Virus record (IMG/VR): IMGVR_UViG_3300033153_009133
Span: 1-37,573 of that record
Length of the DNA: 37,573 bases
Direction: 5' to 3' (one strand)
DNA from: a virus
In this document: positions 1 to 37,573 of the stretch, piece by piece
How the letters are laid out: each line of letters opens with the position of its first letter
Numbering within the stretch: position 1 is the stretch's first letter
Position numbers and translations under genes: made by a program
Notes under the pieces: generated by a model
What the model saw: the letters and a program-made list of their open reading frames with translations, nothing else
The model's database searches: none
What the model was told of the DNA's origin: nothing

Positions 1-67
1 TGCGTGTCTGCCCGACCTGCGTGTCTGCCCGACCTGCGTGTCTGCCCGACCTGCGTGTCTACCCCTA
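1..67. repeat. 17-bp tandem repeat, left half of a split element
   Basis: About four copies of the 17-bp unit GACCTGCGTGTCTGCCC, ending in GTCTACCCCTACC. The right window end holds GGTAGGGGCAGAC followed by three more units. Joined end to end they form one element with inverted termini, so the window was probably opened inside it. Confidence 0.85.
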
Positions 68-77
68 CCGATCCCAC

Positions 78-731
78 TCACTCTTCCCTTACCAGCTCAT
101 AGCGGAACCGGCCCCACCCGCCGCCCCGCCATTGCCCGAGCCCGCAACAGTACCCGTAATCCAACAAGTCCCGCAGGATCTCTTCCGTGATGTCGCCCGG
201 GTACAGCGTCAGGCCACACTCGAACCACGTTTCCTCCGGCACGCACTCGCTCCTGGCCAGCGCCACGCGCTCCCCGCGCGGCGTCTGGGCGCGCAACGGG
301 CGCTCCACGATCTCGATCTCGGACCCCTCCGGGAGGTGCAACGGCAACCGTCGCGGTGACACAAAGATCCGGTCCGCCACCTTTTGTCGCAAGGCCCGTA
401 CCGGTTTCCCTCCGCGCCCTGCGAGCTGTCCATTCAGCACCTTGCCCGCGTTTTTCAATGACCCTTTCATCTGATAGTCGAACAGCCCGGGCACCACCTG
501 CTCCCCGTCCATCCCCGGCTCCGACCATCCCGTCCACTCCGATCCCACCGGAAACCGATGGAATACCGTCGTCCCGTGCTCCAATGCGTCCGGCAATGTC
601 TCGATTTCGTCCTCCGGCAGCTCGAACCCGTGTTTCTGTGCCAGATACGAACTCGCGATGTCCCGCGTCGGCTGCGAGCCGAGCAGCGGCGTCACAAAAA
701 TCACTTTCAGCTTGTACGTTTGCACCTTCAC
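78..731 (-). CDS. RAMP-like (Cas7/Csm3/Cas6-type fold) phage protein
   Basis: A 217-residue protein. I chose the GTG start at 731 because AGGAGGTG lies just upstream; an open frame continues further 5' but has no coding character. Three RAMP-superfamily hallmarks appear in the expected order. The first is an N-terminal strand running into TPLLGS (residues 14-19), like the TPLHIGSG strand of RAMPs. The second is a P81-G..KGSLK segment (81-93), like the PGSSLKGALR segment of Csm3/Cmr proteins. The third is a C-terminal glycine-rich loop, GLGQWRGGGWGRF (197-209), which fits GhGxxxxxGhGhh. No cas gene or CRISPR array is present. The gene is the last of a three-gene leftward set (961-1545, 752-928, 78-731). 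RAMP proteins usually bind or cut RNA; a role here in phage RNA handling or in countering host defence is inference. The fold call rests on motifs read by eye. Confidence 0.6.
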   Translation of the reverse strand: MKVQTYKLKVIFVTPLLGSQPTRDIASSYLAQKHGFELPEDEIETLPDALEHGTTVFHRFPVGSEWTGWSEPGMDGEQVVPGLFDYQMKGSLKNAGKVLNGQLAGRGGKPVRALRQKVADRIFVSPRRLPLHLPEGSEIEIVERPLRAQTPRGERVALARSECVPEETWFECGLTLYPGDITEEILRDLLDYGYCCGLGQWRGGGWGRFRYELVREE

Positions 732-751
732 GTTGCACCTCCTGTGCGTTG

Positions 752-928
752 TTACAGCCCTCTCCAAAATGACCGACCCGCCAATGATTCTGAACACCTC
801 CTCTCTCGCATCGCGCAATATACCGCCATCAACTGCCGCTTCCGCACCCGTCCCAGGGGCCGCCCGCTGATCCGCGTCACCCCCATCGCGCGCAGCGCTG
901 CCCGTAGCTCGCGAGCAGTCCGCGGCAC
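752..928 (-). CDS. small basic protein, possible helix-extended-helix domain
   Basis: A 58-residue ORF filling the gap between its two neighbours. It starts at GTG 928 (MPRTARELRAALRAMG...) and stops 20 nt before the RAMP-like gene. Two helices rich in Leu and Ala (ELRAALRAMG and KRQLMAVYCAMRE) are separated by a basic linker, the layout of HeH/SAP-type nucleic-acid-binding motifs. The ribosome site is weak: AAGAG six bases before GTG, while a better GGAGG lies farther upstream behind an in-frame TAA. The tight operon spacing and protein-like composition support it as a real gene. The function is unknown; small DNA- or RNA-binding protein is inference. Confidence 0.55.
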   Translation of the reverse strand: MPRTARELRAALRAMGVTRISGRPLGRVRKRQLMAVYCAMRERRCSESLAGRSFWRGL

Positions 929-960
929 CCAATACTCTTAAATCTCGGCCTCCTATGCCC

Positions 961-1545
961 TCAACAACCCCACGCGTTCGGGTTCGCCCGCGCCGCCTGG
1001 AACTCCATATTGATCGCCTCCAGCTCGTCTGACAACGACCAAAACGTTTGAATGTCCAGCGTCCCGCCTTCGTCGAGGTATGCCGCATATTCCGGATCCC
1101 GCCGCACGATCCGTTGCATTTCGTCCGAGAGCCGCATCTGTTCTATTTCGATGCGTCGCATCTCCCTCAAGATCCCCTTTCGATCCGCTCTCTCGTCCAT
1201 GACTACGACGTCGCCTCCTACGCCCTGGAGCCGTCCGATCTCCGCGTTTACCGCCTCGATGAATACCTCCTCCGTCACATCAGACCATTCCGCGTGATAC
1301 GGATCGATATACGCTATTTGCCAGCCGTCCTGCCATACCTCGATCGCGTGCGGCTCGATCTCATGTTCCCCCCTCCCTGCTATTGCGATCCTCATCGCCT
1401 GGTCGTGGCCGTTCACGTACACCGCCATATCGTCCGCCAACTGCCAGGCCCATATCCCCAGCAGCTCGTGGATCCGCTCCGCGCCCGCGGTGGCTATCAA
1501 CTCCACCACCGTGCAAAACGCATCGCACAACACGCCATTCCCCAT
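961..1545 (-). CDS. hypothetical protein, acidic with C-terminal coiled coil
   Basis: A 194-residue protein. The start MGNGVLCD at 1545 is set by GGAGAGG eight bases upstream; a longer open frame to 1578 would run into a host-type repeat. The N-terminal part (CDAFCTVVELIATAGAERIHELL) is helical. The middle is a mixed segment with WQDGWQIAYIDPYHAEW. Residues about 120-160 (DERADRKGILREMRRIEIEQM) look like a coiled coil. I recognise no family. It is the first gene after the putative origin region and is followed by the 58-residue protein and the RAMP-like gene, so an early or replication-associated role is possible but not shown. Confidence 0.7.
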   Translation of the reverse strand: MGNGVLCDAFCTVVELIATAGAERIHELLGIWAWQLADDMAVYVNGHDQAMRIAIAGRGEHEIEPHAIEVWQDGWQIAYIDPYHAEWSDVTEEVFIEAVNAEIGRLQGVGGDVVVMDERADRKGILREMRRIEIEQMRLSDEMQRIVRRDPEYAAYLDEGGTLDIQTFWSLSDELEAINMEFQAARANPNAWGC

Positions 1546-1960
1546 CTGACCTCTCCTTTCAGTAGGGGCAGGGCTCATCCCTGCCCTCGACCTATATACC
1601 CCCCAGGGGTATGAAACGTTGATATCCCAAATTATCCCAACGTTCCGACGTTCCGATCCTCGATGGCATTCTGATCCGATCTAGCTCAATAGTCATGTTC
1701 TAAACGCTCCGACGTTACGCGAAAATAGCCCATTTCTCGACATAACATGCCATCTGGAGCGCGCCAAACCCGCCATTTGACGCCCAAAATGCCCTCGAAA
1801 CGGTCAAAAACGCCCCAAAAACCCCGTTTCGAAACATCGAAACATTGGAAACGTTATTCCGGGTATACCAGAGAAAAATATTTTTCCGTTTGATCGCCCG
1901 GAAAATTTTTTTCTCCTATATCCCCTGAAAAACGTTTCGAACGTTTCGATGTTCCGCACT
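1546..1960. other. putative replication origin / iteron-rich AT-rich region
   Basis: A gene-free stretch (1546-1853) plus the 3' end of the next gene. It holds many near-copies of AACGTTTCGA / ACGTTCCGA (around 1614-1670, 1700-1720, 1798-1855 and 1932-1955, for example two back-to-back copies at 1932-1952). It also contains a long AT-rich inverted repeat with arms GAGAAAAATATTTTTCCG (1871-1888) and CGGAAAATTTTTTTCTC (1899-1915), a 7-bp dyad ATACCCC/GGGGTAT (1596-1612), and a host-type palindrome GGGCAGGG/CCCTGCCC (1566-1586). Directly repeated short words beside an AT-rich dyad, next to a primase-ATPase gene, is the usual form of an iteron origin or a multi-site operator. The assignment is inference. 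Confidence 0.5.
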
Positions 1961-2252
1961 CCGTACAAACCGCCGTACCAGGATCCGGCACCCGCAGCCC
2001 GTACCCCGCGCCCTGGATCAACCCGCCGCATCTCGCGCACCGGCCCCACCAGATCGTGAGCCCGTCCTGTTCCTGCCACCAATATCCGCGCTCCAAGATC
2101 TCGTTTCGGATCTTGCGCAGCGCCCCGATCGTCCGATCCCGCATCGCTCCTCGAGGCGCGTCCACGACCAGCTCCTCCGTCCCATTCGTCACCCGCACGC
2201 GGATCCGCACTCCCTGTCGCCGCAACGTATCCAGGTAGGCATCGATGCTCAT
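1854..2252 (-). CDS. TubC-like N-terminal fold plus zinc ribbon
   Basis: A 132-residue protein whose ATG overlaps the primase stop codon (ATGA), so the two are translationally coupled; GGAG precedes the start. Residues 1-55 (LDTLRRQGVRIRV, LVVDAPRGAM, LRKIRNEILE) resemble the small alpha-beta TubC_N-type domain often found beside phage and plasmid primases. Residues 72-99 carry two CxxC pairs (C72/C75, C96/C99), a zinc ribbon. The last 30 residues (SKRSKRF...) are encoded by the iteron-like repeats and the AT-rich dyad, so the DNA there serves two purposes or the C-terminus is poorly constrained. An accessory role in replication is inferred from context. Confidence 0.7.
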   Translation of the reverse strand: MSIDAYLDTLRRQGVRIRVRVTNGTEELVVDAPRGAMRDRTIGALRKIRNEILERGYWWQEQDGLTIWWGRCARCGGLIQGAGYGLRVPDPGTAVCTECGTSKRSKRFSGDIGEKNFPGDQTEKYFSLVYPE

Positions 2253-4942
2253 AGGATGATCTCCTCTCGCGTGCCATCGCTCTCTGCAGGCATCTCCAAC
2301 CCGGGCAATGCCTCGTCCGCTGTCTTATTCTCCAGCCGGGCCAACGTTTGGCGCGTGTTCTCCAACAACTCCTCTTCCAATCCGAATCGTTTTCGTAGCG
2401 CCTCCAGGCGCGTCTCGTTCCACACCACACGATACCGCCGCGTCTGCGGCTCGCGTTCTCGTTGCAATCCCAATTCGTTTTTGACGGCGCTCCCTACGCC
2501 TCGCGCTGTCATCCGTTTCCGCCTGCCTTTATCTTCGTCCTCGTCTCCCTCATCCCCATAGTTCTCGTAATCGATCAGCCGGTTCACCCGCTCCGCGATC
2601 GCCTTCATCGTCAGATCCCCATCCGGCCCGGTGACCAGGATTACCTCCAGGATTTTGCTCGTCGCCGTCAGCCCGCGGTCCGTGATCAGCTCGCGGTTGT
2701 ACTCTTGGATGAATAGGTTGATGTCTTCGCGCAGGTCCGGGTCGTCCACGATCGTTTTCAGCGCCATCGTTACCTGGTTCAGCCGTGGCTCGATGCTCCG
2801 ATCCACGTCCGAGGTATCCAGCTCGATGCTCGGCTGCCAATGCGTCAGCCGATACCGCAGCAACATATTGCGGATCGCCGGGGCCTCCTCCTCGTAAAAC
2901 GAGTTTGGCATTTCGAGCGGGATGTCGTCCCGCGTCAACTGCCCCTCCATTCGCTTGGTCAGACACCTTGACTCCAATGCCTTATCCTGGAACTCTTTCC
3001 TGGTGGCCAGTATCTTGGGTCCGTACACCACATATACCTCTGGCTCGAACCCCGAGTTTTTGTCCCCCGCGCGCAGGATCACCCCCTGGCGCCGCTGGTA
3101 ACCCACGTTGAATAATTTCACGAAATCGGCGCTTTCGTCGCTGTATCGGAAATCCCCTTCATCGAACAGCAACGTCCCCCGGAATTTGTCCAGCGTCCGG
3201 AACACCGGCGAGATCGTCGCCCCGGCATTCGCTTTGATCGGCCGATAGCACATTGCCCCGACCACGTCTTTGAACCGGCTTTTCCCCGTCCCATAGTCCC
3301 CCAGCGCCCGCAAATAGGGCACTGTGTTGAAACAATCGTACAGCCAGGTGAATAGCACGTAATATGCCGCCAGTTTCTCGTAAAATGGATCGATTTCCAC
3401 GTATTTGTGGATCGTCGATCGGATGATCTCGACCAGCTCCCGCGTCGTTTTCTCCGGCCCGATGTCCATTGGGAATTCGACGATCATCTCGCTCAGAAAT
3501 TTGCTCGGCAATAGGGGGACATATCGCACGCCGTGGTCGAACTCGATCCAATCTCGCCGTTCGATCTCGCCCTCCGGTGTCCGCACCGCGAACCAGGTCC
3601 GTCCGCCGCTATGCCCGTTCACGGCATGCGTGTCCTCGGCCGGTTCGTAGACCAACTCGAACAGCGTATCGTTGATGTATCCCCCGACCATCGGCACGGT
3701 GAATAAAACCCCCTCGGCCTCCTGTTCCTCTTTTTCCATCTCTTCGCGTAGCGATTTGAGCATGTTGTTGAACTGCCGCACTCCGATCCGCATCGCGCGG
3801 CACAGCTCCTCGCGCCATGCCGAGATCGAGAATTCATCCAACTTGGCGATTTCGCGGAACACAGCCCGCAATTCCGGCTCCCGCTCCGCGTTCTGCGCCT
3901 GCCCCGCCTTCCTGGCCAGCAGCATGATCCACGGCTCGGCAGCAGCCAGCAGCTCGCGTGCCTGGTCCTCCGTCGTTCCCGCTTGCAACCACTCGTTCGC
4001 GTCCTTGACGCCCTCCGGAGGTTCTACCACCCGGAGTAGGGGGCCGAGCGCGCAGCCTAACCCTGTCACGTCCGTGCGACCATCCCCGTCCGGCCACACG
4101 TACACGCTCCGCATTCGCGCCAATCGCCGCAGCAGCCCGCGTTCTGCGGCCGCGGCCAGCCCGCAGCCAGCCAACGCCACCGCCGAGATCCCCCATTGGC
4201 CCAACGTTACCGCATCCGCCTGCCCCTCGACGATCACGCATTCATCGCCCTGGATCGCGTTCCAGAATGGCTGCCGCGGCCCGGCGATGTTGTTGGGCGG
4301 ATTGTAATGTCCCTTCTGCTCCCGGCTCGCGACGCGTCCGCTGAAATACCGCACCTGCCCTTGCTCGATGTGCGGATAAATCAGCATCCCGTTCGGGATC
4401 GATGCCGCAGTGTTTGCGGCGCGCCCCGCCGCGTCCAGGCCGACAGCAGCCAGTTCTCGCCGCAATGTTCCGGCATCCCGGCTATAGCCCAGGTGGTGTG
4501 CGCGAATCGTCTCATCCGTCCATCCTCGCCCCCGGCAATACGCCAGCGCATCGGGCGTCTCCCAGAGCCATCGCTCGAAAATCGCCATCGCCTGGCCGAG
4601 TATCTCGCGCTCACTGCGCCGCCGGTGATATACTCGCCGGTCTTCCTCTGAGAATGATTCGAGGTAAACTCCCGCCACTTGCGCCGCGATCTCCAGCGCT
4701 CCCCGAAAATCGACCTGTTCCTTGAGCTGAATCAGGTCGAACACATCTCCGCCCCGATTGCACGCCCCGAAGCACCACCACCCACCGTCGTCATATACCA
4801 CGAACGATGGTGTTTTCTCTTGATGTAGGGGGCACAGCGCCCGTTTGCGTCCGCGCCCTGCATATTGAAATCGTACCCCCCATCGTCGCTCACAGAACGC
4901 AGCCAGATCGATCCGCGCCTTGATCTCGTCAATATCCGCCAT
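2249..4942 (-). CDS. DNA primase fused to a P-loop ATPase (replication primase-helicase-like)
   Basis: An 897-residue protein. It has an N-terminal CHC2 zinc finger (C37, H40, C57, C61) of DnaG-type primases and a TOPRIM segment with VEGQADA (E239) and PDGDG (D285, D287). After a linker with a Glu-rich helix (about 380-410) comes a C-terminal ATPase with Walker A GDYGTGKS (548-555) and Walker B LLFDEGD (591-597). The primase half makes RNA primers; the C-terminal half is probably a helicase or related motor for phage DNA replication. I prefer ATG 4942 with AAAGGTGG upstream; GTG 4945 directly before it is also possible. The stop overlaps the start of the Zn-ribbon gene. The order primase, Zn-ribbon, iteron region suggests self-directed replication. 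The ATPase family is not assigned. Confidence 0.9.
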   Translation of the reverse strand: MADIDEIKARIDLAAFCERRWGVRFQYAGRGRKRALCPLHQEKTPSFVVYDDGGWWCFGACNRGGDVFDLIQLKEQVDFRGALEIAAQVAGVYLESFSEEDRRVYHRRRSEREILGQAMAIFERWLWETPDALAYCRGRGWTDETIRAHHLGYSRDAGTLRRELAAVGLDAAGRAANTAASIPNGMLIYPHIEQGQVRYFSGRVASREQKGHYNPPNNIAGPRQPFWNAIQGDECVIVEGQADAVTLGQWGISAVALAGCGLAAAAERGLLRRLARMRSVYVWPDGDGRTDVTGLGCALGPLLRVVEPPEGVKDANEWLQAGTTEDQARELLAAAEPWIMLLARKAGQAQNAEREPELRAVFREIAKLDEFSISAWREELCRAMRIGVRQFNNMLKSLREEMEKEEQEAEGVLFTVPMVGGYINDTLFELVYEPAEDTHAVNGHSGGRTWFAVRTPEGEIERRDWIEFDHGVRYVPLLPSKFLSEMIVEFPMDIGPEKTTRELVEIIRSTIHKYVEIDPFYEKLAAYYVLFTWLYDCFNTVPYLRALGDYGTGKSRFKDVVGAMCYRPIKANAGATISPVFRTLDKFRGTLLFDEGDFRYSDESADFVKLFNVGYQRRQGVILRAGDKNSGFEPEVYVVYGPKILATRKEFQDKALESRCLTKRMEGQLTRDDIPLEMPNSFYEEEAPAIRNMLLRYRLTHWQPSIELDTSDVDRSIEPRLNQVTMALKTIVDDPDLREDINLFIQEYNRELITDRGLTATSKILEVILVTGPDGDLTMKAIAERVNRLIDYENYGDEGDEDEDKGRRKRMTARGVGSAVKNELGLQREREPQTRRYRVVWNETRLEALRKRFGLEEELLENTRQTLARLENKTADEALPGLEMPAESDGTREEIIL

Positions 4943-5188
4943 CACACCACCTTTGGTTCTACGATTGCTGCGATTTCTCGCGCCCGAGCCCGCGCCCTTC
5001 CGCCCGATAAAAGTTTTTTGGGGGGGAGGGGTTCTCCCCCGTGCCTATGTCCCTTAACAAACATTATTGGACATAGAGATGATAGCTACATACACAGCAC
5101 AATAGCACAGGACGGTGCCATATGCTCACGCAAACCCCACGCACCCGGACGGGTGGGGCGCGTCCCCCCTCGACCGGCCTGGCCCACC
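4943..5188. other. intergenic region with two dyads
   Basis: It contains GGGGGAG / CTCCCCC (about 5022-5041) and CCCCAC..GTGGGG (about 5134-5158) inverted repeats. On the - strand the latter follows the coiled-coil gene and could act as a weak terminator, but no T-tract is present. I see no gene here. Confidence 0.35.
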
Positions 5189-5449
5189 TCAGGCGGAATT
5201 TCGGGAAGTTGCTTTCTGCTGGCTTTCAAAATTGCCATTGTCGCGAACGGTAGTTAACCACTTGCGAATACTGCCGAGCGCAGTAGTAATTTCCTGGATG
5301 TCCTCAGCATACCGCTCAGCCAGATCAACGCTCCAACGCTGATAGCAAAGGATCAGACCAATACGCTGCAGATCAGCAAGGGCGACCTCGGCCGCAGCCA
5401 GGGCCGCCTGATCAGTCTCGACGAGCGCTAGGTATTGATTATGTCCCAT
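5189..5449 (-). CDS. small helical hypothetical protein
   Basis: An 86-residue protein, nearly all helix (TDQAALAAAEVALADLQRIG, AERYAEDIQEITTALGSIRKWL), probably a coiled coil. CGGAGG stands six bases before ATG 5449, and the start overlaps the end of the upstream membrane protein by 11 nt, so the two are co-translated. I recognise no family. Sitting with a membrane protein in the first genes behind the leftward promoter, it may belong to an exclusion or early function; that is inference only. Confidence 0.65.
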   Translation of the reverse strand: MGHNQYLALVETDQAALAAAEVALADLQRIGLILCYQRWSVDLAERYAEDIQEITTALGSIRKWLTTVRDNGNFESQQKATSRNSA

Positions 5450-5762
5450 ATCGCCTCCGATAATCCTGCGCTCGAATCAGCCCCCCCAGCCAATCGATGA
5501 CATAACCTGCAATGACGCAAAATCCATTCACCACAGTGACCGTGGCCAAGCCTGTGATGGCATCTACTCCACGCAGCTTTCGCCGCCGATGCGCCCACGC
5601 AGCAAAACCCCCGACAATTGGCAACATACCGAGAATGTATGTCATCGGAGGTTGTAACTCGTGGCCCACGAATCGATGCCACGGGAACCAATGTTGTACC
5701 GTCTGGATGAGGCCGCCAATGGTGGCCGCCAGGGCTAACTCCTCACGATCTGTTCTCTCCAT
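5439..5762 (-). CDS. small two-TM membrane protein
   Basis: A 107-residue protein. ATG 5762 is preferred because GGAGGGAAAAA precedes it; the frame is open to 5789. Two hydrophobic segments are visible: PPMTYILGMLPIVGGFAAWA (about 39-58) followed by the positive RRRK, and ITGLATVTVVNGFCVIAGYVI (about 69-90). The short basic tail is RRRYGT. Length and topology would suit a holin-like or superinfection-exclusion protein, but it lies in the early region far from the lysis-type genes at 28-29 kb, which makes the second more likely. No family recognised. Confidence 0.65.
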   Translation of the reverse strand: MERTDREELALAATIGGLIQTVQHWFPWHRFVGHELQPPMTYILGMLPIVGGFAAWAHRRRKLRGVDAITGLATVTVVNGFCVIAGYVIDWLGGLIRAQDYRRRYGT

Positions 5763-5899
5763 TTTTTCCCTCCAAATTGTCTCAATCATGAAAGTCTGTG
5801 GTATGATAATGGCACGATTGGGTGCCGTCGTTCAGTGACCAGGGAAAGGAGGTATATTTGAGCCGATTCTTATCCAGTTGAGACGCCAGCCGGGATCCG
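5763..5899. other. short intergenic region, possible leftward promoter
   Basis: It holds a dyad GGCA-CCCAATCG-TGCC and the - strand word TATCAT close upstream of the membrane-protein gene. A matching -35 is not clear, so a promoter is only possible. Confidence 0.25.
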
Positions 5900-6118
5900 T
5901 CACAGCACCACAGGAGGACCGCCACTATGGCGGCCCTCCGCTTTCTGAGCGCGCAACGATCGCGCCGTGCGGGTGGCGCCGCATTGTGTGCAATTGTAGA
6001 GTTCCATGGGGCTACAACCTGACGGGACGTCGGTCCAAGATGCGAACCACCGATATACAGTTTCGCATTCGCAGACTGTGCAGTAAGCGAGGATTGAGTT
6101 CGACTCTGGTTCAGTCAT
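5900..6118 (-). CDS. small zinc-ribbon protein
   Basis: A 72-residue protein with a four-cysteine ribbon: C13-T-V-C16 and C43-T-Q-C46, each followed by aromatic or basic residues (ETVYRW, GATRTARSL), plus extra cysteines at 18 and 35. ATG 6118 overlaps the RHH gene by 8 nt and has CGGAG upstream. It is the second gene behind the leftward immunity promoter. Proteins of this shape are common in phage early regions and often bind DNA or RNA polymerase; the role here is unknown. Confidence 0.7.
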   Translation of the reverse strand: MTEPESNSILAYCTVCECETVYRWFASWTDVPSGCSPMELYNCTQCGATRTARSLRAQKAEGRHSGGPPVVL

Positions 6119-6275
6119 GAGCCTGACTCCGTCTCATACGTTCGGATTCCAAAGCTTTGGATAATAGATACCGCACTTGGCCAGCCAAGGTGCGACCCTG
6201 TCGGCTGGCCAACTCTCGCAATTTACGTTTGAATTCCGGATCGACTGGGACACTCAAATATGCCTGCTTTGCCAT
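6111..6275 (-). CDS. ribbon-helix-helix (Arc/CopG-type) regulator
   Basis: A 54-residue protein. It has the RHH pattern: a short strand (AYLSVPVDPEF), a helix (KRKLRELASRQG), a turn, and a second helix (LAGQVRYLLSKALESE). AGGAGGTTAC precedes ATG 6275. It is the first gene transcribed from the near-consensus leftward promoter at 6306-6334 and diverges from the CI-like repressor, the position of a Cro/Arc-type regulator in a temperate phage. It probably binds the operators in the shared control region, perhaps the ATCACA/TGTGAT or CTGGAAAC palindrome; which one cannot be told from sequence. Confidence 0.8.
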   Translation of the reverse strand: MAKQAYLSVPVDPEFKRKLRELASRQGRTLAGQVRYLLSKALESERMRRSQAHD

Positions 6276-6287
6276 GTAACCTCCTCA

Positions 6288-6368
6288 CTGGAAACTAGCG
6301 TTTCCAGTATATCACACATTCTGTGATTTGTCAACATCTGTTTCCAACTCGAAGACTCTAGTTTCCAG
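6288..6368. promoter_or_regulatory. operator region of the lysis-lysogeny switch
   Basis: A perfect palindrome CTGGAAAC-TAGC-GTTTCCAG (6288-6307) overlaps the leftward -10. Two more GTTTCCA half-sites lie at 6340-6346 and 6361-6367, 21 bp apart and about 40 bp from the first (near whole helical turns). A second dyad ATCACA-CATTC-TGTGAT (6311-6327) sits in the promoter spacer. Two dyad types suit two regulators, the HTH repressor and the RHH protein. Confidence 0.75.
6306..6334 (-). promoter_or_regulatory. near-consensus sigma-70 leftward promoter (early promoter)
   Basis: On the - strand: TTGACA (6334-6329), a 17-bp spacer, TATACT (6311-6306). Expected transcription start is about 6299, inside the CTGGAAAC palindrome. 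It drives the RHH gene and the genes to its left, and it is covered by operators. Confidence 0.85.
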
Positions 6369-6377
6369 GTTTAGCGG

Positions 6378-6383
6378 TATTAT
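6378..6383 (+). promoter_or_regulatory. -10 element of the repressor promoter, leaderless mRNA
   Basis: TATTAT ends seven bases before the ATG at 6390, so transcription would begin at or next to the start codon. No Shine-Dalgarno is present. This matches a leaderless repressor message like lambda cI from PRM. The -35 is poor, which suggests activation by a protein bound at the nearby GTTTCCA boxes (inference). Confidence 0.55.
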
Positions 6384-6389
6384 ATGACC

Positions 6390-6908
6390 ATGCGAGATGA
6401 CAAATTGGCAACATGGTTGTCCGAACAATTGAGAATGCGGTCATGGTCAGCACGAGAATTGGCTCGCCAGGCGGGGGTTTCTCACACAATAATCAATCAT
6501 ATCTTAGCGGAAACAAAGACTGCTACTGCGGATATGTGCATCAAAATCGCGAAGGCGCTAGGAGAGGAGCCTGAAATAGTATTGCGCATCGCCGGGAAAA
6601 TGCCTCGATTGCCACCAGAAGTTGAGGATGAACGGGAGTATGTGGCAATGTATCGCAAATTAGAACCGCGCCTACGCGATATGGTCAAAGCCAGCATACG
6701 AGGTCTATTAGGTCAATCCGTTACTATAACCCCATCTGTGCGAGAACGATCAATCCATTACGGCGATGATCCGCTAATACAAAAAATCGTAGCCAGGATC
6801 GAGCGATTATCCCTAGAGGATCTACATCGCTTGGATACCGTGTTGGATAAATTGGATCGCGAACAGAGTGGGATCGATCGTGCATCGGAGAGTTCAACAA
6901 TTACGTAG
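6390..6908 (+). CDS. CI-like HTH (XRE) repressor
   Basis: A 172-residue protein starting MRDDKLATWL at 6390; ATG 6384 overlaps the -10 and is less likely. The N-terminal helix-turn-helix is clear: SARELARQAGVSHTIINHIL (about 19-38) followed by TADMCIKIAKALG. There is no LexA/S24 autoprotease domain; instead a helical C-terminus (EYVAMYRKLEPRLRDMV and LSLEDLHRLDTVLDKL) could serve dimerisation. It faces the RHH gene across 114 bp with shared operators, so it most likely keeps the prophage silent. Without an S24 domain, induction would not follow the usual RecA-driven cleavage. Base composition is visibly more AT-rich than the virion genes. Confidence 0.85.
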   Translation: MRDDKLATWLSEQLRMRSWSARELARQAGVSHTIINHILAETKTATADMCIKIAKALGEEPEIVLRIAGKMPRLPPEVEDEREYVAMYRKLEPRLRDMVKASIRGLLGQSVTITPSVRERSIHYGDDPLIQKIVARIERLSLEDLHRLDTVLDKLDREQSGIDRASESSTIT

Positions 6909-7058
6909 ATTACCAAGGGTTGCTTTGATCTTGGTATACCTCTATTGTGTATGGCTGGGATGGGCACGATGGTTGCATCGATGCATCCATCCCTCAGGCC
7001 GCAACTGGAAAACGCCCAATAATAGATGCAATATTCGATTGATTGAATAGGAGGCATG

Positions 7059-7458
7059 ATGCCTGACGAAACGACATATTATGCGGATAAACGTGTTCGC
7101 GTTACCAATGCACGGGCGATCCTGGACAATAAAACGTATGCGATGGCCAACATCACATCTGTTTCTCTCACTAGCGAAGAGCCCAATCGATTGTGGATGC
7201 CTCGTTTTGGCAGGCATCGTGTTTTTGATTGTTGGATTCATATTGTTAATCAATACGGATGAAACAGGATGGGCTTCTCTCGTTTTTGGAGCATTTGTCG
7301 GGGGACTCGGTATTCTATGGTGGCGTGAAATGAAACCGAAATACCGAGTTACGCTCGGTAGTGCATCAGGTGAGAATCACGCATTAGCGTCGACAAATCG
7401 CGAGTATGTAGAGCAGATCGTGAACGCAATGAATGAGGCAATTATCGAACGAGGTTAG
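7059..7458 (+). pseudogene. DUF6232-like membrane protein, frameshifted
   Basis: Two overlapping + frames make one protein. From ATG 7059 (AGGAGG upstream) the first frame reads YYADKRVRVTNARAIL..KTYAMANITSVSL..EEPNR, which I recognise as the start of DUF6232-type proteins. The continuation expected after it, a hydrophobic hairpin (CLVLAGIVFLIVGFILLI, then WASLVFGAFVGGLGILW) and the tail ending EAIIERG, is in the +1 frame. The change falls at about 7182-7193. A single extra base there would explain it, so this is a pseudogene, a sequencing error or, less likely, programmed shifting. It looks like a lysogenic cargo gene between repressor and integrase. Function unknown. Confidence 0.6.
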
Positions 7459-7546
7459 TATCGGAGTTCAGCGGGTTACGATTACCTGCGCACGTCGGGT
7501 TGACAAATCACAGGTATCCGAGGGACTATGATACACCGTCGGGCCG

Positions 7547-7596
7547 TTCGGGCTCATAACCCGGAGGTCCTAGGTTCGAATCCTAGCCCCGCTACC
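7547..7596 (+). other. 3' half of initiator tRNA-Met: putative attachment site
   Basis: It shows an anticodon arm with loop CTCATAA (anticodon CAT at 7555-7557) and the GGG/CCC stem typical of initiator tRNA. A perfect T arm CTAGG-TTCGAAT-CCTAG (7570-7586) and acceptor strand CCCCGCT plus A follow. The D arm and 5' acceptor strand are missing, so it is not a functional tRNA. With an integrase starting 100 bp away, this is the usual form of an att core taken from a tRNA 3' end. Confidence 0.85.
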
Positions 7597-7598
7597 TA

Positions 7599-7632
7599 AA
7601 AGCCACCGACGCCCTGCGGGCTCGGTGGCTTT
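7599..7632 (+). terminator. terminator of the captured tRNA gene
   Basis: Arms AAAGCCACCGA (7599-7609) and TCGGTGGCTTT (7622-7632) directly after the tRNA fragment. The phage seems to carry the host tRNA terminator as part of the att segment. Confidence 0.7.
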
Positions 7633-7696
7633 CATAACCCGATGGGCTATGGTTCATCCGATCCGCTTTTCTTACATGAACTGGAGGTCTACGGGT

Positions 7697-8665
7697 ATGA
7701 AACTCTCGCGCGCTGCCGATGGTTTCCTCCTGCACAAGTCCGCAGAAGGAAAATCCCCCACCACCACCCGCGAATATCGACGACATCTCAGGCTGCTTAT
7801 CGATTATCTCGGCGATCCCGACGTGGCCGCAATCAAAACCGCCGACCTGCGGGCTTTTCTCGACTACCTGCGTACCGAATATCGCCCATCACGCTTTAGC
7901 GGCGATGCACGGCCCCTCTCGGCCAAATCGCTGCGCAACATCTGGATCACCCTCCGCAGCTTCTACACGTGGGCGGCTGTCGAGCTCGAGCTGCCCGATG
8001 CGCTCGCGTCACTCCATCCGCCTCAATATCAGCTCCCCGAGATCGAAACACTTAGCGAGGTCGAGATCCGTGCCCTCCTGTCCGCCTGCACGCATACCCG
8101 CGCCGCGGACACGCGTCGCCGTCAGGAATTTCGCATGCAGCGACCGACTGCACGGCGCGATCAATCCCTCATTCGCTTCCTGCTCGATACTGGCCTGCGC
8201 GCCTCGGAGTGCGCACGTCTCAACGTTGGCGACGTGGACGTGGCCACCGGAGAGGTCACCGTGCGCCCATTCCGCGCCTCGCGCAAATCGCGGCCCCGCC
8301 ACGTCTACCTGGGCCAACGCACGCAGCGTGCACTGTGGCGTTACCTGGCCGAGCGGGAGGATGGCAATGATCCGAATGCGCCGCTCTTTACGACCGGCGA
8401 TGGCGATCGGCTGCAGGCTGATTCCATGCGCCACCTTCTGCGCCGACTGGGCAAACGCGCCGGGTTGGGCCGCGCAATCTATCCGCACCTTTTCCGCCAC
8501 ACGTTCGCCACGAGCTATATCCGCAATGGCGGCGATATTTTTTCCCTCCAACGGCTACTCGGCCACAGCGATATGGCCATGGTCCGGCGCTATGTGACCC
8601 TGATCCGCGCCGACGTTCAAAATGCGCACCGGCGGGCCTCGCCGGTCGATGTCTGGCGGCTCTGA
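7697..8665 (+). CDS. int: tyrosine recombinase / phage integrase
   Basis: A 322-residue protein starting MKLSRAADGF at 7697 with GGAGG upstream; the frame is open earlier, across the tRNA terminator. The N-terminal SAM-like core-binding domain (residues 1-110, with TTREYRRHLRLLIDYLG) is followed by the catalytic domain, with all key residues visible: R168 (TGLRASE), a likely K197, H264 and R267 (HLFRH), H290 (LLGHS) and Y299 (RRYVTL). It cuts and joins DNA at the att core, which is almost surely the tRNA-fMet fragment just upstream. A strong terminator follows. XerC/D-like architecture without a long arm-binding domain; a dedicated excisionase is not evident. Confidence 0.95.
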   Translation: MKLSRAADGFLLHKSAEGKSPTTTREYRRHLRLLIDYLGDPDVAAIKTADLRAFLDYLRTEYRPSRFSGDARPLSAKSLRNIWITLRSFYTWAAVELELPDALASLHPPQYQLPEIETLSEVEIRALLSACTHTRAADTRRRQEFRMQRPTARRDQSLIRFLLDTGLRASECARLNVGDVDVATGEVTVRPFRASRKSRPRHVYLGQRTQRALWRYLAEREDGNDPNAPLFTTGDGDRLQADSMRHLLRRLGKRAGLGRAIYPHLFRHTFATSYIRNGGDIFSLQRLLGHSDMAMVRRYVTLIRADVQNAHRRASPVDVWRL

Positions 8666-8669
8666 ACGC

Positions 8670-8706
8670 AAAGAGGCCCGATAGGAAATCTGTCGGGCCT
8701 CTTTTT
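8670..8706. terminator. bidirectional intrinsic terminator
   Basis: Stem AAAGAGGCCCGA / TCGGGCCTCTTT with T-tracts on both strands, placed between the converging integrase (+) and tail genes (-). Confidence 0.9.
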
Positions 8707-8716
8707 GATGCGCGGC

Positions 8717-8935
8717 TCAGAGCGCCGTCATCGTCGTTTTGAGAATCGTCCCATCGCAATTCATCTGCAGCTCGTTGTCCGTGGTCTGGTACCCGTAATC
8801 CCCCTCATGCGGCAGGGTCGTCGTCGTGAAATCCGCCGCCTGTGCGCCGCGGTATTTTGCATATCGCATCCGCTCCAGCGCGGCCACGCGGCGCTGGAGC
8901 TTTTGGATCTCGCGCCACAACTGTTCCTCGCTCAT
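8717..8935 (-). CDS. small tail protein, coiled coil plus beta tail
   Basis: A 72-residue protein, last gene of the virion operon; ATG 8935 overlaps the preceding stop (ATGA). A heptad helix (LWREIQKLQRRVAALERM, residues 6-23) is followed by a polar, Thr-rich and Tyr-rich beta-like segment. This trimeric coiled coil plus short beta head plan is common for small tail-tip or fibre attachment proteins. No family name recognised. Confidence 0.75.
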   Translation of the reverse strand: MSEEQLWREIQKLQRRVAALERMRYAKYRGAQAADFTTTTLPHEGDYGYQTTDNELQMNCDGTILKTTMTAL

Positions 8936-10020
8936 TCCGCATACTCCAATCGCGCATCGATCGTTTCCCGGCCCGCGCGCAGCCGCAGCCGCACCGCGGC
9001 CACGATCACCTCGAACTGCGTTCCCAAATGCTCCGCCACGATCCGATCCCCGACCTCCCAATCCACGCCATATCGCGCCGCCGCCGTGTCGAGCGCGCGG
9101 GCGCGAAATTGCCGTCGCGGTTCCCCTGCGCGCAGCTCGGCCCGCGCCGCCTCGCGCACCCCGTTCGCCGTTTCCTCGCCGAGCGCCGAGGTGAATCCCT
9201 CCCGGCGGTTCCAGCTCGAGGCGTTCACGCGCGCCGCATCCTCTTGCTCCTGGAGCTCGCGATCCGCGCCCTCTCCCTGGCCGAGAGCGTAGATATAGGT
9301 CTCCTCATCACGATAGTCATAGGCGAGTGCCGCGTCGATAAGATTCCCCCGCTCCGCGGAAAACCTCAGGCCCAGACTCGTGCGATCCACGCGCGGTTCG
9401 TTGGTCCGGGTTCGAAATTCGAACGAGATCGCCGGGCCTGACAGATCCGATGGCACCACATCGAACCACACCTCATCGCCCGCCGTAGCGCTCGCGCGTT
9501 GCAGCTCGGCCAATGCACAGTATACGTTCTCATACGCCACTGTGCGCGTCAGCGTCGGGCCGTCGCTGAAATCGGCCTGCACGCTCAGCGCCGACCAGTT
9601 GCGCGCCGAGGTCGCCGATGAGACCATGTTCTCGTCCACGATCTCTTTCATGATATCGTCGGCCGCACCCGTTTTTTGGCCTTCGCTGTCCTCTTCGTTG
9701 AATGGCACGATCCGTCGCGCCAAGAACTCGCGCGGCCCAACCCCTCCGACGGTCAGATGCCGTCCGACGCGCCCGACCCGCCATTCCCAGCGCCGGATCA
9801 GATATATCCGCCATAGCGAGAGGCGCTTTCCCTCCGCCGCGCGCCAGACCTGCAACATCCGATCCAGCTTGATTTGCGAGACGTCAAACGTGGGCGGCAA
9901 TGCCACCTCGCATTCTGCGATCCCATCCGTTACGCGCGTGCCATCGAACGACAAGATGTCGTTCAATAGCCGGATCCGCATCCCCGTATCGGTTGTCAGC
10001 CAGATCTCGTATCGACTCAT
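8932..10020 (-). CDS. Gp37-like (ReqiPepy6-type) tail hub protein
   Basis: A 362-residue protein directly after the distal tail protein, coupled by ATGA overlaps at both ends. It opens with the form RYEIWLTTDTGMRIRLLND and contains LQVWRAAEGKRLSLWRIYLIRRWEW and TVGGVGPREFLARRIV, the layout of siphovirus Gp37-like or tail-hub proteins, in which strands of two barrel domains precede a long beta region. The C-terminal WEVGDRIVAEHLGTQFEVIVAAVRL is the usual closing strand set. It is expected at the tail tip beneath the distal tail ring. The family call is from pattern and position. Confidence 0.75.
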   Translation of the reverse strand: MSRYEIWLTTDTGMRIRLLNDILSFDGTRVTDGIAECEVALPPTFDVSQIKLDRMLQVWRAAEGKRLSLWRIYLIRRWEWRVGRVGRHLTVGGVGPREFLARRIVPFNEEDSEGQKTGAADDIMKEIVDENMVSSATSARNWSALSVQADFSDGPTLTRTVAYENVYCALAELQRASATAGDEVWFDVVPSDLSGPAISFEFRTRTNEPRVDRTSLGLRFSAERGNLIDAALAYDYRDEETYIYALGQGEGADRELQEQEDAARVNASSWNRREGFTSALGEETANGVREAARAELRAGEPRRQFRARALDTAAARYGVDWEVGDRIVAEHLGTQFEVIVAAVRLRLRAGRETIDARLEYAE

Positions 10021-12449
10021 CCGTCTACGCTCGCATATCCTTCGGTCCAGATCATGTGCGCCTCAATCGTCGGCGATCCGACCGTGTATACGAAACATGT
10101 GATCAGGTTGTCGCCTGGCTGGAGCGCGAACGATCCGAGATCGCTCCCCGTCAATACGGCCTCCGGTCGCTCGCCGAAAAATGACGAGACGATCGTCTTT
10201 TTCGCCAGATCCAGACGGATGGTCAGCCTCTCCTCATCCAGGAGATCGTATTTGAATTGCAACCCCTGGCCCGTCGTCTCGTTCCGTATCATGTAGAGCG
10301 ATGCGGAGGTACCGCCACTGCGATAGATCTCGATCCGCGGGTACGCGCGCGCCGTGCCGTCGCTCGTCACCGTCGCCGATCCGGCGAAATAGGCCGTGCC
10401 CGCCTGGTCGAATCCGATCCATACGTCGTAATTCGCCTCGATCACCGGGTCGCTCGTCGACACGAGCAACGCCTTCACGACGCTCGCGCTCGGCAGGCGG
10501 ATGTCCGCGCGCGCCCAGGCCGCTCCGTTCCACAGGGCCACGTTGTCCAGATCGATTGCGCCCGTCGAGTCGAAATCGCCCGCGATCCAGATATTGCCCA
10601 GGTCGTCCTCGGCCAAGGCGTAGACGATCCCTGCGCCGCCGCCAGAGAGCACGCCGCTCCCCAGCGCTTCGACCGCGCCGTTCCGATAGATCCCTACGCC
10701 GTTACAGGTCACGTACATAATATCACCCAGGTCACCACCGAAAACGACACGGCCATCACTCAATACAGCCAGCGTGTAGATAGGGCCAGTCGTTGCAGTG
10801 CCTGATGTACCGTTATATAATAGCGTTTGCCACGCACTGCCATCGTATGAGCTGAGACGTATCTTTCCTAGATAATAGCTATCACGACCGCCAGCATATA
10901 GAGTCCCGTCACGACCAAAACCAATCGCATACACTTTGTTGAAGTTCGGTGGCGCCAGGTCCGACCACGCCGATCCGGTCCATTTGTAGACCGACGTGCC
11001 CGATGCGACATAGATCGTATCGTCCCAGTAAGCGATCGAGTACACGGTTGCAGTCAATCCGCCGCCCACCGCCGAGACCGTGCTGCCATCCCACTGCGCG
11101 ACATAGTCCGCGTTCGCGTCGCCGCCGGCGTTCGTGAACTCGCCGCCAAACACCACCGTACCGTCGGGCAGGACCAGAATATCGCGCACGCTCCCGTTCA
11201 GCGCCGCGATCGCCGAATACGTGCCGTTCGCCTTGTGATAGCGCACGATGTAATCCGCGTTCGCGTCGCCGTCCCAATTCTCGAACAGCCCGCCGCTGTA
11301 GACGTAGGTCGCGTCCTCGGCCAGCGCATATACAGTGATCCCCCCGCCCAGATCCGTCACCGAGCTGGGCGGTCCCAGCGGGTCCCATTGCCCGCTTGAT
11401 TTCAGCCGCGCCGCAATGTACCGCAGCGTCGCGCTGTCGCTCGTGTCCAACGCTACTGCGCGCTCTCCGACCGCATACCAATGCGGATCCTCGGCCAGAA
11501 ACTGGATCGCCACATCGCGCTCCAGGAAACCATCTTGCGCCCTCCGGCGCAGCTCCAGGCCGCCGCGATAGTGCGCCGCGATCTGTTTTGTCGTCGTGGC
11601 GCCGGTGTAGCGCAGCCGGACCGGCTGCGTGCCAGGCACGGCGTGCGGATGCAGGACCGCGATCAGGCTCTCGCGCTTGTCATGCAGATCGCTCATCGAG
11701 CTGCCCACGAATCGGCCTGGGATCGCGAATTGCCGCGCTCGCGCCTTGGCTCCCGCCAGCACCGCGCCCGGCAACAATGCCAGCTCCTGTACATCGAGCT
11801 CGATCGGCGGCATGCCCGTTCCGACCTGGCCCTCGGGATAGAAGCCATAGTCCTCCAGATCGTACACCCGCCCGCCCGCGCGGCTCTGAGCGCTGCGCGT
11901 CGAGGTGCTGTTGTGCTCCGCGCCGTTCCACTCGCAGCCATTCTGATCGCCATCGATGTGCGTCGTCTCGTGGTCCGCCGCCACGCAATCGGCGGCATCG
12001 ATGTACACATACACCCCGACGGTCGGGGTCCCGGTCGCGCGGACCAGCAGGTAGCCGAACAGACCGCCTGCGTCTGGCGTCCCCGTCACCGAGACCCGCT
12101 GCCACTGGTCGGTCTTGGTCATGTCGGCGCGGACCGGTCCGCCGCCACTGATGCCGGTGAAACTCGCGAACGAGATCCGCACATCCATGCCGTCGAACGA
12201 ACTGGGGATGTACAGCCAGACCGAGAACGTGTGCGCGGTCGCCGTCAGCGTGATCCCATAGTACGCGATGTTGGTGTGGTTCTGGTAGGTGCATTTGAGC
12301 GAATACACACCGAACTTCGATTGCTCCGAGCTGCGCGCGATTGTGTTGGTGCCATCTGCCGCCCACCCAGTCGTCCCCCGCTCAAAGCTCGGATTCTCGA
12401 TCAAGTTCGTCGCCGCCTCGGGCACGATCAACTGCCAAAAACTGCTCAT
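10017..12449 (-). CDS. distal tail protein with carbohydrate-binding and beta-propeller domains
   Basis: An 810-residue protein. Residues 1-170 form a CBM-like jelly roll (the start LIENPSFERGTTGW is the classic N-FEXGXXGW entry). Residues about 195-340 match the distal-tail (Dit) core: MPPIELDVQELALLPG, GRFVGSSMSDLHDKRESLIAVLHP, VRLRYTG, LAEDPHWY. An inserted region (about 345-690) repeats D-G-x-V-V/Y-x-G-G-x-F and VYALAED-like strands (TVVFGGEFTNAGGDANADYV), a beta-propeller. The last 120 residues close with the siphovirus tail C-terminal beta sandwich (PGDNLITCFVYT). It sits between tape measure and hub, the Dit position. The extra domains make it an evolved Dit that probably binds host surface glycans (inference). 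Confidence 0.85.
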   Translation of the reverse strand: MSSFWQLIVPEAATNLIENPSFERGTTGWAADGTNTIARSSEQSKFGVYSLKCTYQNHTNIAYYGITLTATAHTFSVWLYIPSSFDGMDVRISFASFTGISGGGPVRADMTKTDQWQRVSVTGTPDAGGLFGYLLVRATGTPTVGVYVYIDAADCVAADHETTHIDGDQNGCEWNGAEHNSTSTRSAQSRAGGRVYDLEDYGFYPEGQVGTGMPPIELDVQELALLPGAVLAGAKARARQFAIPGRFVGSSMSDLHDKRESLIAVLHPHAVPGTQPVRLRYTGATTTKQIAAHYRGGLELRRRAQDGFLERDVAIQFLAEDPHWYAVGERAVALDTSDSATLRYIAARLKSSGQWDPLGPPSSVTDLGGGITVYALAEDATYVYSGGLFENWDGDANADYIVRYHKANGTYSAIAALNGSVRDILVLPDGTVVFGGEFTNAGGDANADYVAQWDGSTVSAVGGGLTATVYSIAYWDDTIYVASGTSVYKWTGSAWSDLAPPNFNKVYAIGFGRDGTLYAGGRDSYYLGKIRLSSYDGSAWQTLLYNGTSGTATTGPIYTLAVLSDGRVVFGGDLGDIMYVTCNGVGIYRNGAVEALGSGVLSGGGAGIVYALAEDDLGNIWIAGDFDSTGAIDLDNVALWNGAAWARADIRLPSASVVKALLVSTSDPVIEANYDVWIGFDQAGTAYFAGSATVTSDGTARAYPRIEIYRSGGTSASLYMIRNETTGQGLQFKYDLLDEERLTIRLDLAKKTIVSSFFGERPEAVLTGSDLGSFALQPGDNLITCFVYTVGSPTIEAHMIWTEGYASVDG

Positions 12450-14140
12450 CCGCCCCCTCCGTAAAAGCTGCCCGCCAGATAGACGTCATCCTCCGGAATG
12501 TTGCCCATCCCGTAATTGTTGATCGTCACGTTCGTATTCACCGTGCTCTGCGGCACGTTCGACGGGCGCCCGGGCAATTCGGGTCGGGGCGCGGGCCGCG
12601 GCTGATATACGTCGCTCGGCAGGTAGCCGGTCGCCCCCTGGTACTCGACCCGCACGCGGATCACTTTTTCGCTCGGCAGCGCATCGATGGCCTGTTTGAG
12701 CAGTTCCGCCTGCAGCGTCTCCCGCTCCGTGCGCTGGATCAGCGAGGCCAGCGATTCGTCGAACTCGCCCGCCTTGACGGTCCCATCCGCAAACCGCTCG
12801 ACCAGATCGAACAGCCCTTCCTGCAGCGCCAGGCTTTTTTCGTCCGCCAGGCCAAATGCGAGTTGCGTCTCCTGTACGGCTTGCGAGAACTCTGCCGTCG
12901 TGATCGTCCCCTTGTCCAGCTCCTCGCGCAGCATCGAGATCGCGGCTTCGGCAATCTGCGCGTCGCTCGCGCCTTTGAGCTGCTGCGCCAGCTCGGCCGC
13001 TGCGGTGGCCTGGTCGCGGAATATCGCCGCCAGGTCCGGCGCGGCCGTCGCCGCCGCGCTCATCGCCGCCTCCAGCCGCTCTTCCTCCTGGATCACCGCC
13101 TCCATCGACAAATCAAGCGCATCGAACCCGTCCGCGCTCTCTTCCGCCGCCGATTTCACCATCGGAAGCGCCGTCGTGTGCATGTAGCGCAGTTGCTCGT
13201 TTGCGGTTTTCGTCTCGTCGATCACCGCCAGGCGCACGGTGCTGCGGAAACGTTGCATCGCATCCTGCGCCGCCTTGACCGGCCCCTCCAGGTAGAGCGA
13301 CTGCTTGAACTCTTGCATCGCGTTCGTGGTCGCGAATCCCAGCGTCCATACCTGCCGCAGGTAATCCGGCAGGAGGCGCAGCCGCTCCGTGAATTTGTCC
13401 ACGTTCAGCACGTCGTCCACCATCTCGGCCGCGAATTCCGCCGTGCCCGCCTTGGCGTCCGCGAACGCCGCCTCCAATTTCCCGATCTTGGTCGTCAGTT
13501 CTTCGCTCGTGTCGCCCAATTTGCCCAGCGATTTGCGTCCCTCCTCCAGGACCGCCAGCTTGAATGCCTGGTCCAGGTCATACCCCGCTTTTTTCAACTC
13601 CTCCACACGTTCACGCACGCGCGCGCTGGACATCCCAAAGTTGTCCAACCTGGGGATGCTGCGATTGGCCAACAGCGCGCTGAAATCCGCGATCCGGTTC
13701 CCCGCCGCCTGCGTCTGATCGCCCAGCTTGATCGCGACCGCGGCCATGATCTCCATCTCGTCCGCGTTGTCGACCAGGCCCATCTGCAACATTTTCGTTG
13801 CGCCCTGCATCGCGCTCATCCGGTCGACCGTGTTGTCGCTCGCCCGGGCGAACGCATCCAGGTAGGCGCGCGCCTGATCCGTCCCTCCCGCGAACGCCTC
13901 GAACCGGTGTCGCGCCGTCTGCACCTGCGCGCCGAGCTTGACGAACTCGACCGCCGCCTGCGCGCTCTTGAGCGCCCCCATCGCGCTCACCGCCAGCCGC
14001 GCGGCTTTGACCAATCCGCCCAACTGGCTCCCGCTCTTCTTGGCGCCCTCGCCCAGGTTCTCGATCTCTTTGCCTGCCCCTTTGACCGCCTGGACGTTGC
14101 CCTTGCTGTCGACGAACACCTCCAGGGTAGCCCGTGGCAT
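12446..14140 (-). CDS. tape measure protein
   Basis: A 564-residue protein. ATG 14140 (MPRATLEVFVDSKGN) has GAAGGAGGG upstream. It opens with a short beta segment that is usual for tape measures (ATLEVFVDSKGNVQAVKGAGKEI), then a long Ala-rich helical region with predicted TM-like LGGLVKAARLAVSAMGAL (about 42-59). The body holds the conserved early motif of small siphovirus tape measures (ASDNTVDRMSAMQGATKML, ALLANRSIPRLDNFGMS) and long coiled coils to residue about 510. It is followed by a Gly/Pro-rich C-terminus. It sets tail length; the short size implies a relatively short flexible tail. Confidence 0.9.
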   Translation of the reverse strand: MPRATLEVFVDSKGNVQAVKGAGKEIENLGEGAKKSGSQLGGLVKAARLAVSAMGALKSAQAAVEFVKLGAQVQTARHRFEAFAGGTDQARAYLDAFARASDNTVDRMSAMQGATKMLQMGLVDNADEMEIMAAVAIKLGDQTQAAGNRIADFSALLANRSIPRLDNFGMSSARVRERVEELKKAGYDLDQAFKLAVLEEGRKSLGKLGDTSEELTTKIGKLEAAFADAKAGTAEFAAEMVDDVLNVDKFTERLRLLPDYLRQVWTLGFATTNAMQEFKQSLYLEGPVKAAQDAMQRFRSTVRLAVIDETKTANEQLRYMHTTALPMVKSAAEESADGFDALDLSMEAVIQEEERLEAAMSAAATAAPDLAAIFRDQATAAAELAQQLKGASDAQIAEAAISMLREELDKGTITTAEFSQAVQETQLAFGLADEKSLALQEGLFDLVERFADGTVKAGEFDESLASLIQRTERETLQAELLKQAIDALPSEKVIRVRVEYQGATGYLPSDVYQPRPAPRPELPGRPSNVPQSTVNTNVTINNYGMGNIPEDDVYLAGSFYGGGG

Positions 14141-14218
14141 CGTCCCTCCTTCAATGCAAAAGCGAGGACGTCCATCCATCGGATGGTCCGTCCCCGCTTC
14201 CCGCCGTGCGCGTCGCGA

Positions 14219-14665
14219 CTAGATTGTGGCCAGGAATTCGCGCGCCCTGCGCGCCATTCGGTACGCGCGATCGATCAGCGCCGCGTCGTCCCCCTCCGCG
14301 GGATGGTCCGGCGGCACCGGGCTCCAGCCGCAGAGCGTGCAGTACAGCGGTCTCAGGATCTCCAGCCAATCCATGAGCCTGCCTTTCGACAGCTCCCCGC
14401 GCACCCGCCCCTCGATCTCTTCCAGCGCTTCGTAAACCGCGCTCGCCGCCCGGAGCGCCCCTGGCGTCGCGTACGGCCCATAGATCGAGGTCAGGTACTC
14501 CCGGATCTCCGAGTTCACCTCCGGGCGCCCTTCCGGGGCGTCCTCCGGCTCCTCGTCGTCCAACCCCATCGCGTCGACGACCGAGAGATGTCTCCCCGCC
14601 TGGCCGACCTGCGCGATCTCGATCAACCGCGCTGCGATCTCCAACAACTCGTCCGCCCGATCCAT
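14219..14665 (-). CDS. hypothetical tail-region protein
   Basis: A 148-residue protein between the tail chaperones and the tape measure. The start is ATG 14665 (MDRADELLEIAARLIE); its ribosome site GGAG lies within GGAGTCGGAAAC, which is complementary to the loop strand of the upstream RNA (14721-14731). The N-terminal helix is followed by an acidic linker (LDDEEPEDAPEG), then a helical domain (YLTSIYGPYATPGALRAAS, ALEEIEGRVRGELSKGRLMDWLEILRPLY). I recognise no family. The position suggests a tail assembly role. Its translation may be controlled by the RNA element immediately upstream. Confidence 0.7.
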   Translation of the reverse strand: MDRADELLEIAARLIEIAQVGQAGRHLSVVDAMGLDDEEPEDAPEGRPEVNSEIREYLTSIYGPYATPGALRAASAVYEALEEIEGRVRGELSKGRLMDWLEILRPLYCTLCGWSPVPPDHPAEGDDAALIDRAYRMARRAREFLATI

Positions 14666-14690
14666 GTTTCCGACTCCTTTCGGTGCTCGA

Positions 14691-14840
14691 CAAAAGCCCG
14701 CATTGGCGCGTGCACCTGGCGGAGTCGGAAAACTCTTTACCGGGGGGTACGCCAATGCGGGCCTTTGCCCGCAAAACCTCGCTTTCGCTTTGCGGCCAGG
14801 CACAGTTCCCCCGCGCGTATTCCCTTGAGTTTTCCGACTC
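14691..14840 (-). ncRNA. structured RNA / riboregulator candidate with pseudoknot
   Basis: From the predicted start at 14840 the RNA begins GAGTCGGAAAACTC (A5', 14840-14827). A hairpin GCCT..CCGCAAA / TTTTGCGG..AGGC with a GCGAAAGC tip follows. Next come B5' GCCCGCATTGGCG (14762-14750), A3' GAGTTTTCCGACTC (14735-14722) and B3' CGCCAATGCGGGC (14708-14696), then TTTT. A5':A3' pairs over 14 bp and B5':B3' over 13 bp. The order A-B-A-B makes a pseudoknot, and B plus TTTT is also an intrinsic terminator. A3' can instead pair with the next gene's ribosome site. The structure is seen in sequence; function is inferred. Confidence 0.75.
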
Positions 14841-14847
14841 GATCCTC

Positions 14848-14876
14848 ATGATATCACAACCTGGCGCGGATGTCAA
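14848..14876 (-). promoter_or_regulatory. near-consensus sigma-70 promoter for the RNA element and tail genes
   Basis: On the - strand TTGACA (14876-14871), a 17-bp spacer, TATCAT (14853-14848). The start is predicted at about 14840, the first base of the A5' arm. It begins just 9 nt after the chaperone stop codon, an unusual place for a strong promoter inside a virion operon. Confidence 0.8.
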
Positions 14877-14884
14877 GAGCGTTT

Positions 14885-15416
14885 CTACCGTCCTCCGGCC
14901 ACGAGCGCCGCCTTTTTCATCCACAGGATCACGTCCTCCACCACCGCCGCCGGGGTTTCGCACAACTCCCGCCAGCTCCAGCCCATCCAGCGCATCACTG
15001 CCAGCGGGGCCATGCTCCCCGGCAATCTTTCCTTCCGCAGCGCGATCTCGAGCTCCTCTTCAAAACCCGGCCTGCTCCTCGGCAGACCTCCTCTCGTTCA
15101 ACTCGCGGATCGCCTGATAGATGAAATCGCCGTCCTGGGCCGACAGCGCCCGGATTCGCTCCGGCGTGCAGGGTACCCGCTCCCCCTCCGCGTCGCGCAG
15201 CGTCCATTCGACGATCCCGCGCTCCATCCGCGCCGCGTGCCAGTCGGCGCGGTTCACCTGCACCCGCGCCCCGCCCTCGTCGTCCGGCACGATCTCGGTC
15301 GCCTGCTCTGAGATCACCTGTTCGTCGTACCAGGTGAACCGCCGGACCGTGACGCTCTCGCCCTCCTCCCACCACGGCGCGTGGATCGTCCGTTGCTCCT
15401 CGATGAAATGTGCCAT
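14885..15416 (-). CDS. tail assembly chaperone gpG-gpT fusion made by frameshift
   Basis: The second tail assembly chaperone lies in the frame offset from the 118-residue gpG-like protein. Reading FEEELEIALRKE..APLAVMRWMGWSWRELCE..VVEDVILWMKK to TAG 14885 adds 59 residues of good helical protein with no start codon or ribosome site of its own at the junction. The junction is GGG TTT TGA A (15068-15059). A +1 slip on TTT at the weak UGA gives TTT GAA, the arrangement used by the release-factor-2 gene (CTT TGA C to TTT GAC). A -2 slip would give the same frame. Fused chaperones bind the tape measure during tail assembly; most phages use a -1 shift. Confidence 0.75.
15060..15416 (-). CDS. tail assembly chaperone gpG-like protein
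   Basis: A 118-residue protein. ATG 15416 (MAHFIEEQRTIHAPWW) has GGAGAGGG upstream. It starts with a beta-rich segment (ESVTVRRFTWYDEQVI), followed by helices and ends FIYQAIRELNERRSAEEQAGF at TGA 15060. Placement right after the major tail protein and before the tape measure, plus the overlapping second frame, identifies the first of the two tail chaperones. It is the product when no frameshift occurs. Confidence 0.8.
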   Translation of the reverse strand: MAHFIEEQRTIHAPWWEEGESVTVRRFTWYDEQVISEQATEIVPDDEGGARVQVNRADWHAARMERGIVEWTLRDAEGERVPCTPERIRALSAQDGDFIYQAIRELNERRSAEEQAGF

Positions 15417-15431
15417 TGACCCTCTCCTCAT

Positions 15432-15465
15432 AGACCCTAAGGGTTTTCTCGAACCCTTAGGGTCT
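15432..15465. repeat. ACCCTAAGGGT hairpin repeat, copy 1
   Basis: Inverted repeat AGACCCTAAGGGTT / AACCCTTAGGGTCT placed between the chaperone and major tail genes. A T-rich run follows on the + strand only. One of five near-identical copies in the window. Confidence 0.9.
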
Positions 15466-15568
15466 TTTCTTTAACCTTGGATTCTCCAGGAGGCCCGCAG
15501 AGCGACGAAACGCTCCCAATCCCCGCGATTTCCGCGGATTTCCGCCCAGGGGGCCGCCTGTGCGCGCT

Positions 15569-16597
15569 TTAGGTCGGGTACGTGTCCAGCAGATTGTAGC
15601 ACTTGACCTGGAACATGTGCCCGCCAGTGCTGTCGTACACCGCGTTTGCCGGGACCTCGAAGGTCGTCATCCCCTCGTCCGCGCCCCACTCCGGCCAGCC
15701 CGCGTACCGCAGCGCCATGTCGATCTCGACGTACGGGGGGTTCCCCTGGCCGCTGTCCTGCTCCGTGCTTCCATACAGCGTCAACCGCGCGAACCGCGTC
15801 GTCCGGTTCTCGAACGCCGTGCGCTCCGTGTCCGCGTCGCTCCCCCAGGCATAGGTCAGCGTCAACGTCGGCGCCTTCTTCACCTCCGTCACCCGCGCGA
15901 AATAGAGGTCGCCATCCGACGTGTAGAACGGCCGCAACCCCGTGTCGAACTCGAACGAGAACGCACGCAACAATCCCGTCTTTTGCGTGTTCCCCAGGTT
16001 CGCCCACGAGCTGTCGAGATAGAACTTGGCCTTGTTGAACGGGAGGATCTGCACGCTCTGCGCCGATAGACTGCCGGTGAACGTCGTGTCCATCCGCTGT
16101 CGCCCGACCATCTCCAACCGGAATTGCACCGCCTCGTTCGGCCGCCCCTCGATCGTCCACCGCGTCGCGAAACAATACTCGGTCTCGTACGCCTGCGTAT
16201 CGTCCCCGTACTCGACCGTGAACGTGTCCACCCCGTCGGCCTGGTCCGGCGTGTTCGCCGTCGTGTACGCGGGCTCGAACGTCCAGAGATACGAGTTCGG
16301 CTCGTTCTCTGCGTCCGGTTGCGTTGGCGTCACGTTCCCGCGGATCGCCATCGCGGCCTGCCATACCGCGTGCCGGGCGTTCAGGTCGCCCTCCCAATTG
16401 ATCCGGACCTCCTTGCCCACCACCTCGTCGTCCGCCTGGTGGAGCGCCAGGCTGTTCCGGTCGTCCGTTGGCCAGTGGATCGTGAGCACCTCCTCCCACG
16501 TTCCCCGGCCCTTGAGCAGCTCGACCGCGGCCTCCGCCGATCCAATTGTGTCTTCCGGATTGCTGATCTGTAGCCGTCGAAATGCCTCCAATGCCAT
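15569..16597 (-). CDS. major tail protein
   Basis: A 342-residue beta-rich protein; GGGAGGTGAGGG precedes ATG 16597. It begins ALEAFRRLQISNPEDTIGSAEAAVELLKG and contains long runs of alternating strand pattern (FTVEYGDDTQAYETEYCFATRWTIEG; QFRLEMVGRQR; RFARLTLYGS), typical of large siphovirus tail tube subunits, with a late segment PPYVEIDMALRYAGW. Position between the tail terminator and the tail chaperones fixes the assignment. It forms the tail tube through which DNA passes. Confidence 0.85.
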   Translation of the reverse strand: MALEAFRRLQISNPEDTIGSAEAAVELLKGRGTWEEVLTIHWPTDDRNSLALHQADDEVVGKEVRINWEGDLNARHAVWQAAMAIRGNVTPTQPDAENEPNSYLWTFEPAYTTANTPDQADGVDTFTVEYGDDTQAYETEYCFATRWTIEGRPNEAVQFRLEMVGRQRMDTTFTGSLSAQSVQILPFNKAKFYLDSSWANLGNTQKTGLLRAFSFEFDTGLRPFYTSDGDLYFARVTEVKKAPTLTLTYAWGSDADTERTAFENRTTRFARLTLYGSTEQDSGQGNPPYVEIDMALRYAGWPEWGADEGMTTFEVPANAVYDSTGGHMFQVKCYNLLDTYPT

Positions 16598-16616
16598 CCC
16601 TCACCTCCCGTTCTCG

Positions 16617-16647
16617 GACCCTAAGGGTTTCCAACACCCTTAGGGTC
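16617..16647. repeat. ACCCTAAGGGT hairpin repeat, copy 2
   Basis: GACCCTAAGGGTTT / ACACCCTTAGGGTC directly upstream of the major tail protein ribosome site. Same family as the copies at 15432, 17136, 17868 and 23800. Confidence 0.9.
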
Positions 16648-16663
16648 TTCTTTGCCGGCGATC

Positions 16664-17122
16664 CTACGCATACTCGCCCGAGCCGTCATAGCTCGCTTCC
16701 TCGATCACCTCCAGGGCGATGCGCTGCATGACAAAATGCGGTCCGCCCCGATCTCGATCATAGATGTATCGCAGCTCATTGCCCCGTTGGACGCTGGCCA
16801 GGATCACGCCGCTCGTCCCGTTCAACGTCGGATATGCGCCGAACAGGTCCACCACGTCCTGGCGCGTCGCCTCCAACGCCTGCTCGCTCGTCCCCCCGTC
16901 GAGGTACCGCTCGAACAACTCGACGTACACCGTCCAGCGGATCCGTTTCTGCCCCCAATCCCCCGCGTCCTCGACCTCGAACGGCCCGGGCAGCAAGACC
17001 GCGTAGGGCGCACCGCCGCTGTCCAAGACACGATAATCCCCGCGCGTCACATCCGCATCCGCGAACCGGCTCAACCCCTGCAACAGCGTCTGCGCCGCCG
17101 CCTCGATCGTCGCGTAACTCAT
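16664..17122 (-). CDS. tail terminator / completion protein
   Basis: A 152-residue protein with GGGAG before ATG 17122. It starts YATIEAAAQTLLQGLSRF, then a beta core (RWTVYVELFERYLDGG) and ends EVIEEASYDGSGEYA. This helix then beta-sheet plan, with a VYVELFERY-like strand and size about 150, is that of lambda gpU / HK97 gp10-type tail terminators. Its place immediately before the major tail protein agrees. It caps the tail tube and joins it to the head. Confidence 0.7.
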   Translation of the reverse strand: MSYATIEAAAQTLLQGLSRFADADVTRGDYRVLDSGGAPYAVLLPGPFEVEDAGDWGQKRIRWTVYVELFERYLDGGTSEQALEATRQDVVDLFGAYPTLNGTSGVILASVQRGNELRYIYDRDRGGPHFVMQRIALEVIEEASYDGSGEYA

Positions 17123-17135
17123 CGTCGCTCCCGCC

Positions 17136-17168
17136 AGACCCTAAGGGTTTCCAAAACCCTTAGGGTCT
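17136..17168. repeat. ACCCTAAGGGT hairpin repeat, copy 3
   Basis: AGACCCTAAGGGTTTCC / AAACCCTTAGGGTCT between the jelly-roll protein and the tail terminator; it overlaps the last codons of the upstream gene (17160). Confidence 0.9.
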
Positions 17169-17855
17169 CCCCTGGTCCTGCATCCCCGCCAGGGCGCTCC
17201 GCAGCGCGATCGCCGCGTCCGCTATCCCGTCGGTGAACGCGATCAACGCCCCGATCAGCGCGTCCACCCGCTCCCCGCCATCCCCTGGCGGCCCCGGCGC
17301 GGGCGCGCCCTCGATCCAGACGCGGCAGTCGTCCACGTAAGCGTCGTTGTGCTTGAGCGCCCACTCGGCCTGGCCCCAGACGAACAACGTCGCGCGGTCG
17401 GACATGATCGGGCAGCTCACCTCGAGGTGTTGATACTCGTCGTAGGGCTGGATCGCGTTCCCCCCGTTCGACCAGACCACGTCCTCGCTCTCCGGATCGA
17501 GGCCCCCATATGGATCGATCCCGATCCGCATCCGATACCGACCATCCGAGTGCTCGGCGTCATCCCAATTCGCCGACCAGCACTGCGCCCACGCCTCGAA
17601 ATGCAGGGTCCCGCTCCTCGGCAGCTCCTCGATCCGCTGTCGGATCCCCGCGGTGTGTGTTGCAAAACTGTTGAACCACTGTTGTGCGTGCATCCCCGAG
17701 CGCACCCGTCGCGCGTCCAGCCCCGCCTGCGCGTCCTTGTATTCCGGCCGTGTCGCGCGGGGGTCCCACCATGGCTCCCATCCCTCCGCCACGTAGAGCT
17801 GCGGGATCCCATCGACGTATCGGAACCCATCCTCGAACCCGCCGTTGATCAACAT
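17160..17855 (-). CDS. carbohydrate-binding jelly-roll structural protein
   Basis: A 231-residue protein. It opens MLINGGFEDGFRYVDG..YVAEGWEPWW, the usual entry of galactose-binding-like carbohydrate-binding modules, continues with beta strands (SGTLHFEAWAQCWS, RYRMRIGIDPYGG, TLFVWGQAEWALKH) to AYVDDCRVWIEGAP, then a Pro/Gly linker (APAPGPPGDGG) and a hydrophobic C-terminal helix (ALIGALIAFTDGIADAAIALRSALAG). It lies in the head-tail connector block and has no enzyme motif. A capsid or neck decoration that sticks to glycans is the likely role, inferred from fold and place. Confidence 0.7.
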   Translation of the reverse strand: MLINGGFEDGFRYVDGIPQLYVAEGWEPWWDPRATRPEYKDAQAGLDARRVRSGMHAQQWFNSFATHTAGIRQRIEELPRSGTLHFEAWAQCWSANWDDAEHSDGRYRMRIGIDPYGGLDPESEDVVWSNGGNAIQPYDEYQHLEVSCPIMSDRATLFVWGQAEWALKHNDAYVDDCRVWIEGAPAPGPPGDGGERVDALIGALIAFTDGIADAAIALRSALAGMQDQGRP

Positions 17856-17867
17856 GATCTCCTCCCC

Positions 17868-17900
17868 AGACCCTAAGGGTTTCCAAAACCCTTAGGGTCT
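17868..17900. repeat. ACCCTAAGGGT hairpin repeat, copy 4
   Basis: AGACCCTAAGGGTTTCC / AAACCCTTAGGGTCT in the gap between the connector gene stop (17910) and the jelly-roll gene start (17855). Confidence 0.9.
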
Positions 17901-17909
17901 CTATCGCTC

Positions 17910-18416
17910 TCAATCGTCCCAATCCACGATCACGTTCCCCATCATCTCGCGCTGGAACGTCGGCTCGATCGTTTCCCCCGCGTCGTCCTCCGTCCGGCAG
18001 GCCAGGCCGTAACTCGCGTGTCGGCTCCGCGTTGCCCCGAGTCGCTCCAGCCCGGCCGCGTTCTCGCGCACAAACTCCGCCGCCTCCTCGCGGATCGCCG
18101 CGAACGGCGATCGACCGCCCAATTCCTCGCTGCCCGGAGCATAGATTCCCGCCCGGTTCGCCGCGTGGCACAGCAGCGCTGCCTGCTCCACCACGAACTC
18201 GTCCAGCGCCAGCTTGGCATCGGCCTGCGTCACCGGCACGCCAAACCCTTCCCCCGCCAATACCACGTTCAAGATCCCGCTCACGCGGTCGATGAATTTC
18301 TCGACCTGGGTTTCTGTGGGCCGCGTGCTCGCGCCGTAGGATCCGCCCGAAGTGTATTGTGGCGTGATCGCCGCCACCTCGGCCACCGTCCCGTACGAAT
18401 TCGCGCCAATCGCCAT
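17910..18416 (-). CDS. head-tail connector (gp6-like) protein
   Basis: A 168-residue protein with a GGGATGAG leader before ATG 18416. Start GANSYGTVAEVAAITPQY, a helix with QVEKFIDRVSGILNVVLAGEG, and DAKLALDEFVVEQAALLCHAANRAG: this all-helical first half (about 100 residues) is that of phage connector or adaptor proteins (HK97 gp6 / SPP1 gp15 type). The C-terminal tail GETIEPTFQREMMGNVIVDW is a usual extension. Such proteins form a ring under the portal. Confidence 0.75.
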   Translation of the reverse strand: MAIGANSYGTVAEVAAITPQYTSGGSYGASTRPTETQVEKFIDRVSGILNVVLAGEGFGVPVTQADAKLALDEFVVEQAALLCHAANRAGIYAPGSEELGGRSPFAAIREEAAEFVRENAAGLERLGATRSRHASYGLACRTEDDAGETIEPTFQREMMGNVIVDWDD

Positions 18417-18417
18417 C

Positions 18418-18579
18418 TCATCCCTTCTTCATAGCCATCCGCAATCGTATCCACGCGTCAAGCAAATCCCCTATGATTGCGACGATGCAAAGCGCCAGTA
18501 ATCCCCAGTCGTACCACGAGCATGGACCGAGATAGAGGCCGTGATCGGCCAGGACTAGGACCATCAGGAACGTTCTCAC
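18418..18579 (-). CDS. 53-residue single-membrane-span protein
   Basis: A small ORF starting with GTG 18579 (TTGGAGG upstream): MRTFLMVLVLADHG..WYDWGLLALCIVAIIGDLLDAWIRLRMAMKKG. One clear hydrophobic stretch (GLLALCIVAIIGDLL), possibly two, and a basic C-terminus. The stop is one base before the connector ATG, so translation is coupled. It is in frame with the preceding 63-residue ORF but separated by a TGA. Function unknown; small membrane proteins between virion genes can be holin-related. Confidence 0.6.
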   Translation of the reverse strand: MRTFLMVLVLADHGLYLGPCSWYDWGLLALCIVAIIGDLLDAWIRLRMAMKKG

Positions 18580-18609
18580 ACGACCTCCAAGATATCGATC
18601 TTGGCGAAA

Positions 18610-18801
18610 TCAAACCGTCAACCACATCCCAGGATCGCCCCAGCTTGGCGACTCCAATCCGCCCGCAAACACCAATTCCCCGCCAGAGACCGATAGATTG
18701 TTTCCGCTGCGGATGTCGGTGAACTCGTCGCGGAGGGAATATGATTCCCCTCTCACCCGCCGCCAATGACTCCGCCACCTCCGGGCCGCGTTCACCGTCA
18801 A
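18610..18801 (-). CDS. 63-residue beta protein, possible truncated lectin-like domain
   Basis: Start TTG 18801 overlaps the upstream stop (TTGA) with GGAGGGAGAG in front; ends TGA 18610. After a basic N-terminus the sequence SLRDEFTDIRSGNNLSVSGGELVFAGG and SWGDPGMWLTV looks like the first strands of a concanavalin/LamG-like domain (the DEF-x-G-L-x-V-x-x-G-x-L pattern). A full domain would be about three times longer, so this is likely a remnant or a split domain. The frame continues past the stop into the next small gene. Confidence 0.5.
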   Translation of the reverse strand: MTVNAARRWRSHWRRVRGESYSLRDEFTDIRSGNNLSVSGGELVFAGGLESPSWGDPGMWLTV

Positions 18802-19289
18802 CTCTCCCTCCGGTACCAGGCGTTCAGCTCGAGTTTCTCATCGTCCCCCGCCGCGTCGTTCAGGCTCGTCCCGTTCGTGTGGTACCACACGAAAAACAGA
18901 CTCTCCACGTTGTGGAACGCCACCGGCGTGTCCGTGATGTACGCCACCGCCCCCAGGTCCTCACTGATCCAGTCGCTCGACTCGACCTGGACCGCGCCCA
19001 CGAGCGTCGCCCACTCGGCCGCGGTGATCCCGCTCCCGTCGTCTCCCGCCGAGTGGCCCGGGTCCGCATCGAAAATCAAGAGATACCCGGTCGGGTTCTG
19101 TACCGCGCCCGTGCCGCTCTCGCTCGCTATCAGCAGGAACGACAGGAATTCACCGCTCACCGGCTGCGTGCCCGGCAGCGTCACCTCTGCCGCCGCGCCG
19201 AACTCGTTCTGATCGACCTGCTCGTCCGCCCCCACCAGCTCGGTCACCCCGATCTCGCGGATCGGGCTAAACGGCGTCATGTACGCCAT
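18798..19289 (-). CDS. hypothetical virion-module protein
   Basis: A 163-residue, acidic beta-rich protein in the structural operon (AYMTPFSPIREIGVTELVGADEQVDQNEFG, GYLLIFDADPGHS, AVAYITDTPVAFHNVESLFFVWYHTNG). No Cys and few Lys; it looks like a soluble jelly-roll or Ig-like structural domain. ATG 19289 lies inside the previous gene (23-nt overlap). I recognise no family; a minor capsid or connector accessory protein is the best guess from position. Confidence 0.65.
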   Translation of the reverse strand: MAYMTPFSPIREIGVTELVGADEQVDQNEFGAAAEVTLPGTQPVSGEFLSFLLIASESGTGAVQNPTGYLLIFDADPGHSAGDDGSGITAAEWATLVGAVQVESSDWISEDLGAVAYITDTPVAFHNVESLFFVWYHTNGTSLNDAAGDDEKLELNAWYRRES

Positions 19290-19497
19290 CGCTCACCTCC
19301 CTCCGCCTGCGCCTGCGGCGAGGCGCGATCGGCTCGACGATCAGCTCCGCATGCCGCTCGATCTCGGCCTGGTGCGCCGGATGCAGCGTTCCCAGGTCCA
19401 GCTCGATCGGCTCCCGCGTGAACGTCATGCCCGCTGCGACATACTCGCGCCATCGCGCCCCGTCCCGCACGCGCACGCGCACCCGTTTGCGCGCCAT
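19267..19497 (-). CDS. small basic head-region protein
   Basis: A 76-residue protein; ATG 19497 (MARKRVRVRVRDG) has AGGAGGCGAAA upstream. Pattern RVRDGARWREYVAAGMTFTREPIELDLGTLHPAHQAEIERHAELIVEP, then a run of arginines (RRRRRR). Short proteins of this type, with a strand-rich start and F-x-R-x-P-V-x-L, are common next to capsid genes of siphoviruses, where they may bind nucleic acid or the capsid interior; I cannot name the family with confidence. Confidence 0.65.
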   Translation of the reverse strand: MARKRVRVRVRDGARWREYVAAGMTFTREPIELDLGTLHPAHQAEIERHAELIVEPIAPRRRRRRREVSDGVHDAV

Positions 19498-19510
19498 TTT
19501 CGCCTCCTGT

Positions 19511-20116
19511 CTAGCTGTTCGCCGTCTTGGCCAGCTCGATCCACTCGGCGTCCTGGTACACAAACATCACGATGTCGTACGCCCCGGCCAGCGTGATCGC
19601 GTTCCCATCGCTCGATCTCAGGTTCGTGTCCGCGATCACCGTCGCGTTAGCGTCGTCGTTGATCAGGATCAGCAACTGTCCCTCGTCGGCGCTGGCTGCG
19701 AGTGTGATCGTGACGGCGCCGCTCGTGTCGAGCGCATACACGGTGTACGTCGGCGTGATCGTGTCCCCATCGCTTACCGTCAGGTCCGTGAAACTCGGCC
19801 GGAACAGCCCGCCGATGTCCATCTCGCCGACCACGTTCAGCTCGCCGCCGTCGTACACCGATACGACTCGCGTCCCGCCATCCCGCACTTCCAGGAGCGC
19901 GCTCGCCCCGGCGCTATCGAACAGCGCCGCGGGCGTCGCCGTGCCAACGCTTGTCGGGGCAGAGACGGCGATCCCCGAAAAGTTGCTCACCTGCCCCGCC
20001 AGGCTCTGTTGCACGAACGCGCGCCCCGGCTGCGCATATCCGCCTGCCAGCGCCGCCAACGCCACGATCGTGAGCACCGTCAACCATACCGTCAGGATGC
20101 GATCCATCCTCTTCAT
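19511..20116 (-). CDS. fibre-like protein with N-terminal signal/anchor
   Basis: A 201-residue protein with GGAGG before ATG 20116. Residues 1-28 (KRMDRILTVWLTVLTIVALAALAGGYAQP) have the basic start, hydrophobic core and small-residue end of a signal peptide or membrane anchor, unusual among virion genes. The rest is beta-rich and Gly/Thr/Asp-rich (TITPTYTVYALDTSGAVTITLAAS; DEGQLLILINDDANATVIADTN; YDIVMFVYQDAEWIELA), the shape of a trimeric fibre head domain. It stands just after the capsid gene and the 19-bp repeat array. A secreted or capsid-surface adhesin is possible; function not proven. Confidence 0.65.
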   Translation of the reverse strand: MKRMDRILTVWLTVLTIVALAALAGGYAQPGRAFVQQSLAGQVSNFSGIAVSAPTSVGTATPAALFDSAGASALLEVRDGGTRVVSVYDGGELNVVGEMDIGGLFRPSFTDLTVSDGDTITPTYTVYALDTSGAVTITLAASADEGQLLILINDDANATVIADTNLRSSDGNAITLAGAYDIVMFVYQDAEWIELAKTANS

Positions 20117-20157
20117 CTCGAACCTCCATCCTCGCGTTGGGGCAAACTCGCCCCGTT

Positions 20158-20398
20158 CGACAGACCTGCCCTATTGAGCCAGACCTACCCCGTTGAGCCA
20201 GACCTACCCCGTTGGGCCAGACCTACCCCGTTGGGCCAGACCTACCCCGTTGGGCCAGACCTACCCCGTTGGGCCAGACCTACCCCGTTGGGCCAGACCT
20301 ACCCCGTTGGGGGCCAGACCTACCCTGTTGGGCCAGACCTGCCCCGTTGGGCCAGACCTGCCCCGTTGGGGCAGACCTGCGTGTCTGCCCTGCTAGAC
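20158..20398. repeat. 19-bp tandem repeat array
   Basis: About twelve copies of GGGCCAGACCTACCCCGTT, mostly perfect, ending in the 17-bp host-type unit GACCTGCGTGTCTGCCC just before the capsid stop codon (20399). First copies have TTGAGCC, one has an extra GG. It fills the gap between major capsid and fibre-like genes and has no spacers. Confidence 0.95.
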
Positions 20399-21367
20399 CT
20401 ACGTATTCCCCATGCAGACCAGTCGCCAGTCGCCATAGAACGGCACGTACCTGGCCACCCACTTGTAGTAGCGGATCCCACTGCCCTGGGTATGATCGTC
20501 CCAGTACACCAACTGCGGTTGCTGCCGGATCTGCAGGTTGATCGGCTTGGCCTGGAAGCGGTCCTCGACGACGAACCACGCCGTGCTGTCCATCCACCCG
20601 CCCGGGATTACCAGCTTTCGCACCAGGCCCGCGTATGGGTTGCGCTCGCGGTTCGCCGTGTCGTACGCTTCCTCGTTGTCCGTGATCTGACTTGCCACGC
20701 GCTCCAGGTCGATCGGCACGATCAGCAGGTTGTGCACGTACCCGCAGGGCTGGCCCCGACCGTCCTTGAATTTCGATGCGGCCACACGCACCGTCTCGAA
20801 ATTGTCCAGGTCCAGGGTGAGGGCATACTCGTTGTCTTGCGCCGTCGTGTACTCGGCCCCCGGGTCGGTGTGCGTCGCGCAGAACAGCTCTTGCCCGTCG
20901 TATCCGTACCCGTAGGTGCTCCCATCTCCTGCGTTCAGCGCGCTCACCGCGAGATAGTCCATGTGCTGCTGGAACCGTTCCCCGGCCCGGAGTGCCCATT
21001 GTTCGACGTCGCCCACGCGGTTGTCGTTGATCGCATTGTGATAGATCCCGATCACAATGTCCCAATCCTGGTTGTAGACGATCATCGCCCGCTCTTCGCC
21101 GCCCAGCACCTGGACCTGGCCTCCCTCATGGAGCCCGCCCACCTGCTGCGCGCCGGTCCGCCCGTCCGTCCCGGTTCCCGCGGGTTGGCCGCCGTTCTGC
21201 GTCGGCCACGGCAGCGCGCCCATATCCGCGTACGTCTCGAACGCGCCGTCGCTCGGCACATCCCGGCAGAATGCGCTCCGCAGCGGCTGATACTGTTTCT
21301 GCGCGGTCAAGAACCCGACCCGCATGCTCCGTTCCAGATGTGCGACCACATCCGCTCTCGTGATCAT
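20399..21367 (-). CDS. major capsid protein (Mu gpT-like, HK97 fold)
   Basis: A 322-residue protein with GAAGGAACG before ATG 21367. It has the Mu gpT-type order: N-terminal helix (DVVAHLERSMRVGFLTAQ), the MGALPWP turn, the E-loop region, a helix with QWALRAGERFQQHMDYLAVSALNAG, then DGQELFCATHTD, the central VHNLLIVPIDLERVASQI, and the C-terminal WFVVEDRFQAKPINLQ with RYVPFYGDWRLV. These are the conserved parts of Mu-like major head subunits. Neighbours (protease/scaffold, decoration) agree. It forms the capsid shell. The 19-bp repeat array begins right after its stop. Confidence 0.85.
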   Translation of the reverse strand: MITRADVVAHLERSMRVGFLTAQKQYQPLRSAFCRDVPSDGAFETYADMGALPWPTQNGGQPAGTGTDGRTGAQQVGGLHEGGQVQVLGGEERAMIVYNQDWDIVIGIYHNAINDNRVGDVEQWALRAGERFQQHMDYLAVSALNAGDGSTYGYGYDGQELFCATHTDPGAEYTTAQDNEYALTLDLDNFETVRVAASKFKDGRGQPCGYVHNLLIVPIDLERVASQITDNEEAYDTANRERNPYAGLVRKLVIPGGWMDSTAWFVVEDRFQAKPINLQIRQQPQLVYWDDHTQGSGIRYYKWVARYVPFYGDWRLVCMGNT

Positions 21368-21427
21368 CGTTCCTTCTCCGTTTCGTTTTCTTCCTTCCCC
21401 CTGCGAGGGAGAGGGCTAATCCGGGAT

Positions 21428-21928
21428 CTAGGTCGCGCTATTCGTGCGCCCCGCGGCGTGGCTGATGTCCACCCACGCGTACGTCCCATCCACGTCGACC
21501 AGCGTCCCGATCCACCAATTGTTCGTCGAGGTCGTCGTCACCGTATTCCCGTCGTCCGACGTGTAAATCGCCGCGCCGATGTCGGTCACCGCCAGGCTGT
21601 TCTTTGGAAATCCCCACACGCCGTCCACCGCCACCGTGACCTTTTTCGCCCCGTCCGCCGTGTCGTCCGAGGTCACCTCGACGTTTTCCAGCGCGATGCC
21701 CCCGATCACGTCGCCCGAGACCGCGGCCACGCTCGACGTTAGCGGCGCCGCGCGGAAATACCCGTCCGTGTCGCTCACATCGCATACGACCAGCGAGCCT
21801 TTGTACACCGTGTGCTCGGTGCTGCCATCGCTGAAATTCGTGTATCCCGCCAGTGGCAGCGCGCGGGTCGTCAGCCCGCCTGCCGGGATCCGCACCGGCC
21901 TTTGTACGTTCGCCGTCAAAACCGCCAT
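21428..21928 (-). CDS. capsid decoration / cement protein
   Basis: A 166-residue protein (AVLTANVQRPVRIPAGGLTTRALPLAGYTNFS..VYKGSLVVCDVSDTDGYFRAAPLTSSVAAVSGDVIGGIALENVEV) with the beta-barrel pattern of DUF2190-like cement proteins: G-x-V-V near the start, a VIGGIALE strand after GYF and a V-D-G-V-W-G segment. Located between the protease/scaffold and the capsid genes, the standard place. It would sit on the capsid surface and stabilise it. Confidence 0.8.
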   Translation of the reverse strand: MAVLTANVQRPVRIPAGGLTTRALPLAGYTNFSDGSTEHTVYKGSLVVCDVSDTDGYFRAAPLTSSVAAVSGDVIGGIALENVEVTSDDTADGAKKVTVAVDGVWGFPKNSLAVTDIGAAIYTSDDGNTVTTTSTNNWWIGTLVDVDGTYAWVDISHAAGRTNSAT

Positions 21929-21929
21929 C

Positions 21930-22418
21930 TCAGCCCTCCTTCTTCCACTTGCTCAGGTCGTACTCGCTCAGCTCGCCCAGGCCCAGGATCGGATTGCTCA
22001 AATCTGCGACCGAGATCTGCCCGCTCTCCAGCGCCGCCACGATCTCGTCCGGCAGCGCCTTCCGGTTCTCGCCATCCCGCGCCGATCCCCGCTCCGAGAA
22101 ATCCACGACCTTGGCCCCGAGCAACGCCTTCGCCTGCTCGACCAGTTCCTCCGGCAGCGCCTCCAGGAACGCCACCACATCGTCCCGCCTGGCCGACAGC
22201 CCGGCCTCGCCGTCTCCGCAGATCTGCTCCGCGAATTCGACATAGCCCTGCCGTCGTTCCAGTTTCTCGCGCAGTTCGGTTTCCACCTCCTCGCGCACCC
22301 GCTTGCGCAGCTCGGCGAGTTGGCGTTGCTGCTCGGCCAGCTCTGCCTCCACCTCCTCGCGCGCCTGCCGCTTGAGTTCGGCCAACTGCTCCTCAGTCAG
22401 CCTCCGCTCTTCGCCCAT
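21930..22418 (-). CDS. nested in-frame scaffold protein (Mu gpZ-like)
   Basis: Internal start MGEERRLTEEQLAEL at 22418 is preceded by GAGGAGGAAACGGAC, a strong Shine-Dalgarno with good spacing. The product is 162 residues: coiled coil (LKRQAREEVEAELAEQQRQL) then a helical C-terminus ending LSEYDLSKWKKEG. Nested scaffolds from the protease gene are known in Mu and lambda (gpC/gpNu3). Use of this start is inferred. Confidence 0.65.
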   Translation of the reverse strand: MGEERRLTEEQLAELKRQAREEVEAELAEQQRQLAELRKRVREEVETELREKLERRQGYVEFAEQICGDGEAGLSARRDDVVAFLEALPEELVEQAKALLGAKVVDFSERGSARDGENRKALPDEIVAALESGQISVADLSNPILGLGELSEYDLSKWKKEG

Positions 22419-23366
22419 GTCCGTTTCCTCCTCGCTCGCCGGATTCTCACCGGCCTCCAATTCTGCATCGGGGATCGCCTCCCCGCCCAACACCTCCGTA
22501 AACCAGGCATAGTCCGGAACGGGCACCTCGATCGTCTTTGCGCCCGCCTCGCCCACGTTTTCGCGAAATGCTTCCAGGGCGACGCCGATCGCGTTGCTCA
22601 GGACGATCCGCTCGTCGACAGTCAGCACTCCCGCTGCGGCCATATCGTCTGCGATATTCGTGAATGCCCGGTGCAGCCTTGCCTGCAAATAATCGCCGAT
22701 CTCCACTGTCCGCGATTCAGCCAATTCTTGCATCTCGCGTGCCGCGTCCGTCAACCTTTGCCACCAGGTCGCAATTCGATTCCTCAATCCCACCCGTTTT
22801 CGCATCCCGATCACTCCCTCGGCCAGCTCCACGGGTGCCAATCCCTTCACCGCGGGCCAATTCGTCAGCGAGATCGCCCGCACCAGGCGCTCCTGGAGGT
22901 CCAACGTCGCCGACACGTAGCGATAGATCCGCTGTCCGATCAGCGAGCGGCCCAGGTCGTTCCACTCGACCGTGGCCAGCAAGCGCTGCCCCTCACGCCA
23001 TAGCCTCGTCACCCAGCCCACCGCCTCGCCGTGGTCGTGCTCGCGATCCACCGGGATCTCGACTCCCGCTGCGCCTTCCTCGAAATTGGCCACATACGCG
23101 TCCAGATCCTCCTCCGTCACCTCGACCTGGTTCCCGCGCATATCCATGAACTCGCCCACCCGCAGGATCTCGATCGGTTGACCCTCCGCGAACTCGGCCG
23201 CCATCAACTCGCTCATCGCCGCATCCTCCACGTTCGCATACAGCGCGCGCATGTGCGCCTCCGCCTCTTTCCGCGTCGGATGACATTTCACGACCTCGCC
23301 CGGCTCCTCTTTCGTCCCCTCGACCACGCAGAACTCGTCCTCTTGCTTTCGAATGAAATACGGCAT
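21930..23366 (-). CDS. prohead protease and scaffold (Mu gpI-like)
   Basis: A 478-residue protein. After a short modular start (MPYFIRKQEDEFCVVEGTKEEPGE..HPTRKEAEAHMRALYANVED, about 1-50) follows the Mu I protease form: GEFMDMRGNQVEVTEEDLDAYVANFEE, VDREHDHGEAVGWVTRLWREGQRLLATVEWND, IGQRIYRYVSATLDL, ISLTNWPAVKGL. The C-terminal third (about 315-385) is a Glu-rich coiled-coil scaffold. It cleaves scaffold and itself during head maturation. A strong internal ribosome site in front of Met at 22418 would make the scaffold alone, as Mu gpI/gpZ do. Confidence 0.85.
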   Translation of the reverse strand: MPYFIRKQEDEFCVVEGTKEEPGEVVKCHPTRKEAEAHMRALYANVEDAAMSELMAAEFAEGQPIEILRVGEFMDMRGNQVEVTEEDLDAYVANFEEGAAGVEIPVDREHDHGEAVGWVTRLWREGQRLLATVEWNDLGRSLIGQRIYRYVSATLDLQERLVRAISLTNWPAVKGLAPVELAEGVIGMRKRVGLRNRIATWWQRLTDAAREMQELAESRTVEIGDYLQARLHRAFTNIADDMAAAGVLTVDERIVLSNAIGVALEAFRENVGEAGAKTIEVPVPDYAWFTEVLGGEAIPDAELEAGENPASEEETDMGEERRLTEEQLAELKRQAREEVEAELAEQQRQLAELRKRVREEVETELREKLERRQGYVEFAEQICGDGEAGLSARRDDVVAFLEALPEELVEQAKALLGAKVVDFSERGSARDGENRKALPDEIVAALESGQISVADLSNPILGLGELSEYDLSKWKKEG

Positions 23367-23378
23367 CCCTCTCTCTCC

Positions 23379-23789
23379 CTAGCGGATCGCCCGTTCCCCC
23401 GCCTGCTCCAGCATCCGATCCAGCTCGCCCCGGTTTTCCTCGATGATCTGCTCCGCCGTTTTCCATCTCCCGCGGTGGGCTGCCGCCTGCATCGTCCCCA
23501 ATTGCACGTATGCCGCGCCCGGGCGCGTGTTCGTCATCCGCGCCTCCAACCGATGCAACCCCACATGTCGCACCCGCGTCGTCGCCGAGCTCCACCGCTG
23601 TCCCAACAACCCGGTCCGCCGATACCGCGTCCCCGGCACTTGGGGAGGATATTCGGCCAAATCGCCGCGCAATATCGCCAGGAACTCGGTCAGCGCGTCG
23701 CTGACCCCCTGGTCCAACTTGCCCGGCACCCGCCGCAATCGGTCGATCAGCGCCCCGAGGCCCTTGATCCGCAATTTGATGTCCAGCAT
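23379..23789 (-). CDS. virion morphogenesis protein (Mu gpG / HK97 gp10-like)
   Basis: A 136-residue protein: LDIKLRIKGLGALIDRLRRVPGKLDQG..ALTEFLAILRGDLAEYPP, then the conserved GTRYRRTGLLGQRW, ATTRV..VGLHRLEARMTN..AAYVQLGTMQ. This is the layout of HK97 gp10/Mu gpG family tail completion proteins: amphipathic helix, P-x-x-T-G-x-L-x-x-S/W, and a Y-x-x-x-H/Q-x-G strand. It sits between portal and protease as in Mu-like heads and helps join head and tail. Confidence 0.75.
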   Translation of the reverse strand: MLDIKLRIKGLGALIDRLRRVPGKLDQGVSDALTEFLAILRGDLAEYPPQVPGTRYRRTGLLGQRWSSATTRVRHVGLHRLEARMTNTRPGAAYVQLGTMQAAAHRGRWKTAEQIIEENRGELDRMLEQAGERAIR

Positions 23790-23799
23790 TGTCCGCTCC

Positions 23800-23832
23800 A
23801 GACCCTAAGGGTTTTCAAAACCCTTAGGGTCT
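23800..23832. repeat. ACCCTAAGGGT hairpin repeat, copy 5
   Basis: AGACCCTAAGGGTTTTC / AAAACCCTTAGGGTCT starting exactly at the portal stop codon (23832-23834) and filling the gap to the next gene. Confidence 0.9.
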
Positions 23833-25913
23833 TATCTCATCTCCGCCGCTACGTCATCGAACCGCCGCCCCAACCACGGCCCCTCGCTCACGATCACCCC
23901 GTGCAGCGCCCGATCCCCTTGCACTACGCCCCATGGCGTCTCCAGCGGGCGCGTGCTCACGCGCTCGTCGTTCGCCGTCATCCACACCCCGACCCATGTC
24001 CCGTCCGGCAATCGCCGCTCCACCGTCCAGCACCGGCAATTCGTCCGCGTCGGCGGCTGATAGACGTATCGCACCCCCAGTTGCGCCCCGATCTCGCGGC
24101 TCGCCGCCGAGGCCGCGCGCGTCGCCTCCGTCGCCGCGATCGCCCGCGCCCGCGATTCGCTGAATGTCGGCTCCAACATCCTGGCCAGATCCGCGACATC
24201 CCCGCCTGCCTGCAACCACCCCTTCATCGCGCGCCGCAATTGCTCCCGCGTCGTCTCTGTCAGATCGCGCACCAGATCGAACGTGTACGTGCTCACCCAA
24301 TCCAGCGCTTCCGCGTTCGCATCGCTCCAATCCACATCCGGATCGCCCCTGGCGCGCGCCTCGCCCATCCCGGCCACCGCCAGCACGAGCAGCGAGAGCA
24401 ACGCCGCCGCGAGCTGCCTTTCCTCCTTCGTCCAGAACTCGGCGTCGTCCGGCAGATTTGGGTTCCGCGCCGCCGCCTTGGCCACGCGCTCCGCCTGCGC
24501 CCCCAGGAAATCCGAGATCTCCTCCTCGAGCGCCTCCTCGATCTCGTCCCGCGCCTCCTCCACCGGCGACGCCAATTCTGCCATCTCCGATTCCGCGTCC
24601 CCCGTAGGGGCAAACCTATGTGTTTGCCCCTGGCGTGTCTGCCCATCGCGTGTCTGCCCCTCGCGTGTCTGCCCCTCGCCTCCCTGCTCTTCTCGAACCG
24701 TGATCGTCGGCATCCCTACCCGATGCCGCAACCACGCCTCGTCCTCCTCCGACCAGGTCAGCAACGCCTGCACTTGCTGCAGCCACGAACCCAATTGCGC
24801 CAGCGCCGGTTTCTCGACCCGCTTGTGCGCCAGCACCGGGTCCCCCGTCAGTCCTGGAAATGCCGCCGCGTTGTACGCCATCAAACGCCGCACACCGAAC
24901 CGGTTGATCACTGCCGACATGCGGTCCAACAGCCCGTCGACCGCCATCAAGAACAACTGGCTCTTGTCGCTCCCCAGCGCCCAGCTCCCTGTCTGTCCTG
25001 TGCCCAGGTCCAGGAAATCCGCCAGCAACGTCTGCATGATCAGCCGCCGCTCGTATTTGATCTGCTCCAGCAGGCTCGCCGCCCCCGCGTTCGACGCGCT
25101 CTCCAGCCGAAATTTCACGCTGCTCGGCACGCTGACGTATTGTTTCTCGTCCACCGTCAGCGCCTGTCCCACGCTCTGCACCTGCGCCACGTCGTCATCG
25201 TCCGGCCGCTCCTCGAACTCGAACACCGGCAGCCCGACGAACGTCCGTTGCCACCCGATCCCCGAGATGATGTGCAGGTTCTTGAGGAAATACCACGGCT
25301 CGTAGATGCTCTCCGCGAGCGCCCAACCCTCCGGGCTCGTCCCATCGCGCTGCCCGCGGTAATGCAACGATTTCTCGATCGGGATCGCGATTTCGACATA
25401 GTTCGGCGCTGGGCGCTGCACCATGGCGCGCACGCCCCCCGCCTCGTCGAACTCCCATCGGTCGAACGCGCTCTGTCGCCTCTCCGCCCACTTGCGCCAC
25501 CCGATCAGCCCATCGTCGTATGCGCTCGCATGACGACCCCTCGGCCCTTGCCGTCGCTTGTAACAGATCTCTTGCCAGCTCCACCCGAACCATACGCAGC
25601 TCAGCGCGTCCTCGATCGCGTCCTCGATCGTCAGGCTCATGTCCCGAATGCACGTCTCCATGAACTCTGCCGCGCGCTTGTCCGCGTCCGTCCGTTCCCC
25701 GCCGACCTCGAAATACCAGCTCGCCGTGCGGGCCAGCAGGATCAGCGCGTTCAGTATAGCCCGCACCGTCGGATCGCGTCGCCGCATCTCGTCGTACGTC
25801 GCGTACGCCTCCGGCCAGCGCAGTTGCGACGTATACGCCTCGCTCACCTGGCCCGCGAACGCCCTCAGGCCCGTCTCGCCTCGTTCGCTCAGATCCGGCC
25901 TCAACCTGGCCAT
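23832..25913 (-). CDS. portal protein fused to a MuF-type minor head domain
   Basis: A 693-residue protein. Residues 1-430 are a Mu gp29/DUF935-type portal (YDEMRRRDPTVRAILNALILLA near the start, GFxWQEICYKRR, LADFLDLGTGQTGSWAL). Residues about 430-460 hold three GQTR repeats encoded by a host-type DNA repeat. From about 500 on comes a helical region, and the C-terminus has SRARAIAATEATRAASAAS and WMTANDERVS, the MuF/SPP1 gp7 signature, though the usual C-x-x-C part after DERV is absent. Portal and MuF are usually separate genes. The stop lies in a hairpin repeat; the start overlaps terL by 13 nt. Confidence 0.85.
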   Translation of the reverse strand: MARLRPDLSERGETGLRAFAGQVSEAYTSQLRWPEAYATYDEMRRRDPTVRAILNALILLARTASWYFEVGGERTDADKRAAEFMETCIRDMSLTIEDAIEDALSCVWFGWSWQEICYKRRQGPRGRHASAYDDGLIGWRKWAERRQSAFDRWEFDEAGGVRAMVQRPAPNYVEIAIPIEKSLHYRGQRDGTSPEGWALAESIYEPWYFLKNLHIISGIGWQRTFVGLPVFEFEERPDDDDVAQVQSVGQALTVDEKQYVSVPSSVKFRLESASNAGAASLLEQIKYERRLIMQTLLADFLDLGTGQTGSWALGSDKSQLFLMAVDGLLDRMSAVINRFGVRRLMAYNAAAFPGLTGDPVLAHKRVEKPALAQLGSWLQQVQALLTWSEEDEAWLRHRVGMPTITVREEQGGEGQTREGQTRDGQTRQGQTHRFAPTGDAESEMAELASPVEEARDEIEEALEEEISDFLGAQAERVAKAAARNPNLPDDAEFWTKEERQLAAALLSLLVLAVAGMGEARARGDPDVDWSDANAEALDWVSTYTFDLVRDLTETTREQLRRAMKGWLQAGGDVADLARMLEPTFSESRARAIAATEATRAASAASREIGAQLGVRYVYQPPTRTNCRCWTVERRLPDGTWVGVWMTANDERVSTRPLETPWGVVQGDRALHGVIVSEGPWLGRRFDDVAAEMR
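24604..24677. repeat. in-frame 15-bp repeat insertion inside the portal gene
   Basis: GTAGGGGCAAACCTATGTGTTTGCCCC followed by three near-copies of CGCGTGTCTGCCCCT (15 bp, five codons). On the - strand it reads GQTRE/GQTRD/GQTRQ/GQTHR. Same family as the window-end repeat, but the unit is a multiple of three here. Confidence 0.9.
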
Positions 25914-27508
25914 CTATCCTCTCCCGCCATCGCAAACGGCTCCCGCGCCCGCTCCCCAAACGGATCCCATCGGCTGGGCGCGCTCGGCGCCTGCGGGATT
26001 TCGCTCATCCGCACCAACCCCGCCGGGAGCATTTGCACCGCCCCGCTTACCGCGTCCACCTGGTCGTCGTGTGCCCCGCGTGGGAATGCCAGGCATTCGG
26101 CGATGAATGTGTCGTTCCACGGACCGCGCAGCATCCGCACCAGCCCGTCCTCGATCCGGCTCGCCCACACGTTCGCCCGGACCTCCTTGTTCCCCACCCG
26201 TTGCGGATCCACCCCGCGCAGCGCCAGCCCCTGCAGATCGGGATCGCGCTGCAGCTCCTGGAAATACCCCCCTTGCTGCCCGCTCACCTCGATCCCCTGC
26301 TCCACCTCGGCTCCGTCCGCCAGCATCACCCGCTTCATCCGCGGCCGGGCGTCCGCCCACGGCCCCGGCATCCTGGCCATGTCGGCGATGTACAGCCTGC
26401 CGTCGCTCCCGCGTCCCACGCGCGCCCCCGCGATGAAATCCGCGCGCTCCCGGCCGCTGACGGCGAGGTCCCAGTACCGCGCCCAACGCACCTGGATCCG
26501 TTCCGGCAGCGCATCCACGATCTCGATCAGATGCGCCTTGATCACCGCACCCTCTTTGCGTCGCGGCCGCTGCTGATACAGCGCATCCCATTCGTACCCG
26601 CCCACGTTCGCGCGGATCCGCGCCAATGTCTCCCGATCGTATTTCTCCGGCCATAGCGCCTCGCCTGGCCTCCGCCCCAGCGGGTCCACCCCCATCCAGA
26701 ACCCGCTCCGCAGCGCCTCGATCACCTCGCTCGGCTCCACCTGCGCCGCCCATTCCTCCGCCACGCCCGGCAGGCAGAGTACCGTCCACTGGTCCGCGCC
26801 CTCCTCCTCGACCATTCGTCGCAGCAATCGCCCCGCCAGATCGTCCTCGTGCCAGCGCTGGTGCATCAACACCACCGCCGCGCCCTCCTCGAGCCGCGTG
26901 TAAAACGTGCTCCGATACCAGTCGTCCGTCCGATCGCGCACTGCCTGGCTCTCCGCGTCGTTTCGGTCACGAAACGGATCATCGATGATCCCGAGGTGCG
27001 CCCCCCGACCAATGATCGCGCCTCCCACGCCCGCCGCCACCATCCCGCCCCGGTGGTGCGCGAGATCCCAGGCGTTCGCCGCCCGGCTATCGTCCGCGAT
27101 CCGCACCGGGCGCTCTGCCGCGCTCTTGTCCCCCCACAGCGCCCGAAATGGCATGTCCTGCACGATATTTCTCACCTGCCGCGAGAACCCCGTCGCCAGA
27201 TCTCCCGTGCACGAGCTCAGGATCACCCGGGCCCAGGGATTCCGGCCCAGGAACCACGCCGGAAACCGCACCGACACCAGTTCCGATTTTCCGTGGCGGG
27301 GCGGCATGAATACCATCAACCGCCCGATCCCCTCGCGCCCGCCGGTGGAGACGTACCGTTCCACCTCCTCGAGGTACGAGGCCAACAGTCGGTGTACCGC
27401 CGCCGCCCGATACTGCCGGAACGCGTACTGCGCGAACTCGATCAATCGCCGCTTGGCCAACTCGCGGCGCGCACGCTCCTGCCTGGCCAGCTCCCGGCTA
27501 CTCGCCAT
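25901..27508 (-). CDS. terL: terminase large subunit
   Basis: A 535-residue protein. ATPase: Walker A PPRHGKS (69-75), adenine-proximal VRFPAWFLGRNP, Walker B LGIIDDP (172-178), and a coupling motif after VVLMHQRWHEDD. The nuclease domain starts YWDLAVSGRERADFIAGARV (about 350-370; first catalytic Asp) and ends with a late DDQVDAVSGAVQML acidic pair. The MPPRHGKSELVS form is that of the Mu gp28/Terminase_6-type family. It packages DNA into the prohead and cuts it. Overlaps terS by 11 nt and portal by 13 nt. Confidence 0.95.
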   Translation of the reverse strand: MASSRELARQERARRELAKRRLIEFAQYAFRQYRAAAVHRLLASYLEEVERYVSTGGREGIGRLMVFMPPRHGKSELVSVRFPAWFLGRNPWARVILSSCTGDLATGFSRQVRNIVQDMPFRALWGDKSAAERPVRIADDSRAANAWDLAHHRGGMVAAGVGGAIIGRGAHLGIIDDPFRDRNDAESQAVRDRTDDWYRSTFYTRLEEGAAVVLMHQRWHEDDLAGRLLRRMVEEEGADQWTVLCLPGVAEEWAAQVEPSEVIEALRSGFWMGVDPLGRRPGEALWPEKYDRETLARIRANVGGYEWDALYQQRPRRKEGAVIKAHLIEIVDALPERIQVRWARYWDLAVSGRERADFIAGARVGRGSDGRLYIADMARMPGPWADARPRMKRVMLADGAEVEQGIEVSGQQGGYFQELQRDPDLQGLALRGVDPQRVGNKEVRANVWASRIEDGLVRMLRGPWNDTFIAECLAFPRGAHDDQVDAVSGAVQMLPAGLVRMSEIPQAPSAPSRWDPFGERAREPFAMAGEDRWPG

Positions 27509-28052
27509 CCGGACCCCCGGCCAATGCCTGCAGCTCCTCGTCCGACAGCGCCGCCACGTCCTCCGGCGTCTCCACGTCGCGCCGGATCGTCAGCCCGATC
27601 CGCGGGTCATAGTCCCCCAGCATCTCCAGCGCCAATTTGCGGTCCGCGTGCGCTCGCGGGTTTGGGTTGCTCGCCGCCTCGATCAGCGCCCGGTAGATTT
27701 CCGGCCGGTGTTTCGCCAATGCCGAGGCCGCCAGTTTCGCGATCTCGGCCTCCATCGCCGGGTTCTGTTTCCACTTTGAGATCTGCCGGTCGCTTGTCAG
27801 TCCCAGGACCTGCGTCGCCAGCTCCTCCTGCGTCCGTGGCGTGCGTTTATCCCCCGGCAGCGCGGCCCATAGCATGTACACCGCCTGCCGCCACGGCCAC
27901 CCCTCGCCGATCAGCCGCCAGTAATCCTCCATCCACGGCGCATAGCCCTCCTCCGCCTCGAAAATGCGCCGTGCCTCGGCCGCCCGCCGCGCCGCCTCCG
28001 CCTGCGGGTCCTCCACCGGCTCCATCCCCGGAAATGTCACCTGCTCCCTCAT
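27498..28052 (-). CDS. terminase small subunit-like protein
   Basis: A 184-residue protein immediately before terL. A helix-turn-helix lies in the middle (TQEELATQVLGLTSDRQISKWKQNP, about 90-114), followed by helices with AKLAASALAKHRPEIYRALIEAA and ADRKLALEMLGDYDP, as in small terminases that bind the packaging site through an HTH and oligomerise through the C-terminal helices. The upstream DNA holds a 17-bp inverted repeat. GGGGAATGAG precedes ATG 28052. Confidence 0.75.
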   Translation of the reverse strand: MREQVTFPGMEPVEDPQAEAARRAAEARRIFEAEEGYAPWMEDYWRLIGEGWPWRQAVYMLWAALPGDKRTPRTQEELATQVLGLTSDRQISKWKQNPAMEAEIAKLAASALAKHRPEIYRALIEAASNPNPRAHADRKLALEMLGDYDPRIGLTIRRDVETPEDVAALSDEELQALAGGPDGE

Positions 28053-28076
28053 CTCATTCCCCAGTCCACCGCCCCC

Positions 28077-28141
28077 GGCGTCGGATCGGACGGGGCGGGT
28101 CGCTGTGGAGAGGATCCAGCATCGCCGTCCGACCCGACGCC
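28077..28141. repeat. 17-bp inverted repeat upstream of terS
   Basis: Arms GGCGTCGGATCGGACGG (28077-28093) and CCGTCCGACCCGACGCC (28125-28141), one mismatch, 31-nt loop. On the - strand it lies between the coiled-coil gene and terS, where pac or cos sites usually are. It could also be an mRNA hairpin. Confidence 0.7.
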
Positions 28142-28152
28142 CGAGGCGTCGG

Positions 28153-28572
28153 TCATTCGCGCTCGATCTCTTCGGGATCCAGGCCGTTCTGGAGCGCCCA
28201 GCGGTATAGCCGCTCGTACCGGTCCTGCGCTGCCCGCAACTCTATGTCCATCCGCGCCAACGATCGCCGCAACGCCGCGTTTTCCCGGCCCAACCGCGAG
28301 ATCTCTGATCTCAGCTCCTCGTTTTCCTGCTTCAACGTCTCGCATTGCGCGCGCATCGCCGCGATCTCATCGCGCAATGCGCCCTCGTCCGTTACCAACC
28401 GCTCGTACTCGGCGCGCAGATTCTCGATCACCGTCTGGAGCGCCTCCAGATCCGCCCTCCGCGCGCCTGTGCGCGCCTCCCGCCACGCCGCCCGGGCCGA
28501 TAGGATCCCCCCGATCCCGCCCAGACCTCCCAGTGCCGCGATGATGGCCAAAATGATCTCGCCCGGGCTCAC
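28153..28572 (-). CDS. membrane-anchored coiled-coil protein
   Basis: A 139-residue protein. GTG 28572 follows the holin-like stop by one base. Residues 5-24 (GEIILAIIAALGGLGGIGGIL) are a TM helix, then a long coiled coil (ADLEALQTVIENLRAEYERLV, LKQENEELRSEISRLGRENA) to about 115 and a C-terminal helix (RYERLYRWALQNGLDPEEIE). N-anchored rods next to a holin are often Rz/i-spanin-like or lysis accessory proteins; if the host has one membrane, as many Chloroflexota do, a spanin role would not fit. Role uncertain. Confidence 0.7.
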   Translation of the reverse strand: MSPGEIILAIIAALGGLGGIGGILSARAAWREARTGARRADLEALQTVIENLRAEYERLVTDEGALRDEIAAMRAQCETLKQENEELRSEISRLGRENAALRRSLARMDIELRAAQDRYERLYRWALQNGLDPEEIERE

Positions 28573-28573
28573 C

Positions 28574-28942
28574 TTAACGCTCGCCTCCTCTGCGCGTCGC
28601 CTCGGCCAATCGCCTCTGCACCTCGCGCAATTTGCGTTCCTCCCGCACGCGCTTGTCGTACACATGCGCCGCCTGGCTCCCCATCCACGCCACGAACCCT
28701 AGCGCCAGCGCTCGCCAGTATGGTTCCAGCGTCGCCCACGTCTCGCTTGGCACGAATTGCAGCGCCGCTGCCGCGGCCATCGGCAACGCGATGTGGATCC
28801 CCAGCACGATCCACTTTTTCGCCTCTGAGTCGAGCCGCTGGAACGGCTTCACATGCTCCAGCAGGAACGCCACGATTACGCCCGCCAGACCGCCGCCCGC
28901 CACCCGCGTCAAAAACTCGACCAGCGTCGGAACCTCGCCCAT
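28574..28942 (-). CDS. holin-like membrane protein
   Basis: A 122-residue protein. ATG 28942 (MGEVPTLVEFLTRVAGG) has AAAGGAGGCAGAG upstream. Three hydrophobic segments: AGGGLAGVIVAFLLEHV (about 15-32), WIVLGIHIALPMAAAAALQFV (about 44-64) and YWRALALGFVAWMGSQAAHV (about 74-93), then a very basic charged tail (DKRVREERKLREVQRR). The size and three-TM plan with charged C-terminus match phage holins. The 92-bp duplication upstream carries a second, truncated copy of its ribosome site and first codons. Confidence 0.7.
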   Translation of the reverse strand: MGEVPTLVEFLTRVAGGGLAGVIVAFLLEHVKPFQRLDSEAKKWIVLGIHIALPMAAAAALQFVPSETWATLEPYWRALALGFVAWMGSQAAHVYDKRVREERKLREVQRRLAEATRRGGER

Positions 28943-29118
28943 CTCTGCCTCCTTTCCCGTTCCATCCCCATCCATCGTAGGGGCAGACCTACGTGTCTGC
29001 CCCTTATATGTCTATCCCCCTAACGCTCGCCCATCTCTGCCTCCTCTCCCGTTCCATCCCCATCCATCGTAGGGGCAGACCTACGTGTCTGCCCCTTATA
29101 TGTCTATCCCCCTAACGC
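28935..29118. repeat. 92-bp tandem duplication with a host-type repeat and a duplicated start site
   Basis: Two near-identical 92-bp copies (28935-29026 and 29027-29118). Each contains the holin-like gene's leader (GAGGCAGAG ATGGGCGAG on the - strand) and a GTAGGGGCAGACCTACGTGTCTGCCCC element. In the upstream copy translation would stop after four codons (MGER). Confidence 0.95.
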
Positions 29119-29127
29119 GTCTGCCCT

Positions 29128-29169
29128 TCCCAAACACAAAGAGCGCCGCTCCTCTCGGAACGGCGCTCT
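29128..29169 (-). terminator. intrinsic terminator
   Basis: Nine-bp perfect stem AGAGCGCCG / CGGCGCTCT, then CTTTGTGTTT on the - strand. It ends the unit holding the 57-residue ORF and the hairpin RNA. Confidence 0.65.
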
Positions 29170-29291
29170 CACCCGAGCCACGCCTACAAGCCCCCGACCT
29201 CCCCGGCGAGGTCGAGAGCCTTGCTCGCGCGCCCCTCCATCTTCCAGGAGGGGCATTTTCTTTGTCAACTGCCCGATTCGGGCAAAGAAAA
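29140..29291 (-). ncRNA. candidate structured RNA made of four hairpins
   Basis: On the - strand, in order: TTTTCTTTG / CAAAGAAAA with an inner GCCCGA / TCGGGC (29291-29256), GCCCCTCC / GGAGGGGC (29254-29231), CGACCTC / GAGGTCG (29214-29195), then terminator stem AGAGCGCCG / CGGCGCTCT (29169-29140). All stems are perfect. No ORF covers it, and it follows a 57-residue ORF with its own promoter. Function unknown. Confidence 0.55.
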
Positions 29292-29329
29292 TCTCAAATC
29301 GAATGGACCGCCAGCGTCCCGCTGGCCCG

Positions 29330-29503
29330 CTACGGCTTGAACTGCAGCTCGATCACCACCGGTTTCTCCAGGTTGTCCTGCGCCACGTGCACGATCACCC
29401 GCCCCGTCCGCACCTGGTTGATCAACTCCCGCCGCGAGCGCAACTCAGCCACAATGCGCTCCGTCAGCTCCCTCTCCCGTGCTCTCACCGCAGTCGTCGA
29501 CAT
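29330..29503 (-). CDS. 57-residue hypothetical protein
   Basis: ATG 29503 (MSTTAVRAREREL) has GGAGG upstream; the open frame further 5' overlaps the promoter. The helix ELTERIVAELRSRRELINQV is followed by three strand-like stretches (GRVIVHVAQDN, PVVIELQFKP). Small DNA-binding or regulatory proteins look like this, but I cannot name a family. A near-consensus promoter stands just upstream and a multi-hairpin RNA just downstream. Confidence 0.6.
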   Translation of the reverse strand: MSTTAVRARERELTERIVAELRSRRELINQVRTGRVIVHVAQDNLEKPVVIELQFKP

Positions 29504-29536
29504 CCAACCTCCGTCCACCGGGTTCTCTTCGTGTCC

Positions 29537-29566
29537 AATATACCATAACCCGCCGTCCACTGTCAA
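29537..29566 (-). promoter_or_regulatory. near-consensus sigma-70 promoter
   Basis: TTGACA (29566-29561), 18-bp spacer, TATATT (29542-29537) on the - strand, about 35 bp before the 57-residue ORF start. Confidence 0.75.
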
Positions 29567-29682
29567 CCGCCCACTCCCCCGCCGCCGTGCCCATCGTGCG
29601 TGCGTGCCCCCGAACCCTACTCAGGGCACGTCGTGCACGCCCGGCAGGGCAGGGCAGTGCTCTGACAGGTTTCCCAAGCCTC

Positions 29683-30027
29683 TCAGGTCTTCCCCTTCCC
29701 CCTCCACACCTCCACCCACCACCCATTCTCCCGCGCCACCCGCCGCGTCCGCACGTCCCATTCTCGCCGCGTCGCCCACTGATACAGCGCTCTCTGTGCC
29801 CGCGTCGCCTCTCTCCGCTCCGCATACCAAAACCACAAACGCGCATCCGGCCGCAACTCCATCTCCAGGCGCGCATACTCCGCCTCATACCGAGGTTCTC
29901 TTTGCTTCTTGGCCAGCATCTGGCGATACATGCATCGCGGATCGTTTTCATCGCACTCCGGCAGTGCACAATGCAGACATTGTTGCTCCGCGAGCGAGAG
30001 CTCCCGGATCAATTGCACCTCGGCCAT
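29683..30027 (-). CDS. cysteine-motif small protein
   Basis: A 114-residue protein, ATG 30027 just 2 nt after the preceding stop, GAGGTAAG before it. It has C17-x-x-C20-x(4)-C25-x(6)-C32 (CLHCALPECDENDPRC), a likely Zn site, in a helix-rich setting, then the acidic/basic helix YEAEYARLEMEL and a Trp-rich C-terminus (RRVARENGWWVEVWRGKG) that looks like a DNA-binding homeodomain/RHH-like end. The CLHCxLPECDExDPRC form is seen in phage small regulators; function not assigned. Confidence 0.65.
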   Translation of the reverse strand: MAEVQLIRELSLAEQQCLHCALPECDENDPRCMYRQMLAKKQREPRYEAEYARLEMELRPDARLWFWYAERREATRAQRALYQWATRREWDVRTRRVARENGWWVEVWRGKGKT

Positions 30028-30029
30028 GC

Positions 30030-30791
30030 TTACCTCGCCTCCACCACCCGCCGCATCACCGCCCGACCCGCTGCCAACAACTCGATTCCCTGCTGCGGGT
30101 GCCTCCCATCCCGCCAGATCGCCCATCCGCGATCCAGCATCTGATCGCGGATCCCTTCCCATTCGCCCCCGAGTCCGAACCGTTTCGCCGTCCGTTCCGA
30201 GAACGATTGCCCGTTCGCCACCGCGCGCGCGAACTGGATCATCTCCCGGCTGTCCGGCAAAAACGCGATCTGCTCCCGCGTCCCTCTCCCATCGATCCGC
30301 TCCTCCAGGACCACGCGGATCACCCGCTCCGTCTCCTCTGGTTCGAGCGCCTGCGTCAGCGCCCGGATCCGCTCCTGCGCCTGCGCGTATGTCTCCGCGC
30401 TGAACGCCGGATCCTGCGCCGCGCTCGCCGCGGGCCAGTTCGGCGACAACTGCTGTGGGACGAATACGCCGGAGAGGAGGTGTAAACCATGCACGATCAC
30501 CATGATCAGCCATATTGCGACCGGGATCCACAATCCCCAACGCACGATCGTCCACGTCCGACATGCTCCTTGCCAGATAACGCGCCAGAATCCATTCCCC
30601 CGACCGCTCGCAGAGATCGTTGCCAGTACCATGATCAATAGACAGATCAGACCATACCCCGCACCGGCAATGATTGCCTCCACTGCTATCGAATGCGTGA
30701 ACCGCAGCCACGGGATCCGGATTCGCTGCTCGATCCCGACGTATTCTATCTCCCGTTCGCCCGGTTGTGCGCCGAATGGCCCATTGCCCAT
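30030..30791 (-). CDS. two-TM membrane protein with soluble C-terminal domain
   Basis: A 253-residue protein starting at ATG 30791 (MGNGPFGAQPGEREIEYVGIEQRIRIPWL), GGGGAGAGG upstream. TM1 AVEAIIAGAGYGLICLLIMVLA (about 37-58), TM2 WGLWIPVAIWLIMVIVHGLHLL (about 85-106), then about 140 soluble residues with a helix-rich AQAQERIRALTQAL, ERVIRVVLEERIDG and RHPQQGIELLAAGRAVMRR. No family recognised. It begins the operon that runs into the virion genes; a membrane-associated early or exclusion function is possible. Confidence 0.65.
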   Translation of the reverse strand: MGNGPFGAQPGEREIEYVGIEQRIRIPWLRFTHSIAVEAIIAGAGYGLICLLIMVLATISASGRGNGFWRVIWQGACRTWTIVRWGLWIPVAIWLIMVIVHGLHLLSGVFVPQQLSPNWPAASAAQDPAFSAETYAQAQERIRALTQALEPEETERVIRVVLEERIDGRGTREQIAFLPDSREMIQFARAVANGQSFSERTAKRFGLGGEWEGIRDQMLDRGWAIWRDGRHPQQGIELLAAGRAVMRRVVEAR

Positions 30792-30857
30792 CGTTACCTC
30801 TCCCCGCAAATCCGCTCCAGGAGCCTCCCAGAGCCCGAACACCGTCTCGCGACCATA

Positions 30858-31781
30858 GATACCCTCACCCTTGTAGCTAGGCTATCCCATCGGCCTGCCC
30901 CCTAGGCTGTCCCATCCGCTGCCCCATCTTGCCCATAGGTTGCCCTATCGGTCGTCCCATCCGCTCCCCTAGCCCCTCCGCAGAGCGGCCCGCAGAGCCG
31001 CGCTCCGCAAAATCCGCGACCTCTCTCGTCCGCTGCGCCTTTGCGAAACTGTTCCAAACCATGCCCCTGCCTTGCCAGGCCAATCTCTACCCTGCCCTCG
31101 CTCGACTACACTCTTCAATGCACCACTTACGCTATTCTTTTCCTTCCGCGTCATAACATTGCCTCCGCTACACCAAACGTATCCGCTCCACGCTCTCACT
31201 CCACGCTCTCGCGTCACATTGCCAGACCAAACACTACCCGACCTTGCCCCAACTACGCATCACAGAACAATCCTATTCCGACGCCGCGCCAAACCAAACA
31301 CCACTCAACCCTGCCCCAACTACGCATCACAAAACAATTCTATTCCGACGCCGTGCCAAACACTGCGCTACGGTGCTCCAACTCGACCTGGCGTGCCAAG
31401 CCCTGCTATGCTCCACCTCGCCCTCGCCACATATTGTCTATCCTTGCCCTGCGTCGCCCTCACATTTCACGGCGTAGGATCGCTCTGCTTTGACTCCATA
31501 TAACTGCGCCTTCTCCCGCCAAATTCTGCGGATCGCTGCTTCGCCTTCACCTCGTATTGCTACTCGCGACCACGCCATTACATTACCACACTTAGCTCAG
31601 CACCGGCCCAACAATGCGAAACATCATAGCCACGTCTTACCACTCCTCTTCATTGCTCAGCGCCGCCTTGCGTGACCCCGCCTTGGCCCAACAATACGTA
31701 ACGTTACATGACAAGGCCCGCACGATATCAAGCCACGCCTTACCATTCCTTTTCATTGCTCAGCCCATCGCAACTTTGCCC
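30858..31781. repeat. long quasi-periodic non-coding region, purine-biased on the - strand
   Basis: No credible gene in about 920 bp. The stretch 30880-30975 has a 15-bp-like word (on the - strand GGGCAGCGGATGGGA and variants). It is followed by a fragment of an interspersed repeat (30985-31050). A 67-bp direct repeat lies at 31245-31311 / 31312-31378 and an imperfect one at 31605-31680 / 31685-31770 (TTCATTGCTCAGC). Throughout, short words of the type RGGYR recur every 5-6 bases on the - strand. It lies just downstream of the ParA/RHH genes. Confidence 0.75.
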
Positions 31782-32219
31782 CTACGCCTCCCACTCCAGC
31801 GCCAATCCCTCCCCCGCCCGATGCCAGAACTCCACCTCCCCCTCCGGCCGCTCGAATCGCCCCGCCTCCAGGTCCGCCATCATGTGCGCGAATGCCGCCA
31901 CCATCACGTCCGCAGGCCGCACCCGCCATCTCCGTGCCAGCTCCCGTACCGCATCCGCCCACTCAGCGCCGGGAAAACTCACGCTGATCGTCCGCTCCGC
32001 CCGTCCCCGTTCGTGCGGCGTCCGATGCCTCCTCGATGCCCTGCCATTTCCTTCCGGACCGCCGCCGTCCCGGCGGCCCATCGGACCGTTAGCATCCCGC
32101 TGACCAGGCTCCCGCAACGCCAGCACCGTCGGCGCCTCGAACGGCTCCAGATCCACCGCCTCCTCCAATCGTCTTCTCCCTCGGACCGCCGTCGTCCCGG
32201 CAGCATGCTCATAATCCAT
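31782..32219 (-). CDS. RHH-domain partner of ParA (centromere-binding candidate)
   Basis: A 145-residue protein. ATG 32219 (MDYEHAAGTTAV) has GGAGGG upstream and overlaps the parA stop by 11 nt. The N-terminal 85 residues are disordered and basic; the C-terminus has a ribbon-helix-helix form: strand ERTISVSFPG, helix AEWADAVRELARRW, turn VRPAD, helix VMVAAFAHMMADLE. Translation-coupled ParA plus a small RHH protein is the type Ib partition layout (ParF-ParG, ParA-Omega). It would bind a repeated centromere; the repeats downstream are candidates. Confidence 0.7.
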   Translation of the reverse strand: MDYEHAAGTTAVRGRRRLEEAVDLEPFEAPTVLALREPGQRDANGPMGRRDGGGPEGNGRASRRHRTPHERGRAERTISVSFPGAEWADAVRELARRWRVRPADVMVAAFAHMMADLEAGRFERPEGEVEFWHRAGEGLALEWEA

Positions 32220-32961
32220 CGTACACCCTCCACACCAGCCGCGCGTACTCTCGCGCCGCGCGGCTCCCCGGCGCATACTCCCAGATCGTCCGTCCCTGCG
32301 CCGCTGCCTGCTCCAGCACCGTCGCCACGTGCACCGGCTCTAGCACCAGATCCGCCCCAAACGTCCTCCGCAGGTCGGCGAGCGCCAATTTGCTCTCCCG
32401 CGTCCGCTCGTCGTAAAACGTCGGCAACAACCCGAGCACCGCGCCCCGCCACCCATGCCGCCGCACGCGCCCCAGCGTCCGTACCATCTCCGCCGCGCCC
32501 AGCCCCGCCATGTATGACGTCTGCACCGGGATCACCACCAGGTCCGCCGCAAACGCGCCCGGCTCCTGCAACCCACCGATCCCCGGCGATGTGTCCAATA
32601 CCACCGCGTCATATCCCATCTGCGCCCAAGTCCGCCGCCATCCCGCCAGCATCCCCACCTCGTATTCCCCCCTCTGCTGCATCGCGATCACGGCCCATTG
32701 CGTCCGCTTGTCCCCCGGCAGCAAGGCCAACCCGGTTCGCGTCATCGCCGCTAACGCGTCGGCCATCCGTTCCTCGCCCGCCAGGACCCCATACACCCCC
32801 GGCTCTGTCGGCATCCCAAGCATCGCTGCGCAATGCCCCTGCGGATCCAGATCCACCAACAGCACCTGCGCTCCCTTCAACGCCAACCCGTGCGCCAGCG
32901 TCACCGCCGTCGTCGTCTTCCCCGTCCCCCCCTTCTGATTCGCGATCGTGATCACCCTCAT
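32209..32961 (-). CDS. parA: ParA-type partition ATPase
   Basis: A 250-residue protein with GAAAGGAGAGG before ATG 32961. Deviant Walker A KGGTGKTT (10-17) with the signature lysine, Walker A' LLVDLDPQGHCA (34-45), Walker B MGYDAVVLDTSPGIGG (about 114-129), and PVQTSYMAGLGAAEMV. Short ParA without an N-terminal HTH, as in type Ib systems. It would distribute the unit copies at cell division, useful for an episomal prophage (phage-plasmid). The integrase suggests the element can also integrate. Confidence 0.9.
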   Translation of the reverse strand: MRVITIANQKGGTGKTTTAVTLAHGLALKGAQVLLVDLDPQGHCAAMLGMPTEPGVYGVLAGEERMADALAAMTRTGLALLPGDKRTQWAVIAMQQRGEYEVGMLAGWRRTWAQMGYDAVVLDTSPGIGGLQEPGAFAADLVVIPVQTSYMAGLGAAEMVRTLGRVRRHGWRGAVLGLLPTFYDERTRESKLALADLRRTFGADLVLEPVHVATVLEQAAAQGRTIWEYAPGSRAAREYARLVWRVYDGL

Positions 32962-33111
32962 CGTGTCCTCTCCTTTCCCCGCCTATGGCCACATACCATT
33001 CCATCCACCACGCCAGTGGCGGCCCTTGCGCGGTTGTCGAAGCAGTGCGAGACATTTGGTCGAATCGGAATGCCTCAAACATCTCAACTGAGCCGTAGGT
33101 CATTCTATTCA
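32962..33111. other. short leader region of parA
   Basis: No convincing gene. A same-strand open frame runs through it (MTYGSVEMFEAFRFDQM...) but continues far into parA in another frame. Possible operator or centromere DNA, with no obvious repeats. Confidence 0.3.
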
Positions 33112-33159
33112 TTAGCGCCTCTGCTCGTACTGCCTCTTGACCCACAGGAAGCGGGTCAT
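33112..33159 (-). CDS. 15-codon micro-ORF
   Basis: MTRFLWVKRQYEQRR, from ATG 33159 to TAA 33112, with AAGGAGGAGCAAA in front (excellent spacing), 19 nt after the methyltransferase stop. The same peptide form (MVRFLWHKRQREGH) ends the protein on the other side of the methyltransferase. Possibly a leader peptide, an isolated copy of that motif, or a duplication scar. Confidence 0.45.
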   Translation of the reverse strand: MTRFLWVKRQYEQRR

Positions 33160-33178
33160 TTTGCTCCTCCTTCCCTAC

Positions 33179-34285
33179 CTATTCTAGCCCGGCGGGCAGG
33201 ACATCTTTTGCGATCTCTGCGTGAACCGTATGCTTGCGAATGTGCAATCGAATGCTCTTGGCAATGACACGGGCCAGCGCTATGGGCACCGCGTTGCCAA
33301 TCAGTCTACCGACAGTAGAGATGTGATAGTTCACTGTTGGATCGAAGAATTCGTAGTCTTTCGGGAAGGTCTGCAACAAAGCGGCTTCTCGCAACGAGAT
33401 GGCGCGATCTTGCTCGGGGTGTCCAAAACGACCATTCCCAAAACCGTAGCATTGCGTCGTGATGGTCGGCGACGGTTCGTCCCACGTCATCCGCCCATAG
33501 ACGCTCTTGTACCACCTGCCGTTCCTCTTGGTATGACAGGTAGCGCGTAGTGCGTCGTCCCAATCCAGCCAAGTGCCCCCCGGCACTGAAGCTCTGATGC
33601 GTCTCAGATTCAGCTCGGACAAGCGACTTGCTCGGTGTAAAGGATCGTCTGGGTGGGTTTCGCCCGCTTCGATCGGTGGAAGGTCTCCTATGGCTTCACG
33701 TACGGTGCGATATCGCCTTGGTATGTGGGATTTCCTGAGAAGTTCGACCCTTCCCCACCTGGATGCGAACAAGATCAGTCGAGTTCGTCGTTGGGGGACA
33801 CCATAGTCGGGTGCATATACTCTAGGATAAGAAGAAACCTCGTACCCACTATGCTCCAAAGCCTCACAGAAGTCTCGATAGACGCGACCACTCTTGTACG
33901 TCGAGAGGCGAGGAACATTCTCCATCGCAACGATGTCTGGTCGCGTGGTCTTGATGAGATCGGCGAAGACGTACAGTAGATCCCAGTCTTCGTGCTCACC
34001 TGCCTTGCGGGTGTACGACGAGAACGGTTGACAAGGGGCACAACCGACGAGGATCTTTACGTGTCCCTCTGGATAGAACTGTAGAACGTCAACAGGGTCG
34101 AGATCCTCCACTCTCGCTTGTACGAATCGGGCATTGGGATTGTTCTTCTCGAAAGGGTACTTGCAGGCTGGATCCGCATCGATGCCTGCTGCCACGTGGA
34201 AGCCCTCCAAGACGAAGCCGTGTGTCAGACCACCAGCTCCGCAAAAGACATCTACTACGGTGCAGTTGTTGGCTTGTTTAACCAT
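33179..34285 (-). CDS. C5-cytosine DNA methyltransferase (orphan)
   Basis: A 368-residue protein with all main motifs: I FCGAGGLTHGF (14-24), II-like GIDADPAC, IV GCAPCQPFSSY with catalytic C85, VI ENVP (122-125), VIII PQRRTRLILFASR, a target-recognition region (about 200-300), IX REAALLQTFP and X GNAVP. It puts a methyl group on C5 of cytosine at a specific DNA site. No restriction endonuclease gene is nearby, so its likely job is to protect phage DNA from host enzymes. Composition is less GC-rich than the virion genes, suggesting later gain. Confidence 0.92.
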   Translation of the reverse strand: MVKQANNCTVVDVFCGAGGLTHGFVLEGFHVAAGIDADPACKYPFEKNNPNARFVQARVEDLDPVDVLQFYPEGHVKILVGCAPCQPFSSYTRKAGEHEDWDLLYVFADLIKTTRPDIVAMENVPRLSTYKSGRVYRDFCEALEHSGYEVSSYPRVYAPDYGVPQRRTRLILFASRWGRVELLRKSHIPRRYRTVREAIGDLPPIEAGETHPDDPLHRASRLSELNLRRIRASVPGGTWLDWDDALRATCHTKRNGRWYKSVYGRMTWDEPSPTITTQCYGFGNGRFGHPEQDRAISLREAALLQTFPKDYEFFDPTVNYHISTVGRLIGNAVPIALARVIAKSIRLHIRKHTVHAEIAKDVLPAGLE

Positions 34286-34306
34286 TCACTATCCTTTTGC
34301 GTCCCA

Positions 34307-34675
34307 TCAGTGCCCCTCGCGCTGTCGTTTGTGCCACAGAAACCGCACCATATCCAGCTCTGGCACGTCTGCATTTTGACGCGGCTCCGCATCGCCTGTC
34401 GCTGGCCTGCTCCTCGCGCTGCGTGTCAATCGTGCATTTTGCACTGGTGCAATTTGTGGCTCTGGTTGGTCGTTGAGGCCAAAAGCCAGGCCCACCGCGT
34501 TCAGCGCCTGCAAATACCCCTCCCGGTATACGCCCAGCAGCTTTTGCACCGAGACATTCTGCAGCTCCGGATCGCGCATCAGTTCAGCGATCAGCGCTGC
34601 AGCTCCCTCGCTCGCGATGTACACGGAACGCAGGACATTGCGGATGTCGTCCCGAAAATAGATATCAAGAGCCAT
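34307..34675 (-). CDS. hypothetical protein with shared N-terminal module (long form)
   Basis: A 122-residue protein from ATG 34675 (AGGTGATTGACA upstream). Residues 1-22 MALDIYFRDDIRNVLRSVY match the start of the upstream neighbour, MALDVYFREDIRNVLRSTY. The middle is helical (AAALIAELMRDPELQNVSVQKLLGVYREGYLQALNAVGLAFGL), followed by a disordered linker, and the C-terminus ends MVRFLWHKRQREGH. No family is recognised. It sits directly before the methyltransferase. Confidence 0.65.
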   Translation of the reverse strand: MALDIYFRDDIRNVLRSVYIASEGAAALIAELMRDPELQNVSVQKLLGVYREGYLQALNAVGLAFGLNDQPEPQIAPVQNARLTRSARSRPATGDAEPRQNADVPELDMVRFLWHKRQREGH

Positions 34676-34710
34676 TGTCAATCACCTCGCCGTGGGCAGC
34701 GCGGGACAGC

Positions 34711-34923
34711 CTACCCACGCTGAAAGTCCTCCCAGATGCTACTAGACTCTCCTTCACGATAGATGTCTATGTCATAGACGCATTCAATGCAGAACGGTTT
34801 CTTTGCAAACGCGCACGGCGCACAAGTTCTAGCACAAAAATGAGTCACTGGGTCCTCATTCGCCCCATAGGTCGAGCGGAGGACGTTGCGGATGTCCTCT
34901 CGGAAATAGACATCAAGCGCCAT
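34711..34923 (-). CDS. hypothetical protein with shared N-terminal module (Cys form)
   Basis: A 70-residue protein from ATG 34923 (GAGGAGGGTACG upstream): MALDVYFREDIRNVLRSTYG then a Cys-rich part HFCARTCAPCAFAKKPFCIEC (five Cys and a His, likely metal or disulfide) and an acidic end. The N-terminal 20 residues match the next gene, so the two are paralogous or share a module with different effectors. Function unknown. Confidence 0.65.
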   Translation of the reverse strand: MALDVYFREDIRNVLRSTYGANEDPVTHFCARTCAPCAFAKKPFCIECVYDIDIYREGESSSIWEDFQRG

Positions 34924-34933
34924 CGTACCCTCC

Positions 34934-35137
34934 TCACCAATATTCGCGCAGCACGGCCGTGAACGGGCAGGTCGTGACATTGCAATCCGCCGACGAATTC
35001 TCCGGATTCCCGCAGTTCAACGTATCGGGTGCCCGGTGTGGGCACGCCAACATCGCGCACCGCAATGACTCGGCGAACGTGCAGATCGTCGCCGTGCGAA
35101 ACGCTCGCATCGTGATCGACTCTTCAACTCTCTTCAT
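34934..35137 (-). CDS. small cysteine-rich protein
   Basis: A 67-residue protein. ATG 35137 has AAGGAGAGG upstream and directly follows a TAA of the lysin-like gene (TAAATG). Six cysteines, including CNVTTCP and CGNPEN late in the chain; likely a metal-binding or disulfide mini-protein. MRAFRTATIC at codon 10 is an alternative start. No family name. Confidence 0.55.
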   Translation of the reverse strand: MKRVEESITMRAFRTATICTFAESLRCAMLACPHRAPDTLNCGNPENSSADCNVTTCPFTAVLREYW

Positions 35138-35584
35138 TTATCCTCTCCTTCCCCGGCCATTCCCGAAAGAAATACAATCCCCGGCCCTGCCACTCGATCC
35201 GCCACACGATCCGCTCATCGTCTGGATCGACGCCGAGGTTCGCAGGTCCTCCGCGCTGAGCACGAAATAGACGCCGCGCGGAATGCTGGAGGCGCGGCGG
35301 TAGTAGCGGTCGACGGCAGCCTCGACGGCCCACTCTACCGGTTGGCCGCGAACGTTCGTCCAGCCATAGAACCCGTTCCCACCGGTGACGATCTCGCGCA
35401 CCGTCGATCCCCACCACCGACGACGCGGGTCCTCGATCGCGCGCATCCGGTCGTAACGATTCATGACCACGTCACCGATCGCCATCGCCGCGGCATTGCG
35501 GTGCGGTCCCATCAAGCCTGCGCCCTCGCCCTGGATCGCGAGGGCGAGATAGAAAATCGATATCCAATCAGCGGCTATCAACAT
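35138..35584 (-). CDS. SleB-type cell wall hydrolase, probably frameshifted at its 3' end
   Basis: The open frame encodes 148 residues from ATG 35584 (GAAGGAGG upstream). It has the SleB/Hydrolase_2 form: YLALAIQGEGAGLMGPHRNAAAMAIGDVVMNRY (Glu in GEGA as candidate catalytic residue), IVTGGNGFYGWTN, and EAAVDRYYRR..PRGVYFVLSAEDL. After SAEDL the frame degenerates (RTSASIQTMSGSCGG), whereas the -1 frame gives NLGVDPDDERIVWRIEWQGR and LYFFREWPGKE, ending at 35124 inside the next gene. This is likely a phage endolysin; the shift (about 35235-35250) may be a mutation, error or real frameshift. No other lysin was found. Confidence 0.6.
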   Translation of the reverse strand: MLIAADWISIFYLALAIQGEGAGLMGPHRNAAAMAIGDVVMNRYDRMRAIEDPRRRWWGSTVREIVTGGNGFYGWTNVRGQPVEWAVEAAVDRYYRRASSIPRGVYFVLSAEDLRTSASIQTMSGSCGGSSGRAGDCISFGNGRGRRG

Positions 35585-36140
35585 CGGACCTCCTTCGTTT
35601 TAGCTCGAACCACAGATCGGGCAGGATGCCCGCGTCGAACCATTCTCGGTGATAGCGATAGAGCCAATCCAGCCAGTCCTCGTCGTCCCAATCCGCCCGG
35701 ATATGCTGCATCATCGGTGACGACAGAATGTGCCGCACCTCCGCCTCGGCCTCGCAGCGCATGCATCTCCAGCGAAATGGCCCGCCGAACAACGTGCGGG
35801 GCGCGTTGCCCAGCGTAGCGGATGGCAGCGGCTCGACGGGCGCACCGCATTCCTGGCAAAACGGCACGAGATTCCACTCGCGCAACCGCTCCCATGGCGG
35901 CGGGATCCTGCCGTATAGCCGCGGGGGTACTGGATAGCGCCGCTCCATCTCCTCGTACCAGCGCCACACCCATTCGCGCCGCTGCCACTCCTCGCGTGTG
36001 ATCGGTCCATTATACGTCGTCATATCCTGGATTCCGAGCTCATTGTAACAGCGCTGGCAAATCCGGAATCGCCGGAATCGCAGGAGATAGTTGACGTCCC
36101 GACCACACCGCTGGCAGCGATACAGGCCGGATATGAGCAC
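35568..36140 (-). CDS. zinc-ribbon protein, hypothetical
   Basis: A 190-residue protein; GTG 36140 (MLISGLYRCQRCGRDV) chosen as the first start at which protein-like sequence begins; the ribosome site is weak. It has two zinc ribbons: CQRC..CQRC (about 9-30) and CQEC..CMRC (about 100-140). A Trp-rich helical middle (REEWQRREWVWRWYEEMERRY) and a C-terminal WLDWLYRYHREWF part are present. Its end overlaps the lysin gene by 17 nt. I recognise no family. Possibly a host RNA-polymerase or nucleic-acid-binding factor. Confidence 0.6.
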   Translation of the reverse strand: MLISGLYRCQRCGRDVNYLLRFRRFRICQRCYNELGIQDMTTYNGPITREEWQRREWVWRWYEEMERRYPVPPRLYGRIPPPWERLREWNLVPFCQECGAPVEPLPSATLGNAPRTLFGGPFRWRCMRCEAEAEVRHILSSPMMQHIRADWDDEDWLDWLYRYHREWFDAGILPDLWFELKRRRSDVDSR

Positions 36141-36144
36141 GAAC

Positions 36145-36200
36145 TGCTCTACGCGAGAGCTGGCGGCGGGAGTCGAACCCACAATCATCCACTTCCCTAT
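36145..36200 (-). other. tRNA-like fragment
   Basis: On the - strand GGTCGAGCGATAGG, ..GTGGG-TTCGACT-CCCGC (T-arm-like, five pairs) and CGCCAGC. It looks like the 3' part of a tRNA, with T arm and acceptor strand but no matching 5' acceptor and no anticodon stem. It lies between two genes and overlaps the stop codon of one. Confidence 0.35.
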
Positions 36201-36592
36201 CGCTCGACCGACATGGCGTGAACGTGATCCATACCGAACTGCGCCTCGACACGGTTCAGCAGATACTCGACCCATTCACGATCGTGTCTCATGCTATCCC
36301 AATGCGCCAGCCAGGACATGGTGCCCGTGATCACGGCCAGCGTCAGATCGTGCGCCGAATATGGCCCCAACTCCATCGCCTCCGGCCCGAGCGCGGACAG
36401 AAATGCCGCCAGATATCCCTTCGCGCGCACGCTCCCCTCGGCCAACTGCGTCAACGCATTGTGCGCGATCCCCAATGCCTCCAATTCCCGGCTCGTCCGA
36501 TTCACCGTGCATAGCGCCACCACGAATATCCCGATCAGCGCGCCGATCACCATCCCCAGTCCCAGCATCCCCCAACAGTACACCGGATTCAT
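36197..36592 (-). CDS. small membrane protein
   Basis: A 131-residue protein from ATG 36592 (AAGGAGCGATTGCG upstream; start overlaps the previous stop). A strong N-terminal TM helix MLGLGMVIGALIGIFVVALC (about 9-28) is followed by a helical cytosolic part (RELEALGIAHNALTQLAEG, YLAAFLSALGPEAMEL, WVEYLLNRVEAQFGMDHVHAM). Function unknown; co-translated with the zinc-ribbon protein before it. Confidence 0.6.
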   Translation of the reverse strand: MNPVYCWGMLGLGMVIGALIGIFVVALCTVNRTSRELEALGIAHNALTQLAEGSVRAKGYLAAFLSALGPEAMELGPYSAHDLTLAVITGTMSWLAHWDSMRHDREWVEYLLNRVEAQFGMDHVHAMSVER

Positions 36593-36825
36593 CGCAATCG
36601 CTCCTTCTGCCACACGTGTTCCAGCTTTGGGCTGATCGCCTGCGCGATCCGCCGCTTCTGATCCCGATCCCGCGCGAAAAACTCCCGACTGTTTCCCTCA
36701 TGCTCTTCGCACAACGAGATCGTCATCATCTTCATCCGCCGCCTTCCAGTTTCCAGGTCGTACACCTCCACCTGGATCCCCACCACGAATTTCGCCTCCA
36801 ACCCACACGCATCGCATCTCCGCAT
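36589..36825 (-). CDS. small zinc-ribbon-like protein
   Basis: A 78-residue protein; ATG 36825 (MRRCDACGLEAKFVVG) has GAAGAGGAGGCAGTGAG upstream. CxxC at 4-7 and a later CEEH (about 42-45) form a likely Zn site; strand EVYDLETGRRRMKMMTISL, then helices FFARDRDQKRRIAQAISPK. Nothing else recognised. First gene downstream of the long repeat-rich region. Confidence 0.65.
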   Translation of the reverse strand: MRRCDACGLEAKFVVGIQVEVYDLETGRRRMKMMTISLCEEHEGNSREFFARDRDQKRRIAQAISPKLEHVWQKERLR

Positions 36826-37510
36826 CTCACTGCCTCCTCTTCGCCCAATCCTACCTATGCATAACTGCGAGCCACAGTGCTCGGCTCCGCCACTGCCATT
36901 GCTCTTCGAAACAACACATAACCTTGCCATTGCATCATCCCATCCATCTCCAGCACTACGGCACATCGCCATTCCCCGCCTACGCGACACTACGCGCGAC
37001 TTGCGCAACTCCGCCTTTGCCTCTCAATACCTGTCCCCGCTATGCTCTATCGCCCCATCGCCCTCGCCTTGCCTTTCCGCATAACACATTACCCGGCCCT
37101 CACTATGCGCGACCTAGCCACGCACAGCCTCGCTTCTCAGCTCGATTCGCGACCCAGCGCCGCGCTACCTCCACCGTCTCCATGCGTTTCCGCACTATGC
37201 CCTACCGCCACATCGCCGTCACTTCTCGCGACCCAGCGCCGCGCTACCTCCATCCTACCTTTGCGTTTCCGCACTCTGCCCTACCGCCATATTGCCTTCG
37301 CTTCTCGCAACCAAACACCGCGATGCCATCGCATCTCCCATCCCCGCTATGCTCTACCGCCGCATCACCATTGCTCCTCGCGACCCAGCGCCGCGCTGCC
37401 CACGCTCCACTATGCTATGCACTACCATCGCCAGACTGCCCTCGCATCTCCCGTCCCAGCGCCACGTTGCCCTTGCTCTACTATTCCTTGCACTACCATC
37501 GCCACGCCAT
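36826..37510. repeat. second quasi-periodic non-coding region
   Basis: No credible gene in about 680 bp. It consists of diverged repeats about 60-90 bp long: CTCGCGACCCAGCGCCGCGCT appears at about 37148, 37227 and 37377, TTTCCGCACTATGCCCTACC and a variant at about 37190 and 37270, and CACTACCATCGCCA near 37421 and 37491. On the - strand short words such as GCGGTAGRGCATAG recur. Same style as 30858-31781. Confidence 0.75.
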
Positions 37511-37512
37511 CC

Positions 37513-37573
37513 GGTAGGGGCAGACCTGCGTGTCTGCCCGACCTGCGTGTCTGCCCGACCTGCGTGTCTGCCC
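37513..37573. repeat. 17-bp tandem repeat, right half of a split element
   Basis: GGTAGGGGCAGAC then three units of CTGCGTGTCTGCCCGAC (17 bp) to the window end. Complements the left-end repeat to one element with inverted ends. Confidence 0.85.

Follow-up and report, generated by a model that had tools for sequence, protein, structure and literature searches.

The window, by which we mean the whole stretch of DNA analysed here, is a virus record of 37.6 kb (37,573 nucleotides) with its head and tail genes on the minus strand. A leader RNA and the gene for an orphan protein, P0001, have a tail-assembly-chaperone-like gene pair (15431 to about 14885) on one side and the probable tape-measure gene (12446-14179) on the other, where both labels were assigned from position and gene order, without family matches. 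The features of this region are listed below.

14848..14876, minus strand: promoter TTGACA-17-TATCAT with an extended -10 TG (promoter scan)
14827..14840, minus strand: A5', GAGTCGGAAAACTC, the first target copy at the predicted 5' end, like seqA / a1b1
14805..14812, minus strand: C5', GGGGGAAC, pairs with C3' in the pseudoknot form (from the sequence)
14769..14795, minus strand: local hairpin CCGCAAA...TTTGCGG between C5' and B5' (fold)
14749..14767, minus strand: B5' strand of the long B stem (repeat search, fold and covariation)
14742..14749, minus strand: C3', TACCCCCC, partner of C5' in the pseudoknot form or part of inner stem D in the rod form
14722..14735, minus strand: A3', GAGTTTTCCGACTC, candidate antisense (anti-SD) element, in the apical hairpin of the rod
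14691..14709, minus strand: B3' strand of the B stem, ending in ...GGGCTTTTG, a weak T-run (repeat search and fold)
14667..14677, minus strand: third A copy, GGAGTCGGAAA, over the Shine-Dalgarno (SD) sequence of the downstream gene, like seqC (sequence)
14219..14665, minus strand: P0001, an acidic orphan protein of 148 aa, the candidate regulated gene

All minus-strand elements named in the original prediction were recovered at their positions, including the TTGACA-17-TATCAT promoter and the 14-nt A arms. The promoter is the sole 11/12 match within 6 kb, two promoter-like sites being found as compared to 0.8 expected in shuffles, and the scan identified no promoter on the opposite strand at the RNA. 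The A arms (14840-14827 and 14735-14722) constitute a perfect 14-nt inverted repeat. Stem B is also present, although the 13 bp first given for it were too few: the arms at 14767-14750 and 14708-14691 show 94% complementarity over 18 nt, and 19 bp are formed when the segment is folded alone. The third A copy was correctly described as covering the SD of the next gene and as complementary to A3'; GGAGTCGGAAA overlaps the SD of the ATG at 14665, and A3' can pair either with A5' (14 bp) or with this SD copy (11 bp). The exact 10-mer GAGTCGGAAA occurs at three sites in the whole window, namely A5', A3' and the SD copy, and nowhere else. Helix C, GGGGG-A-AC / GU-A-CCCCC, is nested with A, and the alternative inner stem D is also present. 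For the whole leader, the z-score of the fold was -3.2 relative to shuffled sequences.

The RNA and P0001 look like an insert, because the genes flanking the same junction lie at most a few tens of bases apart in four related records (L002/L034, L033, L035 and L037). The relatives were retrieved via the terminase and then via the chaperone; a single-protein route had given none. A related prophage terminase, with 65% identity, is located in a Chloroflexi MAG (L067), which suggests, without proving it, that the host belongs to the phylum Chloroflexi. An HTH repressor-like gene in a divergent region (6384-6908, plus strand) is consistent with a temperate phage. Two further observations concern the chaperone-like gene (15060-15431, minus strand). 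It ends in ...GGG UUU UGA, and the +1 frame runs on into a T-like part (about 14885-15085); five relatives have ...F R in the first frame at the corresponding point, together with a similar overlapping frame. The pattern suggests a conserved programmed frameshift (+1 or -2) in the tail assembly chaperone. Directly before the ATG of the gene there is a perfect 15-bp hairpin, AGACCCTAAGGGTT...AACCCTTAGGGTCT (15432-15465), possibly a terminator or a start-site structure.

The same layout was identified in nine further cassettes from related phages, giving ten members in all. The layout scan looked for X ... rc(X) ... X beside an SD and a start codon, and returned nine distinct elements in the window and the viral loci, as compared to none in locally shuffled sequence. 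A covariance model built from these nine (R1) recovered the tenth member blind, in L012 with 46 bits, which the layout scan had missed. The ten members come from eight phage records, with L011 being a near-copy of L010, and the sampled phages are those returned by the terminase, chaperone and pattern searches. Each cassette consists of a promoter, the RNA and one small orphan gene, in some cases with a hairpin at the end. An extended -10 is located 6-11 nt before A5' in the other cassettes also (10/10).

The cassettes occupy several positions. L036 carries an insert of about 490 bp at the same junction as in the window, in the opposite orientation, with the same arrangement and a different A sequence. 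L036 and L049 represent the same insertion in two close phages; both adjoin the start of the tape-measure gene, with the chaperone on the other side where the sequence permits a check. In L005 and L013, the cassette lies between the terminase and portal genes and is antisense to both. The L005 and L036 cassettes can be aligned from about -62 to +424 relative to A5'. Two phages, G008 (L013 and L036) and G005 (both L010 elements), each contain two cassettes with differing A sequences, and the cassette genes of L010 and G008 are related. The type-1 cassettes (L005, L010, L013, L036 and L049) are closed by an inverted repeat, a possible terminator; no such terminal repeat was identified after P0001.

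The cargo proteins, including P0001, gave no family match and are all encoded by small genes; recognisable relationships, at 27–28%, were restricted to the L005-type and L010-type proteins. The idea of a tail gene as the target was not borne out, in that P0001 matches no family and the slot is empty or holds another small gene in relatives. Single-protein scans of viral contigs with P0001 and P0002 returned nothing, as did a scan of genome contigs and annotated phages with P0001. The single-sequence structure of P0001 was all-helical at low confidence, and with a pLDDT of 51 the model was too weak to be used for a structure search. A type III toxin-antitoxin system (ToxIN) was considered and disfavoured, the RNA being a single unit rather than a tandem array and the cargo being without a family match. 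In L015 (464-1095) and L018 (2192-2600), the RNA is found in a similar gene neighbourhood, but the directly following gene differs, which suggests exchange of cargo behind a conserved leader.

The RNA itself is conserved as structure. For helices A and B, 98.5% of the cells in the ten-member alignment are paired and 13 pairs show double changes, although independent events are fewer than cells since some of the aligned sequences are close relatives. None of 500 shuffles reached the covariation values of A and B, and pairing fell to 28–45% when the partners were slid. The covariation check that the original prediction called for was thus passed in homologues, and the proposed A/B pseudoknot is conserved, with compensatory changes, in the nine related cassettes. 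Helix C is present, with differing sequences, in the nine members that were segmented by hand, which makes the A+C/B topology consistent among them. When folded alone, the central B5'-B3' segments (68–77 nt; about 77 nt in the window) gave a rod in all ten members, with A3' displayed in an apical hairpin closed by GAG/CTC; the probability of this hairpin was near 1 in nine members and lower in L018. Stem D rests on ten separate folds, as inconsistent alignment in that part prevented formal scoring. Stem B is common to the rod and pseudoknot forms, which exclude each other at C3' because this strand pairs either with C5' or inside the rod.

The A core is hypervariable, yet changes in the 5' copy are accompanied by matching changes in the inverted and SD copies. 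In nine of the ten members, A3' and the SD copy are fully Watson-Crick paired over 9–10 bp even though the cores differ, the one core shared among these nine being that of L036 and L049. The main inconsistency is the tenth member, L012, in which the SD copy fits only partly (-5.9 kcal/mol). The computed energies of the SD:A3' duplex ranged from -16.7 to -20.4 kcal/mol within the nine cassettes, as compared to -5.3 to -9.4 kcal/mol when the cassettes of one phage were crossed and mostly -5 to -12 kcal/mol for crosses of cassettes overall. The window and L018 are an exception, in that their A sequences are nearly interchangeable (-17.8 and -12.8 kcal/mol), but the two are located in different phages. 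Where two close relatives have different A sequences, 6/18 core positions are changed as compared to 2–8/137 elsewhere in the RNA; because the three copies are coupled, this amounts to two independent positions in triplicate, and Fisher values overstate the difference. In cis, the A5':A3' duplex (-21 to -28 kcal/mol) is stronger than SD:A3', and A5' is transcribed first. Since each core is its own and is matched in three copies, co-resident cassettes would not be expected to silence each other, and each switch probably silences only its own gene. The layout, the covariation of A and B, the three-fold matching and variability of A, the presence or absence of the cassette and the P4 topology discussed below were all obtained by comparative sequence analysis, with orthogonality as a prediction from it.

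We favour, with reasonable confidence, the reading that the RNA is a self-silencing leader in a mobile one-gene phage cassette (a moron) that works like P4 CI and P1 C4. The steps that we infer comprise SD blocking, a rod/pseudoknot switch, processing and action in trans, together with the biological role. A sigma70-type promoter would produce a transcript beginning with A5', of which the central segment of about 77 nt, from B5' to B3', may fold into a rod composed of stem B, stem D and the apical hairpin displaying A3'. Pairing of A3' with the SD copy would block ribosome binding. In the intact transcript, A5' would instead capture A3', giving a pseudoknot of A and C with B, and the SD would be spared. 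Processing may then free the rod from A5', so that it acts in trans on sibling transcripts, with the A core serving as a private address that is specific to each cassette. Because A5':A3' is the stronger duplex and forms first, the default could be an open SD, with A5' on A3', rather than one silenced by the rod in trans.

A pure switch in cis would use much of the same machinery: the nascent A5' captures A3' and leaves the SD open until a signal, a protein or 5' processing releases A3' to mask it. The A+C/B pseudoknot conserved in the layout, the early synthesis and stronger binding of A5', and the choice of C3' between C5' and stem D all agree with such a device, for which neither the hypervariability of the core nor the orthogonality between the cassettes of one phage has an obvious use; no conserved ligand pocket is visible besides the helices either, and we regard a switch of this kind as rather unlikely. 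Stem B as a conserved intrinsic terminator, part of the original prediction, would make the leader a transcription attenuator in which A5':A3' influences B and thereby read-through into P0001. The sequence CTTTTG or CCTTTG does follow B3' in the window, L015, L018 and L012, and a hairpin-GGGCYTTTGTCG-AAAGGAG motif is also found before genes in other phage contigs. However, the T-run is missing in six of the ten members, and the TTTT noted after B3' in the window, although present, is followed by G and is weak. A simple terminator scan does not list B, and A is not obviously an antiterminator since A and B can coexist. Attenuation thus appears improbable as an explanation of the family; stem B may terminate transcription in the four members that have a short T-run, but this is no family feature.

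Action on messages of the host or of other phage genes is a further alternative, in which the RNA is a stand-alone phage sRNA that uses A3' as an anti-SD element and regulates its own gene incidentally through the SD copy. A rod with an exposed anti-SD loop and variable loops would suit different targets, and a similar proposal has been made for C4-like sRNAs of Acinetobacter (PMC5320573). The window phage, however, contains no further exact site, which also leaves the suggested action on other transcripts with GAGTCGG unsupported in this phage, and the SD copy tracks A in nine of the ten cassettes, which argues that the adjacent gene is the constrained target. We consider a stand-alone sRNA very unlikely. 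Least credible of all is a role of the A copies as operators bound by a repressor at the DNA level, in which case RNA pairing would be a by-product of their inversion. Operator arrays can be inverted and one copy is located at the transcription start, but because the cores differ between cassettes, each would need a repressor of its own. Moreover, the third copy never occurs apart from the SD, and covariation or conservation at the RNA level extends to helices B and C and to the rod, the covariation of B being inexplicable from operators.

Searches beyond the family were largely negative. No direct DNA similarity to the RNA was found in phages and plasmids. In a search of 400 genomes from the phylum to which the L067 host MAG belongs, the best match of R1 was only 24 bits over 68 nt, which is not convincing, and model R2 returned nothing at E<=0.01. 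We attributed the matches of an exact-seed scan in L067, L074, L096 and L100 to repeats or chance. In L059-L066 we observed a recurring phage intergenic motif, a GC-rich hairpin followed by GGGCYTTTGTCG and then AAAGGAG before a gene; these matches were mostly other terminator-like hairpins without the triple layout and were set aside. The B stem of the window, L015 and L018 ends in the same GGGCYTTTGTCG-type tail.

It is possible, as a tentative extension of the self-silencing reading, that the cassettes form an unrecognised class of mobile, address-coded RNA elements, in which a three-copy barcode diversifies by coordinated change to provide self/non-self recognition at the RNA level; each cassette would then silence no copies but those sharing its address, such as one that arrives with a phage carrying the same cassette. 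On the self-silencing reading itself, the antisense logic of C4 and CI, described in proteobacterial phages and satellites, would extend to phages related to a Chloroflexota prophage, in a compact RNA that current RNA libraries miss. Because its three copies are coupled, the diversification of RNA specificity where pairing is all or none could be followed in an unusually clean natural setting. Its natural variants, in some cases two per phage, are candidate address-coded translational silencers and mark small accessory genes worth study.

Pseudoknots that open an SD are found in the antisense systems of plasmids. In those of the IncI/IncB repZ type, the pseudoknot opens the SD of the initiator gene, and the antisense RNA is made from the opposite strand. 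The cassettes resemble them in their complementary, variable hairpin loops and in a pseudoknot that would free the SD. A second point of comparison is IsrK / seqA RNA (RF01394), which like the cassette RNA is a 5' leader of a prophage operon carrying the upstream target copy; the cassette RNA has no Rfam match, whereas IsrK is both mRNA and sRNA of the multi-gene Gifsy-1 operon (PMC4825925).

The closest likeness is to C4/CI of P4, P1 and P7 (RF01695), in which the antisense RNA and the regulated gene also share a promoter and the antisense is embedded in the leader (PMC4825925, PMC5320573, PMC2864571). As in c4-a1b1 and seqA, one target copy lies upstream near the start and another downstream over the RBS, and P4 CI has been reported to pair with seqA on its upstream side and seqC on its downstream side (PMC4825925). 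As a positive control, the same kind of scan on P4 recovered X ... rc(X) ... X-over-SD at seqA/seqB/seqC, with TTCACAGG near the promoter, its complement in CI RNA and TTCACAGGAGG over the next SD. Among the cassettes, the antisense is complementary to the RBS of the co-transcribed gene in nine members, and poorly so in the tenth, while the upstream copy near the transcript start is present in all ten. C4 has been reported to be released by RNase P as an RNA of about 77 nt; its loops cover the RBS and determine specificity, P1 and P7 differing by 4 nt (PMC5320573). A stem-loop RNA of about 77 nt with a short variable loop that sets specificity, in the cassettes by prediction, is common to both systems, and the rod length of 68–77 nt fits a mature, processed RNA of about 70–80 nt of this type.

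The original prediction knew of no described RNA family with this layout. This is correct with respect to Rfam, since neither the window nor the member loci matched any of 4227 models, riboswitch and leader families included, but the layout is that of the P4 CI and P1 C4 systems. Rfam places C4 (74.9 bits) and isrK in P4, whereas the C4 model did not match the window, even with the threshold relaxed to E<=10, or any of eight loci that contain the other members, and R2 gave no hit in P4. Membership of the Rfam C4 family is ruled out by this lack of a match in either direction together with the single-rod fold. C4 RNA has three stem-loops with separate a' and b' loops (PMC5320573), in contrast to the cassette rod, in which one apical hairpin would combine the anti-SD and specificity functions. 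The cassettes further differ in retaining the A+C/B pseudoknot potential and in being one-gene units, of which some phages carry two; the phages concerned are related to a Chloroflexota prophage. The likeness to C4 may reflect either common ancestry or convergence. Because the arrangement is that of P4 and the behaviour of CI and C4 has been published, the rod may be taken as a CI/C4-like antisense on its own leader with the variable core as its address. Thus, the best reading is that the RNA represents an unrecognised, sequence-unrelated C4/CI-like antisense leader, predicted to mask the SD of its own gene.

Follow-up and report, generated by a model that had tools for sequence, protein, structure and literature searches.

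A conserved UUU_Y junction and a probable programmed +1 ribosomal frameshift in the putative tail chaperone cassette of an uncultivated virus family

The window, by which we mean the whole stretch of DNA that was analyzed, is a 37,573-base virus record whose head genes are Mu-like (Portal_Mu, E 2.3e-29; Mu-like_gpT, E 1.9e-17) and whose tail genes are of siphovirus type (Phage_tube_2 and Sipho_Gp37, with SPP1_Dit slightly below the cut-off), all by Pfam search. Two small open reading frames (ORFs), here called gpG and gpT, lie between the tail tube gene and the probable tape measure gene, which is the arrangement of a lambda-type cassette, although the tape measure gene was called mainly by position (Table 1). 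A 148-aa ORF and a structured region separate gpT from the putative tape measure ORF.

The structured region, 120 nt long and bounded by a perfect 14-nt terminal inverted repeat, has a folding z of -5.8 against shuffles, and a sigma70-like promoter (TTGACA-17-TATCAT, 11/12 matches) stands 8 nt before it. We regard this stretch, between gpT and the next ORF, as a candidate structured non-coding RNA; it matched no Rfam family, its single miRNA match was at chance level, and its arm motif was absent from the 63 other loci compared. The space that separates the tail tube gene from gpG holds a 15-bp hairpin, 15 nt 5' of the gpG ATG; this hairpin has a T run on the + strand only and could trim or attenuate the tail mRNA. 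Elsewhere in the window, G+C content is 0.50 at 6001-8000, where + strand ORFs encode an HTH_3 regulator and a DUF6232 protein, and about 0.59-0.69 in the rest; a C-5 cytosine DNA methylase and a large protein with a zinc ribbon are also encoded.

Table 1. Positions of features in the window
Feature	Position	Strand	Remarks
Tail tube protein	15569..16597	-	Upstream of gpG; Phage_tube_2, E 5e-8
Hairpin, 15 bp	15432-15465		
gpG, predicted tail assembly chaperone, 118 aa, ATG to TGA	15060..15416	-	AF2 model (pLDDT 86), Foldseek against BFVD
gpG/gpT overlap, 38 nt	15060..15097	-	+1 frame open from 15097 only
Putative +1 shift site, UUU_UGA	15060..15065	-	P-site codon 15065-15063, skipped U 15062, A-site stop 15062-15060
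gpT, putative C-terminal extension, +1 frame, 58 codons + TAG	14885..15061	-	Homologues; predicted helical
Sigma70-like promoter	14876-14848		
Candidate structured non-coding RNA	14721-14840	-	
Probable tape measure protein	12446..14179	-	Downstream; position and length; phrog_167 weak, E 0.26
C-5 cytosine DNA methylase	33179-34285	-	E 2.2e-54
898-aa protein with DnaG-type CHC2 zinc ribbon	2249-4945	-	

On the - strand, gpG ends in GGG (15068-15066), TTT (15065-15063), and TGA (15062-15060), followed by A at 15059, as an earlier sequence-only reading of this DNA had stated; an alternative in-frame start for gpG, ATG at 15431, is possible. That reading had also held that a single shifted frame continues past this stop, for 59 residues to 14885, and this was confirmed, with gpT reading GAA GAG GAG CTC from 15061 and reaching 59 residues if the shared Phe is counted. 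The gpT frame is reachable from gpG by a +1 or a -2 shift only; a -1 slip does not give it, and neither does an evident start codon, both as claimed before: the first ATG, GTG, or TTG in this frame is a TTG 36 nt inside T, and none lies ahead of codon 13. TTT_TGA is the sole site in the window overlap at which a +1 slip would leave the P-site tRNA on a cognate codon, and 7 other loci likewise have one sole site.

Neither gpG nor gpT of the window had a significant Pfam match or a PHROG match, and a Pfam search of the G and T proteins of the family described below returned no family. Among 17 members, G gave weak matches, at best E 0.012, to chaperone PHROGs (phrog_344 in 4 and phrog_313 in 2), whereas T matched phrog_9001, a tail assembly chaperone group, in 5/17 (best E 3.4e-4), the window not being among the five. 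Structure prediction was more informative for gpG, whose AF2 model had 16 matches at E <= 0.001 in BFVD by Foldseek, several of them named tail assembly or tape measure chaperones. The top match was the tail assembly chaperone of Bacillus phage Gemini (E 1.6e-6), and others were to Vibrio phage JSF10 (E 7e-5), Arthrobacter phage Salgado (E 5e-4), and FS-gp41 of Mu (E 5e-3); against the PDB nothing was significant and nothing fell below E 0.7. The predicted fold of gpG is thus, as in a lambda-type cassette, that of a chaperone. The gpT model consists of four helices (pLDDT 83), in line with the earlier description of a helical protein, and its fold search gave no significant match.

Relatives were not found with gpG alone as the query, which returned nothing in the first scan, and INPHARED phages included no close relative by DNA or by gpG alone. 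No gpG relative that would point to a host was found in genome contigs. A search with the tube protein returned four contigs, three of them at 59-60% identity, and these three carry the same two ORFs behind the tube gene, with T in +1. Profile searches with G and T widened the +1 set to 17 contigs which, with the window, make 18 loci, all of them uncultivated viral contigs; no isolate was found for the virus family that carries the TTT_Y +1 cassette. The fused G-T proteins are 28-96% identical pairwise (median, 44%), the highest value being that of the near-copies L024 and L051. T is conserved as a protein in all 17 other contigs (16 in one set, with L051 added separately): in 13 close pairs, picked by hand and none of them mixing CGA with UGA members (see below), T differences by codon position 1/2/3 number 270/203/386 over 835 codon pairs, and G differences also peak at codon position 3 (725 over 1,595 codon pairs).

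At each of the 18 loci, the window among them, T is in +1 relative to G and TTT is the last codon that the two share, a count to be read with the shared descent of these loci in mind, which makes their sites other than independent events; a lambda-type cassette, in contrast, would reach T at -1. The earlier claim that T is joined to gpG by a frameshift is strongly supported by the 17 relatives. The skipped base is C in 14/18 and T in 4/18, and the A-site codon is CGA in 13, UGA in 4 (the window, L023, L029, and L030), and CCG in L026 (Table 2), so that the orthologous site reads TTT_YGA in 17/18 loci and TTT_CCG in one. The sequence-only reading had listed two observations in relatives that would count against it, namely different nucleotides at the junction and an ordinary gpT start codon. 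Its TTTTGA recurs in only 4/18 loci; most have TTTCGA, which keeps the slip, now from UUU to UUC, and has an Arg codon in place of the stop. No clear ordinary start was found; L029 and L030, where an ATG precedes the junction by 12 nt, are the weakest cases.

Table 2. Codon before the junction, P-site codon, and A-site codon at the 18 loci
Locus	Junction
Window	GGG.TTT.TGA
L023	TCC.TTT.TGA
L029	TTA.TTT.TGA
L030	TTG.TTT.TGA
L002, L024, L051	TCC.TTT.CGA
L003, L004, L016, L025	AAC.TTT.CGA
L019	CGG.TTT.CGA
L021	TTT.TTT.CGA
L022	ACA.TTT.CGA
L027, L028	ACG.TTT.CGA
L046	GGG.TTT.CGA
L026	CAA.TTT.CCG

TTT_CGN or TTT_TGA occurs at 0/3,387 codon positions elsewhere in the G and T genes of the 18 loci. 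Codon bias does not account for TTT at 18/18 junctions, because the remaining Phe codons in these genes (17 loci) are 28 TTT and 45 TTC. The six site bases show no difference in the 13 close pairs, whereas adjacent positions differ; a GAR codon is kept after the site, for which the Glu it encodes in T may be partly responsible. On a tree, the four UGA members fall in two pairs and require 2 changes, and L023 and L026 sit on long branches; the UGA members may be of one origin.

The tRNA-Phe anticodon, GAA, pairs with both UUU and UUC. A pyrimidine is skipped after an in-frame TTT at 18/18 junctions, and tRNA-Phe would therefore re-pair on UUC or UUU everywhere after a +1 slip. This bears directly on the choice, left undecided by the sequence-only reading, between +1 and -2. 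Slippage by -2 yields the same T frame with one extra residue (AGFFEEEL), it is documented for gpGT of Mu (PMC5009743, PMC3498833), and it could re-pair in L021, where the site is TTT_TTT; elsewhere, however, it would leave the Phe tRNA on GGT (window), CCT, ACT, CGT, CAT, and others, so that cognate pairing is kept in 1/18 loci against 18/18 after +1, and the E-site codon is not conserved. We accordingly favor +1 and consider a -2 slip very improbable.

It is similarly hard to credit that gpT is translated separately, by re-initiation or from a start codon of its own, with no fusion protein made. Some start codon does lie upstream in the T frame in 8/17 loci, among them the ATG codons of L029 and L030, and the annotation of virus Rctr41k (discussed below) starts T at a GTG located at the junction, but 9/17 loci (window included; L051 was not in this set) have no ATG, GTG, or TTG in the stretch running from the last T-frame stop to the junction, and in the window conserved residues precede codon 13, ahead of which start codons are absent. 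Re-initiation at the junction is also unavailable in CGA and CCG members, because their gpG stop lies 4-19 codons further on (among 17 loci). Transcriptional slippage, a sequencing error, or two unrelated ORFs would be the least credible account and is, in our judgment, extremely unlikely. TTTT in the window is a short homopolymer, but RNA polymerase slippage normally requires longer runs, and most members have TTT and then C only; the same offset is kept in 17 further contigs, and the codon-position-3 excess in T also counts against this account. We also rejected the idea that UGA is read as sense, as a mechanical listing shows many window ORFs ending in TGA, and reading on in the zero frame beyond the stop does not yield the conserved T.

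We are thus highly confident, from the conserved +1 arrangement and the modeled gpG fold, that gpGT is produced from gpG by programmed +1 ribosomal frameshifting within a tail cassette of siphovirus-like type; the shift most likely happens when the P-site tRNA slips forward by one base on UUU_Y while a slow codon or a stop occupies the A site. The +1 arrangement and the conservation of UUU_Y come from the sequences and the chaperone fold of gpG from structure prediction; what we infer is that the P-site tRNA does the slipping, how often it does so, and what gpGT does. In the window, the ribosome would decode GGG-UUU and then meet UGA in the A site, where termination would be slow or incomplete; the peptidyl-tRNA-Phe could then move +1, from UUU onto the overlapping UUU, and GAA would be decoded in the new frame to give ...AEEQAGF-EEELEIAL... 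The majority of ribosomes would stop and release gpG, and a minority would produce gpGT, which by analogy with lambda may link the tube subunit to the tape measure protein. Most relatives would instead pause at CGA, with the slip going from UUU to UUC.

The earlier comparison with the release factor 2 (RF2) site holds in part. The window, along with L023, L029, and L030, resembles prfB (CUU_UGA_C) in having UGA in the A site and, by inference, a +1 slip in the P site, but it differs in its P-site codon (UUU versus CUU), in the A after UGA, and in its product, a putative tail chaperone rather than RF2, and there is no stop at the site in 14/18 members. In prfB a Shine-Dalgarno sequence stands about 3 nt upstream of the P-site codon; here no match at such short or fixed spacing was found, the best anti-Shine-Dalgarno match per locus being scattered at 6-23 nt upstream (20 nt in the window). 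The UUU_CGN motif, present in 13/18 members (always as CGA; the window itself has UGA), is a closer analogue of the site than RF2. No consistent 3' stimulatory structure was detected in 17 loci, only L003 reaching a z of -3.2, against a codon-shuffle rather than a dinucleotide control. CGA accounts for 5-17% of Arg codons in the family loci, which is low but not extreme. When the UGA of an RF2-type reporter was replaced by CGN codons in Bacillus subtilis and +1 shifting was measured, the largest rise occurred at CGA when the inosine modification was missing, although in the wild type translation was unimpeded by four CGA codons (PMC10454642), and CGA is therefore not slow in every host. The authors of PRFect cite UUU, together with CCC, as next in slipperiness when the codon ahead of the stop is randomized (PMC10885494).

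Beyond the +1 set, the T searches brought up 30 further loci, and 24 of these were examined by script for an upstream ORF placing T at -1 (L012 and L013, repeats of L011, and L056, L059, L060, and L064 were left out). Such an ORF was found in 24/24, with an X_XXY_YYZ heptamer somewhere in the overlap in 19/24 and TTTYGA in the overlap in 0/24. It seems from these sequences that one T family is entered through a -1 shift in some viruses but through a +1 shift in the clade of the window, with the homology of T to the -1 loci resting on a short protein and on tblastn E-values up to 1e-3 among the candidate stretches.

A one-base ribosomal skip is best known from influenza virus and from the bacterial release factor gene. 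Tailed phages use -1, -2, or +1 depending on the phage, and HSTV-2 very likely uses +1 (Atkins and others, PMC5009743). The closest precedent for our family is the +1 shift at TTT-CGC proposed between the tail chaperones of HF1-group haloviruses (PMC7230728), in which the chaperone pair likewise lies between tube and tape measure and is joined in +1 at UUU_CGN. On our re-reading of HF2 (NC_003345), AAG_TTT_CGC is the sole cognate +1 site in an 83-nt overlap. Those viruses, however, are archaeal myoviruses with CGC rather than CGA or UGA in the A site, the proposal was made without experiment, and gpG of HF2, judged by eye, is unlike gpG of the family. UUU_CGN is also the +1 motif of influenza A PA-X and of plant and fungal amalgavirus-like viruses, of which UvNV1 and NoURV1 carry UUU_CGA itself (PMC3498833, PMC5052127); there too the slip is from UUU in the P site to UUC while the A site holds an Arg codon, CGN, but these are RNA viruses on eukaryotic ribosomes, and the window has UGA for CGN. 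The pairs gpG/gpGT of lambda and gp41/FS-gp41 of Mu have the same place and the same rare C-terminal extension, and the predicted gpG fold matches Mu FS-gp41, but the lambda shift is -1 and the Mu shift -2 (PMC5009743, PMC3498833), and re-pairing of the Mu type would be cognate at only one of the 18 loci. Among phage +1 shifts, those of Listeria phages PSA, A118, and A500 occur at CCC_UGA, also before a UGA stop (PMC5009743), and SPP1 is named as another (PMC3498833); unlike the family, these involve a Pro codon and the major tail protein, not a chaperone. In the open-licence PMC literature searched, neither UUU_CGA nor UUU_UGA came up in connection with tail chaperones.

For a wider look, six records from a terminase search were used, and the chaperone region was analyzed in four of them. 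Acetobacter phage phiAO1 and Bradyrhizobium phage BDU-MI-1 appear by eye to be -1. In virus Rctr41k, a +1 ORF is joined near the end of the chaperone-position ORF at TCC_TTT_CGT, the sole cognate +1 site in a 101-nt overlap and the same site (UCC_UUU_CGU) as that of influenza PA-X, with the annotated GTG start at the junction. In vir524 (BK063669, Methanomicrobiales, L069:21823-22420), the overlap of a chaperone-position ORF with the +1 ORF after it holds TCC_TTT_CGG, near the end of the former, alongside three other cognate +1 sites. Neither virus had relatives in the phage collection, and we treat these sites as leads, not proof.

Taken together, this is a genuine and well-conserved +1 frameshift cassette of a kind already known; what appears to be new is the breadth of the virus family and the fact that CGA and UGA stand in for each other at a single orthologous site. 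With the chances about evenly balanced, tailed viruses of both bacteria and archaea may repeatedly have arrived at one general +1 cassette that controls tail-chaperone stoichiometry, in which UUU_Y precedes either a slow codon (UUU_CGN) or a stop (UUU_UGA) and a single transition freely exchanges the CGA and UGA pause codons. If so, tRNA-Arg supply would govern the gpG:gpGT ratio in certain lineages and RF2 would do so elsewhere, and these viruses would have reached the same solution as influenza PA-X. Known prokaryotic +1 shifts are few, and a general forward motif has, according to PRFect, yet to be identified (PMC10885494). Eighteen diverged copies in which the P site is tightly kept and the pause codon is a stop or Arg CGA amount to a natural experiment on the requirements for +1 shifting, and a family whose T domain is shared by -1 relatives would make both the switch in frameshift direction and the trade between a hungry and a stop codon testable with reporters.
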